A stretch of 64,000 nt of DNA, from NCBI RefSeq assembly GCF_000296465.1, contig NZ_JH815203.1, positions 372,001 through 436,000 on the forward strand. The letters run 5' to 3'. Of this stretch, positions 1 to 64,000 are shown one piece after another. A program made the position numbers and the translations under genes. Within the stretch, counting starts at the first letter, position 1. The number at the start of each line of letters is the position of its first letter. The notes under the pieces are model-generated. The model worked only from the letters and a program-made list of their open reading frames with translations, made no database searches and was not told the origin of the DNA. Source of the stretch: Barnesiella intestinihominis YIT 11860. GTDB taxonomy: Bacteria > Bacteroidota > Bacteroidia > Bacteroidales > Barnesiellaceae.

Positions 1-2
1 CA

Positions 3-1910
3 AATATGAACTCGCTCAATCTGGATGCCGAGGGAAGATACATAAAAATACGCCCCCGATCCAATTGGATCGTGAATGGAACTCCCACGGTATGCGATGT
101 ACTCGAAGTCTCGGATTTACCCCTACAAACTTCCGACACCGATTTTGTTCTATATCTCCGTAATACAAAACTGAATTCACTCCCCGATATAAAAGTGGGC
201 GAAGAAATAACCATCTCGCAAAAATTAGTTGCCGGAAAATTCGGAACACCACCAGACAATATCTTACAAGCATTCCACGGATACCCCAGCATAGCCTATG
301 AAGGAAAACTCCACGACGGAGAATATAATGACTTTGAAAACGGACGGGAATATGAAACTTCTTGTCGCACAATGGCAGGCATGTCACAAGATGGAAAAAC
401 CGTCTATTTCGTAGCTACGGAATTATCGGAAAATAGTGCCGGTATCAACTGTATCGACATCGCTAATTGGATGTTGGCTCATGGAGTCTGGAATGTAGTC
501 AATTTCGATAGCGGTGGCTCCACTGCCATTGTCGTCGACCACACCATGCTGAACCTTCCGGGAAGAGGATCTTTACGCCCAGTTATGGACGGAGTTCTTC
601 TTGTTTCAACTGCTCCCGAAGACAATGGCGTGGCCCATTATTCATTCTCAAAAACACAATTAAATGTACCGATAATTTCCCTTGCATCCCTCACATTAAT
701 TTCTCAAAATAAATACAAAGATGTGATCGAACGCAACGTAGAAGTAGAAGGTTTCGCATTCCGATGTGAACCGGCCGAATTGGGTTGGGTGGACAAAGAA
801 GCTGTTTTCCACGCCGGAAAAACGGTCATGTCTGGCAAAATTATAGCCGAGAAAAACGGAATCACGGCCGAACTTTCCGTTTCGACCCGGCCGGTACAAG
901 ACATACATATAGCAGCCGACGAAATTCTCATAGACAGTGTACGTCCCTACCGAATCAATTTAGAAGGAAACATCAACGGTCAAGTATATACGCTCGACCC
1001 GGCCGCTTTCGCATGGACCTCGTCCAATCCATCTTGTTGCCGTATAGAAAACGGTATCTTAAAAGGAATAGAAAACGGAGAAACGTCGCTCGTCGGGACA
1101 CTCGACACAATTACCGTCGGCTTAAAGGTTACCGTCGAAGTAACTCCGGAGACTCTTGTACACGAAAATTTCTCCGATCTATCAGACTTCCCACTATCCT
1201 CGACCGTATCTAACACGCTCTCAATTTCTCACGAAGAATTACCGACCGGCTGGCCAGATGGAGCCGTATTGCAGTTCGATCAAAAAACAGGAAGAAACCC
1301 TTATGTAGAAATGGGTAAAAGTTATCGTCTATATAGTTTACCCGACTCAATCTCCCTACAACTGAATTTGTCGAAAGAAGCACTGGCAGCCATCAAACAT
1401 ATCCGTTTCGATTTCACGCATAAAAACGGAAAGAGCTACTGGCAACCCGAATATATTCCATCGGACACGGGCGATCAAACCATCGTATGGGCTTTCTCCA
1501 AAAACGGCATAGCTTTTCCCACTGAGGATTTTCCTCTCACATTAGAAGCGATACGGTTCGTACTAAATCCGGGCAGCCGTTCTGAAATCACGATTCCCCT
1601 GCGGGAACTCAAAGCCTACTATCCAGTCAAAGCAAATTCCGCGATAAATAATGTATATACCGAAAATAACTTTGCATGGATCACTGCCGAAGGAGAACTT
1701 CGCCTCCACTATAATTTGCAACAAACCGGTAGTGCCGATATTTCTATTTGGACCACCGCAGGACAGCAAATTTCCGAATATATCTCCAACCGAGAACTCC
1801 CGGGAACTTATACCTATAATATCTCAGACCGATTCCTTTCTCCTGGAATATATATATTGACAATCCGAGCTAACGGAAAAAACCAAAGTCTAAAATTCAG
1901 GGTAAAATAA
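3..1910 (+). CDS. Phosphodiester glycosidase (NAGPA/DUF2233-like) with T9SS tail, 5' partial
   Basis: The reading frame is open to the left edge, so the N-terminus and signal peptide are missing; the first Met at 6 is probably internal. The first ~205 visible residues resemble the phosphodiester glycosidase family, related to the enzyme that removes GlcNAc from GlcNAc-phospho-mannose: the segment FDSGGSTAIVV (about residues 168-178) followed by RPVMDGVLL is the family's typical core. An Ig-like beta domain (about 300-380) and a beta-sandwich carbohydrate-binding-like domain (about 385-555) follow. The last ~80 residues end in a PGIYILTI...LKFRVK pattern typical of type IX secretion sorting tails, so the protein is probably exported and anchored at the surface. 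The substrate is unknown. The downstream gene is convergent. Confidence 0.75.
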   Translation, partial: NMNSLNLDAEGRYIKIRPRSNWIVNGTPTVCDVLEVSDLPLQTSDTDFVLYLRNTKLNSLPDIKVGEEITISQKLVAGKFGTPPDNILQAFHGYPSIAYEGKLHDGEYNDFENGREYETSCRTMAGMSQDGKTVYFVATELSENSAGINCIDIANWMLAHGVWNVVNFDSGGSTAIVVDHTMLNLPGRGSLRPVMDGVLLVSTAPEDNGVAHYSFSKTQLNVPIISLASLTLISQNKYKDVIERNVEVEGFAFRCEPAELGWVDKEAVFHAGKTVMSGKIIAEKNGITAELSVSTRPVQDIHIAADEILIDSVRPYRINLEGNINGQVYTLDPAAFAWTSSNPSCCRIENGILKGIENGETSLVGTLDTITVGLKVTVEVTPETLVHENFSDLSDFPLSSTVSNTLSISHEELPTGWPDGAVLQFDQKTGRNPYVEMGKSYRLYSLPDSISLQLNLSKEALAAIKHIRFDFTHKNGKSYWQPEYIPSDTGDQTIVWAFSKNGIAFPTEDFPLTLEAIRFVLNPGSRSEITIPLRELKAYYPVKANSAINNVYTENNFAWITAEGELRLHYNLQQTGSADISIWTTAGQQISEYISNRELPGTYTYNISDRFLSPGIYILTIRANGKNQSLKFRVK

Positions 1911-1924
1911 GATTGTTTTTTATC

Positions 1925-1960
1925 GATAAGGGATATTTTCATACGAAAGTGTCCCTTATC
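1925..1960. other. Hairpin between convergent genes
   Basis: An 11-bp inverted repeat (1925-1935 with 1950-1960, one G-U pair) lies between the convergent glycosidase and AlbA_2 genes and overlaps the AlbA_2 stop codon. There is no U-run on the 3' side of either strand, so it is at best a weak terminator or an mRNA-end structure. Confidence 0.4.
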
Positions 1961-2609
1961 ATTCATTCCCTCGCAACCGATAACAAAACCGATGACGCTC
2001 GAAACAAATATCGAGAATTCCAAATCGTACAAACCGAGCAATATACTCTATCGCCAACCGATAAGAAATATGAGCCAACCGGCTATATTTACTAACTGTT
2101 ATTTCTTGATGTTCAGCCAAATAATCAAGTAACAATTGTTCTCGTTCGGTATATTTCACAAGAGTTCCCCAAGTGCTGTTTTTCTGTCGCCACACAGCCA
2201 AATGCACAGGTGTTGCCAATATATTCTCGTCGGCAATCCGCACATAAGCTAAATACTTTCCGGTTTCGTCCTGCACTTGCACGGGCTTTTGTTCGGCTTT
2301 CGGAATCTCTGCAACAAGCACCGTTTTACCGTCCACTTCATAAGTCTGCACACTTATCTCCACATTAGGCCGGCAATAAAGTTTGGCAGCAGCCTCTATC
2401 ATATAAATCTCTTCTTCCGAACGCACCCCGGCTATTCGACCGTTGTCCTTCACACCTATCAATAAACGTCCTCCGTCCGTATTGGAAAAAGCAGACAAGG
2501 AACGGGCTATTTTTCGAGCATCGGAAATCTCGAATTTAAAATCCTGCTGCTGGTGTTCTCCTTCTGCGATAAGTTGTTGTAAATACACCTTGTCGGAATT
2601 CGGTCTCAT
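1959..2609 (-). CDS. AlbA_2 (Schlafen-type) domain protein with C-terminal winged helix
   Basis: A 216-residue protein. Residues about 10-135 match the AlbA_2 domain (also called divergent AAA_4 or Schlafen-type): an E-x-x-x-Q-Q-D-F-K-F strand, then AFSNTDGGRLLIGVKD, the usual signature. The C-terminal ~70 residues contain a helix-turn-helix-like segment (EITVSKYSRLAHISYRLA). Family members are nucleic-acid-binding proteins or putative regulators; a molecular function cannot be fixed from sequence. It starts 8 nt after the stop of the MATE gene on the same strand, so the two are probably co-transcribed. The length is typical of the short Bacteroidota form. Confidence 0.8.
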   Translation of the reverse strand: MRPNSDKVYLQQLIAEGEHQQQDFKFEISDARKIARSLSAFSNTDGGRLLIGVKDNGRIAGVRSEEEIYMIEAAAKLYCRPNVEISVQTYEVDGKTVLVAEIPKAEQKPVQVQDETGKYLAYVRIADENILATPVHLAVWRQKNSTWGTLVKYTEREQLLLDYLAEHQEITVSKYSRLAHISYRLAIEYIARFVRFGILDICFERHRFCYRLRGNE

Positions 2610-2617
2610 GGTTTACT

Positions 2618-3970
2618 CTATTTTTTCATTAACTGTTGCAACCGATAACGAAATCGTAGCCAAAATAGAAATCCGGCCGTAAACAGCCCCGCAGGAAATG
2701 CGACCCACACGCCTACGACACCTCCGCCCCATGTAAACCCACACAAATAGCCCACAGGTAAAGCAACTATAAAATACGAGAAAAAGGCAATCCACATCAT
2801 GGGCTTGACATCGGTCGTTCCTCGCAAAGCATTGGCAAAAGTAATCTGCAAAGCATCTCCGAACTGATAAACAATCAGCGAAAATATCAACGAAGAAACA
2901 ACTATCATAACTTCATGGTCTTCTGTAAAGCTATATATAATGGGAGTCCTCACCAAATAGAAGAATAGACTGGCAACAATGGCAAGCGATAAAATAATTC
3001 CCATTCCCGAATTTACAGCTCTACGCAAATTGGGGAAATCCTTCTGCCCCATAAAATGGCTGACCCGCACAGCCAAAGCAGCACCCATACCATAATATAC
3101 CATAAACCCGATAGTACTGACCGAAATCATTATTTGATGGGCCGCCAACGGAATGCTGCCCAGCCACCCTACCATAATAGCACTCAACGAAAAGGCCGCA
3201 GTTTCCATACCCATTTGCAAAGCGATAGGCCACCCCAAAGCATTGAGTTGTATAAAATCATTACGATTGAATCGAGAGCGTAAAATCGCCTCCCTATATA
3301 CTTTATACCGTCGCGCAACAGCAACGACCCCGATAAAGACCAACAGCATAACAATACGCGAGACCAATGTACTCACACCCGCCCCGAACAAGCCCCATTC
3401 GGGGAATCCGAAACTTCCGTAAATCAACAAATAATTCCCGAAAATATTCAATGCGTTTCCACCCAATAAAATCCACATCGGTGTACGAGTATCGGTCAAC
3501 CCTTCCGCAAACTGCCGGAAGCCGTTAAACAGCATGATAAACAATAAAGAAATCAGTTGCAAAACAAAATACGGACGTATGTGAGGCAACAATTCCTCTG
3601 GCTGTCCCAACTTATCGACAAAGCAATAGACCGTATACATTACAGCAGTCAACAATACTGCAACCGATGCATTAGCAGCCAAAGCATTACGAAATACTCG
3701 TCCTATCCCTTGTGTGTTTCCCCCACCCTGCAACATACCGATTAGAGGAGTCAATCCATAAGAAAAACCGGTCGCAAAGATGATTGCCAGATTGAATACA
3801 TTATTCACGAACGCAGCCGCAGCCAACTCCTCCGTACTATGATGCCCGATCATTATCGTATCGGCCAAACCCAATATAATCATACCCAACTGTCCTACGA
3901 CAATCGGTAAACCTAGTCTTAGCAAAGAACTAACCTGCTGTTTATAAGGGAGTAATTGCATTGAGCTCAT
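2618..3970 (-). CDS. MATE family multidrug/cation efflux transporter
   Basis: A 450-residue inner-membrane protein with about 12 hydrophobic segments and two MatE repeats. The first repeat opens with RLGLPIVVGQLGMIILGLADTIMIG, cut here to its recognisable parts PIVVGQ and ADTIMIG, which are typical of MATE antiporters that export cationic compounds using Na+ or H+. The frame is open up to 4075, but a full promoter (-7 box at 4003-4010, -33 at 4030-4033) lies inside that extension. The start is therefore the Met at 3970 (MSSMQLLPY) or the one three codons later. The AlbA_2 gene follows after 8 nt. Confidence 0.9.
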   Translation of the reverse strand: MSSMQLLPYKQQVSSLLRLGLPIVVGQLGMIILGLADTIMIGHHSTEELAAAAFVNNVFNLAIIFATGFSYGLTPLIGMLQGGGNTQGIGRVFRNALAANASVAVLLTAVMYTVYCFVDKLGQPEELLPHIRPYFVLQLISLLFIMLFNGFRQFAEGLTDTRTPMWILLGGNALNIFGNYLLIYGSFGFPEWGLFGAGVSTLVSRIVMLLVFIGVVAVARRYKVYREAILRSRFNRNDFIQLNALGWPIALQMGMETAAFSLSAIMVGWLGSIPLAAHQIMISVSTIGFMVYYGMGAALAVRVSHFMGQKDFPNLRRAVNSGMGIILSLAIVASLFFYLVRTPIIYSFTEDHEVMIVVSSLIFSLIVYQFGDALQITFANALRGTTDVKPMMWIAFFSYFIVALPVGYLCGFTWGGGVVGVWVAFPAGLFTAGFLFWLRFRYRLQQLMKK

Positions 3971-4000
3971 ATCATACAATCTTACAAAAATTAAATGAAG

Positions 4001-4075
4001 TGCAAAGATAATGCAAGGCAAGAGAAAGACAAAGTGAACTTGTTTACTTTTCTTTCTCTTGCCTTGCATTGCCAA
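4001..4075. repeat. Promoter-carrying dispersed repeat, copy A, with long inverted repeat
   Basis: It starts TGCAAAGATAATGCAAGG and continues with AGAGAAAGACAAAG. The block 4011-4035 is repeated as an inverted copy at about 4048-4072, giving a potential hairpin of over 20 bp. About 45 of the first 53 bases match copy C at 43194, and most differences are transitions. The conserved core spans the -7 and -33 boxes. Confidence 0.7.
4003..4033 (-). promoter_or_regulatory. Bacteroidota sigma-ABfr-type promoter for the MATE gene
   Basis: On the minus strand a -33 TTTG (4033-4030) is separated by 19 nt from a perfect -7 TATCTTTG (4010-4003), with the start codon about 33 nt further on. The sequence belongs to the dispersed repeat described at 4001-4075. 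Confidence 0.8.
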
Positions 4076-4143
4076 TCTTGGACTTTTGTCAATCGCTCAT
4101 GTAAATCGAATACAGAAACAACTTCTATTCATTTCTCAGAATG

Positions 4144-4182
4144 AAAATCGGTATCTATCCGACAAATAGATAGATACCGATT
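4144..4182 (-). terminator. Rho-independent terminator of the FN3 surface protein gene
   Basis: A 13-14 bp perfect stem (4146-4159 with 4169-4182), read on the minus strand, is followed by TTTTC. It lies about 70 nt past the stop of the gene at 4251-6140. Confidence 0.75.
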
Positions 4183-4250
4183 GATAGAAAGTTGTCATAA
4201 CTGGATTATGCTTAACTGACTTGAATACCGACTTTCCGGTTCAAAGTCCC

Positions 4251-6140
4251 CTACAAACTCACTTTATAACAATGATCATTTATATATACAAGGTAAAATC
4301 CGTGTATCGGTAAATCCAGTTCATGTTTGCCTATTGTAATTTGTCTACTAAGTATCAACTTACCCTCGATAGTATATATTCGGACAAGAGCATCTCGGGC
4401 AACCCCTACATATAAGATTCCGTTATGAGCATAAACTTTATCAGAGTCTATACCATCAACATTTTCGATGGAGGAAGAGAGTCGTACGATTTGAGGTTCT
4501 GAATACTCCGAATATACGTTGGGTCCCCAAATTCCTTCTTCATCTAACGAATAGGACCAAGAAGCTACAGAATAAAGATATTCATCGCTTTCAGAACCCG
4601 TAAGGTCGGTAAAGGTGTACGAGGTGTTATCGATACCTTCCACTTCGAACGATGCCAATGCAGAAGTATAACTCTCTCCGGCTCTTAGAATTTGCTTTAC
4701 GAAAATATCATCGATAAACATTTTATCCGTTCCCGAGAAAGTAACGGTAAAATGAGTTTGAGCCGACCCATTAGTAAAATCTACGGAAAAAGAATGCTCT
4801 CCCACGGTTTTCATCAGATACTCGCGATGTTCTTTTTCACCTTCACAATAACTATCCACATAGACAGTATCGCCAGCATGAATCGCATACACATTCAGTT
4901 GCACCGTGTATTTGCCATCGTTACGAGACAAATCAAATTCGGGAGACGTGATTTTTCCTTCCTCAAAATCACGGTAGTAATTATCGATACCTATCATTCC
5001 TTTAACCGTACAACCCATATTGACACCCCAACCGGGCACTTTGCTATATTTATTAAGGTCATAATCATAAAAGTAACCGGGCCATTCAAATGTTCCCTCC
5101 GTGATCGTTTCTAAATCCTCGTGCACCAGCGTGTATTCTTCATCGGATCGGGCTGTATGTTTCAAAAAGTGGCGCACGGCATATCCCATTGCACGCTCAA
5201 CAGGATACCATCGAGCAGTATATCCTGTATCGGTTATATCGGTCGGATCGGCTAATTCGGGCACTGGCATAGTACGAATGGGGACATACACTTGTACCTC
5301 GTTCGATTCAACAGAAGTGTATTTGTCATTCTTGGCTTTTACCGTGAAGAAATAAGTTTTTCCTTTTTCCATACCGGTAACTTGACATTCACATTCCGTC
5401 GTTTCGATATTCTCTGCAATATATACACGGTGTGTTTTCTCTTCATCGGCATAATAATAAGCAGACGTAAGATAAGAGGTTGCCGACCACACGGCATCCC
5501 ATCGAGCGGTAAAATGCTCGAATGTTACATCTTTGGGTGAGATCGCGTGGGGTGAGCAAATATCGTACACGTCTTGTATGATTTCAATATCGTCTATCAG
5601 CCACGAATCGTTGTATGCCCCGATTTGTACATAGGCCAAGCGACTCCCCATACCGAAATTGTGCTGAAAAGGGACTTCGATCGTTTGCCATTGGTCGGTG
5701 ATGGTGCATTTCTCACTCGTATAGTAGTTGTTACTGTATTGATCTTGCAAATAAAGGATAAGCGAGTCCTTCGTTTGGGCAATCGAACGTGCTCGGAATC
5801 GCAGTATGAAGTTACCATCGTCCAAACGCACATCGGTATACGGCGTTTGAATCCACCCCTGTGTCTCCCCATATGTATAGTCATCATAAGAGAGTACAGC
5901 GCAAACTCCTCCGGCTTGATGAATACCTCGTCCTTTCCACTGTATGCCGTGCGTGAACTCCATAGGAATCATTGCATTTCCTGTCGAAAGTTCACTCTCG
6001 GCAGGCGTGGATTCGGTTCCTTCGGTAAAAGCCGAAAAATCTTCCGATAAAATAGCGAGTTGTTCGCCACGAGCAGCATAAGCCGAAACAATGTTGACAC
6101 CTAAGAAGATAGTCAAACAGATTGATGTAATTTTTTTCAT
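4251..6140 (-). CDS. Secreted fibronectin type III surface protein with T9SS-like C-terminus
   Basis: A 629-residue exported protein of unknown function. The start is the ATG at 6140 (MKKITSIC); the frame also offers a TTG two codons earlier. A signal peptide (about 1-24) is followed by a jelly-roll-like domain (about 35-190, with a DDG-F-LRFRA pattern), a fibronectin III domain (about 195-290), a second fibronectin III domain (about 295 on) interrupted by a carbohydrate-binding/adhesin-like beta-sandwich (about 340-500), and a C-terminal ~60 residues (GILYVGV...VRIYTIEGKLI...) that match T9SS sorting tails. No catalytic motif is seen. Its neighbour is the TPR-HTH regulator on the same strand, a plausible but unproven regulator. 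Confidence 0.75.
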   Translation of the reverse strand: MKKITSICLTIFLGVNIVSAYAARGEQLAILSEDFSAFTEGTESTPAESELSTGNAMIPMEFTHGIQWKGRGIHQAGGVCAVLSYDDYTYGETQGWIQTPYTDVRLDDGNFILRFRARSIAQTKDSLILYLQDQYSNNYYTSEKCTITDQWQTIEVPFQHNFGMGSRLAYVQIGAYNDSWLIDDIEIIQDVYDICSPHAISPKDVTFEHFTARWDAVWSATSYLTSAYYYADEEKTHRVYIAENIETTECECQVTGMEKGKTYFFTVKAKNDKYTSVESNEVQVYVPIRTMPVPELADPTDITDTGYTARWYPVERAMGYAVRHFLKHTARSDEEYTLVHEDLETITEGTFEWPGYFYDYDLNKYSKVPGWGVNMGCTVKGMIGIDNYYRDFEEGKITSPEFDLSRNDGKYTVQLNVYAIHAGDTVYVDSYCEGEKEHREYLMKTVGEHSFSVDFTNGSAQTHFTVTFSGTDKMFIDDIFVKQILRAGESYTSALASFEVEGIDNTSYTFTDLTGSESDEYLYSVASWSYSLDEEGIWGPNVYSEYSEPQIVRLSSSIENVDGIDSDKVYAHNGILYVGVARDALVRIYTIEGKLILSRQITIGKHELDLPIHGFYLVYINDHCYKVSL

Positions 6141-6204
6141 AAGCAATAATATGATTTTATAATTAGGAAGTGTTCTCTATAATAATGAAGAAATAAGTTT
6201 TAAA

Positions 6205-6212
6205 CAAAAGTA
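6205..6212 (-). promoter_or_regulatory. Putative -7 promoter box for the FN3 protein gene
   Basis: TACTTTTG on the minus strand, 65 nt upstream of the ATG, fits TAnnTTTG. No convincing -33 box is seen. Confidence 0.45.
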
Positions 6213-6366
6213 ACGCCGATAATTCTTTATTAAAAATAATCGACGTTACAATTAAGCCATTATATTGTATTGATAATCAGACATTTTCAAATAGAATATT
6301 ACAAACAATATTTGTTAAACACTAACTATCAACAATTTACACATCAAATAGTTCCTACCGATATTT

Positions 6367-7743
6367 TTACATTAATTTACTTTTAATCCGACTTTTCTGA
6401 GTACGGATAGCATTTAGACTTACTCCTTTGCAAACAGCACATTCTTTGGTATTAAGTCCGCACTTGACCAAACAACATAAAACCGCCTCATCTTGCGTTA
6501 ATTTAGTATGTTTTTTCAAAGCATCGATATATTCATTAAAAGCTTTGTGTATAGACTGCGAGACCATCTGTCGTTCATCAATACTCAATACCGATTCCGA
6601 TTTCGCCTCGATCATCGATTTCATATTTTTGTATGCTTTGGTTCGCATGAAAGATAAAGCACATACATCACCCTTTTTATCGATGAGTGATTGTAGTTCT
6701 TTTCGCTCGTTATCGACCTGCCGGGCGACGACATTCGATTCGCCCATATTCCCCTTTATATTACCCTCATCGCACTCGTGAGCTGTTTCTATCTTTTGAC
6801 GCAACGCCTCCACCTGAGCTTTCCACGCTTTATCTCTTGACCTTCTTTTTTGAATATACAGAAATAAGATAAGCAAAGCTCCAATAATAACTACGGCAAT
6901 CCAACGATAATATCGAGTTTTCTCGGTATAAAGAATCTGCTCCAAATCATATTGATATTCTGTCTCTCCCATTGACTCGGTACGATTAATTTTTTCAATA
7001 GAATCATTAGCAAGATTCAATAAATTTACACATTCTTCATAGAGCGCACCGTTTTTTGTTTCGAGAGCAACTTCGCAAAGCTGCTTATAGCTATTGGCCC
7101 TTGTATAAATATTGGGGCTTAAACTTCCTTGCCGGCTATAATGATATGCAGAATCATACTGTCCAGATAATAAAAACATCTTACCTATGGCAGAATACGT
7201 TCGATATATCAAAGTACTATCCTTAGACAGAGAAATAGCTCTATACGCGTGCTTTGTAGCCTGTTCGAGATCTTTGAGTTCTCCGTAAACGACCGACAGA
7301 TTGTTATGAGCGGCTGTCATTTCCAAAGTGTCCGAAGCAGCTTCCGATAACGACAAAGCTTCTTTAATGTATCCGAGTGCACTGTCGGGACTGTTCTTAT
7401 ACAGATAATCTTTCCCTACTTCCCGTAAAGCTCGAGCCGTATATTTCGTCGAATCGTTCGCCATACATTCTTTCAAGGCGATAGTGTGCTCTTCTAACGC
7501 TCTATTGTACAGATGATGCGTACGCAGTAAGTTTCCGAGACGCAAATGCAACGCAACCGATAGATCCGAATTCGGGCTAGTAAGGCTCAATGCCCGACGA
7601 TATAAATATGCAGCCGAATCGGGTTGAAAAGATTCTATTTCAATCCCATATTCATATAAGCGTGTTGCCTTTTCTTGATATCGGTCACTATGGCAAGCAA
7701 AAAAACAAAGCAAAATGACAATATAACATATACGGGAATTCAT
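6367..7743 (-). CDS. TPR-repeat membrane regulator with C-terminal helix-turn-helix
   Basis: 458 residues. A hydrophobic N-terminus ending FFACHS (possible lipobox, Cys17, or plain signal) precedes about six tetratricopeptide repeats (about 25-250), one transmembrane segment (281-298), a charged coiled-coil-like stretch (about 300-345) and a C-terminal DNA-binding-like domain. The end (LTQDEAVLCCLVKCGLNTKE, then IRTQKSRIKSKL) resembles LuxR-type recognition helices. The architecture puts TPRs outside the inner membrane and the HTH in the cytosol. This is a recurring Bacteroidota type, usually annotated as a TPR protein or transcriptional regulator; the signal sensed is not known. It lies upstream of the FN3 surface protein gene on the same strand. 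Confidence 0.75.
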   Translation of the reverse strand: MNSRICYIVILLCFFACHSDRYQEKATRLYEYGIEIESFQPDSAAYLYRRALSLTSPNSDLSVALHLRLGNLLRTHHLYNRALEEHTIALKECMANDSTKYTARALREVGKDYLYKNSPDSALGYIKEALSLSEAASDTLEMTAAHNNLSVVYGELKDLEQATKHAYRAISLSKDSTLIYRTYSAIGKMFLLSGQYDSAYHYSRQGSLSPNIYTRANSYKQLCEVALETKNGALYEECVNLLNLANDSIEKINRTESMGETEYQYDLEQILYTEKTRYYRWIAVVIIGALLILFLYIQKRRSRDKAWKAQVEALRQKIETAHECDEGNIKGNMGESNVVARQVDNERKELQSLIDKKGDVCALSFMRTKAYKNMKSMIEAKSESVLSIDERQMVSQSIHKAFNEYIDALKKHTKLTQDEAVLCCLVKCGLNTKECAVCKGVSLNAIRTQKSRIKSKLM

Positions 7744-7786
7744 GAGTGCAACTGCTTGGTATAAGTAACAACAACGAAAATCTTAG

Positions 7787-7794
7787 CAAAGATA
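7787..7794 (-). promoter_or_regulatory. -7 promoter box for the TPR-HTH regulator
   Basis: A perfect TATCTTTG on the minus strand lies 43 nt upstream of the ATG at 7743. The -33 region is AT-rich without a clear TTTG. Confidence 0.6.
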
Positions 7795-7971
7795 ATTTTA
7801 TCAGCCGGGAAAATTATAAAATGTGAATAAAAAACAGCAAAAAAGTACAATTTATACAAATAGGTAAAAAGGTGACAATAAATGCCCCAGCAAACCTAAG
7901 GTACAAATCAACTATACCCGAACTCTCCTCGACATACGAAAACCACCATCTATTCAGCCGGATAAAATAAC

Positions 7972-8011
7972 AAAAAAGAGAGAGCCCGATTTTTACACGA
8001 TAAGCTCTCTC
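7972..8011 (-). terminator. Terminator of the nucleotidyltransferase gene
   Basis: An 8-bp stem (GAGAGAGC 7978-7985 with GCTCTCTC 8004-8011) is followed on the minus strand by a run of six U, 26 nt past the stop of the gene at 8038. Confidence 0.7.
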
Positions 8012-8037
8012 CTTCAATTTCTATTTCATCGACTCTT

Positions 8038-8937
8038 TCAGAACAATTTCTCTGGGTATTCACCGGCAGCAATCAACGCATGAATTTTGTCGACAACCGA
8101 CTGCCTGTCGGCAGCATAAGTTACCCCGAACCATTTCGACGGAGTATCGAGAACCGTTACAGAGGCCTTGCCAGTTTGAATCAAATCATTTACCAACAAA
8201 GGTATAAAATACTCAGCTTTAATATTATCTGCATTCTCTTTCAAGAACTTAACGAAATACTCTTCGGAATATTTGAAATAATCGGGTGTGAATCCCCACA
8301 TATTCATCGAAACAGGAGCATTGTCATCGATAGCAGTCCAAGTATCCCCTTCTTTAAACATCACCTTGCCGTCGCGACGTTCTATCTGAGTACGTTCTAC
8401 AACAGATGTAAGATGTTTCTCGGCATTGGTCTCGCACACGCCACGAGCAACAGAACCGCTCTCAGACAGCGTATTTCCCACGCGATAACCCACCATACAA
8501 TACTCATTTTTCTTTCCTTCCAGACCTTTCAAATAATCGGCCAAAATAGCAAAACTTTCGCGACCGTAGAAATCATCGGCATTAATAACGGCAAATGGCT
8601 CTTTAATTACATCTTTACCCATCAACACGGCATGATTAGTTCCCCACGGTTTAGTACGTCCCTCGGGACACGTGAAGCCCTCCGGCAAATCGTCGATAGA
8701 CTGGAATACCAATTCACAAGGAATATGACCTTCATATTTAGAAAGAATCTTATCCCTGAAATCTTGCTCGAAATCCTTACGAATTACGAAAACGACTTTA
8801 CCGAATCCTCCGCGTAAAGCATCGAAAATCGAATAGTCCATAATCGTTTCACCGTTAGGACCAAGACCGTCGAGCTGTTTCAGTCCTCCATAACGACTAC
8901 CCATACCGGCAGCCAATACAAAAAGAGTTGGTTTCAT
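8038..8937 (-). CDS. Sugar nucleotidyltransferase-like protein
   Basis: A 299-residue cytosolic protein of the NTP_transferase fold. The N-terminal signature LAAGMGSRYGGLKQ (residues 8-21) is the nucleotide-binding loop of glucose-1-phosphate-type nucleotidyltransferases, and NADDFYG (119-125) holds the metal-binding Asp pair. A conserved PVSMNMWGF segment (about 205-215) follows. The family activates a sugar phosphate with an NTP; the sugar is unknown. In related genomes, as I recall, it sits beside an aminoglycoside-phosphotransferase-like kinase, but no such gene is adjacent here. Monocistronic, with its own -7 box (8971-8978) and terminator. Confidence 0.8.
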   Translation of the reverse strand: MKPTLFVLAAGMGSRYGGLKQLDGLGPNGETIMDYSIFDALRGGFGKVVFVIRKDFEQDFRDKILSKYEGHIPCELVFQSIDDLPEGFTCPEGRTKPWGTNHAVLMGKDVIKEPFAVINADDFYGRESFAILADYLKGLEGKKNEYCMVGYRVGNTLSESGSVARGVCETNAEKHLTSVVERTQIERRDGKVMFKEGDTWTAIDDNAPVSMNMWGFTPDYFKYSEEYFVKFLKENADNIKAEYFIPLLVNDLIQTGKASVTVLDTPSKWFGVTYAADRQSVVDKIHALIAAGEYPEKLF

Positions 8938-9265
8938 AGCAGTTACTTATTTTTAGTTTTCCATGAATTGCAAAAGTAATTATTTTTTATGATAAAAATC
9001 AGCAATACACCTTCAACTTTCACCCAAGTGTTCCTAAAACAAATATTATCTACCTGTTAAACCCCAACGCTCAATAGAGAGAGTCCATTTTGTTCACGAG
9101 AATAATGTTAAAAATGGGACGATAGGTCGAAAAAAAATCCTTTTTACTTTCTGATTTGAAAAAAAACATCTTTATTTGCAACGAATAATAATTATCGAAT
9201 CACTCTAAATAAAGATTGCCTATCGACAAAACATTACGCTTGAATCAAAAAAAAGAGAGGTAGTA
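8938..9265. other. AT-rich divergent intergenic region
   Basis: 328 nt between divergent genes. A minus-strand -7 box TACTTTTG lies at 8978-8971 for the nucleotidyltransferase. On the plus strand TTTATTTGC (9171-9179) may be the -7 region for the sigma factor. A purine-rich Shine-Dalgarno-like AGAGAGG lies about 6 nt before the ATG at 9266. No small gene is evident. Confidence 0.5.
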
Positions 9266-9856
9266 ATGAACGATTTATTCGATCGCACCGACGAAGAACT
9301 GGTTGCGTTGTATGCCGAAGGTAATAATGGAGCTTTTGATGTTTTGCTTAAACGACATCAGGTCCGTACTTTCAACTACATTTATTATATTGTAAAAGAC
9401 AAAGAATTGGCGAACGACATCTTTCAGGAAACTTTCGTCAAAGCTATTATGACTATCAAACAAGGACGCTATACCGAAAACGGCAAGTTCCCTGCATGGA
9501 TTTCCCGAATCGCCCATAATCTCATTATCGATTTTTTCCGACAGGAAAAAGCCGATAATTATGTTATCACCGATAATGAAAACATGGATATCTTTAATCG
9601 CAAAGAATTGAGCGAAGGAACCGTCGAAGATACAATTGTACAAAACCAGATCGAAGCCGATGTTCGCAAACTTATCAAGGCCCTTCCACACAGCCAGAGG
9701 GAAGTACTTGTCATGCGTTATTACAAAAACATGAGCTTCAAAGAAATTGCAGACCATACCAAAGTCAGTATTAACACAGCCTTAGGGCGGATGCGCTATG
9801 CCATTCTCAACCTGAGAAAAATGGCCGAGGAAAACAACATCGTACTGACATTATAA
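9266..9856 (+). CDS. RNA polymerase sigma-70 factor, ECF subfamily
   Basis: 196 residues. The sigma region 2 helix (about 25-90) contains DIFQETFVKA and AWISRIAHNLIIDFFRQ, covering core binding and -10 recognition. Sigma region 4 (about 130-185) contains LPHSQREVLVMRYYKNMSF and a helix-turn-helix. No anti-sigma or SusC gene is next to it. Instead a 52-residue ORF follows after 76 nt, then a strong terminator, so it is a stand-alone ECF factor of the type widespread in Bacteroidota rather than the regulator of the glycan locus downstream. Confidence 0.92.
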   Translation: MNDLFDRTDEELVALYAEGNNGAFDVLLKRHQVRTFNYIYYIVKDKELANDIFQETFVKAIMTIKQGRYTENGKFPAWISRIAHNLIIDFFRQEKADNYVITDNENMDIFNRKELSEGTVEDTIVQNQIEADVRKLIKALPHSQREVLVMRYYKNMSFKEIADHTKVSINTALGRMRYAILNLRKMAEENNIVLTL

Positions 9857-9932
9857 AAAAACAAGCAGGTACAGATAATAATTACAAGGCTACCGACGTT
9901 TATAATACATAAACATCAATTTTTATTAGCCT

Positions 9933-10091
9933 ATGAAAAAAATCTCTACCTCTAAAAACACAACGAGAGTACAAAACGCAAAAGTATTACAACCAACGGC
10001 CTCGACAATCGATTTTATTAGGCAATTTGCCAGAGTATATTCATTCGATTCCCGATTGCCGGCCTCGTTAGGAGGATTGGTAAATAACTAA
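9933..10091 (+). CDS. Conserved-looking small protein (52 aa) downstream of the ECF sigma factor
   Basis: ATG at 9933, stop TAA at 10089-10091. The basic N-terminus (MKKISTSKNTTR) leads to an amphipathic stretch (TIDFIRQFARVYSFD, residues 25-39) and a Leu/Gly-rich end (LPASLGGLVNN). It lies between the sigma gene and the terminator, so it is probably on the same transcript. From memory, similar short proteins with an IRQFARVY-like core follow this sigma gene in other Bacteroidales; this was not checked. No recognised domain. It could be a small regulator of the sigma factor, but that is inference. Confidence 0.6.
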   Translation: MKKISTSKNTTRVQNAKVLQPTASTIDFIRQFARVYSFDSRLPASLGGLVNN

Positions 10092-10092
10092 A

Positions 10093-10131
10093 AAGAAAAG
10101 GGGAGCAGATAATCTGCTCCCCTTTTCTTTT
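10093..10131 (+). terminator. Strong Rho-independent terminator after the sigma/small-ORF unit
   Basis: A stem of about 17 bp (AAGAAAAGGGGAGCAGA, loop of 3 nt, perfect complement) ending in a U-rich tail. It starts 2 nt after the small ORF stop, which supports that ORF being the last gene of the transcript. Confidence 0.9.
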
Positions 10132-10412
10132 CTACTCTATTAACCTCAGTAAGAAAACTTTCCCGTAACCACTCCTTTTTTCTCCTCTTTTCTTTCTTTA
10201 TATAATACTATAATTTTTTATAAAAAAAGAATGTAAGTTTTCTTTTTTATCTTATAATATTAGTATATTAGCACTGCGATTTTCTTTATTTCTCATTACT
10301 CATAAAGCCCTAAACAACTGAATATCATGTAACAAAAACCATATTTAACACGATTATTGTCTCCATACTATTTTTCAGACAAGCTATACATTTTATTTTA
10401 ATTTAAAGTTGA
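10132..10412. other. AT-rich upstream region of the glycan locus
   Basis: About 280 nt, very AT-rich (10190-10270 especially), without any ORF or clear structure. It must hold the promoter for the locus sigma factor; no perfect TAnnTTTG box was found. Confidence 0.4.
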
Positions 10413-10955
10413 ATGACATTAGTTACTCAAGAAGATAGTGATTTCACAAACATTTTTAGAACTTCTAAAAATGGATTTATCCAGTTTGCATATTCCTATC
10501 TTGGGAACATGCAAGACGCAGAAGACGTAGTCATGGAGTCCTATATCCAATATTGGGAGAACAAGGACAAAGCGACATTCCAAACTTCCAATATAAAAGG
10601 ATACATCTTTACAATTATAAGAAACCGATGTATCGATATTCTGGAAGAGAGAAAATATTTATTACAAAAAAACGACGAGCTCTATAAACACATAATAGGT
10701 GAAATAGAACTCAATATATCCTCATTGAAAGGATGCGATCCCTCCGAACTATTCACCAGCGAAATAGAAAATATAGTAAACGATACTATCAAAACACTCC
10801 CTAATCGCACCCGTGAAATTTTTTACGAAAGATACCTCGAACAAAAATCCTACAAAACCATTGCCGAAAACTTCGGGATTTCGGTAAAAGGCGTAGAATT
10901 CCATGTCACAAAAAGCCTGAATGTCCTAAGAAAAAAATTAAAAGACTATTTATAA
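10413..10955 (+). CDS. ECF sigma factor (FecI-type) of the N-glycan locus
   Basis: 180 residues. Region 2 (about 18-80) includes AYSYLGNMQDAEDVVMESY and GYIFTIIRNRCIDILEE; region 4 (about 125-178) includes LPNRTREIFYERYLEQKSYK and a helix-turn-helix (IAENFGISVKGVEFHV). It is followed by a FecR anti-sigma and a SusC carrying an STN domain, the standard trans-envelope relay of Bacteroidota host-glycan loci, in which substrate binding at SusC releases the sigma factor to transcribe the locus. The 150-nt gap to fecR is AT-rich with no ORF. Confidence 0.93.
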   Translation: MTLVTQEDSDFTNIFRTSKNGFIQFAYSYLGNMQDAEDVVMESYIQYWENKDKATFQTSNIKGYIFTIIRNRCIDILEERKYLLQKNDELYKHIIGEIELNISSLKGCDPSELFTSEIENIVNDTIKTLPNRTREIFYERYLEQKSYKTIAENFGISVKGVEFHVTKSLNVLRKKLKDYL

Positions 10956-11105
10956 AAATTCCGAGCCACGCTGTAACGAAATCCGACTAAAATACCACGA
11001 AAACCAACCAACAAACTATAAAAACACAAATCCACACTTCATTTTTCTCAAAAAAATTTTATTTTATTACTAGGGATATACCCTGTTTTTCGGTTTATAT
11101 AATGT

Positions 11106-12038
11106 ATGGAAAAGAAAACATTATATAGATATTTCGGAAATTGCGCAACCGAAGAGGAGCGCATTCAAGTTTTGGAGTGGACAAAAGCCTCTCCCGAAAA
11201 CCTCAAAGAGTTCTGTCGTGAACGCAACATATACAATGCCATTTTATTATCGACCGACAATATACAGCGTACCAAATACGACTTCCGCCGCCACTACCGT
11301 GCACAACTTCTACGTATCGCCGCCGTTGTCATACTATTGTTGTCGGTAGCATTCGGCAGTTTCTATCTCACGATGGGCGATCGCATCGTTCCCCTCTATT
11401 CATTGACCGTACCCGCCGGTAACAGCAATACCCTGCTCCTGCCCGACGGTACGAAAGTATGGCTCAATGCAGGTTCCACGATAAAATACCCCTCGTCGTT
11501 CTTGGGAATGCAACGCAATATAGAAATAGAAGGCGAAGCCTATCTCGAAGTCGCCCACAACCGTTGGAAACCATTTATCGTAAATACGCCTAACGGAAAA
11601 GTTAAAGTATTGGGAACCAAATTCTACGTAACTTCCACACTCAAAGAAAAAGACTTCATGGTCTCGCTCATCGAGGGTTCTGTAAAAATATCGTCGGGCG
11701 AAAAAAGCGCGATGCTCAAACCCGGATACCGGGCACAATTCAAAGACGGCGAGTTCAAGCAATCGGTAATCCGCACCTTCGAAACCGAGTTGTGGAAAGA
11801 CGGCATCTACTACTTCAAGGACAAATCGTTCGACGAATTGATGGAAGGATTTGAAAAATGTTTCGGTGTAAAAATCAGTATCGACAAAGACATCAAAAGC
11901 ACCGAGCACTACACCGGTAAGTTCTATCGCTACAATGGCATTCAACATGCGTTGCAAGCTCTTCAACACGATTTCAACTTCGATTTCAAATGGGATAAAG
12001 AACTCAATACAATACAAATCACTTCTAAACACAAATAA
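11106..12038 (+). CDS. FecR-type anti-sigma factor
   Basis: 310 residues. A cytosolic N-terminal sigma-binding domain (1-66) precedes one transmembrane segment (about 69-89) and a periplasmic FecR domain (about 100-205, with VPAGNSNTLLLPDGTKVWLN and IEGEAYLEVAH). A C-terminal DUF4974-like domain (about 240-308, containing FDELMEGFEKCFGVKI) resembles an STN fold and is thought to contact the STN domain of the transporter. It sits between its sigma factor and SusC, the usual order. Confidence 0.93.
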   Translation: MEKKTLYRYFGNCATEEERIQVLEWTKASPENLKEFCRERNIYNAILLSTDNIQRTKYDFRRHYRAQLLRIAAVVILLLSVAFGSFYLTMGDRIVPLYSLTVPAGNSNTLLLPDGTKVWLNAGSTIKYPSSFLGMQRNIEIEGEAYLEVAHNRWKPFIVNTPNGKVKVLGTKFYVTSTLKEKDFMVSLIEGSVKISSGEKSAMLKPGYRAQFKDGEFKQSVIRTFETELWKDGIYYFKDKSFDELMEGFEKCFGVKISIDKDIKSTEHYTGKFYRYNGIQHALQALQHDFNFDFKWDKELNTIQITSKHK

Positions 12039-12149
12039 TATCCAAAAGCCTATGAATACATAAAAGCACACCATCTCTTATCTATCATTTTAAAATCAAC
12101 AATTTATTTATTTCAGTTACAAAACTTTTGAATACCACAAAACACACGT

Positions 12150-15100
12150 ATGTATAGAAAAAGTTTAAAAGCAATTATTGCAGTTTTAGCACTGGCTTAC
12201 GCATTCGAAGCAAGTGCCGATGCGTATTCACGCATATCCCTATCCGAGGCAAATACTCCGATAGACGAAGTTTTGAAAAAAATCGAGAAAGAAGCTCAGT
12301 GTCTGTTTGTTATCAACACCCAAGTGGACACGAAACGCAAAGTAAACCTTAACGTTCAAAATAAGACGGTCAGCGAAATACTCGATATCATGTTCAAAGG
12401 GACCGACGTTTCTTACTCGATACAGAACCCCAACATCATGTTGTCGAAAAAAGCCGCATCTGCGCAAGGAAATGTCGCCAGCGCAAGTGCCACGGCTCAA
12501 AGTGCCAACACGAAAATTATAACCGGTAACGTTACCGATGCCTCCGGCGAAACACTCATCGGCCTCACCGTAAAGGTTGCGGGAACCAGTGTAGCGACGG
12601 CAACCGATATCGATGGTAACTACTCTATCAAAGTGCCAGCAGGAAGCAACGAATTGGAATTTTCCTACATCGGTTACCAAACTATCAAACGCCCCATCAA
12701 CGGACAAAATAAAATCAATGTAGTGATGCAAGACAACACGAAGTTGCTCGACGAAGTCGTAGTCACGGCTATGGGTATCGCTCGTAAAGAAGAAACCCTT
12801 TCCTACTCGACGCAAACCGTCGGAGGCGACGAGCTCACTCGTGCAAAAGAAGCCAACCTCATCAACTCGTTGCAAGGGAAAAGTGCAGGTTTGGTCATCA
12901 CGCCTAACTCCGGCGGAGCCGGTGGAGCCTCCAAAATCCTTCTACGGGGTAATGCGTCTATGCTGGGTAACAACTCGCCGCTCATCGTAATCGACGGTGT
13001 GCCCATGCAAAACAGCGTGGCCGGACAAATGGACATGGACGGCGGCGGTGCTACAATGATGGTCGACGGTTCGAAAGAAAGTAGCGATGCCCTTTCCCAA
13101 CTCAACCCCGACGACATCGAATCGATTACCGTGCTGAAAGGAGCAAACTCCGCAGCCCTTTACGGTAGTGCCGCCTCTAACGGTGTACTTATGATTACCA
13201 CCAAAAAAGGTAAGGAAGGACAAATCCGTATCGATGTATCGAGCAGTACGACATTCGAAACTCCTCTGAAACTCCCCAAGTTACAAAACAGATATGGAGC
13301 ACAAATGTCCGGGTCGGTCGAAAACGGATTCACCATGAACTCTAATAGCTGGGGACAACGCATGAACACTCTCGGTGACGAATATTACGACACCGCAAAC
13401 TCCCCCTATCACCTCACCCGCAATGCTTACGACATCAACGATTTCTACCGGGTAGGAACCAACTTCAACAACTCCATCGCATTGAGCGGGGGTACAAAAG
13501 TGGCACAAACCTATTTCTCTTACGGAAATACCACAGCCAACGGTATCGTCGAAACCAATAAATTCGAACGGCACAACATCTCGTTGAGGCAAAACTTCTC
13601 CTTCTTCAAGGACAAACTGAAAATCGATATTTCGGCGAATTACATCAATCAAAAAACCAAAAACCGTCCCACCGGTGGTACGTTCTTCAACCCCATCTAT
13701 CAAGTATATACATCACCGCGTAACATCGATATGAATTGGTATCGCAAAAACTATTACGACACCAGTGCAACATGGCAGTCCAATCCATATAGCTACATCG
13801 CTTCCGAAATCGGAGCAGACGGGTTACCCATATCGGTGATACAATCGGGCAAGACATCTACCCTTTCCGATGCCAACTATGGCAAACAAGTTTGGTTCAC
13901 CGATGCCATCAACCTCAATAACCCGTGGTGGTTGCTCAACCGTATGACCAGCGAAGAAGTGATTAACCGCACATTCGGTAGTATCGCTGCCAACTGGCAA
14001 ATCATCGACGGCCTCAATTTGCAAGCTCGTATCAAATACGACTACAACGAACGCAACGACGAAAACCGACAATACGCCACCACATGGGGTAATGCCGAAA
14101 TGATCGACCGGGGTCGTCTTATTCTCGACCATACCAAGTCGCAAGACTTCTACGGCGACTTCATGTTAAGCTACAACAAAACATTCAAAGATTTCACCAT
14201 CGGGGTCAATGCCGGCGGTAGCATGATGAACTCTTCCTACGATCAATGGATGATTACTCCTATTGCCAAATCAGGAGCACCCTATACCGAAGACCTCTCG
14301 TGCAACCAATTCGTTCTTTCCGATATTTATCTCAACAGTAGCGAGAACTACGGGGGACTTACTACCAAAAACTGGGAACGAGCTATTTTCGCTACGGCAC
14401 AAGTTACTTGGCAAGACAAAGTAACGGTCGAGGGTAGTTACCGAGACGACTGGTATCGAGCCTTTACACAGTTCAAAGATATGGATCCCCACTTTGCCTA
14501 CTATTCGGCAGGTGCATCCGCTCAAATGAACAAGATACTTGTTTTGCCCGAACAAATCAACGAATTAAAACTACGGGCTTCGTACTCCGAGGTGGGTAAC
14601 TCTATTCCTAATAACCTATTCCTCGCATCGGCAAAACGTAATCCGGCGACAGGAGCCTACATCAGCAGTGCGATCATTAACTTCAAAAATCCCAAACCCG
14701 AAACCACACAATCGTTCGAAGCTGGTTTCGACATCAGTTTGCTCGATCGCTCCATCTCGTTGCAAGCCACCTACTACAACGCCATCATGAAAAACCAATT
14801 CATGAAATACGAAGGTGCTGCCGGCAAAGAAATATATATCAACGGTGGTAAGGTACGGAATCAAGGTATCGAGTTAACCGCATCCTATATCTTCGCTCCC
14901 AACAACAATTTCAGTTGGATTACCAACTTCAATTACGCCTACAACGACAACAAAATCCTCACGGTGGCCCGTAAGCAAAACGGACAAAAATATATCCACG
15001 AAATCGATATGGGTAACCTCAGCGGTCTGAAAATCAAATTCGAAGAAGGCGGTTCTTATGGCGACCTCTATGCCGTCGACTTTATGAGAGACGAAATAAC

Positions 15101-15728
15101 CGGAGAAATCGTTGTCGACCCTCAAACGGGAGCTCCATTCAAACTCAATGGACAAGCCAACGAATACCTCGGCAACATGAATGCCAAGCACACCCTCGGT
15201 TGGTCCAACACCTTCAATTACAAAGACTTCTCCTTCTATTTCCTTATCGATGGAAAAATTGGCGGTAAAGTCATCTCCTTCACCGAGGCATACCTTGACT
15301 ATTTCGGCACATCGCAACGTACGGCCGATGCACGGGATTATGCACTTAACAACAACCTCTATTGGACCTCCGAGGACGGTGTTGTCACCAAGCCCGGCAT
15401 GTATATCCCGGGAACAAACCAAGTCGTTCCGGTCGACCAATATTATCAGACCATCGGCGGTGGATCACCCGTAGGACGCAACTACGTATATGATGCTACG
15501 AACTTCCGTCTTCGTGAGATTTCATTGGCATATACGTTCCGCAATCTCTTCGGACAAAGCAAGAACCTCACGGTATCGGCCAATGCCCGTAACTTGTTCT
15601 TCTTGTACATCGATGCACCCATCGACCCCGATACTTCGTTGAGTACACAAAATGCTCTGGGTAACGTAGATATTTTCAGTATGCCTACTACCCGTTCTTT
15701 CGGTATTTCACTTAAAGCATCATTCTAA
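12150..15728 (+). CDS. SusC/RagA TonB-linked outer membrane transporter with STN signalling domain
   Basis: 1192 residues. A signal peptide (about 1-23) is followed by an STN domain (about 27-105) that marks a transducing transporter, a carboxypeptidase-regulatory-like beta domain (about 122-195, starting KIITGNVTDASGETL), the TonB box DEVVVTA (201-207), a plug domain (about 210-350, with LQGKSAGLVITP and SPLIVIDGVPM) and a 22-strand barrel ending in an aromatic C-terminus (GISLKASF). It imports large glycan fragments as a complex with the SusD lipoprotein encoded 14 nt downstream. The STN domain pairs it with the upstream FecR/ECF sigma genes. The substrate is probably N-glycan, judged from the enzymes. 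Confidence 0.96.
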   Translation: MYRKSLKAIIAVLALAYAFEASADAYSRISLSEANTPIDEVLKKIEKEAQCLFVINTQVDTKRKVNLNVQNKTVSEILDIMFKGTDVSYSIQNPNIMLSKKAASAQGNVASASATAQSANTKIITGNVTDASGETLIGLTVKVAGTSVATATDIDGNYSIKVPAGSNELEFSYIGYQTIKRPINGQNKINVVMQDNTKLLDEVVVTAMGIARKEETLSYSTQTVGGDELTRAKEANLINSLQGKSAGLVITPNSGGAGGASKILLRGNASMLGNNSPLIVIDGVPMQNSVAGQMDMDGGGATMMVDGSKESSDALSQLNPDDIESITVLKGANSAALYGSAASNGVLMITTKKGKEGQIRIDVSSSTTFETPLKLPKLQNRYGAQMSGSVENGFTMNSNSWGQRMNTLGDEYYDTANSPYHLTRNAYDINDFYRVGTNFNNSIALSGGTKVAQTYFSYGNTTANGIVETNKFERHNISLRQNFSFFKDKLKIDISANYINQKTKNRPTGGTFFNPIYQVYTSPRNIDMNWYRKNYYDTSATWQSNPYSYIASEIGADGLPISVIQSGKTSTLSDANYGKQVWFTDAINLNNPWWLLNRMTSEEVINRTFGSIAANWQIIDGLNLQARIKYDYNERNDENRQYATTWGNAEMIDRGRLILDHTKSQDFYGDFMLSYNKTFKDFTIGVNAGGSMMNSSYDQWMITPIAKSGAPYTEDLSCNQFVLSDIYLNSSENYGGLTTKNWERAIFATAQVTWQDKVTVEGSYRDDWYRAFTQFKDMDPHFAYYSAGASAQMNKILVLPEQINELKLRASYSEVGNSIPNNLFLASAKRNPATGAYISSAIINFKNPKPETTQSFEAGFDISLLDRSISLQATYYNAIMKNQFMKYEGAAGKEIYINGGKVRNQGIELTASYIFAPNNNFSWITNFNYAYNDNKILTVARKQNGQKYIHEIDMGNLSGLKIKFEEGGSYGDLYAVDFMRDEITGEIVVDPQTGAPFKLNGQANEYLGNMNAKHTLGWSNTFNYKDFSFYFLIDGKIGGKVISFTEAYLDYFGTSQRTADARDYALNNNLYWTSEDGVVTKPGMYIPGTNQVVPVDQYYQTIGGGSPVGRNYVYDATNFRLREISLAYTFRNLFGQSKNLTVSANARNLFFLYIDAPIDPDTSLSTQNALGNVDIFSMPTTRSFGISLKASF

Positions 15729-15742
15729 CGAAACATAACATC

Positions 15743-17440
15743 ATGAAAAAAACAGTATATTTATCAGCATTCGTTTTTGCCGCGGCAATCTCCTTAATCG
15801 GTTGCGGCGACCCTCTGCTCGACGATCTGAACTCCAACATCGAAGTCGGTTCGGGCGACCTCTCTATTGCCGAGAACTATGAACAGGCAGCCGGCATGTT
15901 CCTGACGGCACAGCAAAAAATGCACGATGTCGGAGCATCGAACGGTGCACACGTCTATCAAGTACAATTCAACATTCACATCGACAATTATTCGGGATAC
16001 ATGGCCGGAACACAAAATTTTAGCGGGAACCTGCCCTCTACCTACCGGTATTTTGCGCAATACTGCGATGGTCCCAAAGCCAGTTTTTTCAACGTAGCAC
16101 AAGCAGCCTTACCTGTAATGCGCTCGGCTGCCGACCTCAATCTGCGAGAAATCGGAGCCATGTGCAACATCATGTATTGTTTCTCTGCATTGGAACTTTC
16201 CGATGTGTACGGACCTTTCCCGTGGACCGATTATAAAAACGATGTACAGGAACCTCCCGTAACCTACGAACCGATGGATCAAATTTACGACTCCCTGTTC
16301 GTCAATCTCAAAGATGCGGGGAAAATATTGAAAGAGTTTACCTCTACTTCCGAAGAACATCAAGATACCATTAATCAGATTCTGGCTCAATACGACAAAA
16401 TCTGCGGCGATGTAAAAACATGGGAACAATTCTCCAATTCCATTCGTCTGCGCATGGCCATGCGTATGTCCAACGTCAATCCCGATAGAGCTAAAACCGA
16501 AGCGCAATCGGCTATCGACGACGGACTTATCGAAAAAAGCATCGAGTACAACACGATGGTTAATAACGGAACCAATCACCCGTTGGCATTTATCTCCATT
16601 CTTTGGAACGACACACGTATAAACGCTTCGCTCGAAAACATCATGAAACGACTCAAAGTACCTTTCATGGATAAAATTTTTGAAAAAAATAGCGATGCCA
16701 TACGAGACGAAAACGGAGAAACGACGTGGCAAGCACAACAAGACATTGTGGGAGTCCGCACGGGAATCCAACTCACACCTCGGGACGATAATAACCAATA
16801 CACCAAATTTTCAGGTGTCACAAGTGCTTTCGCAAATTTCCCGCTCGCCATTTTCAAACTCTCCGAGCGTTACTTTCTGCAAGCCGAGGCAGCCCTTCGA
16901 TGGAATATCGGCGGATCGGTCAATACAAACTATCTGAGAGGTGTTGCTGCCATGTTCGACGATTACGACATCGCACAAACCGAACCCGACTTCCAAACCT
17001 ATTGGAATCAAGAATCGGCAGATACTTCTATCGACTACGTGGATCCGCACAACTCACGCAACAACACCAAAGGTCTGGTTACCGTAGGAGTAAAAATCAA
17101 CAACAGCGACGACAATAAAGTAAAGCTCGAAAAAATCATCACCCAAAAATGGCTCGCTCAGTTCCCTATGGGACTTGAAGCATGGAACGACTTGCGCCGT
17201 ACCGGTTATCCTCGCATATTCCCCGTCAACGATATCGGAGACGGCTCGTTGGGAAAAGGTCGTATGATTCGCCGTATTCCGTGGAACATGACCGATGCGG
17301 CAGCCGCCCAAGATGTCAATACGTCGGGGATCCAAGCCCTCGGAGGAAGTAACCTGATGCGTACTACCCTTTGGTGGGACGTAGAAGACCCTGCCGGATT
17401 GGGCGACAATCGTCGTTGGGAAACCGAAGTTTCTAACTAA
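15743..17440 (+). CDS. SusD/RagB-family surface glycan-binding lipoprotein
   Basis: 565 residues. The lipobox LIGC puts the acylated Cys at 21. The body fits the SusD-like family with TPR-like helices, for example AAGMFLTAQQKMHDVG and ICGDVKTWEQFSNSIRLRMAM. The end contains LEKIITQKWLAQFPMGLEAWNDLRRTGYP, whose sub-pattern QKWLAQ...EAWNDLRRTGYP is characteristic of SusD-like_2 proteins. It acts as the hinged lid on the SusC barrel at the cell surface. It follows susC by 14 nt and is followed by a hairpin before the GH85 gene. Confidence 0.94.
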   Translation: MKKTVYLSAFVFAAAISLIGCGDPLLDDLNSNIEVGSGDLSIAENYEQAAGMFLTAQQKMHDVGASNGAHVYQVQFNIHIDNYSGYMAGTQNFSGNLPSTYRYFAQYCDGPKASFFNVAQAALPVMRSAADLNLREIGAMCNIMYCFSALELSDVYGPFPWTDYKNDVQEPPVTYEPMDQIYDSLFVNLKDAGKILKEFTSTSEEHQDTINQILAQYDKICGDVKTWEQFSNSIRLRMAMRMSNVNPDRAKTEAQSAIDDGLIEKSIEYNTMVNNGTNHPLAFISILWNDTRINASLENIMKRLKVPFMDKIFEKNSDAIRDENGETTWQAQQDIVGVRTGIQLTPRDDNNQYTKFSGVTSAFANFPLAIFKLSERYFLQAEAALRWNIGGSVNTNYLRGVAAMFDDYDIAQTEPDFQTYWNQESADTSIDYVDPHNSRNNTKGLVTVGVKINNSDDNKVKLEKIITQKWLAQFPMGLEAWNDLRRTGYPRIFPVNDIGDGSLGKGRMIRRIPWNMTDAAAAQDVNTSGIQALGGSNLMRTTLWWDVEDPAGLGDNRRWETEVSN

Positions 17441-17450
17441 AAATTTAATC

Positions 17451-17482
17451 GGAGAGAGCGTATAGAAACGTACACTCTCTCC
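17451..17482 (+). other. Intergenic hairpin after susD
   Basis: GGAGAGAG (17451-17458) pairs with CTCTCTCC (17475-17482), extended by 3 inner pairs after a single mismatch. No immediate U-run follows, so it looks more like an mRNA stabilising or processing structure than a full terminator. Confidence 0.55.
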
Positions 17483-17538
17483 CCTAAAATAAAAAACAAC
17501 TTTTTTGAGATCCTATTATTAACTTAAAAACAAAAAAC

Positions 17539-20500
17539 ATGAAAACACCGAAATTAGTATTATCGGTATTGGCTTGTTCGGTAGTTGTGGGAAACTATGC
17601 ACAAAACATTCCTACCCACGCTCCCTATGTAGAACTCTTACCGACCAAAGAAATTTCTATCGCCGGAGGTGATAAAAAAACAGTCTATCTCGATTTTTAT
17701 GACTATTTTGAATCTTGGGAACCGGGAGTCCCCCTTTCCGAAGACGAGAACTTCTACATCGCCCGTGTCCCCATGAAAAAACGTTTCGTGAACACGGCAA
17801 CACAGGTAGATCCCACCATGACGCAAGACCGCAAATTCAGTATGTGGACGCCGATGGGTATATCCGACACTTACTGGCAATCGCTACCGCGATATGTATT
17901 CGACGGCGATAATTTCAGTATGTGGTCCTACGTGGATTCGCAAGGCGGCTGGTCTCTCCCGTGGGTACGTGTACCGGGTGCATACAGCGACGTTACTCAC
18001 CGTAACGGTGTAGCCAATAGCGGCGGTCTCATCTTCTTCGACTCTTGGGGAGGCGATAACACCAGCCCAACAGCTAATGTAAATATGCTGGTGAAAAAAG
18101 AAGGCGGAAAATTCAAATACGTAGAAAAATTCGTAAAATTCCTTCGCTATTATGGTCTCGATGGTGTCGGTATCAACCCCGAAGGTCCGGTTCCCCAAGC
18201 CTCTGCTTTGCAAGACTTCTTCTCCCAATGTCGGGAATATGCAGAATCGATCGGTTGGCAATTCCACGTATATTGGTATGGAGTAGGTTCTAACGGAGGA
18301 TCTATGGATTTAGGTTCCTCTTTCGGTAGTAGCAAACAAGATTGGTTGTGGAAAAACAACAAACAAGTAGTCGACATGTATATGCTCAACTACGATTGGG
18401 GATATTCTGCAAGCAGTTCGGCTAGCTACGCCGAACAAATCGGAGCCAATCCCTACACCCTTTATGCCGGTTACGACATTCAAGGAAACTGGTTGGCAAG
18501 AGGTCCGTGGTCTACGTTGAAAAACACCAAAATGTCTATCGCATTTTGGGGAAACCACACCACCAATATGATTTACCAGAACTCTTCCGAATTCGGTTCG
18601 GGTGACGAAGCTGTACAAGCCTGTTACCTCGAAAAGCAAGAGCAAGTATTCTCCGGCGGTAACCGAAACCCGGCAAAACGCCCGGCTATTAAAGACGGAA
18701 TTTCCAGTTCCAGCGAAGCGGCTATGAACAACTTTCACGGTATAGCAGAATACCTGCCCGCCCGAAGCGTACTGCAAGAGTTGCCTTTCGTAACCCGTTT
18801 CGGACTCGGTAATGGAAAAACCTTCCGTAACGAAGGAAAAGTAACCTTCGGGAACAAATGGTTCAACGTAGGTGTACAGGACTACCTGCCCACATGGCGC
18901 TGGTGGATTACAGACGACAGCAATAACGTACCCGAAGACGGTATCGAATGCGGATTCACTTACGAAGATGCTTGGTATGCCGGTTCGGCCCTACACATGA
19001 GCGGAGCTACGAAAGTATCTAACGTTCGTCTCTTCAAGACCAAATTTGACGTTTCTGAAACCGACGACGTATCGATGACTTTCAAATTAAATAGCGGCGA
19101 AGATACGCACATGAAACTCTTCTGGTCGTTCGTAGGATCGGAATCTACATTGCACTCTTGCGACATTACCGGAGCCAAAGAAGGACAATGGACGACCTTC
19201 TCCAAGAAAGCCTCTGAAATCGGTATGAACGGAAATGTAGCCCTCATCGGTCTCAAATTCGAAAATACCCCGACAAACTACGATGTATTCATCGGCGAAA
19301 TGGCTATTGTTCCGGCAAAGACTTTTGCACCGATCAAACCGGTTATCACTACCGAAGAAAGCAAAATCTTGAAAAAACGTACTTATAACTCGATTGATTT
19401 CAAATTTAGCTGGGATTGCGAATCCTCCAAAAACGATTCCGATCCCTCCATACCCGTTTATAACGAAGATGTAGATACTTGGTACTTCGAAGTTTACGTA
19501 CAAGCAAAAGACGGAGAGCCCGTTCTTTGCGGAACGACTTCTTCTTGGGCACACTACGTAGTAGGCGCTCCAGTATCGGCCAACAATGAAATCTCGGATT
19601 ACCGAATCGGTGTTTGTGCCGTAGCTCCCGACGGAAAAACGAAGAGCGAAACGACATGGACCAGTTATCTGACTACCGACCTCACACTCGTCGACGGTAT
19701 CGAATGTAACAAAGCGGTAATCAAAGCCGGCGAGGAATTTACCCTCTCGTTGATCGACCCCAACCAAGAAGAACCTTTCTCTTGGGAAATCTTTAACGCA
19801 ACCACCGGCGGTAATGCCGTATTCACCCAAGATGGCGGTCGTTCGATAACCACTTCACTGTCAGAGGAAGGTTATTACGATGTAAAACTCACCAAAGGAG
19901 ATTTGAGTGTACTCTCTTATCGCGGCTATGTACAAATTTCTCCCGAAAGCACAGGTGCAATTCCTTCGATTACCGATTTCACAGCATCCGACACCAACGT
20001 AACCCTCGAAGACGGTACTGCCGAAGTAACACTCAGCTACACCGGCAAAAAGAACGAAGGTACGGTTTCTCGTGGTTTGCAGGTAGACGACCCCTATATG
20101 TTCCGTATTCCATCGGATTTCTTGCCGATGAATCAAAATCAATATTCAATCTGTCTTTGGATAAAACCCGAAAAATTCACGTTCGCTAAATTCGGTATGG
20201 GATTGATCGAGCAACGCAATATGGATATCCACTGGCCCGATAATAATTGGGGAGCCCTTTGGGTAGACGTATGGCCTGAGACATTCAACAACGGAGGACA
20301 ACGCATTTTGGATAACAATATCATTTCTTATACTATGTGGGGAAATGAATCGCAATACTATTTCAACGGAAACAACAACAAACACGAAATTCCCAACTTG
20401 GCTTGTTGTACAGACGGTAACCGTACCGGAACCGAATCTTATAGTTTATCCGAAGGTCAATGGGCACACGTCCTCATTTCATTCGACGGCAGCAAACAAA

Positions 20501-21381
20501 GAATCTATTTCAATGGTAAGAAAGTAGGAGAAGGTAATGCTTCAAAATACAATTACAACGATAATAACGGTGGAACTGGAAACGTTAAAGCTGCAAACAT
20601 CTACATCGGTGGTTCTCGCGTTTACTATGCCGGATTTTCCGGTGTCATCGACGATGTACAAGTTTGGCACAAGGCATTGAGCGATACCGAAGTAATAGAA
20701 GCCATGAAAGGTTACGACGGTAAAGAAATCCCCTCTGACCTGAAAGGTTACTGGACGTTCGAATCGGACAACTACAACGAAGGCGAAAAAGTGTTTGAAA
20801 ACAAAGGTACTTTGGTTACCGACAACAAGGCTGCCTATATCGAAGTGAAAGGTGCAGGCGGTGAAAACACCTCTGCAAACGAAGAACACATATTACCGGC
20901 CAATATCGCTATTCAAGGTAACCCGGCCATGTCGGGTACATTGCCCATCACTACGACATCGACATTCGCCGTTACCGACGCCGAAGTTCAAAACACCGGA
21001 GACAACGCATCGGTTACATTCAACAAAGACGGTAAATATAACGTCACCTTGACGCTTGCCAACGGATGGGGCTCGGATACGAAGACGAAAGAAGAGTATA
21101 TCGTAGTTCTCCCCTCTTCGGGTATCGATGGCAACTTGGTAGATAACCTCACGGTATACCCCAACCCCTTCATCGAAAATGTCAACCTGCAATTCGCAGC
21201 CGACGGTAACTACGTTATCGACATCTTCGACGCACAAGGTCGTCAGGTAACTACCAAAAAGCACCAAGCTATGGCCGGCGAAATCTGCACGCTCACGGTA
21301 AATGCTGCCAAAGGCATGTACTATGTAGTCGTGTCGAAAGACGGCAAACGCGTGAAATCTTTCAAAGTGGTAGCCGAATAA
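17539..21381 (+). CDS. GH85 endo-beta-N-acetylglucosaminidase with LamG domain and T9SS tail
   Basis: 1280 residues. A signal peptide ends near YAQ (about 22). The GH85 catalytic barrel spans about 60-400: VTHRNGVANSGGLIFFDSW has the family's DxAHxNGV-like strand, and GVGINPEG carries the N-x-E catalytic pair (Asn213, Glu215), the oxazoline-stabilising Asn and acid/base Glu of GH85. The enzyme cuts between the two core GlcNAc residues of N-glycans. Beta-sandwich domains follow (about 470-600 and 610-830), then a LamG/concanavalin-like domain (about 850-1060), a PKD-like segment, and a T9SS type A sorting tail (about 1195-1280, with VYPNPF and FDAQGRQV). No lipobox, so it is probably placed at the surface by T9SS. 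It follows the susCD pair. Confidence 0.9.
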   Translation: MKTPKLVLSVLACSVVVGNYAQNIPTHAPYVELLPTKEISIAGGDKKTVYLDFYDYFESWEPGVPLSEDENFYIARVPMKKRFVNTATQVDPTMTQDRKFSMWTPMGISDTYWQSLPRYVFDGDNFSMWSYVDSQGGWSLPWVRVPGAYSDVTHRNGVANSGGLIFFDSWGGDNTSPTANVNMLVKKEGGKFKYVEKFVKFLRYYGLDGVGINPEGPVPQASALQDFFSQCREYAESIGWQFHVYWYGVGSNGGSMDLGSSFGSSKQDWLWKNNKQVVDMYMLNYDWGYSASSSASYAEQIGANPYTLYAGYDIQGNWLARGPWSTLKNTKMSIAFWGNHTTNMIYQNSSEFGSGDEAVQACYLEKQEQVFSGGNRNPAKRPAIKDGISSSSEAAMNNFHGIAEYLPARSVLQELPFVTRFGLGNGKTFRNEGKVTFGNKWFNVGVQDYLPTWRWWITDDSNNVPEDGIECGFTYEDAWYAGSALHMSGATKVSNVRLFKTKFDVSETDDVSMTFKLNSGEDTHMKLFWSFVGSESTLHSCDITGAKEGQWTTFSKKASEIGMNGNVALIGLKFENTPTNYDVFIGEMAIVPAKTFAPIKPVITTEESKILKKRTYNSIDFKFSWDCESSKNDSDPSIPVYNEDVDTWYFEVYVQAKDGEPVLCGTTSSWAHYVVGAPVSANNEISDYRIGVCAVAPDGKTKSETTWTSYLTTDLTLVDGIECNKAVIKAGEEFTLSLIDPNQEEPFSWEIFNATTGGNAVFTQDGGRSITTSLSEEGYYDVKLTKGDLSVLSYRGYVQISPESTGAIPSITDFTASDTNVTLEDGTAEVTLSYTGKKNEGTVSRGLQVDDPYMFRIPSDFLPMNQNQYSICLWIKPEKFTFAKFGMGLIEQRNMDIHWPDNNWGALWVDVWPETFNNGGQRILDNNIISYTMWGNESQYYFNGNNNKHEIPNLACCTDGNRTGTESYSLSEGQWAHVLISFDGSKQRIYFNGKKVGEGNASKYNYNDNNGGTGNVKAANIYIGGSRVYYAGFSGVIDDVQVWHKALSDTEVIEAMKGYDGKEIPSDLKGYWTFESDNYNEGEKVFENKGTLVTDNKAAYIEVKGAGGENTSANEEHILPANIAIQGNPAMSGTLPITTTSTFAVTDAEVQNTGDNASVTFNKDGKYNVTLTLANGWGSDTKTKEEYIVVLPSSGIDGNLVDNLTVYPNPFIENVNLQFAADGNYVIDIFDAQGRQVTTKKHQAMAGEICTLTVNAAKGMYYVVVSKDGKRVKSFKVVAE

Positions 21382-21395
21382 TATAAGGCCATTCA

Positions 21396-21427
21396 AACCC
21401 TCCGCACAAGTCCTTGTGCGGAGGGTT
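21396..21427 (+). terminator. Perfect 15-bp hairpin after the GH85 gene
   Basis: AACCCTCCGCACAAG (21396-21410), a 2-nt gap and its perfect complement (21413-21427), followed by ATTAAAT. The short U content suggests partial termination or 3'-end protection within the locus. Confidence 0.6.
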
Positions 21428-21462
21428 ATTAAATCAATCAGAATATTATTTAGTATCATCTT

Positions 21463-23496
21463 ATGAAAAAAAATTATCTTTTTACATTAGCGGCTCTCTT
21501 GTTAGGGAGTACCATAGCAAACGCTCAAAATCCTCTTGACGGGTATGAAGCGCCGTCGTTTACAGCTCCGGGAAACTGTGGAAAAGTCATTTCACTCAGC
21601 ACCTCCGGTGCATTGGAAAACTACACCGACCTCAAAGATCTTACAACAGGAAAAATCGAACAGGAACTTTTCGTCGCTCCGGGAGCCAAAGTAGAATTTT
21701 CCATTAAAATAACCACGTATTGGGGACGTTTTGCAATCTTCACCGATGCCAATTCATCAAAAGAAATAACCCGGCTTTTGCAATGTGGAGTTCCGGGACC
21801 AAGCAATCCTTATAATGACGAGACAAACGGAGTACTTGTACACGCAGAAGACAATCCGAATCCTACTCCCGATGGTACTCTTCCCAGTATTACCATACCC
21901 CAAGATGCCGCAGAAGGAACTGTCTATCTGTTCCGTATGATATTTACGAGTATGGACGATATCAATACATATGCTCCCTCTTTCAAAGAAGGGATATATC
22001 ACGATATAAAAATAACCGTAAAAAACAATATCCAACGATATACGATAAACATCGCTACCCCTGAAAACGGAACATTAACGATTAAAAACGGCGAGACTCC
22101 GATCGAATCGGGAGCCCAAGTACCCGAAGGTACTGTTCTTTCTGTCGCAGCTGCGCCCTCGACTGGTTATGAACTGGTATCGATAAAAAACAATGACGAA
22201 ATATATGCAAGCGAAACCTTCGTAGCTAGCGCCGATGCCAATTTTGCCGCACAATTCAAGAAGCTCGCCAGTACCGGCGATGCCATGCTGATGTCGGCTC
22301 CCGGATACGGTGAGGCAGGAGACTGTCAGTTACGGTTCAGCGATACTGTTTTAGGCTCTCATAACACCGACAAAAATCAAGTGGAGAGCGACCAACGGTC
22401 TCATAATTACACCTTCTCGGCTTGGATTTCTACTATGGGCTACAACGGAGTCCTCATGGGGCATGTTCAAAACAGTATCACTTGGGCTGTCGAAGGTTCC
22501 TACGGCGTGGGAGTAAAAGACGGTAAACTCGCCGTTTGGTATCGCAAATGGGACGGAAACTCGACTGGTTGTCCGGGTGTTCCCACTCCGGCCGTATCTG
22601 AGAACACGACACTCTATCCGGGCGAATTTGCATTTATTTCGCTGGTAACCAGCAATGACGGAAGAACGTTCAAAGTATATAAAAACGGAGAAGAGGCTAT
22701 CTCGCAAGAAGTAGAAGACGGAGGCTTGGCGTTGCTTTACGATGCCTGCGACTTCGCCATCGGGGACTCCAAATACAACCAAATGCCTTGTAAAGTAGAG
22801 GAAGTACAATTATGGAACAAAACCCTCACCCCCGAGGAAATAGAAGCCTCGATGTTCGGACCCAAAGCCGATGCCGAAGGACTGGTCGCCCACTACCTAC
22901 CCGAGTCCGCCGATGCCACAACGGTTGAAAATCTCGCCGGCGACATCGACGCTTATTATCGTAAAAATGGAACCGTTACCAGTGGTAACTTCCCAATGGC
23001 AGATGCTTTGCAAAAAACCAATGGGCGCTCTACGGTAGAAGTGACTTATAACACCCCGGTCGAGGAAGAAGCTGCTTATGAACTTCGTCGTTTCGATGTT
23101 GCTATCGGTGAATCTCCCGCCCCGGTAAAAACATACAGTAACCTCTATGCTGTTAACCTCGGTGAAAAATATAAATTTGCTTCGGTTTCAGTAAACGATA
23201 TCCCCCTCGAAAACATAAACGACCCGATTAAAGTTACCGACCAAAATTTAACGGTAAATGCGACTTTCGAACTCGCTACGGGCGTTGAAGACGTAACGGC
23301 CGAGGCTACTGCTTACTACAACGACAAGGTGCTCTATATGCCGCAAGGCGCAACGGCTGTTATCTATAATTTATTGGGAACAGCAGTTGCCGAAGCGACC
23401 GAAATGACAACCAATCTCGAAAATCTTCCTGCTGGCATTTATTTGGCTAAGGTTTCGATGAGCGAAAACACAACAATCATTCGCTTCAAAAAATAA
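21463..23496 (+). CDS. Surface protein with LamG-like domain and T9SS tail, unknown function
   Basis: 677 residues. A signal peptide (about 1-21) is followed by a beta-sandwich domain (about 30-190, possibly GEVED- or CBM-like), a small bacterial-repeat domain (about 192-265: YTINIATPENGTLTI ... GAQVPEGTVLSVAA), a LamG/concanavalin-like domain (about 285-465, ending VEEVQLWNKTLTPEEI) and a second short repeat. The C-terminal T9SS tail has VIYNLLGTAVAEA and LPAGIYLAKV. No glycosidase motif is seen. Its position between GH85 and GH84 suggests a surface glycan-binding protein of the N-glycan locus, or an enzyme of an unrecognised family. Confidence 0.7.
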   Translation: MKKNYLFTLAALLLGSTIANAQNPLDGYEAPSFTAPGNCGKVISLSTSGALENYTDLKDLTTGKIEQELFVAPGAKVEFSIKITTYWGRFAIFTDANSSKEITRLLQCGVPGPSNPYNDETNGVLVHAEDNPNPTPDGTLPSITIPQDAAEGTVYLFRMIFTSMDDINTYAPSFKEGIYHDIKITVKNNIQRYTINIATPENGTLTIKNGETPIESGAQVPEGTVLSVAAAPSTGYELVSIKNNDEIYASETFVASADANFAAQFKKLASTGDAMLMSAPGYGEAGDCQLRFSDTVLGSHNTDKNQVESDQRSHNYTFSAWISTMGYNGVLMGHVQNSITWAVEGSYGVGVKDGKLAVWYRKWDGNSTGCPGVPTPAVSENTTLYPGEFAFISLVTSNDGRTFKVYKNGEEAISQEVEDGGLALLYDACDFAIGDSKYNQMPCKVEEVQLWNKTLTPEEIEASMFGPKADAEGLVAHYLPESADATTVENLAGDIDAYYRKNGTVTSGNFPMADALQKTNGRSTVEVTYNTPVEEEAAYELRRFDVAIGESPAPVKTYSNLYAVNLGEKYKFASVSVNDIPLENINDPIKVTDQNLTVNATFELATGVEDVTAEATAYYNDKVLYMPQGATAVIYNLLGTAVAEATEMTTNLENLPAGIYLAKVSMSENTTIIRFKK

Positions 23497-23512
23497 TTAG
23501 GTTTTCATGGCC

Positions 23513-23555
23513 ACACCCCGTACCCGCCTGCCTCGTGTGAGTGCGGGGTGTTTTC
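23513..23555 (+). terminator. Terminator-like hairpin after the LamG protein gene
   Basis: An 11-bp stem (23513-23523 with 23541-23551, one G-U pair) followed by TTTTC. The next 145 nt before the GH84 gene have no ORF; a TATCTTTT at about 23651-23658 could be a weak -7 box, so GH84 may have its own start site. Confidence 0.6.
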
Positions 23556-23700
23556 AAAAAATACCACGGTTCGCCCCGATTTCGTCGGGATTTAATACAC
23601 CCTACCGGTCTATATCGCAATTCGGCCGAACCATGAAACACAAAAGTCTGTATCTTTTTTATATCAAAAACAAAAGCTTTTTGCTTAAACACATTTAGCG

Positions 23701-26700
23701 ATGAGAAACATATTCACCCTGCTTGCTTTGTTAGTATTCGGTACGATACTATGTAAAAACCATGCTCAAACCTACACGATATACCCTACCCCTCAAAAAA
23801 TCAGCGAGGCCGGAGAAACGGTAGAACTCACACAACAAATAAATGTCATTTGCGAAAGTGGAATCGGCGAAGTGACCCGCAACCGCATGAAAGAAGTACT
23901 CGAAGAAGCAGGATATACCATCGCATTCTCCACAAACCCGTCGCAGACGAATACAAACCTCTACATAGGAATCAACGGCTCGGACGGTGCAGCAGACCGC
24001 TATGCCGTAGAAAACAATTTGCCCCTTGCCGTTTTTGACACGGGAGATAATAAATTCGACCCCTATCTCCTGCAAATAAACGACCGACACCCTCACGGCG
24101 ACATCGTCGTTCTGGGTAATGATAAAGGCTCCGAATTTTATGCCTTTGCCACGCTCGAACAAATTTTGGAGCAAACTGACGGCAACTCGATCCGTCAAAT
24201 TACTTTCGAAGATTATTCACACACTCAATATCGGGGAATCGTGGAAGGATTCTACGGACACCCCTACTCGGTGGAAAACCGTATCAGTCTTTTTGAATTT
24301 TGTAAACGATTCAAAATGAACGTATTCGTGTATGGACCGAAATCGGATCCCTACCACCTCGGTAATTGGAGGGACGATTATCCTACCTCGCTCACCGAAC
24401 AACAACGGTTTTTCGGTATGATTACCCAAGATGATTTGAAAACAATGGTGCAAGCAGCAAAAGCATGCAACGTCGATTTCATCTGGGCAGCACACCCCGG
24501 ATTACAACAAGGAATCAGTTTTTCGAACGAATCGGCTATGGCTCCCGGTATCGACGCCCTCATGAAAAAATTCGATCACCTTTATAATCTCGGTGTACGG
24601 GGATTTGGTGTTTTCATCGACGACATGACCTACACTCCCAGTGGGGACATGCAAGCTCATTTAGCCAACGAAGTACAAGTAAAAATACGCGAACGATACA
24701 CTACCGACAACACCGACGACCAAGTAGCACCTCTTTTTTTCGTCCCCACGGCTTACGCTCTCAACTACGGAGCTTCCTACACTCTAAACAACCTGAAAAA
24801 AGTCGATAGCGAAGTAGTCATCGCCTTTACCGGATACGACTGCTTCTCCAATATCCGCCCCTCGGCCATCGACGATATGGCCGGACGCGTGGGAAGAAAT
24901 CCGGTCATGTGGTGGAACAATCCGGTAAACGACGATCATGACGACCGTATCTACATGCGGGAGTTAACGACTCATTGGACAATTGAAAAACCCGGAGCAA
25001 TCAATACGCTCAACGGGCTTATCCTAAATCCCATGTGCCAAGCACAAGCCTCGAAAATCGCTTTGTTCGGAGCGGCCGATTACAGCTGGAATCCCAACGC
25101 TTTCGACGTTCGTAAAAACTGGGAAGAAGTATTTCACCGAATAGCCGAACCCGGCGATACGCAGACTGCCGAAGCGATCAAATGCTTCGCCCGCTTCTCG
25201 AACACGTTGGTCGAGGACGAAGAAATGATAACGCTCTATGACAATTTCATGGAGAAATTCGGCGGCGAAAGTTTCCCGCCGGAATCCGACAAGTTGCGAA
25301 ACGAACTGGAAAATCTCAAACAGGCTTGCACGTACATCGAAACCTTAAAAGACAGTCCGCACAGAGATTACCGATTGATGTATGAGGACATTCGCTGTTG
25401 GAACGCCAAGTTGAAAAACATAAGTACGATAGCGCTCGACGCATTGGATATGCTCGAATATGGAAACTCCATGTCCCGTTCCGAAGGTTGGGGAAAATAC
25501 CTGCGATTGAAAAAACTATACACCGGTATGAGCTCCGACTCTACCTATCTCGTAAGCGCTCTCGAAGGATATGGAACTTCGACCACCGAAAAATTCTATG
25601 AAGTGAAGCCGGGAGATAGCCATTTGCGCCCGTTTACAGACTTTTTGGTAGAAAAAATAGGAAACAGTATCCCCGGATTATGGCCGACAAAAGACAGTTT
25701 GCAAATAATTACCAACATCGAGAATTTGCAAGGTGTAGAATTGACGGCTCAGAACGAAACGGTCCGATTAACCGGATTGAACGGACTCGATCTCGATAAA
25801 GACGAATACTTAGGTATTTATTTCGGAAACATCGAAAAAATAAATGTGGAAGAAATCACGGCCGACAAAACGCTTCGAGTAGAGATTTCGGAAAATGGGA
25901 AACAGTGGACTCCGATACAATTACCCATCAGAGAACAAAAAACCGCATATATCCGAATTAAGAATATTTCGGAAGAAGAAGTCGCCGTAGATTTTAACCA
26001 ACTATCGGTTTCCCGTATCCTCACCTCCGTAGAAGTCAAAGCCGAGGCATCCACCAATATGTCACAATATCAATCTTACTCCATAAACAACGTCGTCGAT
26101 GGAAATTCCTCGACATTCTTTTGGAGCAGCGAAGCACAAGCCGCAGGCGATTATATTCTTCTCACCTACCCTTCGGCTCAGCCCATTTACGAGATAAGCA
26201 TCACATTTACAGAGACCGACCAGCTCTCAGGAACCGCAGCGATAGAAGTCTCCGCCGATAACGACCAATGGCAAACGGTAACCGAATTTACAAACGGCTA
26301 TCTCGACTCTACCCGTTCGTTTACTTGCAATGCCAACGGACTCATGGCACGATATGTTCGCTTTATCATTCGTAATACCGTAGGTAGCTATTGGTTACAA
26401 GTAGCCGAATTTAAAGCGGATATGTCTGAAAAATACACCCAAACGACCGACCAAAGCGGAGTGCAAATAGCCACCCTCGCCGACAAAGACCTTTCGACCA
26501 ACTACCAAGCTGGCGAAGCAGGATATATCGAGCACCGTTTTATCGAAAATATAACGATAGAGTCGATTGAAATTTTCCACAATACCATCTTCGATTCCAC
26601 TCGCAAACTCCCGTCAATATATGTCAACAATGGCTCCGAATGGATCGAAAAAGGGTCTTTGGAACCGTTGTGCACAGTCATAGACACCCACGAAATAGAT

Positions 26701-27048
26701 ACGGTAACAGCCGTGAAAATAGAGTGGAACAAAGAGAATATTCCCAATCTTTACGAAATACTTCCCGTTGGGACTCCTTATGTAGAAAAACCGGGGAAAC
26801 CCACCGCCATAAATAACATGAAAAAAGACGGTCTAACCATATATACAAACAATAATCGGCTGATCGTACAATCGGACGATATGATACAAAATATAATTTT
26901 ATTCGACTTAAACGGAAAAACAATAAACCATTTTAACGTGAATAAATGTATCTTTGAAACAACATTCGGCTCGAATATTCCACAAATATTAATCGTGCAA
27001 GTTATGCATACAAACGAGAATTTATCGACCTGTAAAATAATACGATAA
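23701..27048 (+). CDS. GH84 beta-N-acetylglucosaminidase with F5/8-type domain and T9SS tail
   Basis: 1115 residues. A signal peptide ends after KNHAQ. The N-terminal GH20b-like domain spans about 25-170. The GH84 barrel (about 175-470) opens with YRGIVEGFYGHPYS and carries the adjacent catalytic aspartates in VFIDDM (Asp307, Asp308), typical of enzymes using substrate-assisted catalysis on beta-GlcNAc. A helical post-catalytic region follows, then an F5/8 type C (CBM32-like) domain (about 780-905) and a second beta domain (about 910-1030). The C-terminal ~80 residues (MKKDGLTIYTNNNRLIV, IILFDLNGKTINHF) form a T9SS-type tail. It probably removes GlcNAc from N-glycan antennae or host O-GlcNAc. 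Confidence 0.92.
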   Translation: MRNIFTLLALLVFGTILCKNHAQTYTIYPTPQKISEAGETVELTQQINVICESGIGEVTRNRMKEVLEEAGYTIAFSTNPSQTNTNLYIGINGSDGAADRYAVENNLPLAVFDTGDNKFDPYLLQINDRHPHGDIVVLGNDKGSEFYAFATLEQILEQTDGNSIRQITFEDYSHTQYRGIVEGFYGHPYSVENRISLFEFCKRFKMNVFVYGPKSDPYHLGNWRDDYPTSLTEQQRFFGMITQDDLKTMVQAAKACNVDFIWAAHPGLQQGISFSNESAMAPGIDALMKKFDHLYNLGVRGFGVFIDDMTYTPSGDMQAHLANEVQVKIRERYTTDNTDDQVAPLFFVPTAYALNYGASYTLNNLKKVDSEVVIAFTGYDCFSNIRPSAIDDMAGRVGRNPVMWWNNPVNDDHDDRIYMRELTTHWTIEKPGAINTLNGLILNPMCQAQASKIALFGAADYSWNPNAFDVRKNWEEVFHRIAEPGDTQTAEAIKCFARFSNTLVEDEEMITLYDNFMEKFGGESFPPESDKLRNELENLKQACTYIETLKDSPHRDYRLMYEDIRCWNAKLKNISTIALDALDMLEYGNSMSRSEGWGKYLRLKKLYTGMSSDSTYLVSALEGYGTSTTEKFYEVKPGDSHLRPFTDFLVEKIGNSIPGLWPTKDSLQIITNIENLQGVELTAQNETVRLTGLNGLDLDKDEYLGIYFGNIEKINVEEITADKTLRVEISENGKQWTPIQLPIREQKTAYIRIKNISEEEVAVDFNQLSVSRILTSVEVKAEASTNMSQYQSYSINNVVDGNSSTFFWSSEAQAAGDYILLTYPSAQPIYEISITFTETDQLSGTAAIEVSADNDQWQTVTEFTNGYLDSTRSFTCNANGLMARYVRFIIRNTVGSYWLQVAEFKADMSEKYTQTTDQSGVQIATLADKDLSTNYQAGEAGYIEHRFIENITIESIEIFHNTIFDSTRKLPSIYVNNGSEWIEKGSLEPLCTVIDTHEIDTVTAVKIEWNKENIPNLYEILPVGTPYVEKPGKPTAINNMKKDGLTIYTNNNRLIVQSDDMIQNIILFDLNGKTINHFNVNKCIFETTFGSNIPQILIVQVMHTNENLSTCKIIR

Positions 27049-27094
27049 AAGCAAAAAGATAGAACAAAAAGATCATCACATATAAACAAAGGAC

Positions 27095-29365
27095 ATGAAA
27101 CGAACAACGCTATGGATAGGTTTGGGATTACTGCTTTTTTCAAGCTGTTCTAACCTCACAGAAACGCAGTTACAATACATCGACTATGTAAACCCGTTCG
27201 TGGGTACGGGAGGTCACGGACACACATTCCCCGGCCCCGTGGCCCCCCACGGAATGATACAGCCCAGTCCCGATACCCGTATATACGGGTGGGATGCCTG
27301 CTCGGGATATCACTATTCCGACAGCACGATAAACGGATTCTCTCATACCCATCTGAGCGGTACGGGCTGTGGAGACTACGGAGACGTTCTGTTAATGCCC
27401 ACCGTAGGAAAACAAAACTATCGTTACTTGGGAGACGGTTGCCAACAAACCGCCTATGCCTCACCGTTCTCGCACTACAAAGAAGTGGCAAAACCGGGAT
27501 ACTATTCGGTAGAACTCGATCGTTACAACGTGACAGCCGAACTAACGGCGACACCTCGGGCGGCCCTGCACCGTTATCGTTTCCCCGAAAGTAAAGAGGC
27601 AGGATTTATCGTCGATTTGGATTACAGTCTACAAGGACAAGAAAACATCGATATGAAGCTCGCCTCGCTCAGCGATACCGAAATAGTCGGGTGGAAAAAG
27701 ACCAAAGGCTGGGCGGAAAATCAATGTATAGGCTTTTACATGAAATTTTCCAAACCATTCACTTGCCATATCGTCGACACGGTCATCGATATCGTGCGCG
27801 ATGGAAAATCCTGTAAATTGGAACAGAAAAAAGCACTGCTCCAATTCCCGACGGCACAAAACGAAGAAGTGCTTGTAAAAGTAGGTATATCGGCCGTAGA
27901 TATAAAAGGAGCACAGCGGAATGTCGAAACCGAAATTCCATCTTGGGACTTCGACAGTATAATGACCGCTACACAAAATAAGTGGAACGACTACTTGGAA
28001 ACCATTCAAGTCGAAGGCAATAACGAAACCCAAAAACAGATATTCTACACAGCACTATACCACACGGCTATACACCCCAGCCTTTTTTCCGATGCGGACG
28101 GACGCTATCGTGGGCTCGACCAAATGATACATCAAACCAAATCCGGCAAAGAAATATACACGGTTTATTCCCTATGGGATACTTTTCGTGCATTGCATCC
28201 GCTATTGACCATCATCAAACCCGATTTAAATGAAAAATTGGTGATGTCTCTTATGCAAAAATACCACGAAGGGGGTATTCTGCCCATGTGGGAATTAGCA
28301 GGGAATTACACGGCTACGATGATTGGTTATCATGCTATCCCCGTAATCGTCGACGCATATATGAAGGGATTCGACAAAATCGATGGAAAAGAATTGCTCG
28401 AAGCCTGTATCCGCAGCTCGGTATATGATACGACCGGTATTATCGCATCGAGCAGAATGGTCAACGGGTTGGTTCCCATTTCTAAATACTACAAAAATAA
28501 AATAGGTTATGTTCCCTACGAAAAAGAAAACGAGTCGGTAGCCAAAGGTTTGGAATACGCCTATAACGATTGGTGCATCGCTCGATTGGCAGAAGAAATT
28601 GGCGATACGGCCACTTACGAAAAATACAAGGCACTCTCTAAATCATACATCAATTACTACGACTCGCAAACCGGATTCATGCGTGGCAAAGACTTGAAAG
28701 GGAATTGGCACGTTCCATTTAATCCCCGTTACTCCGACCACCGCAATGACGATTATTGCGAAGGGACAGCTTGGCAATGGGCTTGGTTCGTTCCTCACGA
28801 TATAGAAGGACTTATCACCTTGATGGGAGGTCAGGAAAAATTCATTGGTCGACTCGATTCTCTCTTTATCGCCGAATCAAAGATAGAAGGCCCTCTCGTA
28901 TCTTCGGATATATCGGGGCTCATCGGACAATACGCGCACGGAAACGAGCCTAGCCATCACATCGTTCACCTTTACAACTACGTGAATCAATCGTGGAAAA
29001 CCCAACAGTTGATCGATACGATTCTCCATACCCAATACTTCAACAACCCCAACGGATTGTCGGGCAACGAAGATTGCGGTCAAATGTCGGCTTGGTATGT
29101 GCTCAATGCGATGGGATTCTATCAAGTATGTCCCGGATCGCCCATATATTCTGTCGGTCGTCCTATCTTCGATAAGGTAACCATAAATCTACCCAACGGG
29201 AAAGTATTCGAAATTATCGCCAACAACAATTCCCGAACCAATAAATATATACAGAGCATTCGCCTTGATAATATCTTGCTCGAATCTCCTTTCTTCATGC
29301 ATAGCGACATTATGAAAGGCGGAAAAATTGTAATGGAAATGGGAAACACCCCGGTCAAACAATAA
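27095..29365 (+). CDS. GH92 exo-alpha-mannosidase, lipoprotein
   Basis: 756 residues. The lipobox FSSC gives Cys18. GH92 landmarks are YVNPFVGTGGHGHTFPG near the mature N-terminus, HTHLSGTGCGDYGD, YSLWDTFRALHPL, CEGTAWQWAWFVPHDIEG (predicted general acid Glu556), HGNEPSHH (615-622) and GNEDCGQMSAWYVLNAMGFY with the Asp-containing catalytic loop. GH92 enzymes are Ca2+-dependent inverting mannosidases trimming high-mannose and other N-glycans. The HGNEPSHH motif is, as I recall, common in alpha-1,2-acting members, so alpha-1,2 specificity is an inference. It starts 46 nt after GH84. Confidence 0.93.
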   Translation: MKRTTLWIGLGLLLFSSCSNLTETQLQYIDYVNPFVGTGGHGHTFPGPVAPHGMIQPSPDTRIYGWDACSGYHYSDSTINGFSHTHLSGTGCGDYGDVLLMPTVGKQNYRYLGDGCQQTAYASPFSHYKEVAKPGYYSVELDRYNVTAELTATPRAALHRYRFPESKEAGFIVDLDYSLQGQENIDMKLASLSDTEIVGWKKTKGWAENQCIGFYMKFSKPFTCHIVDTVIDIVRDGKSCKLEQKKALLQFPTAQNEEVLVKVGISAVDIKGAQRNVETEIPSWDFDSIMTATQNKWNDYLETIQVEGNNETQKQIFYTALYHTAIHPSLFSDADGRYRGLDQMIHQTKSGKEIYTVYSLWDTFRALHPLLTIIKPDLNEKLVMSLMQKYHEGGILPMWELAGNYTATMIGYHAIPVIVDAYMKGFDKIDGKELLEACIRSSVYDTTGIIASSRMVNGLVPISKYYKNKIGYVPYEKENESVAKGLEYAYNDWCIARLAEEIGDTATYEKYKALSKSYINYYDSQTGFMRGKDLKGNWHVPFNPRYSDHRNDDYCEGTAWQWAWFVPHDIEGLITLMGGQEKFIGRLDSLFIAESKIEGPLVSSDISGLIGQYAHGNEPSHHIVHLYNYVNQSWKTQQLIDTILHTQYFNNPNGLSGNEDCGQMSAWYVLNAMGFYQVCPGSPIYSVGRPIFDKVTINLPNGKVFEIIANNNSRTNKYIQSIRLDNILLESPFFMHSDIMKGGKIVMEMGNTPVKQ

Positions 29366-29403
29366 ACGAAATCAGATATTAACATCACATAATCCAAACA
29401 GTT

Positions 29404-31752
29404 ATGAAAAATATGAATCGTTATCTCTCACTTGTGGCCTTGATAATCTCCTTAATCTCCTGCCAAAGTGAAGACAACCCAAACCGTTATGAATTAATAC
29501 CCTATCCCAATGACATGGAACAGATGTCGGGACGCTTTTCTTTCGATGACGACACACAGATTTTTATTTCACCGGAATGTGGAGACGAAGTAAATGAAAT
29601 CTTGGCTCAGTTTGCAGAGCAATTCGGTAAAACAGCCGGCAAGGACTTAAAAATAGCCGAAAAAGAAGGTAAAAATATGATGGTCGTAAAAATCGACACG
29701 ACTATGAGCCAAGAAGCTTATCGGCTAAACATAAGCAAAAAGAAAATCGAAATAACCGCAGCTACGCCCAACGGTGTACGCTATGCGCTACAAACCATTA
29801 AACAACTCCTTCCGGTAGCTATCTATGGAGAAACCCTCTCCGCAGATGAAAATTGGTCGGTTCCTTGTACCACGATAAACGATGCTCCCCGTTTCGGATA
29901 TCGGGGAATGCACCTCGACGTTGCCCGTCATTTCTTCACATTGGACGAAGTAAAACGGATTCTCAACGTAATGGCTGTTCACAAACTAAATACATTGCAT
30001 TGGCATCTCACCGACGATCAAGGCTGGCGCGTAGAAATAAAAAAATATCCACGATTGACCGAAGTGGGCAGTATCCGCAACAAAACCATGATTCGTAAAG
30101 AATGGGATAACTACGACACGACCCCCTATGGTGGATTCTATACACAGGACGAATTACGCGATATGGTAAAATACGCCGCCGATTTGGGTATTACCATTAT
30201 TCCCGAAATAGACCTTCCTGGACACATGATGGCGGCATTGGCCTCTTATCCCGAATTAGGTTGCACGGGTGGCCCGTACGAAGTTTCCGGACAGTGGGGT
30301 ATCCGTGACGATGTGCTCTGCGTAGGAAAAGAAAAAACATTCGAATTCATTGAAAACGTTTTGCTCGAAATCATAGATATATTTCCCTCGAAATACATAC
30401 ATATCGGAGGTGACGAATGTCCCAAAATTCGATGGGAAAAATGTCCTGCTTGCCAAGCCCGTATCCAAAAATTAGGACTCAAAGACGACGAACATGGTAA
30501 AGCCGAACACTATCTGCAAAGTTATACGACCGAACGGATAGAGAAATTCCTCAATGAACACGGACGCGAAATTATCGGATGGGACGAAATGCTCGAAGGC
30601 GGACTCACCACCAATGCAACTGTTATGTCATGGCGAGGTGTTGCCGGAGGTGTCGAAGCGGCGAAACAAGGGCATTATGCCATCATGACACCGACTGCAC
30701 CTCTTTATCTTGACTATTATCAATCACGAGATACACAAAACGAGCCTTTGGCTATCGGCGGTTATAATCCGGTCGATATGGTCTACAATTTCAATCCCAT
30801 ACCCGAAAGTCTTACAGAAGAACAAGCCAAATTCATATTAGGTACACAAGCTAACATCTGGACAGAATATATCACTACTCCCGAACACCTCGAATACATG
30901 ATACTTCCCAGATTAGCAGCACTGAGCGAAGTACAATGGGATCAAGTCGAAAACAAAAGTTATGACCGGTTCCTCGATAATATAGGCCATATCCTTGCCA
31001 TCTACGATGTAATGGGACTCAACTATGCCAAACATATACTCGAAGTTAAAGGCGAATACTCGGTAAATGAAACCAAAGGCTGTATAGAAGCGACACTCCG
31101 CACACAAGGCAATGCACCCATCTACTATACCCTCGATGGATCCGAACCAACGACAAACAGCACCCGATATACCGAGCCGATAGAAATCCGTACCGAAAAT
31201 GATTCTTGCACATTGAAAGCCATCGTCGTACGCGAAGGCATCGAAACCCGCACACTCGTGCGCCCCTTCAAATTCAATAAAGCCACAGGACACATGCCCC
31301 AACTGAAAGATGCACCCAGTGAAAAATATACTTTCGGAGGAGCCGGTGTACTCACCGATGGCATACATGGAGATTTCAATTACAGCAACGGTTGTTGGCT
31401 CGGATTCATCAATACGCCATTAGATGCAACAATCGATTTAGGAAAAACGCAAACGATAAGTCAGGTCAAAATAGGGTCGCTCGTACAATATTCCGAGTAC
31501 ATTTTCCCGCCCACCCAAATAAAAGTCTATGCGACTAATGGAGACAACCCGATGACCGAAATCGGGAAACTCGAAATTCCGGTAACACAAAAACAAGACC
31601 AAGACGGAGTGCGGGAATATACCTGCGAATTTCCTGCCGTCCCCGCCTCGAAAATCCGGGTGGTTATCGATACCACTGATAAAATACCGGCATGGCACGG
31701 AGCCAAAGGTGAAAAAGGTTGGCTTTTTGTCGATGAAATTTCTGTTAACTAA
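29404..31752 (+). CDS. GH20 beta-N-acetylhexosaminidase, lipoprotein with C-terminal F5/8-like domain
   Basis: 782 residues. The lipobox LISC gives Cys20. A GH20b domain (about 30-150) is followed by the GH20 catalytic barrel (about 155-510), with RGMHLDVARHFF, LHWHLTDDQGWRVEIKKYP and the Asp337-Glu338 pair in HIGGDE, Glu being the acid/base. A chitobiase-type C-terminal domain (about 560-620, IYYTLDGSEPT) and a discoidin-like domain (about 645-782) follow. It releases terminal beta-GlcNAc/GalNAc from antennae. A second GH20 follows after 18 nt. Confidence 0.94.
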   Translation: MKNMNRYLSLVALIISLISCQSEDNPNRYELIPYPNDMEQMSGRFSFDDDTQIFISPECGDEVNEILAQFAEQFGKTAGKDLKIAEKEGKNMMVVKIDTTMSQEAYRLNISKKKIEITAATPNGVRYALQTIKQLLPVAIYGETLSADENWSVPCTTINDAPRFGYRGMHLDVARHFFTLDEVKRILNVMAVHKLNTLHWHLTDDQGWRVEIKKYPRLTEVGSIRNKTMIRKEWDNYDTTPYGGFYTQDELRDMVKYAADLGITIIPEIDLPGHMMAALASYPELGCTGGPYEVSGQWGIRDDVLCVGKEKTFEFIENVLLEIIDIFPSKYIHIGGDECPKIRWEKCPACQARIQKLGLKDDEHGKAEHYLQSYTTERIEKFLNEHGREIIGWDEMLEGGLTTNATVMSWRGVAGGVEAAKQGHYAIMTPTAPLYLDYYQSRDTQNEPLAIGGYNPVDMVYNFNPIPESLTEEQAKFILGTQANIWTEYITTPEHLEYMILPRLAALSEVQWDQVENKSYDRFLDNIGHILAIYDVMGLNYAKHILEVKGEYSVNETKGCIEATLRTQGNAPIYYTLDGSEPTTNSTRYTEPIEIRTENDSCTLKAIVVREGIETRTLVRPFKFNKATGHMPQLKDAPSEKYTFGGAGVLTDGIHGDFNYSNGCWLGFINTPLDATIDLGKTQTISQVKIGSLVQYSEYIFPPTQIKVYATNGDNPMTEIGKLEIPVTQKQDQDGVREYTCEFPAVPASKIRVVIDTTDKIPAWHGAKGEKGWLFVDEISVN

Positions 31753-31770
31753 TGATTATTACCGAAACGT

Positions 31771-33837
31771 ATGAATACACATAATATATTCAAATCCGTT
31801 CTCTTCTCTACATTGTTACTTATCGGAAACAGTTGTTCTGATCGAAAAGGAATAGATGTTATACCTATGCCTCGATCGGTAGAGTATCACAGCGGAAATT
31901 TTACAATTTCACCCGAGACCAAGTTCTATACAAACCTCTCCGCAGAAAGTCGTCAAGCTCTGACCGACTATCTCGAAGGGACATCGCTCGGTTCCGTTCC
32001 CTTTGCCGAATCGGCTACCGGAAATAACGGAATAGAATTGAACCTCTGCGATAGTTCCATCGTGACAGGAAATGAAGCCTATCGGATCGAAATCGATAAA
32101 AAAGGTGTTCGCCTGTCGGCAAATACCGAGACTGGGATATTCTACGGACTCCAAACACTTCTGCAACTGTTGAATAACGGCGATAACAAAACTCTTCCCG
32201 CTCTGACGATCAACGATTCCCCTCGTTTCCCATACCGGGGATTGCACCTCGATGTTTCGCGCCACTTCTTTGATAAAGAGTTTGTCAAAAAACAATTGAA
32301 TGCGATGGCCTATTTCAAAATGAATCGGTTGCATTGGCATTTGACCGACGGTGCTGGTTGGAGAATCGAAATAAAGAAATATCCCCGCCTCACCTCTTTC
32401 GCAGCGTGGAGGCCATTCGATAAATTAAACGACTGGTGGGTAGGAGGTCGCACTTTCTGTGAGCAAGACGATCCTCGTGCCGTCGGCGGATATTATACAC
32501 AAGACGACATTCGGGAAGTTGTCGCTTACGCTGCCGAACGTCATATCACCATCATTCCCGAAATCGAAATGCCGGGACACTCCGAAGAAGTATTGGCTAC
32601 TTACCCAGAGTTATCTTGTTCCGGTAAACCCTATGTCAATGCCGACTTTTGCATAGGAACCGAAAAAACTTTCGAATTCCTCGAAAACGTCTTACTCGAA
32701 GTAATCGACCTTTTCCCCTCTGAATACATTCACATCGGAGGTGACGAAGCAAGCAAAAGTAGTTGGAAGACATGCCCCCGTTGTCAGAAGCGCATGGCCG
32801 ACGAGCACTTAAATTCGGTAGACGAATTGCAAAGTTACATGATACACCGTATTGAAAAGTTCTTAAACGATCACGGTCGTAAAATCATCGGGTGGGACGA
32901 AATCATAGAAGGCGGGCTATCTCCTACGGCCACAGTCATGTCATGGCGGGGAGAAGAAGGTGGCATCAAAGCTGTAAAAGCCGGAAACCAAGCCATCATG
33001 ACACCCGGTAAATACTGCTACCTCGATGCATTTCAAGATGCCCCCAACACTCAACCGATGGCCATTGGCGGGTATCTTACTTTGGAAAAAGTCTACTCTT
33101 TCGAACCGGTCCCCGATTCGCTTTCCACGAAAGAAGCCGAGCTTATTCTAGGTGTACAAGGAAATGTATGGACCGAGCACATACCCACACCCGAACACTA
33201 CGAATACATGATATATCCTCGGATATTGGCACTCGCCGAAATCGGGTGGTCTCCTTCCGAGGTCAAAAAGTGGGACAATTTCCACACCCGAGCCCTTCAA
33301 GCGGTAAATATACTTCGAGAACAGGGTTATAATCCTTTCCCTCTCGAAAAAGAAATAGGCGATAAACCCGAATCATACCAAAAGGTAAACCATCTGGCTA
33401 TCGGGAAAAAAGTAACCTATGCCAATCCTTATAGCAATCATTACGCCGCTCAGGGAGAGAAAACATTGGTCGATGGCGTCCGGGGTGGTTGGATGTACAA
33501 CGACGACCGTTGGCAAGGCTTTATCGATTGTGATTTCGATGTAACGATTGATCTCGGTAAAGAAACCGACATCAAACAAGTCTGTGCCGAATTCATACAG
33601 CTTAAAGGTCCCTATGTATGGTTACCCAAACAAGTTATCATATCGAGCTCTGTCGATGGAGAACATTACGATACCCTCGCGACTGTCGACAATGACATTT
33701 CACCCGACATCGAAACGCTTCAATTCAAAGAATTCGGTTGGGAAGGTAATGCAAAAGCTCGCTATATCCGCTACAAGGCATTATCGAACGGCATTACCGG
33801 AGGCTGGTTATTCACCGATGAAATCAGAATCAAATAA
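31771..33837 (+). CDS. GH20 beta-N-acetylhexosaminidase, second paralogue
   Basis: 688 residues. The N-terminus ends LLIGNSCSD, a slightly unusual lipobox (Cys22). A GH20b domain (about 30-140) precedes the GH20 barrel (about 145-490) with RGLHLDVSRHFF, LHWHLTDGAGWRIEIKKYP and Asp325-Glu326 in HIGGDE. The C-terminal F5/8-like domain covers about 545-688; unlike the upstream paralogue it lacks the chitobiase-type C-terminal domain. It has an extra loop (RPFDKLNDWWVGG, about 212-224) near the active site. The pair probably differ in linkage or antenna preference. Confidence 0.94.
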   Translation: MNTHNIFKSVLFSTLLLIGNSCSDRKGIDVIPMPRSVEYHSGNFTISPETKFYTNLSAESRQALTDYLEGTSLGSVPFAESATGNNGIELNLCDSSIVTGNEAYRIEIDKKGVRLSANTETGIFYGLQTLLQLLNNGDNKTLPALTINDSPRFPYRGLHLDVSRHFFDKEFVKKQLNAMAYFKMNRLHWHLTDGAGWRIEIKKYPRLTSFAAWRPFDKLNDWWVGGRTFCEQDDPRAVGGYYTQDDIREVVAYAAERHITIIPEIEMPGHSEEVLATYPELSCSGKPYVNADFCIGTEKTFEFLENVLLEVIDLFPSEYIHIGGDEASKSSWKTCPRCQKRMADEHLNSVDELQSYMIHRIEKFLNDHGRKIIGWDEIIEGGLSPTATVMSWRGEEGGIKAVKAGNQAIMTPGKYCYLDAFQDAPNTQPMAIGGYLTLEKVYSFEPVPDSLSTKEAELILGVQGNVWTEHIPTPEHYEYMIYPRILALAEIGWSPSEVKKWDNFHTRALQAVNILREQGYNPFPLEKEIGDKPESYQKVNHLAIGKKVTYANPYSNHYAAQGEKTLVDGVRGGWMYNDDRWQGFIDCDFDVTIDLGKETDIKQVCAEFIQLKGPYVWLPKQVIISSSVDGEHYDTLATVDNDISPDIETLQFKEFGWEGNAKARYIRYKALSNGITGGWLFTDEIRIK

Positions 33838-33881
33838 TCGATATCTCATTTATAGAACAGAAAAAGACAAAATCTGGGAAA

Positions 33882-35210
33882 ATGAAGAAGGTTAGTAAAG
33901 AAAAATCGATAAATCCTATTGCATGGGTCCCCACGGCATATTTTGCCATGGGGCTTCCTTTTATAGCGGTAAATCTCGTTTCCACGTTCATGTTCAAGGA
34001 CTTAGGAATATCCGATACCCAAATTGCCTTTTGGACTTCTGTCATCATGTTACCGTGGACATTAAAGTTCCTTTGGAGTCCTTTTTTAGAAATGTATCGT
34101 ACGAAAAAATTTTTCGTTGTCGTCACTCAGTTACTGAGTGGGTTATTATTCGGTATAGTAGCTCTCTCATTGAACTTCGACTATTTTTTCGCGATCAGTA
34201 TCTCCACGATGGCAGTCATCGCTTTGAGTGGAGCCACGCATGATATAGCTTGTGACGGCGTCTATATGGCCGAACTATCTCCCGAAGATCAAGCAAAATA
34301 CATCGGTGTACAAGGAGCTTTCTACAACATTGCGAAATTAGTAGCCAACGGTGGATTGGTAGCAGCAGCGGGAATGCTAGCCGAACATTTCGGCGCATCC
34401 GAAGGAGCCTCTATTCAAGCGAATATGCCCGCCTATAAAGAAGCGTGGATGATTATTTTTATCATCATTTCGGCACTGTTGTTGCTATTGGGGCTATACC
34501 ACTCAAAAGTACTCCCTTCCACACAAGTACCGAACCAAGAAAAGCGTTCAAGCGCCGATGTGGCGAAAGAGCTATGGGAGGTCATTAAAAACTTCTTTAC
34601 CAAGAAACACATCTTTTACTATATCTGTTTCATCATACTCTACCGCTTTGCAGAAGGATTTATCATGAAAATCGCTCCGCTATTTCTGCGTTCTTCACGC
34701 GATATCGGCGGATTGGGACTTTCGCTTACCGAAATCGGCACATTGAATGGAGTGTTCGGTTCAGCTGCGTTTGTTTTAGGCTCATTGTTAGCAGGAGTTT
34801 ACGTTTCGCGTCGAGGATTGAAGAAAACGCTTTTCACCCTCTGTTGCGTATTCAACTTTCCATTCGTAGCCTACACATTATTAGCCATATTCCAGCCCGA
34901 AAATCTCTATCTGATAGGAACCGGTATCGTTATCGAATATTTTGGTTATGGATTCGGATTCGTGGGTCTCACACTCTTCATGATGCAACAGATAGCGCCG
35001 GGCAAACACCAAATGTCACACTACGCTTTCGCTTCGGGTATTATGAACCTCGGTGTCATGCTTCCAGGTATGATGAGTGGATTTTTCAGTGATTGGCTAG
35101 GCTATGAAAGATTCTTTATCTATGTATTGTTGGCTACAATACCATCGTTACTAATCACCTACTTCATTCCGTTCACCTACGATGATTCGAAGAAAGAAAG
35201 TAATCGATGA
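33882..35210 (+). CDS. MFS transporter, AmpG-like, probable Man-beta-1,4-GlcNAc importer
   Basis: 442 residues with about 12 transmembrane segments. PTAYFAMGLPFIAVNLVSTF at the start, LSGATHDIACDGVYM (about 113-127) and the DIACDG signature resemble AmpG-type permeases that import GlcNAc-containing muropeptide sugars. It lies directly before a GH130 phosphorylase; this permease-GH130 pairing is known from Bacteroidota N-glycan loci. The inferred substrate is the core disaccharide left after GH85 and GH92 action. Confidence 0.88.
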   Translation: MKKVSKEKSINPIAWVPTAYFAMGLPFIAVNLVSTFMFKDLGISDTQIAFWTSVIMLPWTLKFLWSPFLEMYRTKKFFVVVTQLLSGLLFGIVALSLNFDYFFAISISTMAVIALSGATHDIACDGVYMAELSPEDQAKYIGVQGAFYNIAKLVANGGLVAAAGMLAEHFGASEGASIQANMPAYKEAWMIIFIIISALLLLLGLYHSKVLPSTQVPNQEKRSSADVAKELWEVIKNFFTKKHIFYYICFIILYRFAEGFIMKIAPLFLRSSRDIGGLGLSLTEIGTLNGVFGSAAFVLGSLLAGVYVSRRGLKKTLFTLCCVFNFPFVAYTLLAIFQPENLYLIGTGIVIEYFGYGFGFVGLTLFMMQQIAPGKHQMSHYAFASGIMNLGVMLPGMMSGFFSDWLGYERFFIYVLLATIPSLLITYFIPFTYDDSKKESNR

Positions 35211-35279
35211 CAAAAAACAGATCTACGTTCAATCGCGATTAAACATTAAACACATATACATTAAAAAAGAAAAAACGAT

Positions 35280-36251
35280 ATGACAAAAAAAATGGTTATG
35301 CCCTGGGAAGACCGTCCGGCAGGATGTGCGGACGTCATGTGGCGTTATTCGAAAAATCCGGTAATCGACCGCTACCATATCCCCTCTTCCAACAGCATCT
35401 TTAACAGTGCCGTAGTACCTTTTGAAGACGGGTTCGCCGGAGTATTCCGTTGCGATAACAAAGCCGTGCAAATGAATATCTTTGCAGGATTCAGCAAAGA
35501 CGGTATTCATTGGGACATCGAACATGAGCCCATTAAATTCAAAGCAGGAAATACCGATATGATAGAATCTGAATACAAGTATGATCCCCGTGTCACTTGG
35601 ATCGAAGACCGTTACTGGATCACATGGTGTAACGGCTACTACGGTCCGACCATCGGTGTAGGCTACACATTCGATTTCAAAGAGTTTTTCCAATGTGAAA
35701 ACGCCCTTCTGCCTTTTAATCGCAATGGAGTACTGTTTCCGCAAAAGATCAATGGGAAATATGCCTTATTGAGCCGACCGAGTGACAGCGGACACACTCC
35801 GTTCGGCGATATTTATATCAGTTACAGCCCCGACATGAAATTTTGGGGAGAACATCGGCACGTACTCTCTCCCACACCTTTCCCCGTGAGCGCTTGGCAA
35901 TGTACCAAAGTAGGTGCTGGCCCTATCCCTATCCTCACCGACGAAGGCTGGCTCATGTTCTACCACGGTGTCATTACCACTTGTAACGGATTCCGTTACT
36001 CTATGGGAGCGGCAATTCTCGACCGTGAAGACCCCTCCAAAGTACTTTATCGTACACAACCCTATCTCCTTGCTCCGGCAATGCCCTACGAGATGCAAGG
36101 CGACGTACCCAACGTTATATTCCCTTGTGCAGCCCTTCACGACGAAGATCGAGTAGCGGTCTATTACGGCGCGGCCGACACAGTCGTGGGAATGGCATTC
36201 GGATATATTTCGGAAATCATCGAATTTACCAAAAAGAACTCAACAATCTGA
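35280..36251 (+). CDS. GH130 beta-1,4-mannosyl-GlcNAc phosphorylase
   Basis: 323 residues, no signal peptide, so cytosolic. GH130 features: [19 protein letters not shown], then [19 protein letters not shown], in which Asp102 corresponds to the family's catalytic proton donor, and later LMFYHGV and [10 protein letters not shown]. Family members phosphorolyse beta-mannosides; those in N-glycan loci convert Man-beta-1,4-GlcNAc plus phosphate to mannose-1-phosphate and GlcNAc. The locus context supports that activity over mannan phosphorolysis. Confidence 0.92.
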
Positions 36252-36257
36252 TTTTTT

Positions 36258-38513
36258 ATGAACATTCGCAATCTCATCGTTGCGGGAATCATAATGACAG
36301 TCTCGTCCGCCACACTATCGGCAGACGAGCCTGTCGCTTATGTAAACCCCTTCATCGGAACAACGAACTTCGGAACGACGAATCCGGGTGCAATCTGTCC
36401 TAACGGCCTTATGTCGGTCACACCATTCAATGTAATGGGTTCCGACAAAAACGTATATGACAAAGATGCACGCTGGTGGTCCACTCCCTACGAATACCAC
36501 AACACATTTTTTACCGGATTTTCTCATGTAAACCTTAGCGGCGTGGGCTGCCCCGAATTAGGGTCACTCCTATTAATGCCGACAAACGGAAAACTCAATG
36601 TCGATTACAAGCAATACGGTAGTGAATACGCTTTAGAAGAAGCTCACCCGGGCTACTATGCCAACCAGCTCACTCGCTACGGTATCGATACAGAAGTGAG
36701 TGCTACACCCCGCACCTCCATCGCCCGATTCACCTACCCGGGCGGTGAAAGCCACATATTGCTCAATTTAGGAGAAGGACTCACCAACGAGAGTGGAGCG
36801 ACCGTCCGTAAAGTAAGCGATACCGAATACGAAGGTAGCAAGCTCCTCGGTGGATTTTGTTACTACAACCGGCAGGGAGTATTCCCTATCTACTTCGTGA
36901 TACGGGTCGACAAAAAGCCCCTACAATCGGGATACTGGAAAAAACAAAGACCTATGACCGGTGTAGAGGCCGAATGGGATCCCGATAACGGGAAGTACAA
37001 AATCTACACCCGGTACACCAAAGAAATGTCGGGCGATGACATAGGAGTATTCTTCTCCTACGATACCAAACCCGGAGAACAGATTCAAGTACAAATGGGC
37101 GTATCGTTCGTCAGCATCGAGAATGCCCGCCAAAACCTCGACAGTGAGCAGCAAGGATTCCAATTCGACAAAGTGTGCCTCGATGCCCGGAATCAATGGA
37201 ACGATATACTCTCCCGAATAGAAGTAGAAGGAGGTTCCGATGAACAAAAAACCATCTTCTATACGGCACTATACCACATGTTTATTCACCCCAACATTCT
37301 CCAAGATGTCAATGGGCAATATCCCGCTATGGAGAGCGACAAGATACTCACCACCCGGCACGATCGCTACACCGTCTTCTCGCTATGGGATACATTCCGC
37401 AACGTACACCCATTCTTTACCCTCGCTTATCCCCAAAAGCAACTCGACATGGTACAGACCCTCATCGACATGTACAAAGAATGGGGTTGGTTACCTCGCT
37501 GGGAACTTTATGGAAACGAAACGCTCACCATGTCGGGAGATCCGGCTATCATTATGTTGGCGGACACATGGTTGCGAGGACTTAAAAACTTCGATGCAGA
37601 AACAGCCTATGAGGCGATGGTAAAATCGGCGACTGCTCCCGGTAGCGAAAATATTTTACGCACCGATAACGACGACTACATGAAACTGGGATATGTACCC
37701 TTACGCGAGCAATTCGACAACTCCGTATCCCACGCCCTCGAATACTATCTGGCAGATTTCGCACTCTCCCGCTTCGCCGAAAGTTTAGGGCACAAAGAAG
37801 ATGCCCAAACCTTCGCCAAACGTTCGTTGGGCTACAAACACTACTATTGCAAAGAATTCGGGACACTGCGTCCCATACTGCCAGACGGCTCGTTCTACAC
37901 GCCGTTCGATCCCCTGCAAGGTCTCAACTTCGAACCAGCTCCCGGATTCCACGAAGGCAACGCATGGAATTACACCTTCTATGTCCCCCACGACATCGAC
38001 GGGCTAAAACGATTGATGGGAGGAGAAAAGAAATTCGCCGCCAAGTTGCGCAAAGTATTCGATGAAAATTTCTACGATCCGGCAAATGAGCCAGACATCA
38101 CTTACCCCTACCTTTTTGCCCAAGTCAAAGGTGAAGAATGGAGAACCGACTCGCTAGTCAACTCGCTCTTGAAAAAATACTTCAAGAATCAACCCGATGG
38201 CATACCCGGCAATGACGACACAGGAACGATGTCAGCATGGGCCGTATTCAGTATGATGGGACTTTATCCCGATTGTCCGGGAATACCCCGTTATACCCTC
38301 GTAGCTCCTGCCTTCGACAAGATTATACTCCATCTCGATCCTCGTTATTATACCCAAGACACCCTGGTCATCGAGTGCGAACGGCCTTCTCCGAAGGCTA
38401 TCTACACCGACCGTATCACGGTAAACGGAAAAAAACATAAAGGACGATTCATTTTCCACGAAGATTTAGTCAATGCCGGTACAATCAGGTTCACTCTTAC
38501 CGAGAAAAAATAA
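36258..38513 (+). CDS. GH92 alpha-mannosidase, second paralogue, secreted
   Basis: 751 residues. The signal peptide ends near TLSA without a lipobox Cys, so it is probably periplasmic. GH92 landmarks: YVNPFIGTTNFGTTNPGA, SHVNLSGVGCPELG, FSLWDTFRNVHPF, HEGNAWNYTFYVPHDIDG (predicted acid Glu566) and GNDDTGTMSAWAVFSMMGLYP. Where the upstream GH92 has HGNEPSHH, this one has NEPDITYPYLF, indicating a different +1 subsite and so a different linkage preference. It starts 6 nt after the GH130 gene and is the last gene of the locus. Confidence 0.93.
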   Translation: MNIRNLIVAGIIMTVSSATLSADEPVAYVNPFIGTTNFGTTNPGAICPNGLMSVTPFNVMGSDKNVYDKDARWWSTPYEYHNTFFTGFSHVNLSGVGCPELGSLLLMPTNGKLNVDYKQYGSEYALEEAHPGYYANQLTRYGIDTEVSATPRTSIARFTYPGGESHILLNLGEGLTNESGATVRKVSDTEYEGSKLLGGFCYYNRQGVFPIYFVIRVDKKPLQSGYWKKQRPMTGVEAEWDPDNGKYKIYTRYTKEMSGDDIGVFFSYDTKPGEQIQVQMGVSFVSIENARQNLDSEQQGFQFDKVCLDARNQWNDILSRIEVEGGSDEQKTIFYTALYHMFIHPNILQDVNGQYPAMESDKILTTRHDRYTVFSLWDTFRNVHPFFTLAYPQKQLDMVQTLIDMYKEWGWLPRWELYGNETLTMSGDPAIIMLADTWLRGLKNFDAETAYEAMVKSATAPGSENILRTDNDDYMKLGYVPLREQFDNSVSHALEYYLADFALSRFAESLGHKEDAQTFAKRSLGYKHYYCKEFGTLRPILPDGSFYTPFDPLQGLNFEPAPGFHEGNAWNYTFYVPHDIDGLKRLMGGEKKFAAKLRKVFDENFYDPANEPDITYPYLFAQVKGEEWRTDSLVNSLLKKYFKNQPDGIPGNDDTGTMSAWAVFSMMGLYPDCPGIPRYTLVAPAFDKIILHLDPRYYTQDTLVIECERPSPKAIYTDRITVNGKKHKGRFIFHEDLVNAGTIRFTLTEKK

Positions 38514-38537
38514 ATTCAATCTTTCTCCATAATGCAG

Positions 38538-38577
38538 AAGCGGAGCCAATTTCCTCAAATGGAAATTGGCTCCGCTT
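38538..38577. terminator. Bidirectional terminator closing the glycan locus
   Basis: A 17-bp perfect stem (38538-38554 with 38561-38577) and a 6-nt loop lies between the convergent GH92 and guaA genes, with GTTTTA on the plus side. It serves the PUL and probably guaA too. Confidence 0.85.
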
Positions 38578-38603
38578 GTTTTATAAATTCCGAAATCTAT
38601 CGA

Positions 38604-40127
38604 CTATTCCCACTCGATAGTCGAAGGCGGTTTAGAACTGATGTCGTAAACAACCCGATTCACGCCACGCACCTTGTTAATAATGTCGTTAGATACCTTG
38701 GCAAGGAACTCATAAGGCAAATGAGCCCAATCGGCAGTCATACCGTCGGTCGAAAGAACGGCTCGGAGGGCGACAGCCCGCTCGTATGTCCGTTCGTCGC
38801 CCATCACCCCTACCGACTGTACCGGCAACAAAACGACTCCCGCCTGCCACACTTTATTATACAGGTCGTTGTCGATAAGTCCTTGTATGAAAATATGATC
38901 TGCCTCCTGCAAGATATGTACCTTCTCGGGTGTGATATCTCCAAGTATACGGACAGCCAATCCGGGACCGGGGAAAGGGTGACGTCCGATGAGTTTCTCG
39001 CTGATACCCAGTTCCCGACCGACCCGGCGCACCTCGTCTTTAAACAGCAGACGCAACGGCTCCACCAGTTTCAAATTCATCTTCTCGGGTAATCCTCCCA
39101 CATTATGGTGCGATTTGATAGTCATACCCGTAATCGAAAGCGATTCGATCACGTCGGGATAAATAGTACCTTGCGCCAACCATTTTATATCGGTCAGCTT
39201 ACGAGCCTCGCGATCGAAAATATCAATAAAACCTTTACCGATAATTTTCCGTTTCTTTTCCGGCTCGGTCACCCCCTTCAACTGTTCGTAAAAATAATCC
39301 TTAGCATCTATGCCCAAGACATTGAGCCCCATATCCTTGTAGTTGGCAAGAACGCTCTCAAACTCGTTTTTCCGCAACAAACCGTTATCGACGAAGATAC
39401 AGGTAAGGTGATTACCGATCGCCTTGTTAAGCAACACGGCAGCCACAGTAGAATCGACACCTCCCGACAAAGCCAATACCACTTTATCGTCTCCCAATTT
39501 CGTACTTAATTCCGCTACCGTATGTTCGATAAACGATGCCGGTGTCCAGTCCATATCACAGTGACAGATATCACGTACGAAATTCGTCAGCAGAAGCGTG
39601 CCGTCTTCACTGTGATATACCTCTGGGTGGAACTGTACACCCCATGTCGGTTCGCCCTCGATATGAAAAGCCGCTGTCTTTACTTCATGGGTACTGGCCA
39701 CAAGGGTGAAGGTAGAGGGAATTACCGTAATAGAATCGCCATGCGACATCCATACGGTGGAATTCTCCCGCACACCGCGCATGAGGGGATCGTTCTCATC
39801 ATGCCAAGCCAAATTGGCACGACCATATTCCCGGGTATCGGCAGACTCGACCTTTCCCCCCGACGTATGAGCCAAAAACTGCGCCCCGTAACAAACGCCA
39901 AGTACCGGATAGACACCACGGATACGACTCAAATCGACAAAAAGGGCATTAGGATCGTTCACCGAATAGGGACTCCCCGAGAGAATCACTCCTTTAATTC
40001 CCTCTTCTCCGTAAGGGAATTTATTGTACGGCAAGATTTCGCAATACGTGTTCAGCTCCCGCAACCGACGGGCAATCAACTGCGTGTATTGAGAACCGAA
40101 ATCGAGAATAATAATTTTTTCCTGCAT
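38604..40127 (-). CDS. guaA: GMP synthase (glutamine-hydrolysing)
   Basis: 507 residues, a normal length. It has an N-terminal class I glutamine amidotransferase ([25 protein letters not shown] with the nucleophilic Cys; [12 protein letters not shown]), an ATP-pyrophosphatase domain with the P-loop ALSGGVDST, and a C-terminal dimerisation domain ending KPPSTIEWE. It makes GMP from XMP, glutamine and ATP in the cytosol. It starts 12 nt after the CPA2 antiporter gene and probably shares its transcript. Confidence 0.97.
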
Positions 40128-40139
40128 AATCGTAGGTCT

Positions 40140-42380
40140 TTATGTATGTTGTATATGATTTTCTATTTTATCCTGAATCAACTGTTTGATATTATCCGGC
40201 TCCCCGACAAGCCAAATCACATCGTGCGCCTCAAAACAAGTTTGTCCGTCGGGCTGATGAAATGTTCCGTCTGCACGTTCTATTCCCACAACGAGGCAAT
40301 TATTCTTATTACGAATGCTCAACGACGAGCTCGTTTGCCCGATCAACGGCGAATTCCCGGGAACAACAACATGCGTAAATGTGACTTCCCTGTTATCGGT
40401 TTCCTCTTCGGGCGATTCACTACCTTCCACTACGGTAAGCAAAGATTGAATCTGATCATCTGTTCCAATAACACCGATCGTATCTCCCGGAAAAATTCGG
40501 GTTTCCCCCTTCGGGATATTGATTCGCCGAGTTCCCCTCTGAATACTTACGACATTGATTCCATATTCTTTGCGTAAATCGGAATCCATTAGGCGACGCC
40601 CGGCAAACGGACAGTCAGCATTTACATCCATATAGGCCAAATGCATATCGCTCACCAAGCTCGTATTCCGTCCTGTCTTTCGCAATTCCCTTTCGTTCAA
40701 GTTATCCATAAATATATTTTCGATACGCATGAACTGCTTCTGTATGCGCTTAGACAATAAAATGAGAACAACAATGAATATGCCCAGTCCCAACAACACA
40801 CCGGTACGTTGAGAGTGGACGATAGAAAGATAATATATAACGAAAAACAAAGCCAGCAATATGCGGAAAACTATCATCAAAGTCAATGGAACCCGGTTTA
40901 CACTCCCCTCTCCCAATTTCCTTATCAAGGACATGCTTACCTCCTTAACCATCAAAGCCCACAAGAACGGCGACATCACTACAAAAGTTACGATAGCGGC
41001 GATCATACGCCCCCACTCAGGCAAAATTTCCACCATCAACGGTATAAACCACATTTTAGAGACCATAATTATCGCTACGATCAGCGACGAATAAAGCAGT
41101 ACTCTCCACAAATATTGTGCAATAGCCTCTTTCCATACTGCCTTATGAGGCTTTATTTCGGTTCGGCTCTGACTATAACGGTCGATAGCTGCAAGCCACC
41201 TCTCCGGCAAACGTCGCTCAATCCAACTATAAGCAGGGTCGGCCAACCGAATACAATAAGGAGTCAAAAAAGTAGTTATCACCGATACTGCCACAACTAT
41301 CGGATACAGAAATTTGTCGATCACATTCAACGACATTCCCAACGAGGCTATAATAAAAGCGAACTCACCGATTTGAGATAAACTGAACCCCGATTGTATT
41401 GATATTTTCAAAGTCTGTCCCGAAGCCAACATACCCACCGTACCGAAGAATATCTGTCCTACAATAACAACAATAGAGAGCAAACAGATAGGCAATGCAT
41501 ATTGACTGAGAGCCGCCGGGCTGACCAACATACCTACCGATACGAAAAATATGGCTCCAAACAGGTCCTTTACCGGTTGAACGACTTTCTCTATCCGTTC
41601 GGCTTCGTTCGTACCGGCTAATATAGATCCCATGACAAAAGCGCCCAAAGCAGAAGAAAATCCGGCATAAGTAGCCAAAACGACCATACCCAGACAGAGC
41701 CCCATAGAAACGACCAACAAAGTCTCGTCATTTAAAAACTTACGTGTTTTTTTCAGAATCAGAGGTAATATGGAGATTCCCACAACAAACCAAATAATCA
41801 GGAAAAAGACCAATTTAGCGATACTCTCTAACAATTCCGCCCCTTCGAACGAGTTCTTCACGGCAATAGAAGAAAGTATCACCATCATCACCACGGCAAA
41901 CAAATCTTCCACGATCAACACACCAAAAACTAAATTCGTAAAAGCCTTCTTGCGTAAATTCAAATCGGTAAAGGCCTTGATGATAATCGTCGTCGACGAC
42001 ATGGATAACATGGCTCCCAAAAAGATACTGTCGAGATACGTAAAATGTAATAACCGACCGGCTCCGTAGCCTGCCAGCATCATACCCGATACAACGACTA
42101 GCGCTGTAAGAACGGCCGATGCCCCTACTTGAAAAAGTTTTTTAAAGCTGAATTCCAATCCCAAAGAAAACAGAAGTACAATGATACCCAGTTCTGCCCA
42201 TAAATTTATATCTCCCTCATCTACTATGGTAGGGAAAAAAACGAAATTGGGACCCACTAAAAAACCGGCGACAATATAACCCAATACAACGGGCTGTTTC
42301 AATTTCTTGAAAAGTAATGTCACTACCCCAGCCACAATCAAAATAAGAGCCAAATCGGTAATGAGGGCATCCAATTCCAT
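40140..42380 (-). CDS. CPA2-type monovalent cation:proton antiporter with two RCK_C domains
   Basis: 746 residues from the ATG at 42380; a TTG two codons earlier would overlap the upstream gene's stop. Twelve or more transmembrane segments form a Na_H_exchanger domain (about 5-390: VAGFLVGPNF, LLFSLGLEFSFKKLF, SMSSTTIIIKAF). A second membrane region (about 420-560) follows, then two RCK_C (TrkA_C) regulatory domains (about 580-655 and 670-745). No TrkA_N nucleotide-binding fold is seen. It probably exchanges K+ or Na+ for H+ at the inner membrane. It begins 2 nt after the MgtC-like gene stop. Confidence 0.9.
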   Translation of the reverse strand: MELDALITDLALILIVAGVVTLLFKKLKQPVVLGYIVAGFLVGPNFVFFPTIVDEGDINLWAELGIIVLLFSLGLEFSFKKLFQVGASAVLTALVVVSGMMLAGYGAGRLLHFTYLDSIFLGAMLSMSSTTIIIKAFTDLNLRKKAFTNLVFGVLIVEDLFAVVMMVILSSIAVKNSFEGAELLESIAKLVFFLIIWFVVGISILPLILKKTRKFLNDETLLVVSMGLCLGMVVLATYAGFSSALGAFVMGSILAGTNEAERIEKVVQPVKDLFGAIFFVSVGMLVSPAALSQYALPICLLSIVVIVGQIFFGTVGMLASGQTLKISIQSGFSLSQIGEFAFIIASLGMSLNVIDKFLYPIVVAVSVITTFLTPYCIRLADPAYSWIERRLPERWLAAIDRYSQSRTEIKPHKAVWKEAIAQYLWRVLLYSSLIVAIIMVSKMWFIPLMVEILPEWGRMIAAIVTFVVMSPFLWALMVKEVSMSLIRKLGEGSVNRVPLTLMIVFRILLALFFVIYYLSIVHSQRTGVLLGLGIFIVVLILLSKRIQKQFMRIENIFMDNLNERELRKTGRNTSLVSDMHLAYMDVNADCPFAGRRLMDSDLRKEYGINVVSIQRGTRRINIPKGETRIFPGDTIGVIGTDDQIQSLLTVVEGSESPEEETDNREVTFTHVVVPGNSPLIGQTSSSLSIRNKNNCLVVGIERADGTFHQPDGQTCFEAHDVIWLVGEPDNIKQLIQDKIENHIQHT

Positions 42381-42382
42381 AA

Positions 42383-43099
42383 TCAAATCTCGTTTTGAAG
42401 TGAAATATATTCCGTTCGGTAAATATTACGCATATGGGAAAAAAGAGAAACAAAATCGGTCGTAGACCGAGACAAAACGATAAATTTCAAATCGGTCTTC
42501 TGTTCCGAATAATTATATTCTACCAACACATTGTGTAACGAAACCTTATACTCACCCAATAATTTTTCATACCGGGTCAAATCCTCGACAATCTCGGCCG
42601 CTTTCAAATGTATAATTTTTCCTTCCCGGTCTAAATTCGTCCGACGTTCATATTGTTCCAAACTCACCAATGTGAACAATATCAATATGGTCGAAATAAC
42701 CGCAATAACATAAAGACCTACACCTACCGCCAAACCCAAAGCCGCCACCATCCAAATACCGGCAGCTGTGGTCAGACCTCGTATCGAACCTTTTGTTTGA
42801 ATGATGGCTCCCGCACCCAAGAAACCGACACCTGTAATCACTTGTGCGGCAACTCGTCCCGGGTCTCCGTTTTTCAATCCCAAATAAACCTGTGGAATAT
42901 AGATAGAGATAATCATCGCCAACGTTGCACCCATAGAGATGAGCGCAAATGTACGAGCACCGGCTACTTGGCCTTTCCGCTTTCGCTCAAAGCCCACGAT
43001 ACCCCCCAACAACAAACTCAGCATCAACTTGAATATAGCCGAGGTCGTCGTAACCTCTGTATCCGAAATAGTATTCAGAAAATCATTGAAGAGGTTCAT
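42383..43099 (-). CDS. MgtC/SapB family inner-membrane protein
   Basis: 238 residues from the ATG at 43099 (MNLFNDFLN). The frame runs to 43123, but the P1 -7 promoter box occupies 43121-43128, which rules out the longer start. The MgtC domain (about 15-150) has LLGGIVGFERKRKGQVAGARTF and GVGFLGAGAIIQTKGSIRGLTTAA; the core pattern G-FERK-...-GARTF is diagnostic. A cytosolic C-terminal ACT-like region follows. MgtC proteins are tied to Mg2+ and phosphate stress and ATP synthase control in other bacteria. First gene of a mgtC-like / antiporter / guaA operon. Confidence 0.92.
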   Translation of the reverse strand: MNLFNDFLNTISDTEVTTTSAIFKLMLSLLLGGIVGFERKRKGQVAGARTFALISMGATLAMIISIYIPQVYLGLKNGDPGRVAAQVITGVGFLGAGAIIQTKGSIRGLTTAAGIWMVAALGLAVGVGLYVIAVISTILILFTLVSLEQYERRTNLDREGKIIHLKAAEIVEDLTRYEKLLGEYKVSLHNVLVEYNYSEQKTDLKFIVLSRSTTDFVSLFSHMRNIYRTEYISLQNEI

Positions 43100-43110
43100 A
43101 TCACAATTCT

Positions 43111-43166
43111 TTTGATTATGCAAAGATAGTGCAAGGTGAGCGCAGAAGCAAATTTATTTGATTATG
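43111..43166. repeat. Promoter repeat copy B flanked by 11-bp direct repeats
   Basis: TGCAAAGATAGTGCAAGGTGAG is copy B of the dispersed promoter repeat, given here by position (43119-43140). TTTGATTATGC occurs at 43111-43121 and again at 43157-43167, flanking it. Confidence 0.6.
43121..43152 (-). promoter_or_regulatory. Proximal promoter P1 of the mgtC-like operon
   Basis: Minus-strand -33 TTTG (43152-43149), 20-nt spacer, -7 TATCTTTG (43128-43121), about 22 nt before the ATG. It fixes the start of the MgtC-like gene. Confidence 0.8.
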
Positions 43167-43193
43167 CCGAACCACAGCCCGTCTTCGCAACTT

Positions 43194-43247
43194 TGCAAAG
43201 ATAGTACAAGGTGAGAGAAAGACAAAGCAAACATGTTCACTTTTCTC
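43194..43247. repeat. Promoter-carrying dispersed repeat, copy C
   Basis: TGCAAAGATAGTACAAGG followed by AGAGAAAGACAAAG and CTTTTCT, matching copy A at 4001 in about 45 of 53 positions, including both promoter boxes and sequence upstream of the -33 box. Confidence 0.7.
43196..43226 (-). promoter_or_regulatory. Distal promoter P2 of the mgtC-like operon, within repeat copy C
   Basis: Minus-strand -33 TTTG (43226-43223), 19-nt spacer, -7 TATCTTTG (43203-43196). Spacing and flanks match the MATE gene promoter almost base for base. Confidence 0.75.
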
Positions 43248-43318
43248 GCCAAACTCCCTCACAGCTCAATGTGCAAAACAAATTTATCAGAAAGCGATTT
43301 TCCCGATAAACCGGAAAC

Positions 43319-43346
43319 AAAAAAAGAGCGGCAACTTTCGTTACCG
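43319..43346 (-). terminator. Terminator of fabD
   Basis: A 7-bp stem (43329-43335 with 43340-43346, one G-U) with a GAAA-type loop, followed on the minus strand by seven U, 26 nt past the fabD stop. Confidence 0.8.
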
Positions 43347-43371
43347 ATCTTTTACTAATATTGTATACGAC

Positions 43372-44253
43372 TTACTGGATTCCCGAAGTCGCTACTTCCG
43401 ACGAAATTTTCTTTACCAAACCTTGCAGTACAGCTCCCGGTCCTACCTCGACAAATGTATCGGCTCCGGCGGCGATCATGTTTTGGACAGTTTGTGTCCA
43501 ACGTACCGGAGCGGTCAATTGAGCGATAAGGTTCTTCTTAATCGTTTCAGGATCGGTTTGAGGTTCTGCATTCACATTCTGATAAACAGGACATTTCGGA
43601 GCATGGAAATCGGTATGAGCGATGGCATCTGCCAATTCAGCACGAGCCGGCTCCATTAGCGGAGAATGGAAAGCACCACCCACTTTGAGTTTCAAAGCCC
43701 GTTTCGCACCGGCCTCCAACATCTTTGCACAAGCAGCATCTACACCTTCGATAGAACCCGATATAACGATTTGTCCCGGGCAATTATAATTGGCAGGAAC
43801 CACGATACCTTCGGTTACCGAAGCGCACAATTCCTCTACTTTCGCATCGGGTAAAGCCAACACAGCCGCCATCGTCGACGGTGTTTTTTCACAAGCTTTC
43901 TGCATAGCCTGCGCACGAGCCGAGACAAGACGCAAACCGTCCTCGAAAGAAAGTGCTCCGGCGGCTACCAATGCCGAAAATTCACCCAACGAGTGACCGG
44001 CTACCATATCGGGATTAAAATCGTCACCCATCGTTTTTGCCAAAATTACCGAGTGCAGGAATATAGCAGGCTGAGTAACTTTGGTCTGACGCAAATCTTC
44101 GTCTGTTCCGTTAAACATCAGGTCGGTGATATTGAAGCCCAATATCTCGTTGGCCTTATCGAACATCTCTTTGGCTACGGGGTTATTTTCGTAGAGGTCT
44201 TTTCCCATACCTACAAATTGCGCCCCTTGTCCGGGAAATACAAATGCTTTCAT
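43372..44253 (-). CDS. fabD: Malonyl-CoA:acyl carrier protein transacylase
   Basis: 293 residues, a usual length. PGQGAQFVGMG near the N-terminus, the nucleophile in GHSLGE (Ser88), a conserved QxQ-like Arg region (SARAQAMQKA) and GGAFHSPLM (His196) match FabD. It transfers malonate from CoA to ACP to start fatty-acid elongation in the cytosol. Monocistronic, with its own -7 box TAACTTTG at 44309-44302 and terminator. The gene to its right (tatA) is divergent. Confidence 0.96.
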   Translation of the reverse strand: MKAFVFPGQGAQFVGMGKDLYENNPVAKEMFDKANEILGFNITDLMFNGTDEDLRQTKVTQPAIFLHSVILAKTMGDDFNPDMVAGHSLGEFSALVAAGALSFEDGLRLVSARAQAMQKACEKTPSTMAAVLALPDAKVEELCASVTEGIVVPANYNCPGQIVISGSIEGVDAACAKMLEAGAKRALKLKVGGAFHSPLMEPARAELADAIAHTDFHAPKCPVYQNVNAEPQTDPETIKKNLIAQLTAPVRWTQTVQNMIAAGADTFVEVGPGAVLQGLVKKISSEVATSGIQ

Positions 44254-44301
44254 TTTCTTCTTTTTTAATTACGGAAAATTTTCCTTATTCAAAAATCGCT
44301 G

Positions 44302-44309
44302 CAAAGTTA
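44302..44309 (-). promoter_or_regulatory. -7 promoter box for fabD
   Basis: TAACTTTG on the minus strand, 49 nt upstream of the ATG, fits TAnnTTTG; no clear -33 box. Confidence 0.5.
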
Positions 44310-44399
44310 ATCAATTTTGATATAGATTTGTTGTATTATACAAATATTCTTTCTTATTTTGTTCCCATTGAACGAAATAATACTTAAACGATAAAATAA

Positions 44400-44630
44400 A
44401 TGAACACATTTTCTGCAATACTTTTACTCTTCGGTAACCTCGGTACGACAGAGCTTATTGTTATATTGGTAGTGGTTTTACTTCTTTTTGGAGGTAGAAA
44501 AATACCGGAATTGATGCACGGTATCGGGAAGGGTGTACGTAGTTTCAAAAAGGGAATGAACGAAATCGAAGAGGAAATAAATGCCCCGGTCTCCAAAAAC
44601 GAGGAACAGAAAAAGGAAGAAGGGAAATAA
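44400..44630 (+). CDS. tatA: Sec-independent (Tat) translocase subunit TatA/E
   Basis: 76 residues. A short N-terminal transmembrane helix (about 16-32: [14 protein letters not shown]) is followed by the FGGRKIPEL hinge typical of TatA, an amphipathic helix ([15 protein letters not shown]) and a charged tail. It forms the pore for folded proteins. It is followed by tatC 103 nt downstream. Only one TatA/B-type gene is present, so this is a minimal TatAC system. Confidence 0.95.
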
Positions 44631-44733
44631 TTACTCGATCGTTCACTATAATTATAATCATTATCATTTCTGCATTCTCATGTATAAATGATATTTCACG
44701 GTTTTACCACACTTGTAGAGCCACGACACATTC

Positions 44734-45579
44734 ATGGATAACGAGCTGAAAGAGATGAGTTTTTGGGATCATGTCGATGACCTGCGCAGAGTCATACTAC
44801 GCTCGGTCGGTGCAATTATCCTCTTATCGGTCGTGTTTTTCACTCTCATGCCTCGAATATTCGACAGCATTATCCTCGCACCCTGCCATTCTGATTTCAT
44901 ATTATATCGGCTACTTTGTGACCTGAGCCAACACACGTCCATCTTACCGGATTTTTGCAACGACCACTTCGAGGTAAAACTTATCAATATACAATTAGCT
45001 TCCCAGTTTTTTATCCACATGAGCACGTCCATGTGGATTGCCTTGTTGTTTGCGTTTCCATATGTCATCTATCAACTGTGGACTTTCGTCAGTCCGGGAT
45101 TATACGCCGGCGAAAAACGACATGCCAGAGGGGCATTTCTCGCAGGAAATATCATGTTCTTTATCGGTATCGGAGTGGGATATTTTCTTGTATTTCCGTT
45201 AACGTTGCGTTTTTTGGCAGAGTACCAAGTGAGCGAAATGATTCCTAACCAAATCTCACTGGACTCATACATGAGCAACTTCCTCACACTTAATTTTATT
45301 ATGGGACTCGTATTCGAATTACCCCTGCTGTGCTGGTTGTTGTCGAACATGGGGCTTATCACAAGACGTTTTTTCAAAACTTATCGCCGACATGCTATCG
45401 TCATACTACTTATATTAGCTGCGTTTATCACACCATCGAGCGACCCATTTACTTTGTCTGTCGTATTCGTTCCCTTATATGCATTATATGAATTGAGCGC
45501 ATGGGTGGTTAAACCAGCTTCTCAAAAAGACGACGGAAATAGCGAAGAAGATAGTAACGAGATTTTAGACGAACATTAA
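44734..45579 (+). CDS. tatC: Tat translocase subunit TatC
   Basis: 281 residues with six transmembrane segments. The N-terminus MSFWDHVDDLRRVILRS is the TatC signature (x-F-x-x-H-x-x-E/D-L-R), followed by PYVIYQLWTFVSPGLYAGEK and ending with a charged tail. It binds twin-arginine signal peptides. There is an insertion of about 30 residues in the first periplasmic loop (about 50-85, including two Cys), longer than in E. coli TatC. A bidirectional terminator lies 66 nt downstream. Confidence 0.95.
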   Translation: MDNELKEMSFWDHVDDLRRVILRSVGAIILLSVVFFTLMPRIFDSIILAPCHSDFILYRLLCDLSQHTSILPDFCNDHFEVKLINIQLASQFFIHMSTSMWIALLFAFPYVIYQLWTFVSPGLYAGEKRHARGAFLAGNIMFFIGIGVGYFLVFPLTLRFLAEYQVSEMIPNQISLDSYMSNFLTLNFIMGLVFELPLLCWLLSNMGLITRRFFKTYRRHAIVILLILAAFITPSSDPFTLSVVFVPLYALYELSAWVVKPASQKDDGNSEEDSNEILDEH

Positions 45580-45644
45580 ATCCCCTCTTATTCCAACGAA
45601 ATCGGAAATAAGAGAGCTAAAAATAAGGACAGAATTCCAAAAAG

Positions 45645-45679
45645 AAAGGGTCTCATATAGATTATATGGGACCCTTTTT
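45645..45679. terminator. Bidirectional terminator between tatC and tRNA-Arg
   Basis: AAAGGGTCTCATATA (45645-45659) pairs with TATATGGGACCCTTT (45663-45677, one G-U), followed by T residues on the plus strand and A residues on the far side, so it can serve tatC and the tRNA operon. Confidence 0.85.
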
Positions 45680-45680
45680 G

Positions 45681-45754
45681 TGACTCCGACAGGATTCAAA
45701 CCTGTAACCTTCTGATCCGTAGTCAGATGCTCTATTCAGTTAAGCTACGGAGCC
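45681..45754 (-). tRNA. tRNA-Arg(ACG)
   Basis: 74 nt. Acceptor stem GGCTCCG/CGGAGTC with one G-U pair, discriminator A. The anticodon loop CTACGGA gives anticodon ACG (read as ICG, decoding CGN codons). T-loop GTTTGAATC-type sequence is present. The 3' CCA is not encoded. It is identical to the upstream copy at 45811-45884. Confidence 0.95.
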
Positions 45755-45810
45755 ATTTCCAAATCTGTTTTTTCATATAGTTGTTCTCGCTTGAACAACC
45801 TTGCATTGAG

Positions 45811-45884
45811 TGACTCCGACAGGATTCAAACCTGTAACCTTCTGATCCGTAGTCAGATGCTCTATTCAGTTAAGCTACGGAGCC
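45811..45884 (-). tRNA. tRNA-Arg(ACG), identical first copy
   Basis: Same 74-nt sequence as the copy at 45681-45754, separated from it by 56 nt. A perfect -7 box TATCTTTG (45903-45896) lies just upstream, so both copies are probably one transcript. Confidence 0.95.
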
Positions 45885-45895
45885 GTTTGCGGTTG

Positions 45896-45903
45896 CAAAG
45901 ATA
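45896..45903 (-). promoter_or_regulatory. -7 promoter box of the tRNA-Arg pair
   Basis: TATCTTTG on the minus strand, 11 nt before the mature 5' end of the first tRNA. Confidence 0.6.
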
Positions 45904-46002
45904 GGAATAATTTTATTCCGACGTATCTTTTTATCTTATTTTTTTACCTCTAATATATGATTTTTTTCTATCGTACCCATTTTCAGATAAATAGATTTTT
46001 TC

Positions 46003-48291
46003 TTATTCCAAGAATTTAGGATTGAATACCAACAGACCGATATTTATACCGAAGTTCCAGTTACGTGCTGGATAATCATAGTAATTGGCATAAAGACTAA
46101 TCGAAGCGAAAGAGAGATCGAGCACTAAGGAACTCTCGCCCATAAAATGATACTTCGTAAAGGCTTTTCCATAATAGGGAACCATATTTTCACCTTCGTA
46201 AATCTGCCGAAATGGAGCAAAAACATAGAACTCATTGCGAAATTGCAAATTATTCAGGATTTTCCAAATGGGTATCACTCCCGCAGCCAAATATTGTGTG
46301 GAACGAAAAGCTGGATTGAAGATAGTTTTACTATGCGGAGTAGGAGTAAATGCCGGTGCTTGGATTAGTGTGGAAGTATAATTACTCAACAGTCCTTTAC
46401 TCGATACCACGGCTTTTCCCCGAACACCCAACACGAATTTATTTCCCAAAGGGAAATAGGTATGAATATTTCCTTCTATCTGTAACCACGAAAGTGTCTG
46501 TTTGCTATGTGGTTGCAAATTCGAGTTATATGGTTTGAATCGTTCTTTTCCATACGCCAATAGCCCTAATACGGAACAATCTGTACCAGAGGTGGGGTAC
46601 ATGTAATTATTCAAATTATTTTGATCGAATTTCATCGATGCTACAAGCAAGTTATAACGACTGCGATCCTGTTCATTCTTGGAAAAATCTACCGTATTGG
46701 ATTGGTAATACTTATCGTTCATCGAACCATATCCAACAGAAACGACAGCTTTCGAACCGGTCAAAAACGGCAACCCCAACCGTAACTTCACATATTGCTC
46801 GGATTGTGTGATAAAAGAGGGCATACGGTCGGAATAAAACAACGTTTCATTTTGATAAAACTTTTGTTTAGAAGCCACAGCTTGCAGTTTCAGATACATA
46901 GGTATAACGGTCTTCAAATCGAAACGAGCCGATAACATGCCGGAAGTATAAGACTGTCCTATTTGCCCACCTAAATCGAGATCGAGAGAATTGAGGCTTA
47001 CCGTGCGATAGTGTGCACCTATATATATTTGATTGGAACTAGTCGACGAAATAAATCCTCCCATTCCTATCGCCAGTTGATCGTGCACTTTTGCTTTAAT
47101 ATCGAGATTGAACATGCCACTTTCCTTGTCGTATCGGGCATGAGGTATCAAATCGGATATTTTCCCATCGGATATGGTTTTATAGTAAGCAGCCTTAGCC
47201 TGCTCATCGGAAAAAGGTTCATCTGAATCGAATTGCCGACGAATATACTCCCGTTGTTGATGATTCCCTCCCTCTACCGAAACTTTATCAAATACAAGGT
47301 CGGGGGTTTTACTTTTGAAAACCATTCGCTGCAATTGGCGGGTGTCCTGAGATAGTTCTCTGGGAATACGACTTTTGATAGAATCCATCATAGCTATCGT
47401 ACGGTCATATCCTATCTTGGCAATTTGCCGTGCTTTGGGAAAGTCGAGAAGTCCTACATCACTCAAATTGAAACGCATCAAAATCCCATCTTCGGGATCG
47501 AGAGTATAATCGCTTTTTTGCATGACCATATTCTCGATTTGATTCATCAAATCGTCTTCTTTGGGTTTATCCAGTTTAGCGGCAACAATACTCCCGATGA
47601 TGATATCGGGATTAAAATCGGACTTCATCACATCGACAGGGAAATTATTATAAATACCGCCGTCATAGACCAATACGCTGTCGATTTCAATCGGTTTGAA
47701 TACGAAAGGGAAACTCATGGAAGCTCTCACGGCATCACCCAAATCACCATTCCTCAATATGACTTCTCGCTTGTGATATACATCGGAGGCAACCGCTCGA
47801 AACGGAACGAATAAATTATCGAAATTCCCTTCGCACTGTGCCGAATAAGGTGCAAATATACTCATGAACGCATAATTCATAGGGAACGGATTGATGAGGC
47901 TATTAGGCAAGAAATGCGGTTCGAATTTAGTCGAGTCTTGTAAAGCGACATTAAATGTAACGATCTCGGGAGTAGGATCGGGTTTCTTAAAATAATAGAC
48001 GTATCTTTTGTCAAAAATTCCACGAGACCACAAGTTGAAATCTTCGGAAAGAATCAAATCCAGCATTTCGTCGGGGGTATATCCCATAGCATACCATGCC
48101 CCCACAATAGCCCCCATCGACGTACCGGCTACATAATCGATGGGCACATTATTTTCTTCGAGAGCTTTGATAATACCTATATGCGCTATTCCCTTAGCTC
48201 CGCCTCCGCTCAAAACCAAACCCACGGTCTGGGCCTGCACACAAGCCAATCCGCAGATCACTGTAAAGAGAATCGACAAAATTCGTTTCAT
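46003..48291 (-). CDS. Patatin-like phospholipase with C-terminal outer-membrane barrel (PlpD/type Vd-like)
   Basis: 762 residues. A signal peptide (about 1-20) precedes a patatin domain (about 22-215) with the oxyanion loop GGGAKG (29-34), nucleophile elbow GTSMG (Ser58) and the partner Asp210 in DGGIYNN. A POTRA-like domain (about 330-400) and an Omp85/BamA-type beta-barrel to the C-terminus follow, ending with a hydrophobic strand (FGINIGLLVFNPKFLE). The layout is that of PlpD-like self-secreted lipases. It lies 42 nt downstream of serB on the same strand. Confidence 0.9.
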   Translation of the reverse strand: MKRILSILFTVICGLACVQAQTVGLVLSGGGAKGIAHIGIIKALEENNVPIDYVAGTSMGAIVGAWYAMGYTPDEMLDLILSEDFNLWSRGIFDKRYVYYFKKPDPTPEIVTFNVALQDSTKFEPHFLPNSLINPFPMNYAFMSIFAPYSAQCEGNFDNLFVPFRAVASDVYHKREVILRNGDLGDAVRASMSFPFVFKPIEIDSVLVYDGGIYNNFPVDVMKSDFNPDIIIGSIVAAKLDKPKEDDLMNQIENMVMQKSDYTLDPEDGILMRFNLSDVGLLDFPKARQIAKIGYDRTIAMMDSIKSRIPRELSQDTRQLQRMVFKSKTPDLVFDKVSVEGGNHQQREYIRRQFDSDEPFSDEQAKAAYYKTISDGKISDLIPHARYDKESGMFNLDIKAKVHDQLAIGMGGFISSTSSNQIYIGAHYRTVSLNSLDLDLGGQIGQSYTSGMLSARFDLKTVIPMYLKLQAVASKQKFYQNETLFYSDRMPSFITQSEQYVKLRLGLPFLTGSKAVVSVGYGSMNDKYYQSNTVDFSKNEQDRSRYNLLVASMKFDQNNLNNYMYPTSGTDCSVLGLLAYGKERFKPYNSNLQPHSKQTLSWLQIEGNIHTYFPLGNKFVLGVRGKAVVSSKGLLSNYTSTLIQAPAFTPTPHSKTIFNPAFRSTQYLAAGVIPIWKILNNLQFRNEFYVFAPFRQIYEGENMVPYYGKAFTKYHFMGESSLVLDLSFASISLYANYYDYPARNWNFGINIGLLVFNPKFLE

Positions 48292-48333
48292 AATTCATAT
48301 TATCATTTGCAACAACCCGGCAAAATATACTCA

Positions 48334-49560
48334 TCAATTGGCTTCGGAAATAAACGAATCTTTAAATCCGATAAAATAGAGAACACCATCGAGGCCTATC
48401 GTCGATATAGACTGGCTAGCGTTTTCCTTCACTTTCGGTTTAGCATGATAAGCGATACCTAAACCTGCCGTACTCAACATAGGCAAGTCATTCGCCCCAT
48501 CTCCGACAGCTATCGTCTGAGCTATATCCACGTTTTCTACCTGTGCTATCAATTTCAACAACTCAGCCTTTCGACGCCCATCGACAATATCGCCGACATA
48601 ACGTCCCGTCAATTTCCCATCGATTATCTCCAACTCATTGGCATACACATAATCGATTCCATAACGTTGTTTCAAATAGTTTCCGAAATAGGTAAATCCA
48701 CCCGAAAGAATAGCAATTTTGAATCCTGCCCGTTTCAACACTTGCATCAGACGATCCACGCCCTCGGTGACGGGAAGCGATTCAGCCACTTCTTTCAAGA
48801 CCGATTCGTCGAGTCCTTTCAACAGACCGACACGTCGTGCGAAACTCTCGCAAAAATCGATCTCCCCTCGCATAGCCGACTCGGTAATCGCTTTCACTTC
48901 GTCACCTACCCCGGCTCTCACTGCCAACTCGTCGATAACCTCGGTTTCTATTAGTGTAGAATCCATATCGAAACAGATCAACCGACGACAACGGCGATAT
49001 ATACTATCTTCCTGCAAAGATATATCCATGCCCAAATGTGCAGAAAGTTGCATGAACTCGGACTGCATAGCCACTTTATCTCTCGGCGTACCCCTCACAG
49101 ATAACTCAATACATGATTTGGGAGGCCGAACCGTTTCATCGAGCGGAATACGTCCCGTAAGTCGTTGAATGGCATCGATATTTAATCCTTGCTCTGCCAC
49201 AATACGGGTGACCTCACCTATCTGACGGGCTGTAATACAACGCCCCAATATCGTAATGATATAGCGGTTCTTTCCCTGCAACCCCACCCAACGCGTATAT
49301 TCCTCTTCACTAATAGGAGAGAAACGAATGTTCACATCAAGCTCATAGGCCTTGAACAGGAGATCTTTAAGTATATCGCCCGATTTGGTTTCGTCAGTTT
49401 TAAATAATATTCCCAACGAAAGCGTATGGTGAATATCGGCCTGCCCGATATCCAAAATAAAAGCATCGTACCGGGCTAACACTTCTGCCAAAGCGGTCGT
49501 TACTCCCGGTTTATCGTCACCCGATATATTAATAAGTATAATTTCGGTTTTCGGTTTCAT
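48334..49560 (-). CDS. serB: Phosphoserine phosphatase with N-terminal ACT domains
   Basis: 408 residues. Two ACT-like domains (about 5-85 and 98-180) precede a HAD phosphatase domain with the catalytic motif DMDSTLI (Asp198, Asp200), motif II in AILSGGFTYF and motif III-IV in AVGDGANDLPML. It performs the last step of serine synthesis. The promoter is clear (49589-49619), with the ATG 28 nt past the -7 box. Confidence 0.95.
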   Translation of the reverse strand: MKPKTEIILINISGDDKPGVTTALAEVLARYDAFILDIGQADIHHTLSLGILFKTDETKSGDILKDLLFKAYELDVNIRFSPISEEEYTRWVGLQGKNRYIITILGRCITARQIGEVTRIVAEQGLNIDAIQRLTGRIPLDETVRPPKSCIELSVRGTPRDKVAMQSEFMQLSAHLGMDISLQEDSIYRRCRRLICFDMDSTLIETEVIDELAVRAGVGDEVKAITESAMRGEIDFCESFARRVGLLKGLDESVLKEVAESLPVTEGVDRLMQVLKRAGFKIAILSGGFTYFGNYLKQRYGIDYVYANELEIIDGKLTGRYVGDIVDGRRKAELLKLIAQVENVDIAQTIAVGDGANDLPMLSTAGLGIAYHAKPKVKENASQSISTIGLDGVLYFIGFKDSFISEAN

Positions 49561-49588
49561 TAAAAAGAACTATTCTGATTTATTTCTG

Positions 49589-49619
49589 CAAATATAGCGT
49601 AAAGAATAGCAGCGACAAA
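49589..49619 (-). promoter_or_regulatory. Promoter of the serB-patatin operon
   Basis: Minus-strand -33 TTTG (49619-49616), 19-nt spacer, -7 TATATTTG (49596-49589). Confidence 0.75.
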
Positions 49620-49806
49620 CTTTATTTAGAAGTTTCCCTATTATGGTATTATCTTTCGCTAATAAATGATTCCTCAAAAAGCGCCCCGAAAAGAAAAGAC
49701 AAATTCCAACCCTCAAAAAGATATACAAGTAACCTTGCCAAACAGCTCCTCAAAGAGGATTATATAAAAAACGACAGAAACTTTCTTATTACACTTTTTT
49801 TTGAGT

Positions 49807-49814
49807 TATATTTG
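49807..49814 (+). promoter_or_regulatory. -7 promoter box for the BACON lipoprotein gene
   Basis: TATATTTG on the plus strand, 42 nt before the ATG at 49857. It overlaps the upstream end of the open frame, supporting the downstream start. Confidence 0.6.
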
Positions 49815-49856
49815 CAAAACATAATTAAAAAAATATTTCCCAACAAAAAGGATTCT

Positions 49857-51845
49857 ATGAAATCTTTCATTTACATTTTTACCTTATTTTTTTCAGTAGC
49901 ACTCTTAACAGCCTGTCTTGATCTTTCGGACAAAAATAAAGACGATGAGCCTTATTCAATCGAGTTGGTTAATGATATTGTCGTTCTATCGGCCGATGAG
50001 ACCCAAAAGCCAAACAGTATCGAATTTACTGTATCAGACGATTGGTATATCGCTCCCGAGACTAGCCCGGAGACCGAGTATAAAGGCTCCGACTGGGTAA
50101 CAGTCGACACCGAGCACGGTTCAAAAGGAACACACTCCATCGGGATTATCGCCCAAGCTAATTTCAGCGGTAAAGAAAGAGAGGCTGCATTCAGGCTCAC
50201 CTGTGGCGAAAACAGTTCTCTTATCATTGTAAAACAAAGCACCCGCACTCAAAATGGCACGATACTAGACTTCGCAATTCCCCGGCGCATCATCGCCGAC
50301 TACCAGACCATTGTCTCTTCCAAATCGACCGACTTAATCCAAAAACCTATTGCCTTATACATCAACGATGAAAAATTTGACGTGACTCCCCTCTCCCGCC
50401 AAGAGGGAATTTTTGAGTTGCCGGCATGCCTCAAAGGAGCACACACCATGTATGTGACTATCGGCGAAGAGCAATACCAATTCGGGGAAGTCGAGATATA
50501 CACAAGCGGTGAGCCGATAAGTAATTTCGTCGTAGGTTTTCCGTTCAGCATGGACGTAGACAACATCACAACCCTCGTCACCTGCAATAGTGGCTCTTAC
50601 GACTACTCGTTCGCTTCTGACTCCAACGGCGCAATATCTCTCCCTTTGTTTCGCAACGCCGATGGCCGAGCACTCGGTTTTTGTTCGTTTAGAGACCTCG
50701 AACAAATCTCTTCCCGATACATCTATGGAAGAATTGTATGTGGAACCAACGAAGACGAGATGATCCATTATGACACCACAAACTATACAGCCAGTTTGTG
50801 GAGCAGTTCCTCTCAACAAGTCATTATCGACATCGCCACAGGACTTGTCTATTACATAGACGAACAAGATGTTCTGATACGCATGAATGCTCAGTTCCAA
50901 CAACGCGATGAACGCAGTTTCTATGTATCGAACCTACAACGTTACCAAGAAGATCTTGATTTCAATACACGCATTTATATCATAGAACTGCCTGAGGGAG
51001 ACTTGAATTATTGGAAAGAATTATCCCAACACAACCCCGGACTGTATGTCACCGCTCGTGCTTACAAAACCCAAGTTCCCGATGCCATAGGCATTTGGGG
51101 CAAATGGATAGGCGCAAGTGACGGTTCTATCTACCTCAACGAGAATCAGATCATGAACAAATATGGGAAAATCAAAGAATTTACACCTCCTACCGAAGGG
51201 CAAGCCAAAAGCGAAGTTTTCACTTGTTACGGTTCGGGAATGCTATATCGGTTGCGTTATTTACATTATTGGGAAGATGCCTCGCACATTCACTCGACCC
51301 TCCGTATAGAAACTCCCGAAGGAACCTCAATGTGGGAGACCGACTGGGTAGATCCCGCCCCCGACAATACCACTATGATTTGGTATCCCTACTACAAAGC
51401 CTACCAATATCCCGACAAAACCATATTACTCCCCGGCAACATCGAGAAGGGCAATAGCACTCTCTTTGCCATCACCATTACTCCGACCGGTGGTGTAGAC
51501 TCTTTTGAAGCTACACCTATCGACCGAGAGCAATTCTCTAACATTATAAACCATTGGGATATACAGAAATTCCCCTATTTAAGTAACCACGATTATATCA
51601 TAACCGAGGACAATAAAATTTATCGTCGCAGCATTGTCCCATTCGGCAACGAACAACTCATCTACAATGGCGATGGATATATTCATAATTGCATAAGTTT
51701 CCAAAATGTATGCAGTATGTTCGTGCGCGAAAACGACCAACTTTACCTCATCGACTACGATGCACAAGGGACAGAAAAAAACAAAATCCCCCTTTATGGC
51801 GAAAAGTTTGAAGCAATAGGATACAGAATGTGCCGTTTTAAGTAG
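49857..51845 (+). CDS. BACON-domain surface lipoprotein, unknown function
   Basis: 662 residues from the ATG at 49857 (the frame is open from 49812, inside the promoter). The lipobox LTAC gives Cys20, followed by Asp residues (a possible surface export signal). A BACON-like domain (about 35-135: EFTVSDDWYI ... SIGIIAQANFSGKEREA ... IIVKQ) is typical of Bacteroidota glycan-binding and adhesin-like lipoproteins. The remaining ~520 residues look like beta-propeller-like or mixed beta repeats (FYVSNLQRY, GKWIGASDGSIYL) without a known family. Monocistronic. Confidence 0.75.
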   Translation: MKSFIYIFTLFFSVALLTACLDLSDKNKDDEPYSIELVNDIVVLSADETQKPNSIEFTVSDDWYIAPETSPETEYKGSDWVTVDTEHGSKGTHSIGIIAQANFSGKEREAAFRLTCGENSSLIIVKQSTRTQNGTILDFAIPRRIIADYQTIVSSKSTDLIQKPIALYINDEKFDVTPLSRQEGIFELPACLKGAHTMYVTIGEEQYQFGEVEIYTSGEPISNFVVGFPFSMDVDNITTLVTCNSGSYDYSFASDSNGAISLPLFRNADGRALGFCSFRDLEQISSRYIYGRIVCGTNEDEMIHYDTTNYTASLWSSSSQQVIIDIATGLVYYIDEQDVLIRMNAQFQQRDERSFYVSNLQRYQEDLDFNTRIYIIELPEGDLNYWKELSQHNPGLYVTARAYKTQVPDAIGIWGKWIGASDGSIYLNENQIMNKYGKIKEFTPPTEGQAKSEVFTCYGSGMLYRLRYLHYWEDASHIHSTLRIETPEGTSMWETDWVDPAPDNTTMIWYPYYKAYQYPDKTILLPGNIEKGNSTLFAITITPTGGVDSFEATPIDREQFSNIINHWDIQKFPYLSNHDYIITEDNKIYRRSIVPFGNEQLIYNGDGYIHNCISFQNVCSMFVRENDQLYLIDYDAQGTEKNKIPLYGEKFEAIGYRMCRFK

Positions 51846-51920
51846 CAATTAGTTCCTTCAAAAAAAAAGCCTAATAACCAGATAATTATCAAATTTTAAA
51901 TTGTTAAAACAAGAAATACA

Positions 51921-51952
51921 TTTGGTTAATTCCCGAAAAACCTCCAACTTTG
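51921..51952 (+). promoter_or_regulatory. Promoter upstream of the structured leader
   Basis: -33 TTTG (51921-51924), 20-nt spacer, -7 CAACTTTG (51945-51952, first base off consensus). The predicted transcript would start near 51957-51960 with a leader of about 130 nt. Confidence 0.6.
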
Positions 51953-51956
51953 TCCC

Positions 51957-52075
51957 GATTTTATGGGTTCCCGGTAGCGAAGGAAGCGTCCTAAGCAAGA
52001 GGAACTAACCGCTGAAAATCAGCGGGGTCTGCCGTTTCGGTGCGATACCCTGACGTCAGATTTAGTATGAACCAT
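51957..52075 (+). ncRNA. Candidate structured 5' leader RNA with alternative pairing near the start codon
   Basis: It is GC-richer than both flanks and full of complementary segments. H1: 51966-51971 with 52001-52006. H2: 52009-52015 with 52019-52025, a perfect 7-bp stem and 3-nt loop. H3: 52025-52028 with 52047-52050, enclosing CCG/CGG at 52032-52040. The palindrome TGACGTCA lies at 52051-52058. ATGGGTTC at 51963-51970 can also pair, with one bulged G, with GAACCAT at 52069-52075, 12-18 nt before the ATG at 52087; this competes with H1. It has its own promoter, no terminator and no ORF. The class is unknown to me. Confidence 0.5.
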
Positions 52076-52086
52076 AATACTTCATT

Positions 52087-52578
52087 ATGAAGAAAACAAA
52101 GTCAGTTATTGGTATGCTGGCGTTGGTTTTATTGTTTTCGTCGGCTTTCAATCCGGTAGAAACTGGATTAAAAGAAGGGAAACAAGCTCCGATGTTGAAA
52201 TTAAAAAATTCAGAGGGGGCAGTTACTCTCAGTGAATTAAAAGGCCGATATGTTTTGCTGAATTTCTGGGCCGGATACGATGCTCCGTCTCGTATGGAAA
52301 ATATACGGTTTGCCCGAGAAATAGACAAAAGCGAAATCGAAAACATTAGTCTCGTATCGGTATCGTTCGATACCAGTCGAAAAGTCTTCGAAGAGACGAT
52401 CAAACGAGACGGACTAAACACCGCTACCCAATTCTATGACAAAGACGGTTCTCAATCGGATATATTCGATAACTACCGTCTGAACAAAGGATTCGCCAGT
52501 TATCTGATTTCGCCCGAGGGTGTCATCATCGCCAAAGACCCGGATCCAGAACAATTGACAAAACTTATTCGTCAATAA
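52087..52578 (+). CDS. Cysteine-free thioredoxin-fold (TlpA/AhpC-like) exported protein
   Basis: 163 residues. A signal peptide or N-terminal membrane anchor (about 1-21) precedes a thioredoxin-like fold (about 28-160): EGKQAPMLKLKN, YVLLNFWAGYDAPSR, SFDTSRKVFEE, YLISPEGVIIAKDP. The usual CxxC after FWA is replaced by YDAPS, and there is no Cys in the whole protein, so it cannot be a redox thioredoxin or peroxiredoxin. A binding or chaperone role is possible. It is preceded by the structured leader and followed by a terminator, so monocistronic. Confidence 0.8.
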   Translation: MKKTKSVIGMLALVLLFSSAFNPVETGLKEGKQAPMLKLKNSEGAVTLSELKGRYVLLNFWAGYDAPSRMENIRFAREIDKSEIENISLVSVSFDTSRKVFEETIKRDGLNTATQFYDKDGSQSDIFDNYRLNKGFASYLISPEGVIIAKDPDPEQLTKLIRQ

Positions 52579-52580
52579 TC

Positions 52581-52619
52581 AAAACCTCCGTTATGTAAAT
52601 GAGGCATAACGGAGGTTTT
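52581..52619 (+). terminator. Terminator of the thioredoxin-fold gene
   Basis: A 15-bp perfect stem (52581-52595 with 52605-52619) with a 9-nt loop and a T-rich end, 3 nt after the stop codon. Confidence 0.88.
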
Positions 52620-52742
52620 CTCTTTCTCCCCTAAACACTTTTCGAATTTCGGAACAACGCATTCCGACTCCACAAATTATTTCTTCCCATTCAATCACCT
52701 TAACAGGAGACTTTGAACTTTCATATTTTTCATTACATAACA

Positions 52743-52773
52743 TTGCGACAGCAAACGATTTACATTATCTTTG
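52743..52773 (+). promoter_or_regulatory. Promoter of the DUF4924-rmlD-prfC operon
   Basis: -33 TTG (52743-52745), 20-nt spacer, -7 TATCTTTG (52766-52773), about 75 nt before the first ATG. Confidence 0.7.
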
Positions 52774-52848
52774 CAGACAATTTCGGGAAAGGAATCCCTA
52801 TAACCCAAAGGTCGCAACACAGACTGTTTACTTAAAATTTCGTTACAA

Positions 52849-53394
52849 ATGATCATAGCCAGTCAGAAAAAAAAGGAAAATATTGCCGAATACTTGCTGT
52901 ATATGTGGCAAATCGAGGATATTATCCGAGCTTACGGGCTGGATATAGACCAAATACAAAAGCATATCATCGATTCTTATGACTTACCCGAGGAACAAAA
53001 AAAGAGCATGCGGGATTGGTACGAATCACTCATCGATATGATGCACTCGGAGGGTGTAGAAAAGAAAGGCCATCTACAACTGAACAAAAACGTACTTATC
53101 GACTTGACAGATTTGCACCTGCGTTTGCTGAAATCTACCCGAGAACCGTTTTACGGAGCAGCATTTTTCAAGACTCTGCCCTATATAGTGGAGCTGAGAG
53201 CCAAATCGGGAGAGGGAAAGACCGGTGAATTGGAAACATGTTTCAATGCGTTGTACGGAGTATTGTTACTGCGATTGCAGAAAAAAGAAATCCAATCCGA
53301 CACACTGAAAGCTATTCAACAGATATCGGCTTTTCTTTCGATTCTCGCCGAGAAATACAAACAGGAAAAAGCCGGAGAATTGGAACTGGAATAA
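52849..53394 (+). CDS. DUF4924 family protein
   Basis: 181 residues, all-alpha, no signal peptide. The N-terminus MIIASQKKKENIAEYLLYMWQ (quoted as IASQKKKENIAEYLLYM) is typical of DUF4924, a Bacteroidota-restricted family of unknown function. Gln/Lys-rich helices end in an acidic tail (AGELELE). It is the first gene of an operon with rmlD (13 nt gap) and prfC. Confidence 0.85.
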   Translation: MIIASQKKKENIAEYLLYMWQIEDIIRAYGLDIDQIQKHIIDSYDLPEEQKKSMRDWYESLIDMMHSEGVEKKGHLQLNKNVLIDLTDLHLRLLKSTREPFYGAAFFKTLPYIVELRAKSGEGKTGELETCFNALYGVLLLRLQKKEIQSDTLKAIQQISAFLSILAEKYKQEKAGELELE

Positions 53395-53407
53395 TACATA
53401 AAATGCG

Positions 53408-54277
53408 ATGACTAAGAAAATTCTTATTACGGGCGCTAACGGACAGTTGGGACATGAAATGCGGAACGCATTGAAAGGTAACAACCGTTTCGAATGTATC
53501 TTTACCGATGTCGCCGAATTGGACATCTGCAATGCCGAAGCCGTAAAACAAATCATAGCCGACAACCATATCGACTATATCGTCAACTGTGCCGCCTATA
53601 CCCAGGTAGACAAAGCGGAAGACAATGCCGAACTTTGCAAAAAAATCAATACCGATGCTGTCGAAAACCTTGCTCGCGCGGCTGCCGATTACGGAGCCCG
53701 CATGATTCATATCTCCACCGACTATGTTTTCAACGGAAGAGGTTACAGTCCCTATACCGAAGATATGCCCCCTGACCCGCAATCGGTTTACGGTTCGACC
53801 AAACTAGAAGGCGAAAAAATATTGACCGACATCTGTCCCGAAAGCATTATCATTCGCACAGCATGGTTATACTCCCCTTATGGCAACAATTTTGTCAAAA
53901 CCATGCTGCATTTAGGAGAAGAACGGGAGGAGTTATCGGTAGTCGCCGACCAGATAGGCACGCCCACTTGTGCCGCCGACCTCGCACAAGCAATCCTTGT
54001 CATACTGCAAGCGGATACATTCGTGCCGGGAACATACCATTTCTCCGACGAAGGGGTATGTAGTTGGTATGACTTCACAGTAACTATTCACAGGCTGGCC
54101 GGGATCACGACCTGTCGAGTGACACCGATACGAAGTGATGAATATCCCAGTAAGGCACACAGACCTTTTTACAGCGTCCTCGATAAAAGTAAAATTAAAA
54201 AAACATACGGGCTGACTATTCCTCACTGGTACGAAAGCCTGTCGAATTGCATAAAACTATTACAAGAAACCCATTAA
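53408..54277 (+). CDS. rfbD: dTDP-4-dehydrorhamnose reductase
   Basis: 289 residues, an extended SDR Rossmann fold. The NADPH loop is GANGQLG (9-15), the catalytic Y-x-x-x-K is Tyr128/Lys132 in YGSTK, and ISTDYVFNG (about 102-110) and a C-terminal [12 protein letters not shown] match RmlD. It makes dTDP-L-rhamnose from the 4-keto sugar. The other rml genes are not nearby. It lies between DUF4924 and prfC, with 4 nt to the latter. Confidence 0.93.
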
Positions 54278-54281
54278 TAAC

Positions 54282-55862
54282 GTGAGTACACTTACAGAAG
54301 AAATCAGTAAACGTAGAACATTCGCTATTATCAGCCACCCGGATGCAGGAAAAACGACACTAACCGAAAAACTACTTCTTTTCGGAGGAGCTATTCACAT
54401 TGCCGGAGCTGTAAAATCGAATAAAATCAAAAAGACCGCCACTTCGGACTGGATGGAGATAGAGAAGCAACGCGGTATCTCGGTCGCTACTTCGGTCATG
54501 GGATTCAATTACGGCGATTACAAGATAAATATTCTCGATACCCCGGGTCACCAAGACTTCGCCGAAGACACATACCGCACACTGACAGCAGTAGATAGCG
54601 TAATTATCGTAGTCGACGTTGCAAAAGGTGTTGAAACACAAACTCGCAAACTCATGGAGGTGTGTCGTATGCGCAATACACCGGTAATCGTGTTTGTCAA
54701 CAAACTCGATCGTGAGGGTCGCGACCCGTTCGACATTCTGGACGAATTGGAAGCAGAGCTGAAAATAAACGTACGGCCCCTCAGTTGGCCTATCAACATC
54801 GGACAAAAATTCAAAGGAGTTTACAATATCTACGAACAGAATCTAAACCTATTTACACCGAATAAACAAGTCGTTACCGAACGCATCGAATTAACTGATG
54901 TGAACAGTCCCGAATTGGAAACCTACATAGGAGAACAAGATGCCGAAAAGTTACGTGCCGACCTCGAATTGGTCGAAGGCGTCTATCCCGAATTTAACAC
55001 GGAAGATTATTTAGCTGCCAAAATGGCTCCCGTATTTTTCGGCTCGGCACTAAATATGTTCGGAGTAAAAGAATTGCTCGATTGCTTTGTGAAAATAGCG
55101 CCTGCACCCAAACCCATTCAAGCGGTAGAAAGAGTCGTCCGACCCGAAGAGGAAAACTTCACAGGGTTCGTATTCAAAATACACGCCAACATGGATCCCA
55201 ATCATCGCAGTTGTATCGCTTTCGTAAAAGTATGCTCTGGAAAATTCGAACGAAATGCCAATTACAAGCATGTGCGCAGTAACAAGATGATGCGCTTTTC
55301 GAGTCCCACGGCATTCATGGCACAGAAGAAATCGGTGGTCGACGAAGCTTATCCCGGCGACATCGTCGGGTTGCCCGATACAGGCAACTTCAAAATAGGC
55401 GACACGCTCACCTGTGGCGAGGAATTGCACTTCAAAGGGCTACCGAGTTTCTCGCCCGAAATGTTCAAATACATCGAAAACGATGATCCGATGAAGTCGA
55501 AACAATTGAACAAGGGTATAGATCAACTAATGGACGAAGGTGTAGCCCAATTATTCGTCAGTCAATTCAACGGCCGTAAAATCATCGGGACAGTAGGACA
55601 ACTACAATTCGAAGTTATCCAATACCGATTGCTACACGAATATGGAGCGCAGTGCCGTTGGGAGCCCATTAGCCTTTACAAGGCTTGTTGGATAGAAAGC
55701 GACGACCCACAGGCTCTCGAAGCATTCAAAAAACGGAAACACCAGTTCATGAGTGTAGACCGCGATGGTCGCGACGTCTTCATGGCCGATTCGAACTATG
55801 TTCTACAAATGGCTCAAACAGATTTTCCCAAGATAAAATTCCACTTCACAAGTGAATTCTAA
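54282..55862 (+). CDS. prfC: Peptide chain release factor 3
   Basis: 526 residues, the normal length. The start codon is GTG at 54282, because no ATG precedes the G1 motif HPDAGKTT (19-26). Further GTPase motifs are DTPGHQDF and [10 protein letters not shown]; domains II and III follow ([24 protein letters not shown]). RF3 releases RF1/RF2 from the ribosome. Last gene of the operon; a 17-bp hairpin lies 60 nt downstream. Confidence 0.97.
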
Positions 55863-55921
55863 CCGAGCCTCTTCCTCTATATGGCTAACGCCCCACAAAG
55901 GAAGGGTTTAAAAGTAATCCA

Positions 55922-55958
55922 CTTCTCCCCTATGGCACGTTGTGCCATAGGGGAGAAG
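55922..55958. terminator. Long perfect hairpin downstream of prfC
   Basis: CTTCTCCCCTATGGCAC (55922-55938), a 3-nt loop and its perfect complement (55942-55958). No U-run on either strand, so termination is probable only with help; it may instead protect the mRNA end. Confidence 0.6.
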
Positions 55959-56074
55959 CTGAAAAACAATAGTCCCGAAGAGAGGGGTTGATAATGCCCT
56001 CTTTCGTAAGACATGAAATATCGAAGCTCTACCCTCGGTCGCCAACCAAAAAGAACAATTGCAACCTTATACCA

Positions 56075-56515
56075 TCAGGGAATTTCAATACCCCATATTT
56101 GATTAGGTTCTATTCTCTTGAAATAGACAACCTTCTTTTTATTCATAGACGACAAGACCAACCGACCGTCCATATTCGTCCCTCGATAATAATTTAATGT
56201 AAATTCGGCAGGAGTATATACTCTCGAATCTTTATCGGGAACATACTCAAAACGTTGCTCCGACTCCAACCACATAGAATCTTTGACCAAATGTGTATCC
56301 CAAATCAATATCTTATTGACCGTTTTTGAATGAGGAGGAACTGTATCAAGCCTCCCGGAGCCACACAAAGTCCTATAATCGACAACCGCATAAGCATCCG
56401 TTTTATTCATCGTCACAATATCGACAGAATAAATACCCGATTTGTCATATTCTTCCTCACAGCCGAACAAGAAAAGAACAAAAGCAATAGCCGAATAAAT
56501 AAAAGGCTTTTTCAT
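56075..56515 (-). CDS. Small predicted lipoprotein, unknown function
   Basis: 146 residues from the ATG at 56515 (MKKPFIYS); the frame is open to 56545. The lipobox LFGC gives Cys19, followed by acidic residues (EEEYD), a pattern linked to surface export of lipoproteins in Bacteroidota. The rest is a small beta-rich domain (YSVDIVTMNKTDAYAVVDYR; FTLNYYRGTNMDGRLVLSS) with no family I recognise. No partner gene nearby. Confidence 0.65.
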   Translation of the reverse strand: MKKPFIYSAIAFVLFLFGCEEEYDKSGIYSVDIVTMNKTDAYAVVDYRTLCGSGRLDTVPPHSKTVNKILIWDTHLVKDSMWLESEQRFEYVPDKDSRVYTPAEFTLNYYRGTNMDGRLVLSSMNKKKVVYFKRIEPNQIWGIEIP

Positions 56516-57022
56516 TTCAACGTTGTTTTTCGATAGGTTAATCATATAAAATACAATCTATTTTTGCCTCCCTATTCCCCTCCGGCAGACGTTTAAAACT
56601 AAAAAAGCGTAGGGAACTTACCTGTTTATCTTACAAGAGGTACGACCAAGTAACCACGCAGAAATAAACAGTTACCCCCACGCCGACCGATATATACCCG
56701 CACTCCCGTGCGCATATATGGCAAGCATGAGCGTTTGCACTGCTTATCCTTCTGCTAAAAATTGGTCGTTTTCTTGTAAAGGATAAAACAAAACGCTTCA
56801 AAAAAAATATGTCTGTCGAACAGACCAAACAGCCGAACGACTTGGCGAAGATAGTGTAAAGGGAAATTAAAAACAAGTTTTATATTGTGTTTTTATCTCC
56901 TAATTACATAAAGCCTATATGTATACGATACAGAGAAAATACCACGGAACTAACCATACTTGAATGCTGACTATTGAGCTCGATTACGAGAACAGTAAGG
57001 AAAAGTTAATAAAGTCATTTAA
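56516..57022. other. Long intergenic region without a clear gene
   Basis: About 500 nt. It holds a degenerate copy of the promoter repeat (GCGAAGATAGTGTAAAGG, 56845-56862) and an 8-bp inverted repeat CTGTTTAT/ATAAACAG (about 56621-56628 with 56664-56671) around GGTACGACC and GTAACC segments. No ORF with an ATG and coding-like composition was seen. Confidence 0.45.
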
Positions 57023-57057
57023 TAAAAAATCCCCGGAAAGAAATTCTTTCCGGGGAT
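57023..57057 (-). terminator. Terminator of the phosphohexomutase gene
   Basis: A 13-14 bp stem (57029-57042 with 57044-57057) followed on the minus strand by TTTTTTATT, about 70 nt past the stop. Confidence 0.85.
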
Positions 57058-57129
57058 ATATACTTGGAGAGTGTTTCAAAATTTAATTTCTCTCTACTGC
57101 CAAGAAGGCTCTATTTCAATCAGAAACGA

Positions 57130-58881
57130 TTAAATACCCAACTCTTTTTTAATCGCTTCGATTTTAGCATCGGCCGCTGCATTGGCTGCATCGTAATCGG
57201 CATAGTTATCCATCTTGATACCACGCACTTCGATATAGAATTTGATTTTAGGTTCTGTACCGGAAGGACGGATAGAGACTTTGGAACCATCTGCCGAAAA
57301 ATATTGCAAGACATTGGAAGTTACAGGCATATCGAGTTTCGATTTCGTACCATTCACCACATCGGTAACTTCAAGCGATGCATAATCTTTTACAAGAATC
57401 ACAGGAGAACCACCGAGTTCTTTCATAGGATTCTCACGGAAATTCTTCATCATGGCGACTATCTCCTCGGCTCCCGATTTCCCTTTACGAACGACCGAGA
57501 TACCCTTTTCTTTGGAATATCCATATTTAATATAGATATCCTGCAACATTTGGTACATAGTCATACCTTTGTCTTTCGCCCAAGCAGCGATTTCGGCCAT
57601 TAAAGAAATAGACGATACAGAGTCTTTGTCGCGAACGAAATCTTCGGGCAAAAATCCGTAGCTTTCTTCTCCGCCACCTATATAGCGGGCTTTGCCTTCG
57701 TTCTCACGAATAACAGAAGCAATCCATTTGAAGCCTGTATAGCAATCGTACATTTTGAATCCGTTCTGCTCGGCGATCGTCTTGATAGTCTCGGTCGTCA
57801 CAATAGTCTTAACGATATATTCGTTACCTTTCAGCAGCCCTAATTCTTTATTACGAGTCATCAGGTAATTGAGGAATATCATCACAATCTGATTGCCATT
57901 CACCAAAACGAATTCTCCTTTATCGTTACGCACAGCGATACCGATACGATCGGCATCGGGATCAGAAGCCATGACCAACTCGGCATCGGTTTCAATGGCT
58001 TTCTTAATAGCCATATCGAGAGCCGCAGGTTCTTCGGGATTGGGAGAAACGACAGTCGGAAAATCTCCACTTACAACATCTTGTTCGGGAACGTGAATGA
58101 TGTTGGTGAATCCGAAGTTTTTCAACGAAGCAGGAATCAACTTCACACCCGTACCATGTATAGGCGTGTATACAATTTTCATATCGTGATGATGAGCAAT
58201 GGCCTCGGGACTAAGCGATAGAGTCTTAATACGGTCGAGATACCGACGATCTATTTCCTCTCCGATAATCTCGATCAGCTCTGCATTTCCCCGGAACTTC
58301 ACATCTTTCACCGAAGTGATTTTATTTACTTCGTCTATGGTATTCTTATCGTGAGGTGCTATCATCTGTGCCCCATCGTTCCAATAAGCCTTATATCCAT
58401 TGTATTCTTTGGGATTATGCGATGCCGTAAGTATCACTCCACTCTGACACCCCAACTCTCGAATGGCAAAAGAAACTTCGGGAGTAGGACGCAAAGCATC
58501 GAACAAATATACTTTAATACCATTCGCCGAAAAAACATCGGCAGCGACCTCGGCAAATTTGCGGCTGTTGTTCCGGCAGTCGTGACCGATAGCAACCTTT
58601 ATCTGGGGTAGGTCGGCAAAGGCCTTTTTCAAATAATTGGACAATCCCTGAGTAGCAGCTCCCACCGTATAGATATTCATACGATTCGTTCCGGCTCCCA
58701 TGATTCCACGCAGACCACCCGTACCAAATTCGAGGTCCTTATAAAACGCTTCTATCAAATCGGTCTTATCTTCGTTATCGAGCATGGCACGCACAGCGGC
58801 CTTTGTTTCTTCGTCATAGCCATCGCCCAACCATATTTGAGCTTTGGCGGTCACCTGTTTCAATAAATCTTCATTTCCCAT
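57130..58881 (-). CDS. Phosphoglucomutase/phosphomannomutase (alpha-D-phosphohexomutase)
   Basis: 583 residues. Phosphoserine loop TASHNPKEYNGYK (Ser154), metal-binding loop SDPDADRIG (Asp307/309/311), sugar loop GGGEESYGF (about 402-410) and phosphate loop RPSGTEPKIKFY near the C-terminus. The length fits the PGM2-like branch. It interconverts hexose-1- and 6-phosphates; a role after GH130, whose product is mannose-1-phosphate, is possible but not specific. Possible -7 box TAAATTTG at 58925-58918; monocistronic. Confidence 0.93.
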   Translation of the reverse strand: MGNEDLLKQVTAKAQIWLGDGYDEETKAAVRAMLDNEDKTDLIEAFYKDLEFGTGGLRGIMGAGTNRMNIYTVGAATQGLSNYLKKAFADLPQIKVAIGHDCRNNSRKFAEVAADVFSANGIKVYLFDALRPTPEVSFAIRELGCQSGVILTASHNPKEYNGYKAYWNDGAQMIAPHDKNTIDEVNKITSVKDVKFRGNAELIEIIGEEIDRRYLDRIKTLSLSPEAIAHHHDMKIVYTPIHGTGVKLIPASLKNFGFTNIIHVPEQDVVSGDFPTVVSPNPEEPAALDMAIKKAIETDAELVMASDPDADRIGIAVRNDKGEFVLVNGNQIVMIFLNYLMTRNKELGLLKGNEYIVKTIVTTETIKTIAEQNGFKMYDCYTGFKWIASVIRENEGKARYIGGGEESYGFLPEDFVRDKDSVSSISLMAEIAAWAKDKGMTMYQMLQDIYIKYGYSKEKGISVVRKGKSGAEEIVAMMKNFRENPMKELGGSPVILVKDYASLEVTDVVNGTKSKLDMPVTSNVLQYFSADGSKVSIRPSGTEPKIKFYIEVRGIKMDNYADYDAANAAADAKIEAIKKELGI

Positions 58882-59031
58882 ATCGTAAAGAATTCAATAG
58901 TTAATTATCTTCTGTCACAAATTTAGTTATTTCAACGAGACCACCACACTATTTAAGCAAAAGTTTCTCATTAATTTAACATTCAGTAATCCAAGAGCTA
59001 CCTCACTCTCCCAAACAATTCCCGACAAGGC

Positions 59032-60675
59032 TCAATACTTCGGAGGCGTTTCGAGAAAGCGATTGCCCGTCTGCCGCACGATTTCTTCGTAGTACTCTTG
59101 GGAATATCCGGGGAAAAGTGGAGAATCGGGCAATCCGTAACCATTATCCTTGAATTTTCCATTTTCTTCTTGCTTTACATTTCCATCGAGGAATTTCACC
59201 ATAAGATACTCACCTAACTTCTTCCAACGAGCGGTCGAGGCTTCGGCGGCATCGCAACTATATTGCGTGAGGTAGGCAATAGCCTCTTGGGGAGAGGTCG
59301 CATACAACTCGACAGCAGCCTTATCGACCGCCGGCTGACGGAGATTCAACGAGGTTTCGACAGCCGACTGGACTTTGCGAATATCTCCTATCATAGGCTC
59401 ATAACGAGCATAAGCCATATTCGCCACCCAATTATGAATCCAAAAAGCCGAGGTCCATGAGAAATCATACATCGATCCATTCTCCGGACTAAAACATTCG
59501 GGAACCTGTGTAATACCACAATACATCGGGATATAAACACATGTATTGGCATCATCGACTCCGAACCAAAGTACACCACCGACAGGATCGGGCAACCAAT
59601 TCCGCATTTGTCCGACTAACGTAAATCCGGTCTGTTGCGTAGCAATGGCTCGTTCCATGCAGTAGGATTTGCCATCTACCTCGAATGACATGGGACGGAA
59701 ACGATAAGGGACTTTGAATGGCCCAGCCCCTACATCTTGCGTCATATCGAAAGGCGTATCTTCAAAATGGTCACGCATAGCCTCTTTCATATCTTGTACA
59801 GATAACTTTCGCGAGGGTTTAACATAAAGCGGAAACGGTTCAGCCGATTCTCCATTGACATAGGGCAAATAATTGTCCATCGTACTATCATACTTACGGA
59901 AGAAAGACCACACCCGAGCATCGCAAGCTCTCAAAGCTCCGAAATCGGCGGGTGAATAGGCTCGCGCAAAACTGAAATCTTTATTCAGCCCATCAAAATA
60001 CCCCATCTCCCGAGCAAAAGAAATCACATCGGGAGAGTACAGGCAATTCTCTTTATCGTCCATAGGAATCTTGTGAATACGAGGATAGTTGGCATGACCG
60101 GCGATACAATCGTCAGGAATACGAACCGCCACCCAAACGGCTCCCCGACGTCCGGGGCCCTTGCCGATCAAGTCCAAAATCCATGCTTCGTTGGGATCGG
60201 CAATCGTGAACGATTCTCCACTACTATAATATCCGTATTTTTTTACAAGTCCGGTCATTACCTTTATAGCTTCGCGTGCGGTTTTCGCCCGTTCAAGTGC
60301 AAGTTGCATCAACGAGCCATAATCGATAATACCTGTCGTATCGACCAATTCGGGACGACCACCCCATGTCGATTCCACAACAGTAAGCTGATGTTCGTTC
60401 ATATTGCCTATCACGGCGTAGGTATGTTCTACCTGTTCTATTTCTCCCAATGGTTTATTCGTATCCCACTCTACAATCGAACGCATAGAGCCCTTTGGCC
60501 AATCGGCAGCAGGAGAAGAAGTCAAAGCTCCGTACAAAGTATGAGAGTCTGCCGAATAAGTAACCAATACACTACCATCGACAGTAGCCTGCTTCCCGGC
60601 AATCAATCCCGTACAAGCCCACACGTGGACAAAAAATCCTACCGTAAAAAAAACTAAAATCGCAATTTTCTTCAT
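59032..60675 (-). CDS. C69-family dipeptidase (PepD-like), exported
   Basis: 547 residues. A signal peptide (1-20) ends so that Cys21 becomes the mature N-terminus (CTGLIAGK), the expected N-terminal nucleophile of C69 peptidases. Further family segments are HTYAVIGNMNEHQL, ESTWGGR and GESFTIADPNEAWILD. It probably cleaves dipeptides in the periplasm. It starts 16 nt after the M23 peptidase gene, so both are likely one transcript. Confidence 0.92.
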   Translation of the reverse strand: MKKIAILVFFTVGFFVHVWACTGLIAGKQATVDGSVLVTYSADSHTLYGALTSSPAADWPKGSMRSIVEWDTNKPLGEIEQVEHTYAVIGNMNEHQLTVVESTWGGRPELVDTTGIIDYGSLMQLALERAKTAREAIKVMTGLVKKYGYYSSGESFTIADPNEAWILDLIGKGPGRRGAVWVAVRIPDDCIAGHANYPRIHKIPMDDKENCLYSPDVISFAREMGYFDGLNKDFSFARAYSPADFGALRACDARVWSFFRKYDSTMDNYLPYVNGESAEPFPLYVKPSRKLSVQDMKEAMRDHFEDTPFDMTQDVGAGPFKVPYRFRPMSFEVDGKSYCMERAIATQQTGFTLVGQMRNWLPDPVGGVLWFGVDDANTCVYIPMYCGITQVPECFSPENGSMYDFSWTSAFWIHNWVANMAYARYEPMIGDIRKVQSAVETSLNLRQPAVDKAAVELYATSPQEAIAYLTQYSCDAAEASTARWKKLGEYLMVKFLDGNVKQEENGKFKDNGYGLPDSPLFPGYSQEYYEEIVRQTGNRFLETPPKY

Positions 60676-60691
60676 ATCAAATAATTTTTAT

Positions 60692-62362
60692 TTACCACAC
60701 AAAAGAGTTCGTATAAGACTGCTCGTTGCCACACATATCGTAAACCACAACGTGCAACGTATGCTCGCTACCTTTTTTTACCCTGTTACTTTCGAGACGA
60801 TATGAAATTCTACCTGTCTTCCCGTCTAATTCGAACAAAACAAATTTCCCGTCGATCTCTCCCCGATAACTTTTCAAACCACTTTGGTCATCGCTTATTT
60901 TCAAAATGACTTTTTCCCGAGTCGACCATTTGTCTGGTGCAATCGGAAGTATCGTCGGAGGCAATGTATCTACCGAAACGGCATAAGACCCGAACTCCGT
61001 AATTTTAGCCTTATACCAACCATTTGCATACTCCCCGCAAACCGGATAGGATCTATCATCGTCCAAACGAACCAAATAATATTGCCTTTTATCTGACAAT
61101 TTATCCTCGGTCAACCGTACAGAAATTTCGGCAGCTTTATGCAAAGGGGGTACAGAAGGTGCAATAATGTGAATATCGGAACAATATTTTTTCGAAGGAA
61201 TCTTTCTTCTCGTAAAATCGAGATTTTCATACAAAGCTCCGGCCGGCACAAAAATGCCAAAATCGTCTTTTTTATAGAGATTATCTACTGCATAAGAGAA
61301 ATATATCCCCTCTTTTTTAGGGAGTGGAGGTTCCTGCAATTTTCCAATCAATGAAAATTCGACAGAGGAACTATTCCCGTCATAATCGGTCAAAACATAC
61401 CGACAACGATAGGCTCGCTCCTCATCGACATGAAGAATGCCTCTATTTTCTACTTGTTTATAAATAGACTTCAACCGATTACCCGGTGCAATATAAGTGC
61501 GCATAATCACTCCTTCTTCGGCAAAGCTATTAATATAACGAGTCTCGTCAAACGAATAACGATAGATATAGGTCGAAAAAAACAGGCTGTCATCGATATA
61601 CAAATCGACTTGATGGACTCCATATTTATTCGTCGTACCCGTCATTCGATCATACGCCTCGATACCAAACGATACATCGCCCCATACCGGAACCGACTCC
61701 CCTATCGAGTAAGAACCGGCCGAAGCGCGCACCGCTTTTCTTTCCATGCGACGAGTCGTATTTCCCATCACCCCTTCATGCGTATAAAAAACGAGGTTAC
61801 GAACTTCGGGAGCTACATCGTCTGTGATTAAAGGAGACAACCATTCCTGAGGATCCATCGGGTCTTGCGTATCGGTATCCCGTATATCCAAATGCAAATG
61901 AGGACCGCCAGACGATCCCGAATTCCCGCTATATCCGATTATATTGCCTTGTGCGACAGGGATTTCACCTTCGGCAAATTCACAATCGATAGAAAAATCC
62001 TCTTGCTCATACTGCTGACGGCGAACAATTTCATCGATAAAAGGCGCAAACCGGTCCAAATGTCCGTAAACCGTAGTCAAACCCGACGAGTGATTGATAT
62101 ACACAGCTCTGCCAAATCCCCACGGAGAAACAACGACCCGAGAAACATAACCGTCGTCCATAGCATATACTGGCAATCCGATACGTCCTTGTGTCTTCAA
62201 ATCAATCCCCGAATGGAAATGATTCGGTCGTAATTCTCCGAAATTAGCACTCATCAATAACGGAATTTTCAAAGGCGATATCATCTCACCTCTACTCACC
62301 GTTAAAATTAAAAAAGAAAATATCCCTAAAAATATAGGACGTAAATACATAATATTCCTCAT
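60692..62362 (-). CDS. M23-family metallopeptidase, exported
   Basis: 556 residues; start at 62362, or at 62350 (MYLRPIF). A signal peptide (about 1-25) precedes an M23 domain (about 28-165) with the zinc motif H-x-x-x-D (His50, Asp54 in HSGID) and HLH (155-157). Long beta-rich C-terminal domains (about 170-556) end in a bacterial Ig-like segment (LKISDDQSGLKSYRGEIDG, quoted in part). It probably hydrolyses peptidoglycan cross-links. -7 box TATCTTTG at 62457-62450 inside repeat copy D. Confidence 0.9.
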   Translation of the reverse strand: MRNIMYLRPIFLGIFSFLILTVSRGEMISPLKIPLLMSANFGELRPNHFHSGIDLKTQGRIGLPVYAMDDGYVSRVVVSPWGFGRAVYINHSSGLTTVYGHLDRFAPFIDEIVRRQQYEQEDFSIDCEFAEGEIPVAQGNIIGYSGNSGSSGGPHLHLDIRDTDTQDPMDPQEWLSPLITDDVAPEVRNLVFYTHEGVMGNTTRRMERKAVRASAGSYSIGESVPVWGDVSFGIEAYDRMTGTTNKYGVHQVDLYIDDSLFFSTYIYRYSFDETRYINSFAEEGVIMRTYIAPGNRLKSIYKQVENRGILHVDEERAYRCRYVLTDYDGNSSSVEFSLIGKLQEPPLPKKEGIYFSYAVDNLYKKDDFGIFVPAGALYENLDFTRRKIPSKKYCSDIHIIAPSVPPLHKAAEISVRLTEDKLSDKRQYYLVRLDDDRSYPVCGEYANGWYKAKITEFGSYAVSVDTLPPTILPIAPDKWSTREKVILKISDDQSGLKSYRGEIDGKFVLFELDGKTGRISYRLESNRVKKGSEHTLHVVVYDMCGNEQSYTNSFVW

Positions 62363-62448
62363 TCTTTTCTATAACATGCAAATAATATAAAAGATCAGGC
62401 TTGAAATTGCCGGAACGCAACTTATCTGTATCCCCATCTTCACATAAT

Positions 62449-62490
62449 GCAAAGATAACGCAAGCAGGGGCAATATGAAAATTTAAACAA
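62449..62490. repeat. Promoter-carrying dispersed repeat, copy D (short)
   Basis: GCAAAGATAACGCAAGCAGG shares the first 17 or so positions with copies A-C, with the -7 box TATCTTTG (62457-62450) for the M23 gene. The -33 part is not conserved. Confidence 0.55.
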
Positions 62491-62607
62491 GTTCTTATCC
62501 ATACAATTTTCTATTTTTTATAGTTCGAAAAAATTTGAATGTAACTATAAGGGTTATACATTCTTTTTGTGTCATAATAATAAACAAAATTCAAAAAGCT
62601 CAAAACC

Positions 62608-64000
62608 ATGAAAAAAGTCTCACTTTTATCTATTTTCATCTTTCTTGTTCTAGATCCTATATTTGCCGTTACTTATGATAATTTATATGTAGTAGGCAAT
62701 GCTTGTTCGGCCGGTTGGAATCCAGACGGAGCACTCGTCATGGTTCAAGAAAGTGAAAATACTTTTACGTGGAGCGGCCCATTAAAAAAAGACAACGGGA
62801 ATCAAGAACGATTTAAATTACTCACAGCACGGTCTTGGACAACCTCACTGACTTGTAACTTGGAAAAAGCAGGCCATCAAATAATTACTTCGGGCGGAGA
62901 GTATGATTTATACATAAAATTAGAAACCGACGGTAAACCGGATAACGCTTTCCAAGTAGCGGAAACCGGAATATATACGATAGAAGTGAATACATCGTCC
63001 ATGAAGATGAAATGCACCAAAATCGCCGATTATGAAGATCCCAATCTTGTATTTACCAAAGAAACATTCCATTCAACCTCGGAAGGATTGCTAAATTACA
63101 GGAAATTGGAACCACCAACCATAGAAAAGGGTAAACAGTATCCCTTAGTTATTTTCCTGCATGGTGCGGGAGAGAGAGGCTCAGACAATGAAAGTCAACT
63201 GAGATACGGTTCCGAAATGTTCACAAATCCCCAAAACCGAAAGGATTATCCTGCATTCGTACTATTCCCACAATGTCCTCCGTCCAATTTTTGGCCATTC
63301 GAGTCACAACCGGCCTCCTATGATGCTACAACTTTCCCAATCGATTATCCAACCTCCACACCGACCAAACTGGTAAAAGAACTTATCGATTCTTACCTTC
63401 AAATGGAAGAAATCGATAAAGACCGTATATATATCCTCGGCATTTCGATGGGTGGCATGGGTACATTCGATATAGCCTGCCGGTATCCCGAGACTTTCGC
63501 CGCAGCTATACCCATTTGCGGCGGAGTGAATGTAGAAAGACTAGACAACAAGGTAAAAAACATATATTGGCGACTTTTCCACGGCGACGCAGACGGAGTC
63601 GTTCCCGTAAACAATTCCCGCCAAGCCTACCAGAAACTTACAAATATCAAAGCTGACGCAGAATATATAGAAGTTCCCGGTGCAAGCCATTTCGTATGGG
63701 ACGAGGTTTTTAAAAGAGAAGACTTTTTATCTTGGATATTCGCCAAAAAACGTCAATCGACAGGAGGAAGCGATATTGAAACGAGTAAAACCGATACATC
63801 TTTACGATGTTATTGTTATAAACAAATGTTGTATATCGACACGAACGATCAAACGCCACTAAAAGCCAATGTATATACGACATCAGGTGCGCTAGTTCAT
63901 TCATCTTGCTACAACAGTTCTTCTATCGTTTCACCTCTCACCTCATTGAAACCGGGGATTTATATTATAGAGATTCTTCAAGGAGAGAAGCGATACCATT
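62608..64000 (+). CDS. SusE/F-like binding domain fused to an alpha/beta-hydrolase esterase, 3' partial
   Basis: 464 codons are visible; the frame is open at the right edge. A signal peptide (about 1-20) precedes a SusE/SusF-type starch-binding-like domain (about 25-135: LYVVGNACSAGW, FKLLTARSW, GIYTIEV) and an alpha/beta-hydrolase (about 155-375) with the oxyanion HGAGERG, nucleophile elbow GISMGG (Ser280), a probable acid in HGDADGVVP (Asp329) and His361 in GASHFVWD. This resembles CE1-like or prolyl-oligopeptidase-type esterases. The C-terminus (VYTTSGALVHSS ... LKPGIYIIEI) is a T9SS-type tail. It could remove acyl or feruloyl groups from glycans. Confidence 0.8.
   Translation, partial: MKKVSLLSIFIFLVLDPIFAVTYDNLYVVGNACSAGWNPDGALVMVQESENTFTWSGPLKKDNGNQERFKLLTARSWTTSLTCNLEKAGHQIITSGGEYDLYIKLETDGKPDNAFQVAETGIYTIEVNTSSMKMKCTKIADYEDPNLVFTKETFHSTSEGLLNYRKLEPPTIEKGKQYPLVIFLHGAGERGSDNESQLRYGSEMFTNPQNRKDYPAFVLFPQCPPSNFWPFESQPASYDATTFPIDYPTSTPTKLVKELIDSYLQMEEIDKDRIYILGISMGGMGTFDIACRYPETFAAAIPICGGVNVERLDNKVKNIYWRLFHGDADGVVPVNNSRQAYQKLTNIKADAEYIEVPGASHFVWDEVFKREDFLSWIFAKKRQSTGGSDIETSKTDTSLRCYCYKQMLYIDTNDQTPLKANVYTTSGALVHSSCYNSSSIVSPLTSLKPGIYIIEILQGEKRYH

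Follow-up and report, generated by a model that had tools for sequence, protein, structure and literature searches.

A candidate orphan cis-regulatory leader RNA upstream of a cysteine-free thioredoxin-fold gene in the Bacteroidales

Translational riboswitches are structured 5' leaders that adjoin the region of translation initiation. In ribosomal-protein leaders, hairpins that bind a protein stand at a fixed distance from the start codon. In the Bacteroidales, initiation is not of the Shine-Dalgarno type and the post-transcriptional control of single mRNAs is poorly known. Orphan cis-regulatory motifs are covarying RNAs that lie immediately 5' of a single gene family (Weinberg 2010, PMC2864571; Fremin and Bhatt 2021, PMC8040213). 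The window examined here, a 64,000-nucleotide stretch of the Barnesiella intestinihominis genome, contains a leader that invites comparison with all of these.

The structured leader RNA is ∼130 bases long and lies at 51958-52086 on the forward strand, its 5' end being placed from the promoter. The original prediction gave the leader a promoter of its own, and Bacteroidetes-type boxes do precede it on the same strand (51921-51952): a -33 box, TTTG, at 51921-51924 and a -7 box, CAACTTTG, at 51945-51952, which differs from TAnnTTTG by one mismatch. The assignment is based on sequence and on conservation within the genus, where promoter identity was 86% among 7 genomes compared with 38% farther upstream. 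A TAnnTTTG-like box is present upstream of nearly all leaders. From the positions of the two boxes the RNA is expected to start near 51958, with a putative 5' end at 51957-51959.

When the region 51958-52100 was folded alone it reached -43.5 kcal/mol (z = -3.2), and 0/200 dinucleotide shuffles were as stable. In the MFE fold a short outer helix closes three consecutive hairpins, which agrees with the predicted number, and all parts are on the forward strand. The outer helix P1 pairs UUAUGG (51961-51966) with CCAUAA (52072-52077); it was assigned from the MFE fold, is lineage-specific and lacks general support across families. Hairpin P2 (51967-52005) has the base GUUCC/GGAAC (51967-51971 and 52001-52005), the top AGGA/UCCU and the apical loop AGCG (51985-51988), and is identified by fold and covariation. 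The other two hairpins are identified by covariation. P3 (52009-52025) consists of 7 bp capped by an AAA triloop (52016-52018) with an A-U closing pair, and P4 (52027-52061) has the top GGU/ACC, the loop GCGAU (52042-52046) and a 3' end at -26. The conserved tail (52062-52086) runs from there to the start codon, with UUAGU at -25 to -21, AAC at -17 to -15 and A at -11, -10 and -8.

The downstream gene (52087-52578, forward strand) encodes a 163 aa protein with an AhpC-TSA/thioredoxin fold and, as had been noted, no cysteine. FWAGYDAPSR replaces CxxC, and most orthologs carry FWAxYDAxSR where WCxxC would stand. A hydrophobic N-terminal segment suggests that the protein is exported. The PDB entry 4fo5 ('thioredoxin-like protein') is an ortholog of the window gene (E 1.3e-53) and matches L029 with E 1.5e-64. 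The FWAxYDAxSR family, predicted to be exported, is spread across the Bacteroidales; although the structure of one member, 4fo5, has been solved, the literature searched contained no described function for it. An intrinsic terminator (52581-52619, forward strand) follows the gene, and the transcription unit is therefore monocistronic. This was the sole terminator-like site, and none was found between leader and gene. Directly upstream on the same strand is a gene for a large BACON-domain protein (49812-51845), and two tandem tRNA genes with identical Rfam scores lie on the minus strand at 45681-45884.

The original prediction could not place the leader in a known riboswitch class, and database searches gave the same answer. 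The whole window, searched against Rfam 15 at the gathering threshold, yielded two tRNAs and nothing else. The leader region produced only chance matches at E≤10, and 19 related loci had no credible match at E≤0.5. These negative results cover the Bacteroidetes families in Rfam; Bacteroides-2 and GUCCY-hairpin were published without an Rfam model and fall outside the comparison. Some published RNA motifs carry no Rfam model (PMC2864571). No paper describing this leader was found in the literature, supplementary lists excepted. The leader is a candidate for a new RNA family; the kind of system is not new.

Covariation was measured with a swap test, in which the duplex energy of native helix halves was compared with that of halves exchanged between clades. 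Native and swapped energies were -10.3 and -5.7 kcal/mol for P2, and -12.0 and -4.8 kcal/mol for P4. For P3 they were -8.7 and -4.6 kcal/mol, a figure that leans to pairing since the P3 anchor was chosen as a triloop stem; the P2 and P4 figures are free of this bias. For these three hairpins 0/3000 partner derangements reached the native pairing energy. The test is independent of alignment A5, in which both sides change in 13/15 P3/P4 pairs. Covariation in A5 was 0.776, compared with 0.285 when shuffled and ≤0.18 with partners slid, though A5 was fitted to the model, which favors it. When P2 was centered on AG[CAU][GA] alone, its first five positions paired at 0.74 versus 0.40 when swapped. 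When all column pairs were scanned freely, the strongest covariation, isolated single pairs aside, fell in P3, P2 and P4, and no coherent helix with the tail or 5' end emerged. A pseudoknot of the tail or 5' end with the hairpin loops was considered and rejected, as no coherent covarying run was seen. By eye the P2 loop is AGCG or AGAG, the P3 loop is AAA, AAG or GAA, and the P4 loop is GNGA(N) in most core leaders.

Among 7 Barnesiella genomes the mean identity was 94% for the leader and 84% for the coding sequence, so within the genus the leader is kept better than its own gene. Flank identity was 38% upstream of the promoter and 36% after the stop codon, and P3 was invariant. The original prediction had named a lack of 5' conservation in close relatives as evidence against itself, and these identities show the opposite. 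Orthologs in other families are preceded by leaders of like build. A covariance model, R1, comprising P3, P4 and the tail, that is, the 3' half of the leader, matched 26/393 genomes of the order at E≤0.01, with one match per genome, and family-centered searches added more. Beyond the order no match was obtained under strict filters in 296 sampled genomes of the phylum, except in the source genome itself. The matches examined lie directly 5' of orthologs of the cysteine-free thioredoxin-fold gene. The sole exception, a weak match at L075, was taken as a false positive, being an AT-rich terminator-like hairpin. The genes that flank the pair vary between families, and the leader and its gene therefore move together as a unit.

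In some ortholog lineages (L024, L026, L030, L031, L033 and L034) the upstream hairpins differ, and so the gene can do without the full domain. Four of them, L024, L026, L033 and L034, nevertheless keep a UAGUAUUAACCAAAA- or UUUACCAAA-like tail ahead of the AUG, and this tail may predate the hairpins or be under stronger constraint. In L018 and L031 a hairpin with an AGCG/GGCG loop lies 3' of a P3-like hairpin rather than 5', which looks like a changed hairpin order in these lineages.

In nearly all leaders the 3' end of P4 is 26 nt from the AUG, and UUAGUnnnnAAC follows it. UUAGU or a variant begins at -25 in 40/44 leaders. In clade-weighted counts A-17 is invariant and A-16, A-11, A-10 and A-8 are each present in ∼90%. 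A-3 (35%) and A-6 (22%) are not favored. These are the upstream adenines that aid initiation in Bacteroidetes (PMC6847099), so an optimal initiation context does not by itself account for the tail. The tail motif was also tried as a genome-wide element and rejected: there were 3 exact copies in the genome compared with 11 of a reversed control pattern.

Association with one gene, the lack of a terminator ahead of that gene and a constant spacing to the AUG together point to a cis effect on translation initiation, and argue against a stand-alone sRNA or an attenuator. We think it reasonably probable, on the comparative sequence evidence, that this is an orphan cis-regulatory mRNA leader controlling translation initiation of its single downstream gene. 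Transcription would start near 51958, and the RNA would fold into three hairpins in series: P2 (AGCG-type tetraloop), P3 (AAA triloop) and P4 (usually a GNGA loop). P4 would end exactly 26 nt before the AUG, just beyond the expected 30S footprint, and the conserved single-stranded tail, UUAGUnnnnAAC...AA.A, would lead into the start codon. The folded domain and tail may be recognized by a trans-acting protein or ligand, or may dock on the 30S platform, and this event would set the frequency of ribosome starts. In Barnesiella part of the initiation region could in addition be masked by P1, an arrangement that most families do not share. The leader has a defined, covarying structure at a fixed spacing from one gene; we infer that it affects translation and that the effect is regulated.

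A more specific mechanism was implied by the original prediction, in which GGGTTCC (51965-51971) would pair with either GGAACT (52001-52006) or GAACCAT (52069-52075). All three segments were found in the window. As competitors they fared poorly, as the MFE fold accommodates P1 and the base of P2 at once and the 5'/3' pairing is not conserved. A translational riboswitch would use P2-P4 as the aptamer; on ligand binding the 5' end would change partners, from P2 to the initiation region or back, by way of P1 or GGUUC/GAACC, and so mask or expose the ribosome site. We consider this unlikely. The compact multi-hairpin domain with conserved loops is what a riboswitch would have, and a conserved, covarying structured domain is indeed present in the 5' leader. 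P1 is part of the MFE fold, and strong 5'/3' outer pairing is seen in Barnesiella, two of the four Coprobacter-family leaders (L015 and L016), L028 and L070. It is weak or absent in most other leaders, including f22, f20 and H, and over 10 clades native P1 was not clearly better than swapped (fraction 0.09-0.17). The covariation sought for the three predicted hairpins was present in P2, P3 and P4; that sought for the 51963/52069 pairing was not supported. The GGUUC/GAACC alternative loses the pair C51970-G52069 without compensation in 3/9 genus members, where G52069 is replaced by A or C and its partner C51970 is unchanged. Judged from these comparisons, mutually exclusive pairing to the initiation region is not a conserved property. 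Two further helices, suggestive in the MFE fold or visually in Barnesiella, were unsupported: a start-codon hairpin, CUUCA/UGAAG (∼52080-52092; swap fraction 0.45), and an ACUAA/UUAGU helix around P3-P4 (swap fraction 0.43). With a single associated gene there is also no pathway hint to a ligand.

A serious rival, if a less probable one than regulated initiation, is a constitutive 5' structure, whose hairpins would shield the transcript from decay or serve as a standby or enhancer element without regulation in these non-Shine-Dalgarno bacteria. The stems vary and only loops and spacing are kept, and a tail without A-3 and A-6 could be compensated by an extra element (PMC6847099). A constitutive enhancing or mRNA-stabilizing role would leave much the same conservation. 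It explains less well why the apical loops and single-stranded tail are conserved beyond the needs of mere stability, and why the leader is better conserved than the protein-coding sequence. Release of the leader as a 5'-UTR-derived sRNA acting in trans is considerably harder to credit. Such sRNAs have been described in B. thetaiotaomicron (PMC7366714), and the leader has its own promoter and a stable fold, but it has no terminator before the gene, its spacing to the AUG is fixed and, the dubious L075 aside, it never occurred without the gene among the matches examined. Leader-peptide attenuation is the least credible. Short AUG frames exist in some leaders, one of them 42 codons long in L008, but no short ORF keeps its sequence, length or position, even between members of the genus, and there is neither a terminator nor an antiterminator. 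L008 shares its locus region with L045, Barnesiella sp. An22, and its leader is a single open frame that begins at the 5' AUG and closes with a UGA that overlaps the main start codon; in other members of the genus the frame stops after four codons, and the open frame in L008 is probably due to chance.

Regulated initiation in cis remains the reading we prefer. Kept across several families of gut bacteria, the leader probably controls how much of the thioredoxin-like protein is made. It occurs in several families with one match per genome and a defined fold, and its predicted loops and fixed spacing can be targeted by mutation. It also draws attention to a conserved, uncharacterized and predicted exported protein that retains the thioredoxin fold but no longer has its cysteines. 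A bolder proposal, which we put forward tentatively and regard as doubtful, is a new Bacteroidales class of riboswitch or protein operator, through which an envelope-related signal would control the exported, cysteine-free thioredoxin-like protein from just outside the 30S footprint, in bacteria that initiate without Shine-Dalgarno pairing.

Like a translational riboswitch, this leader is structured and adjoins the initiation region. It differs in that its candidate switch pairing is not conserved and it serves a single gene. Protein-binding hairpins at a fixed distance from the start codon, as in ribosomal-protein leaders, would look alike. The product here, however, is not an RNA-binding ribosomal protein but an AhpC-TSA/thioredoxin-like ortholog of 4fo5. 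Direct autoregulation of its own mRNA by this product is unlikely, because the protein has an N-terminal hydrophobic segment, looks exported and has a thioredoxin fold. The orphan cis-regulatory motifs and this leader are each found in one bacterial order and have no known ligand, the leader having in addition no Rfam match. Both are covarying RNAs that immediately precede members of one gene family, and the leader is best filed as a new orphan cis-regulatory RNA family rather than as a riboswitch.
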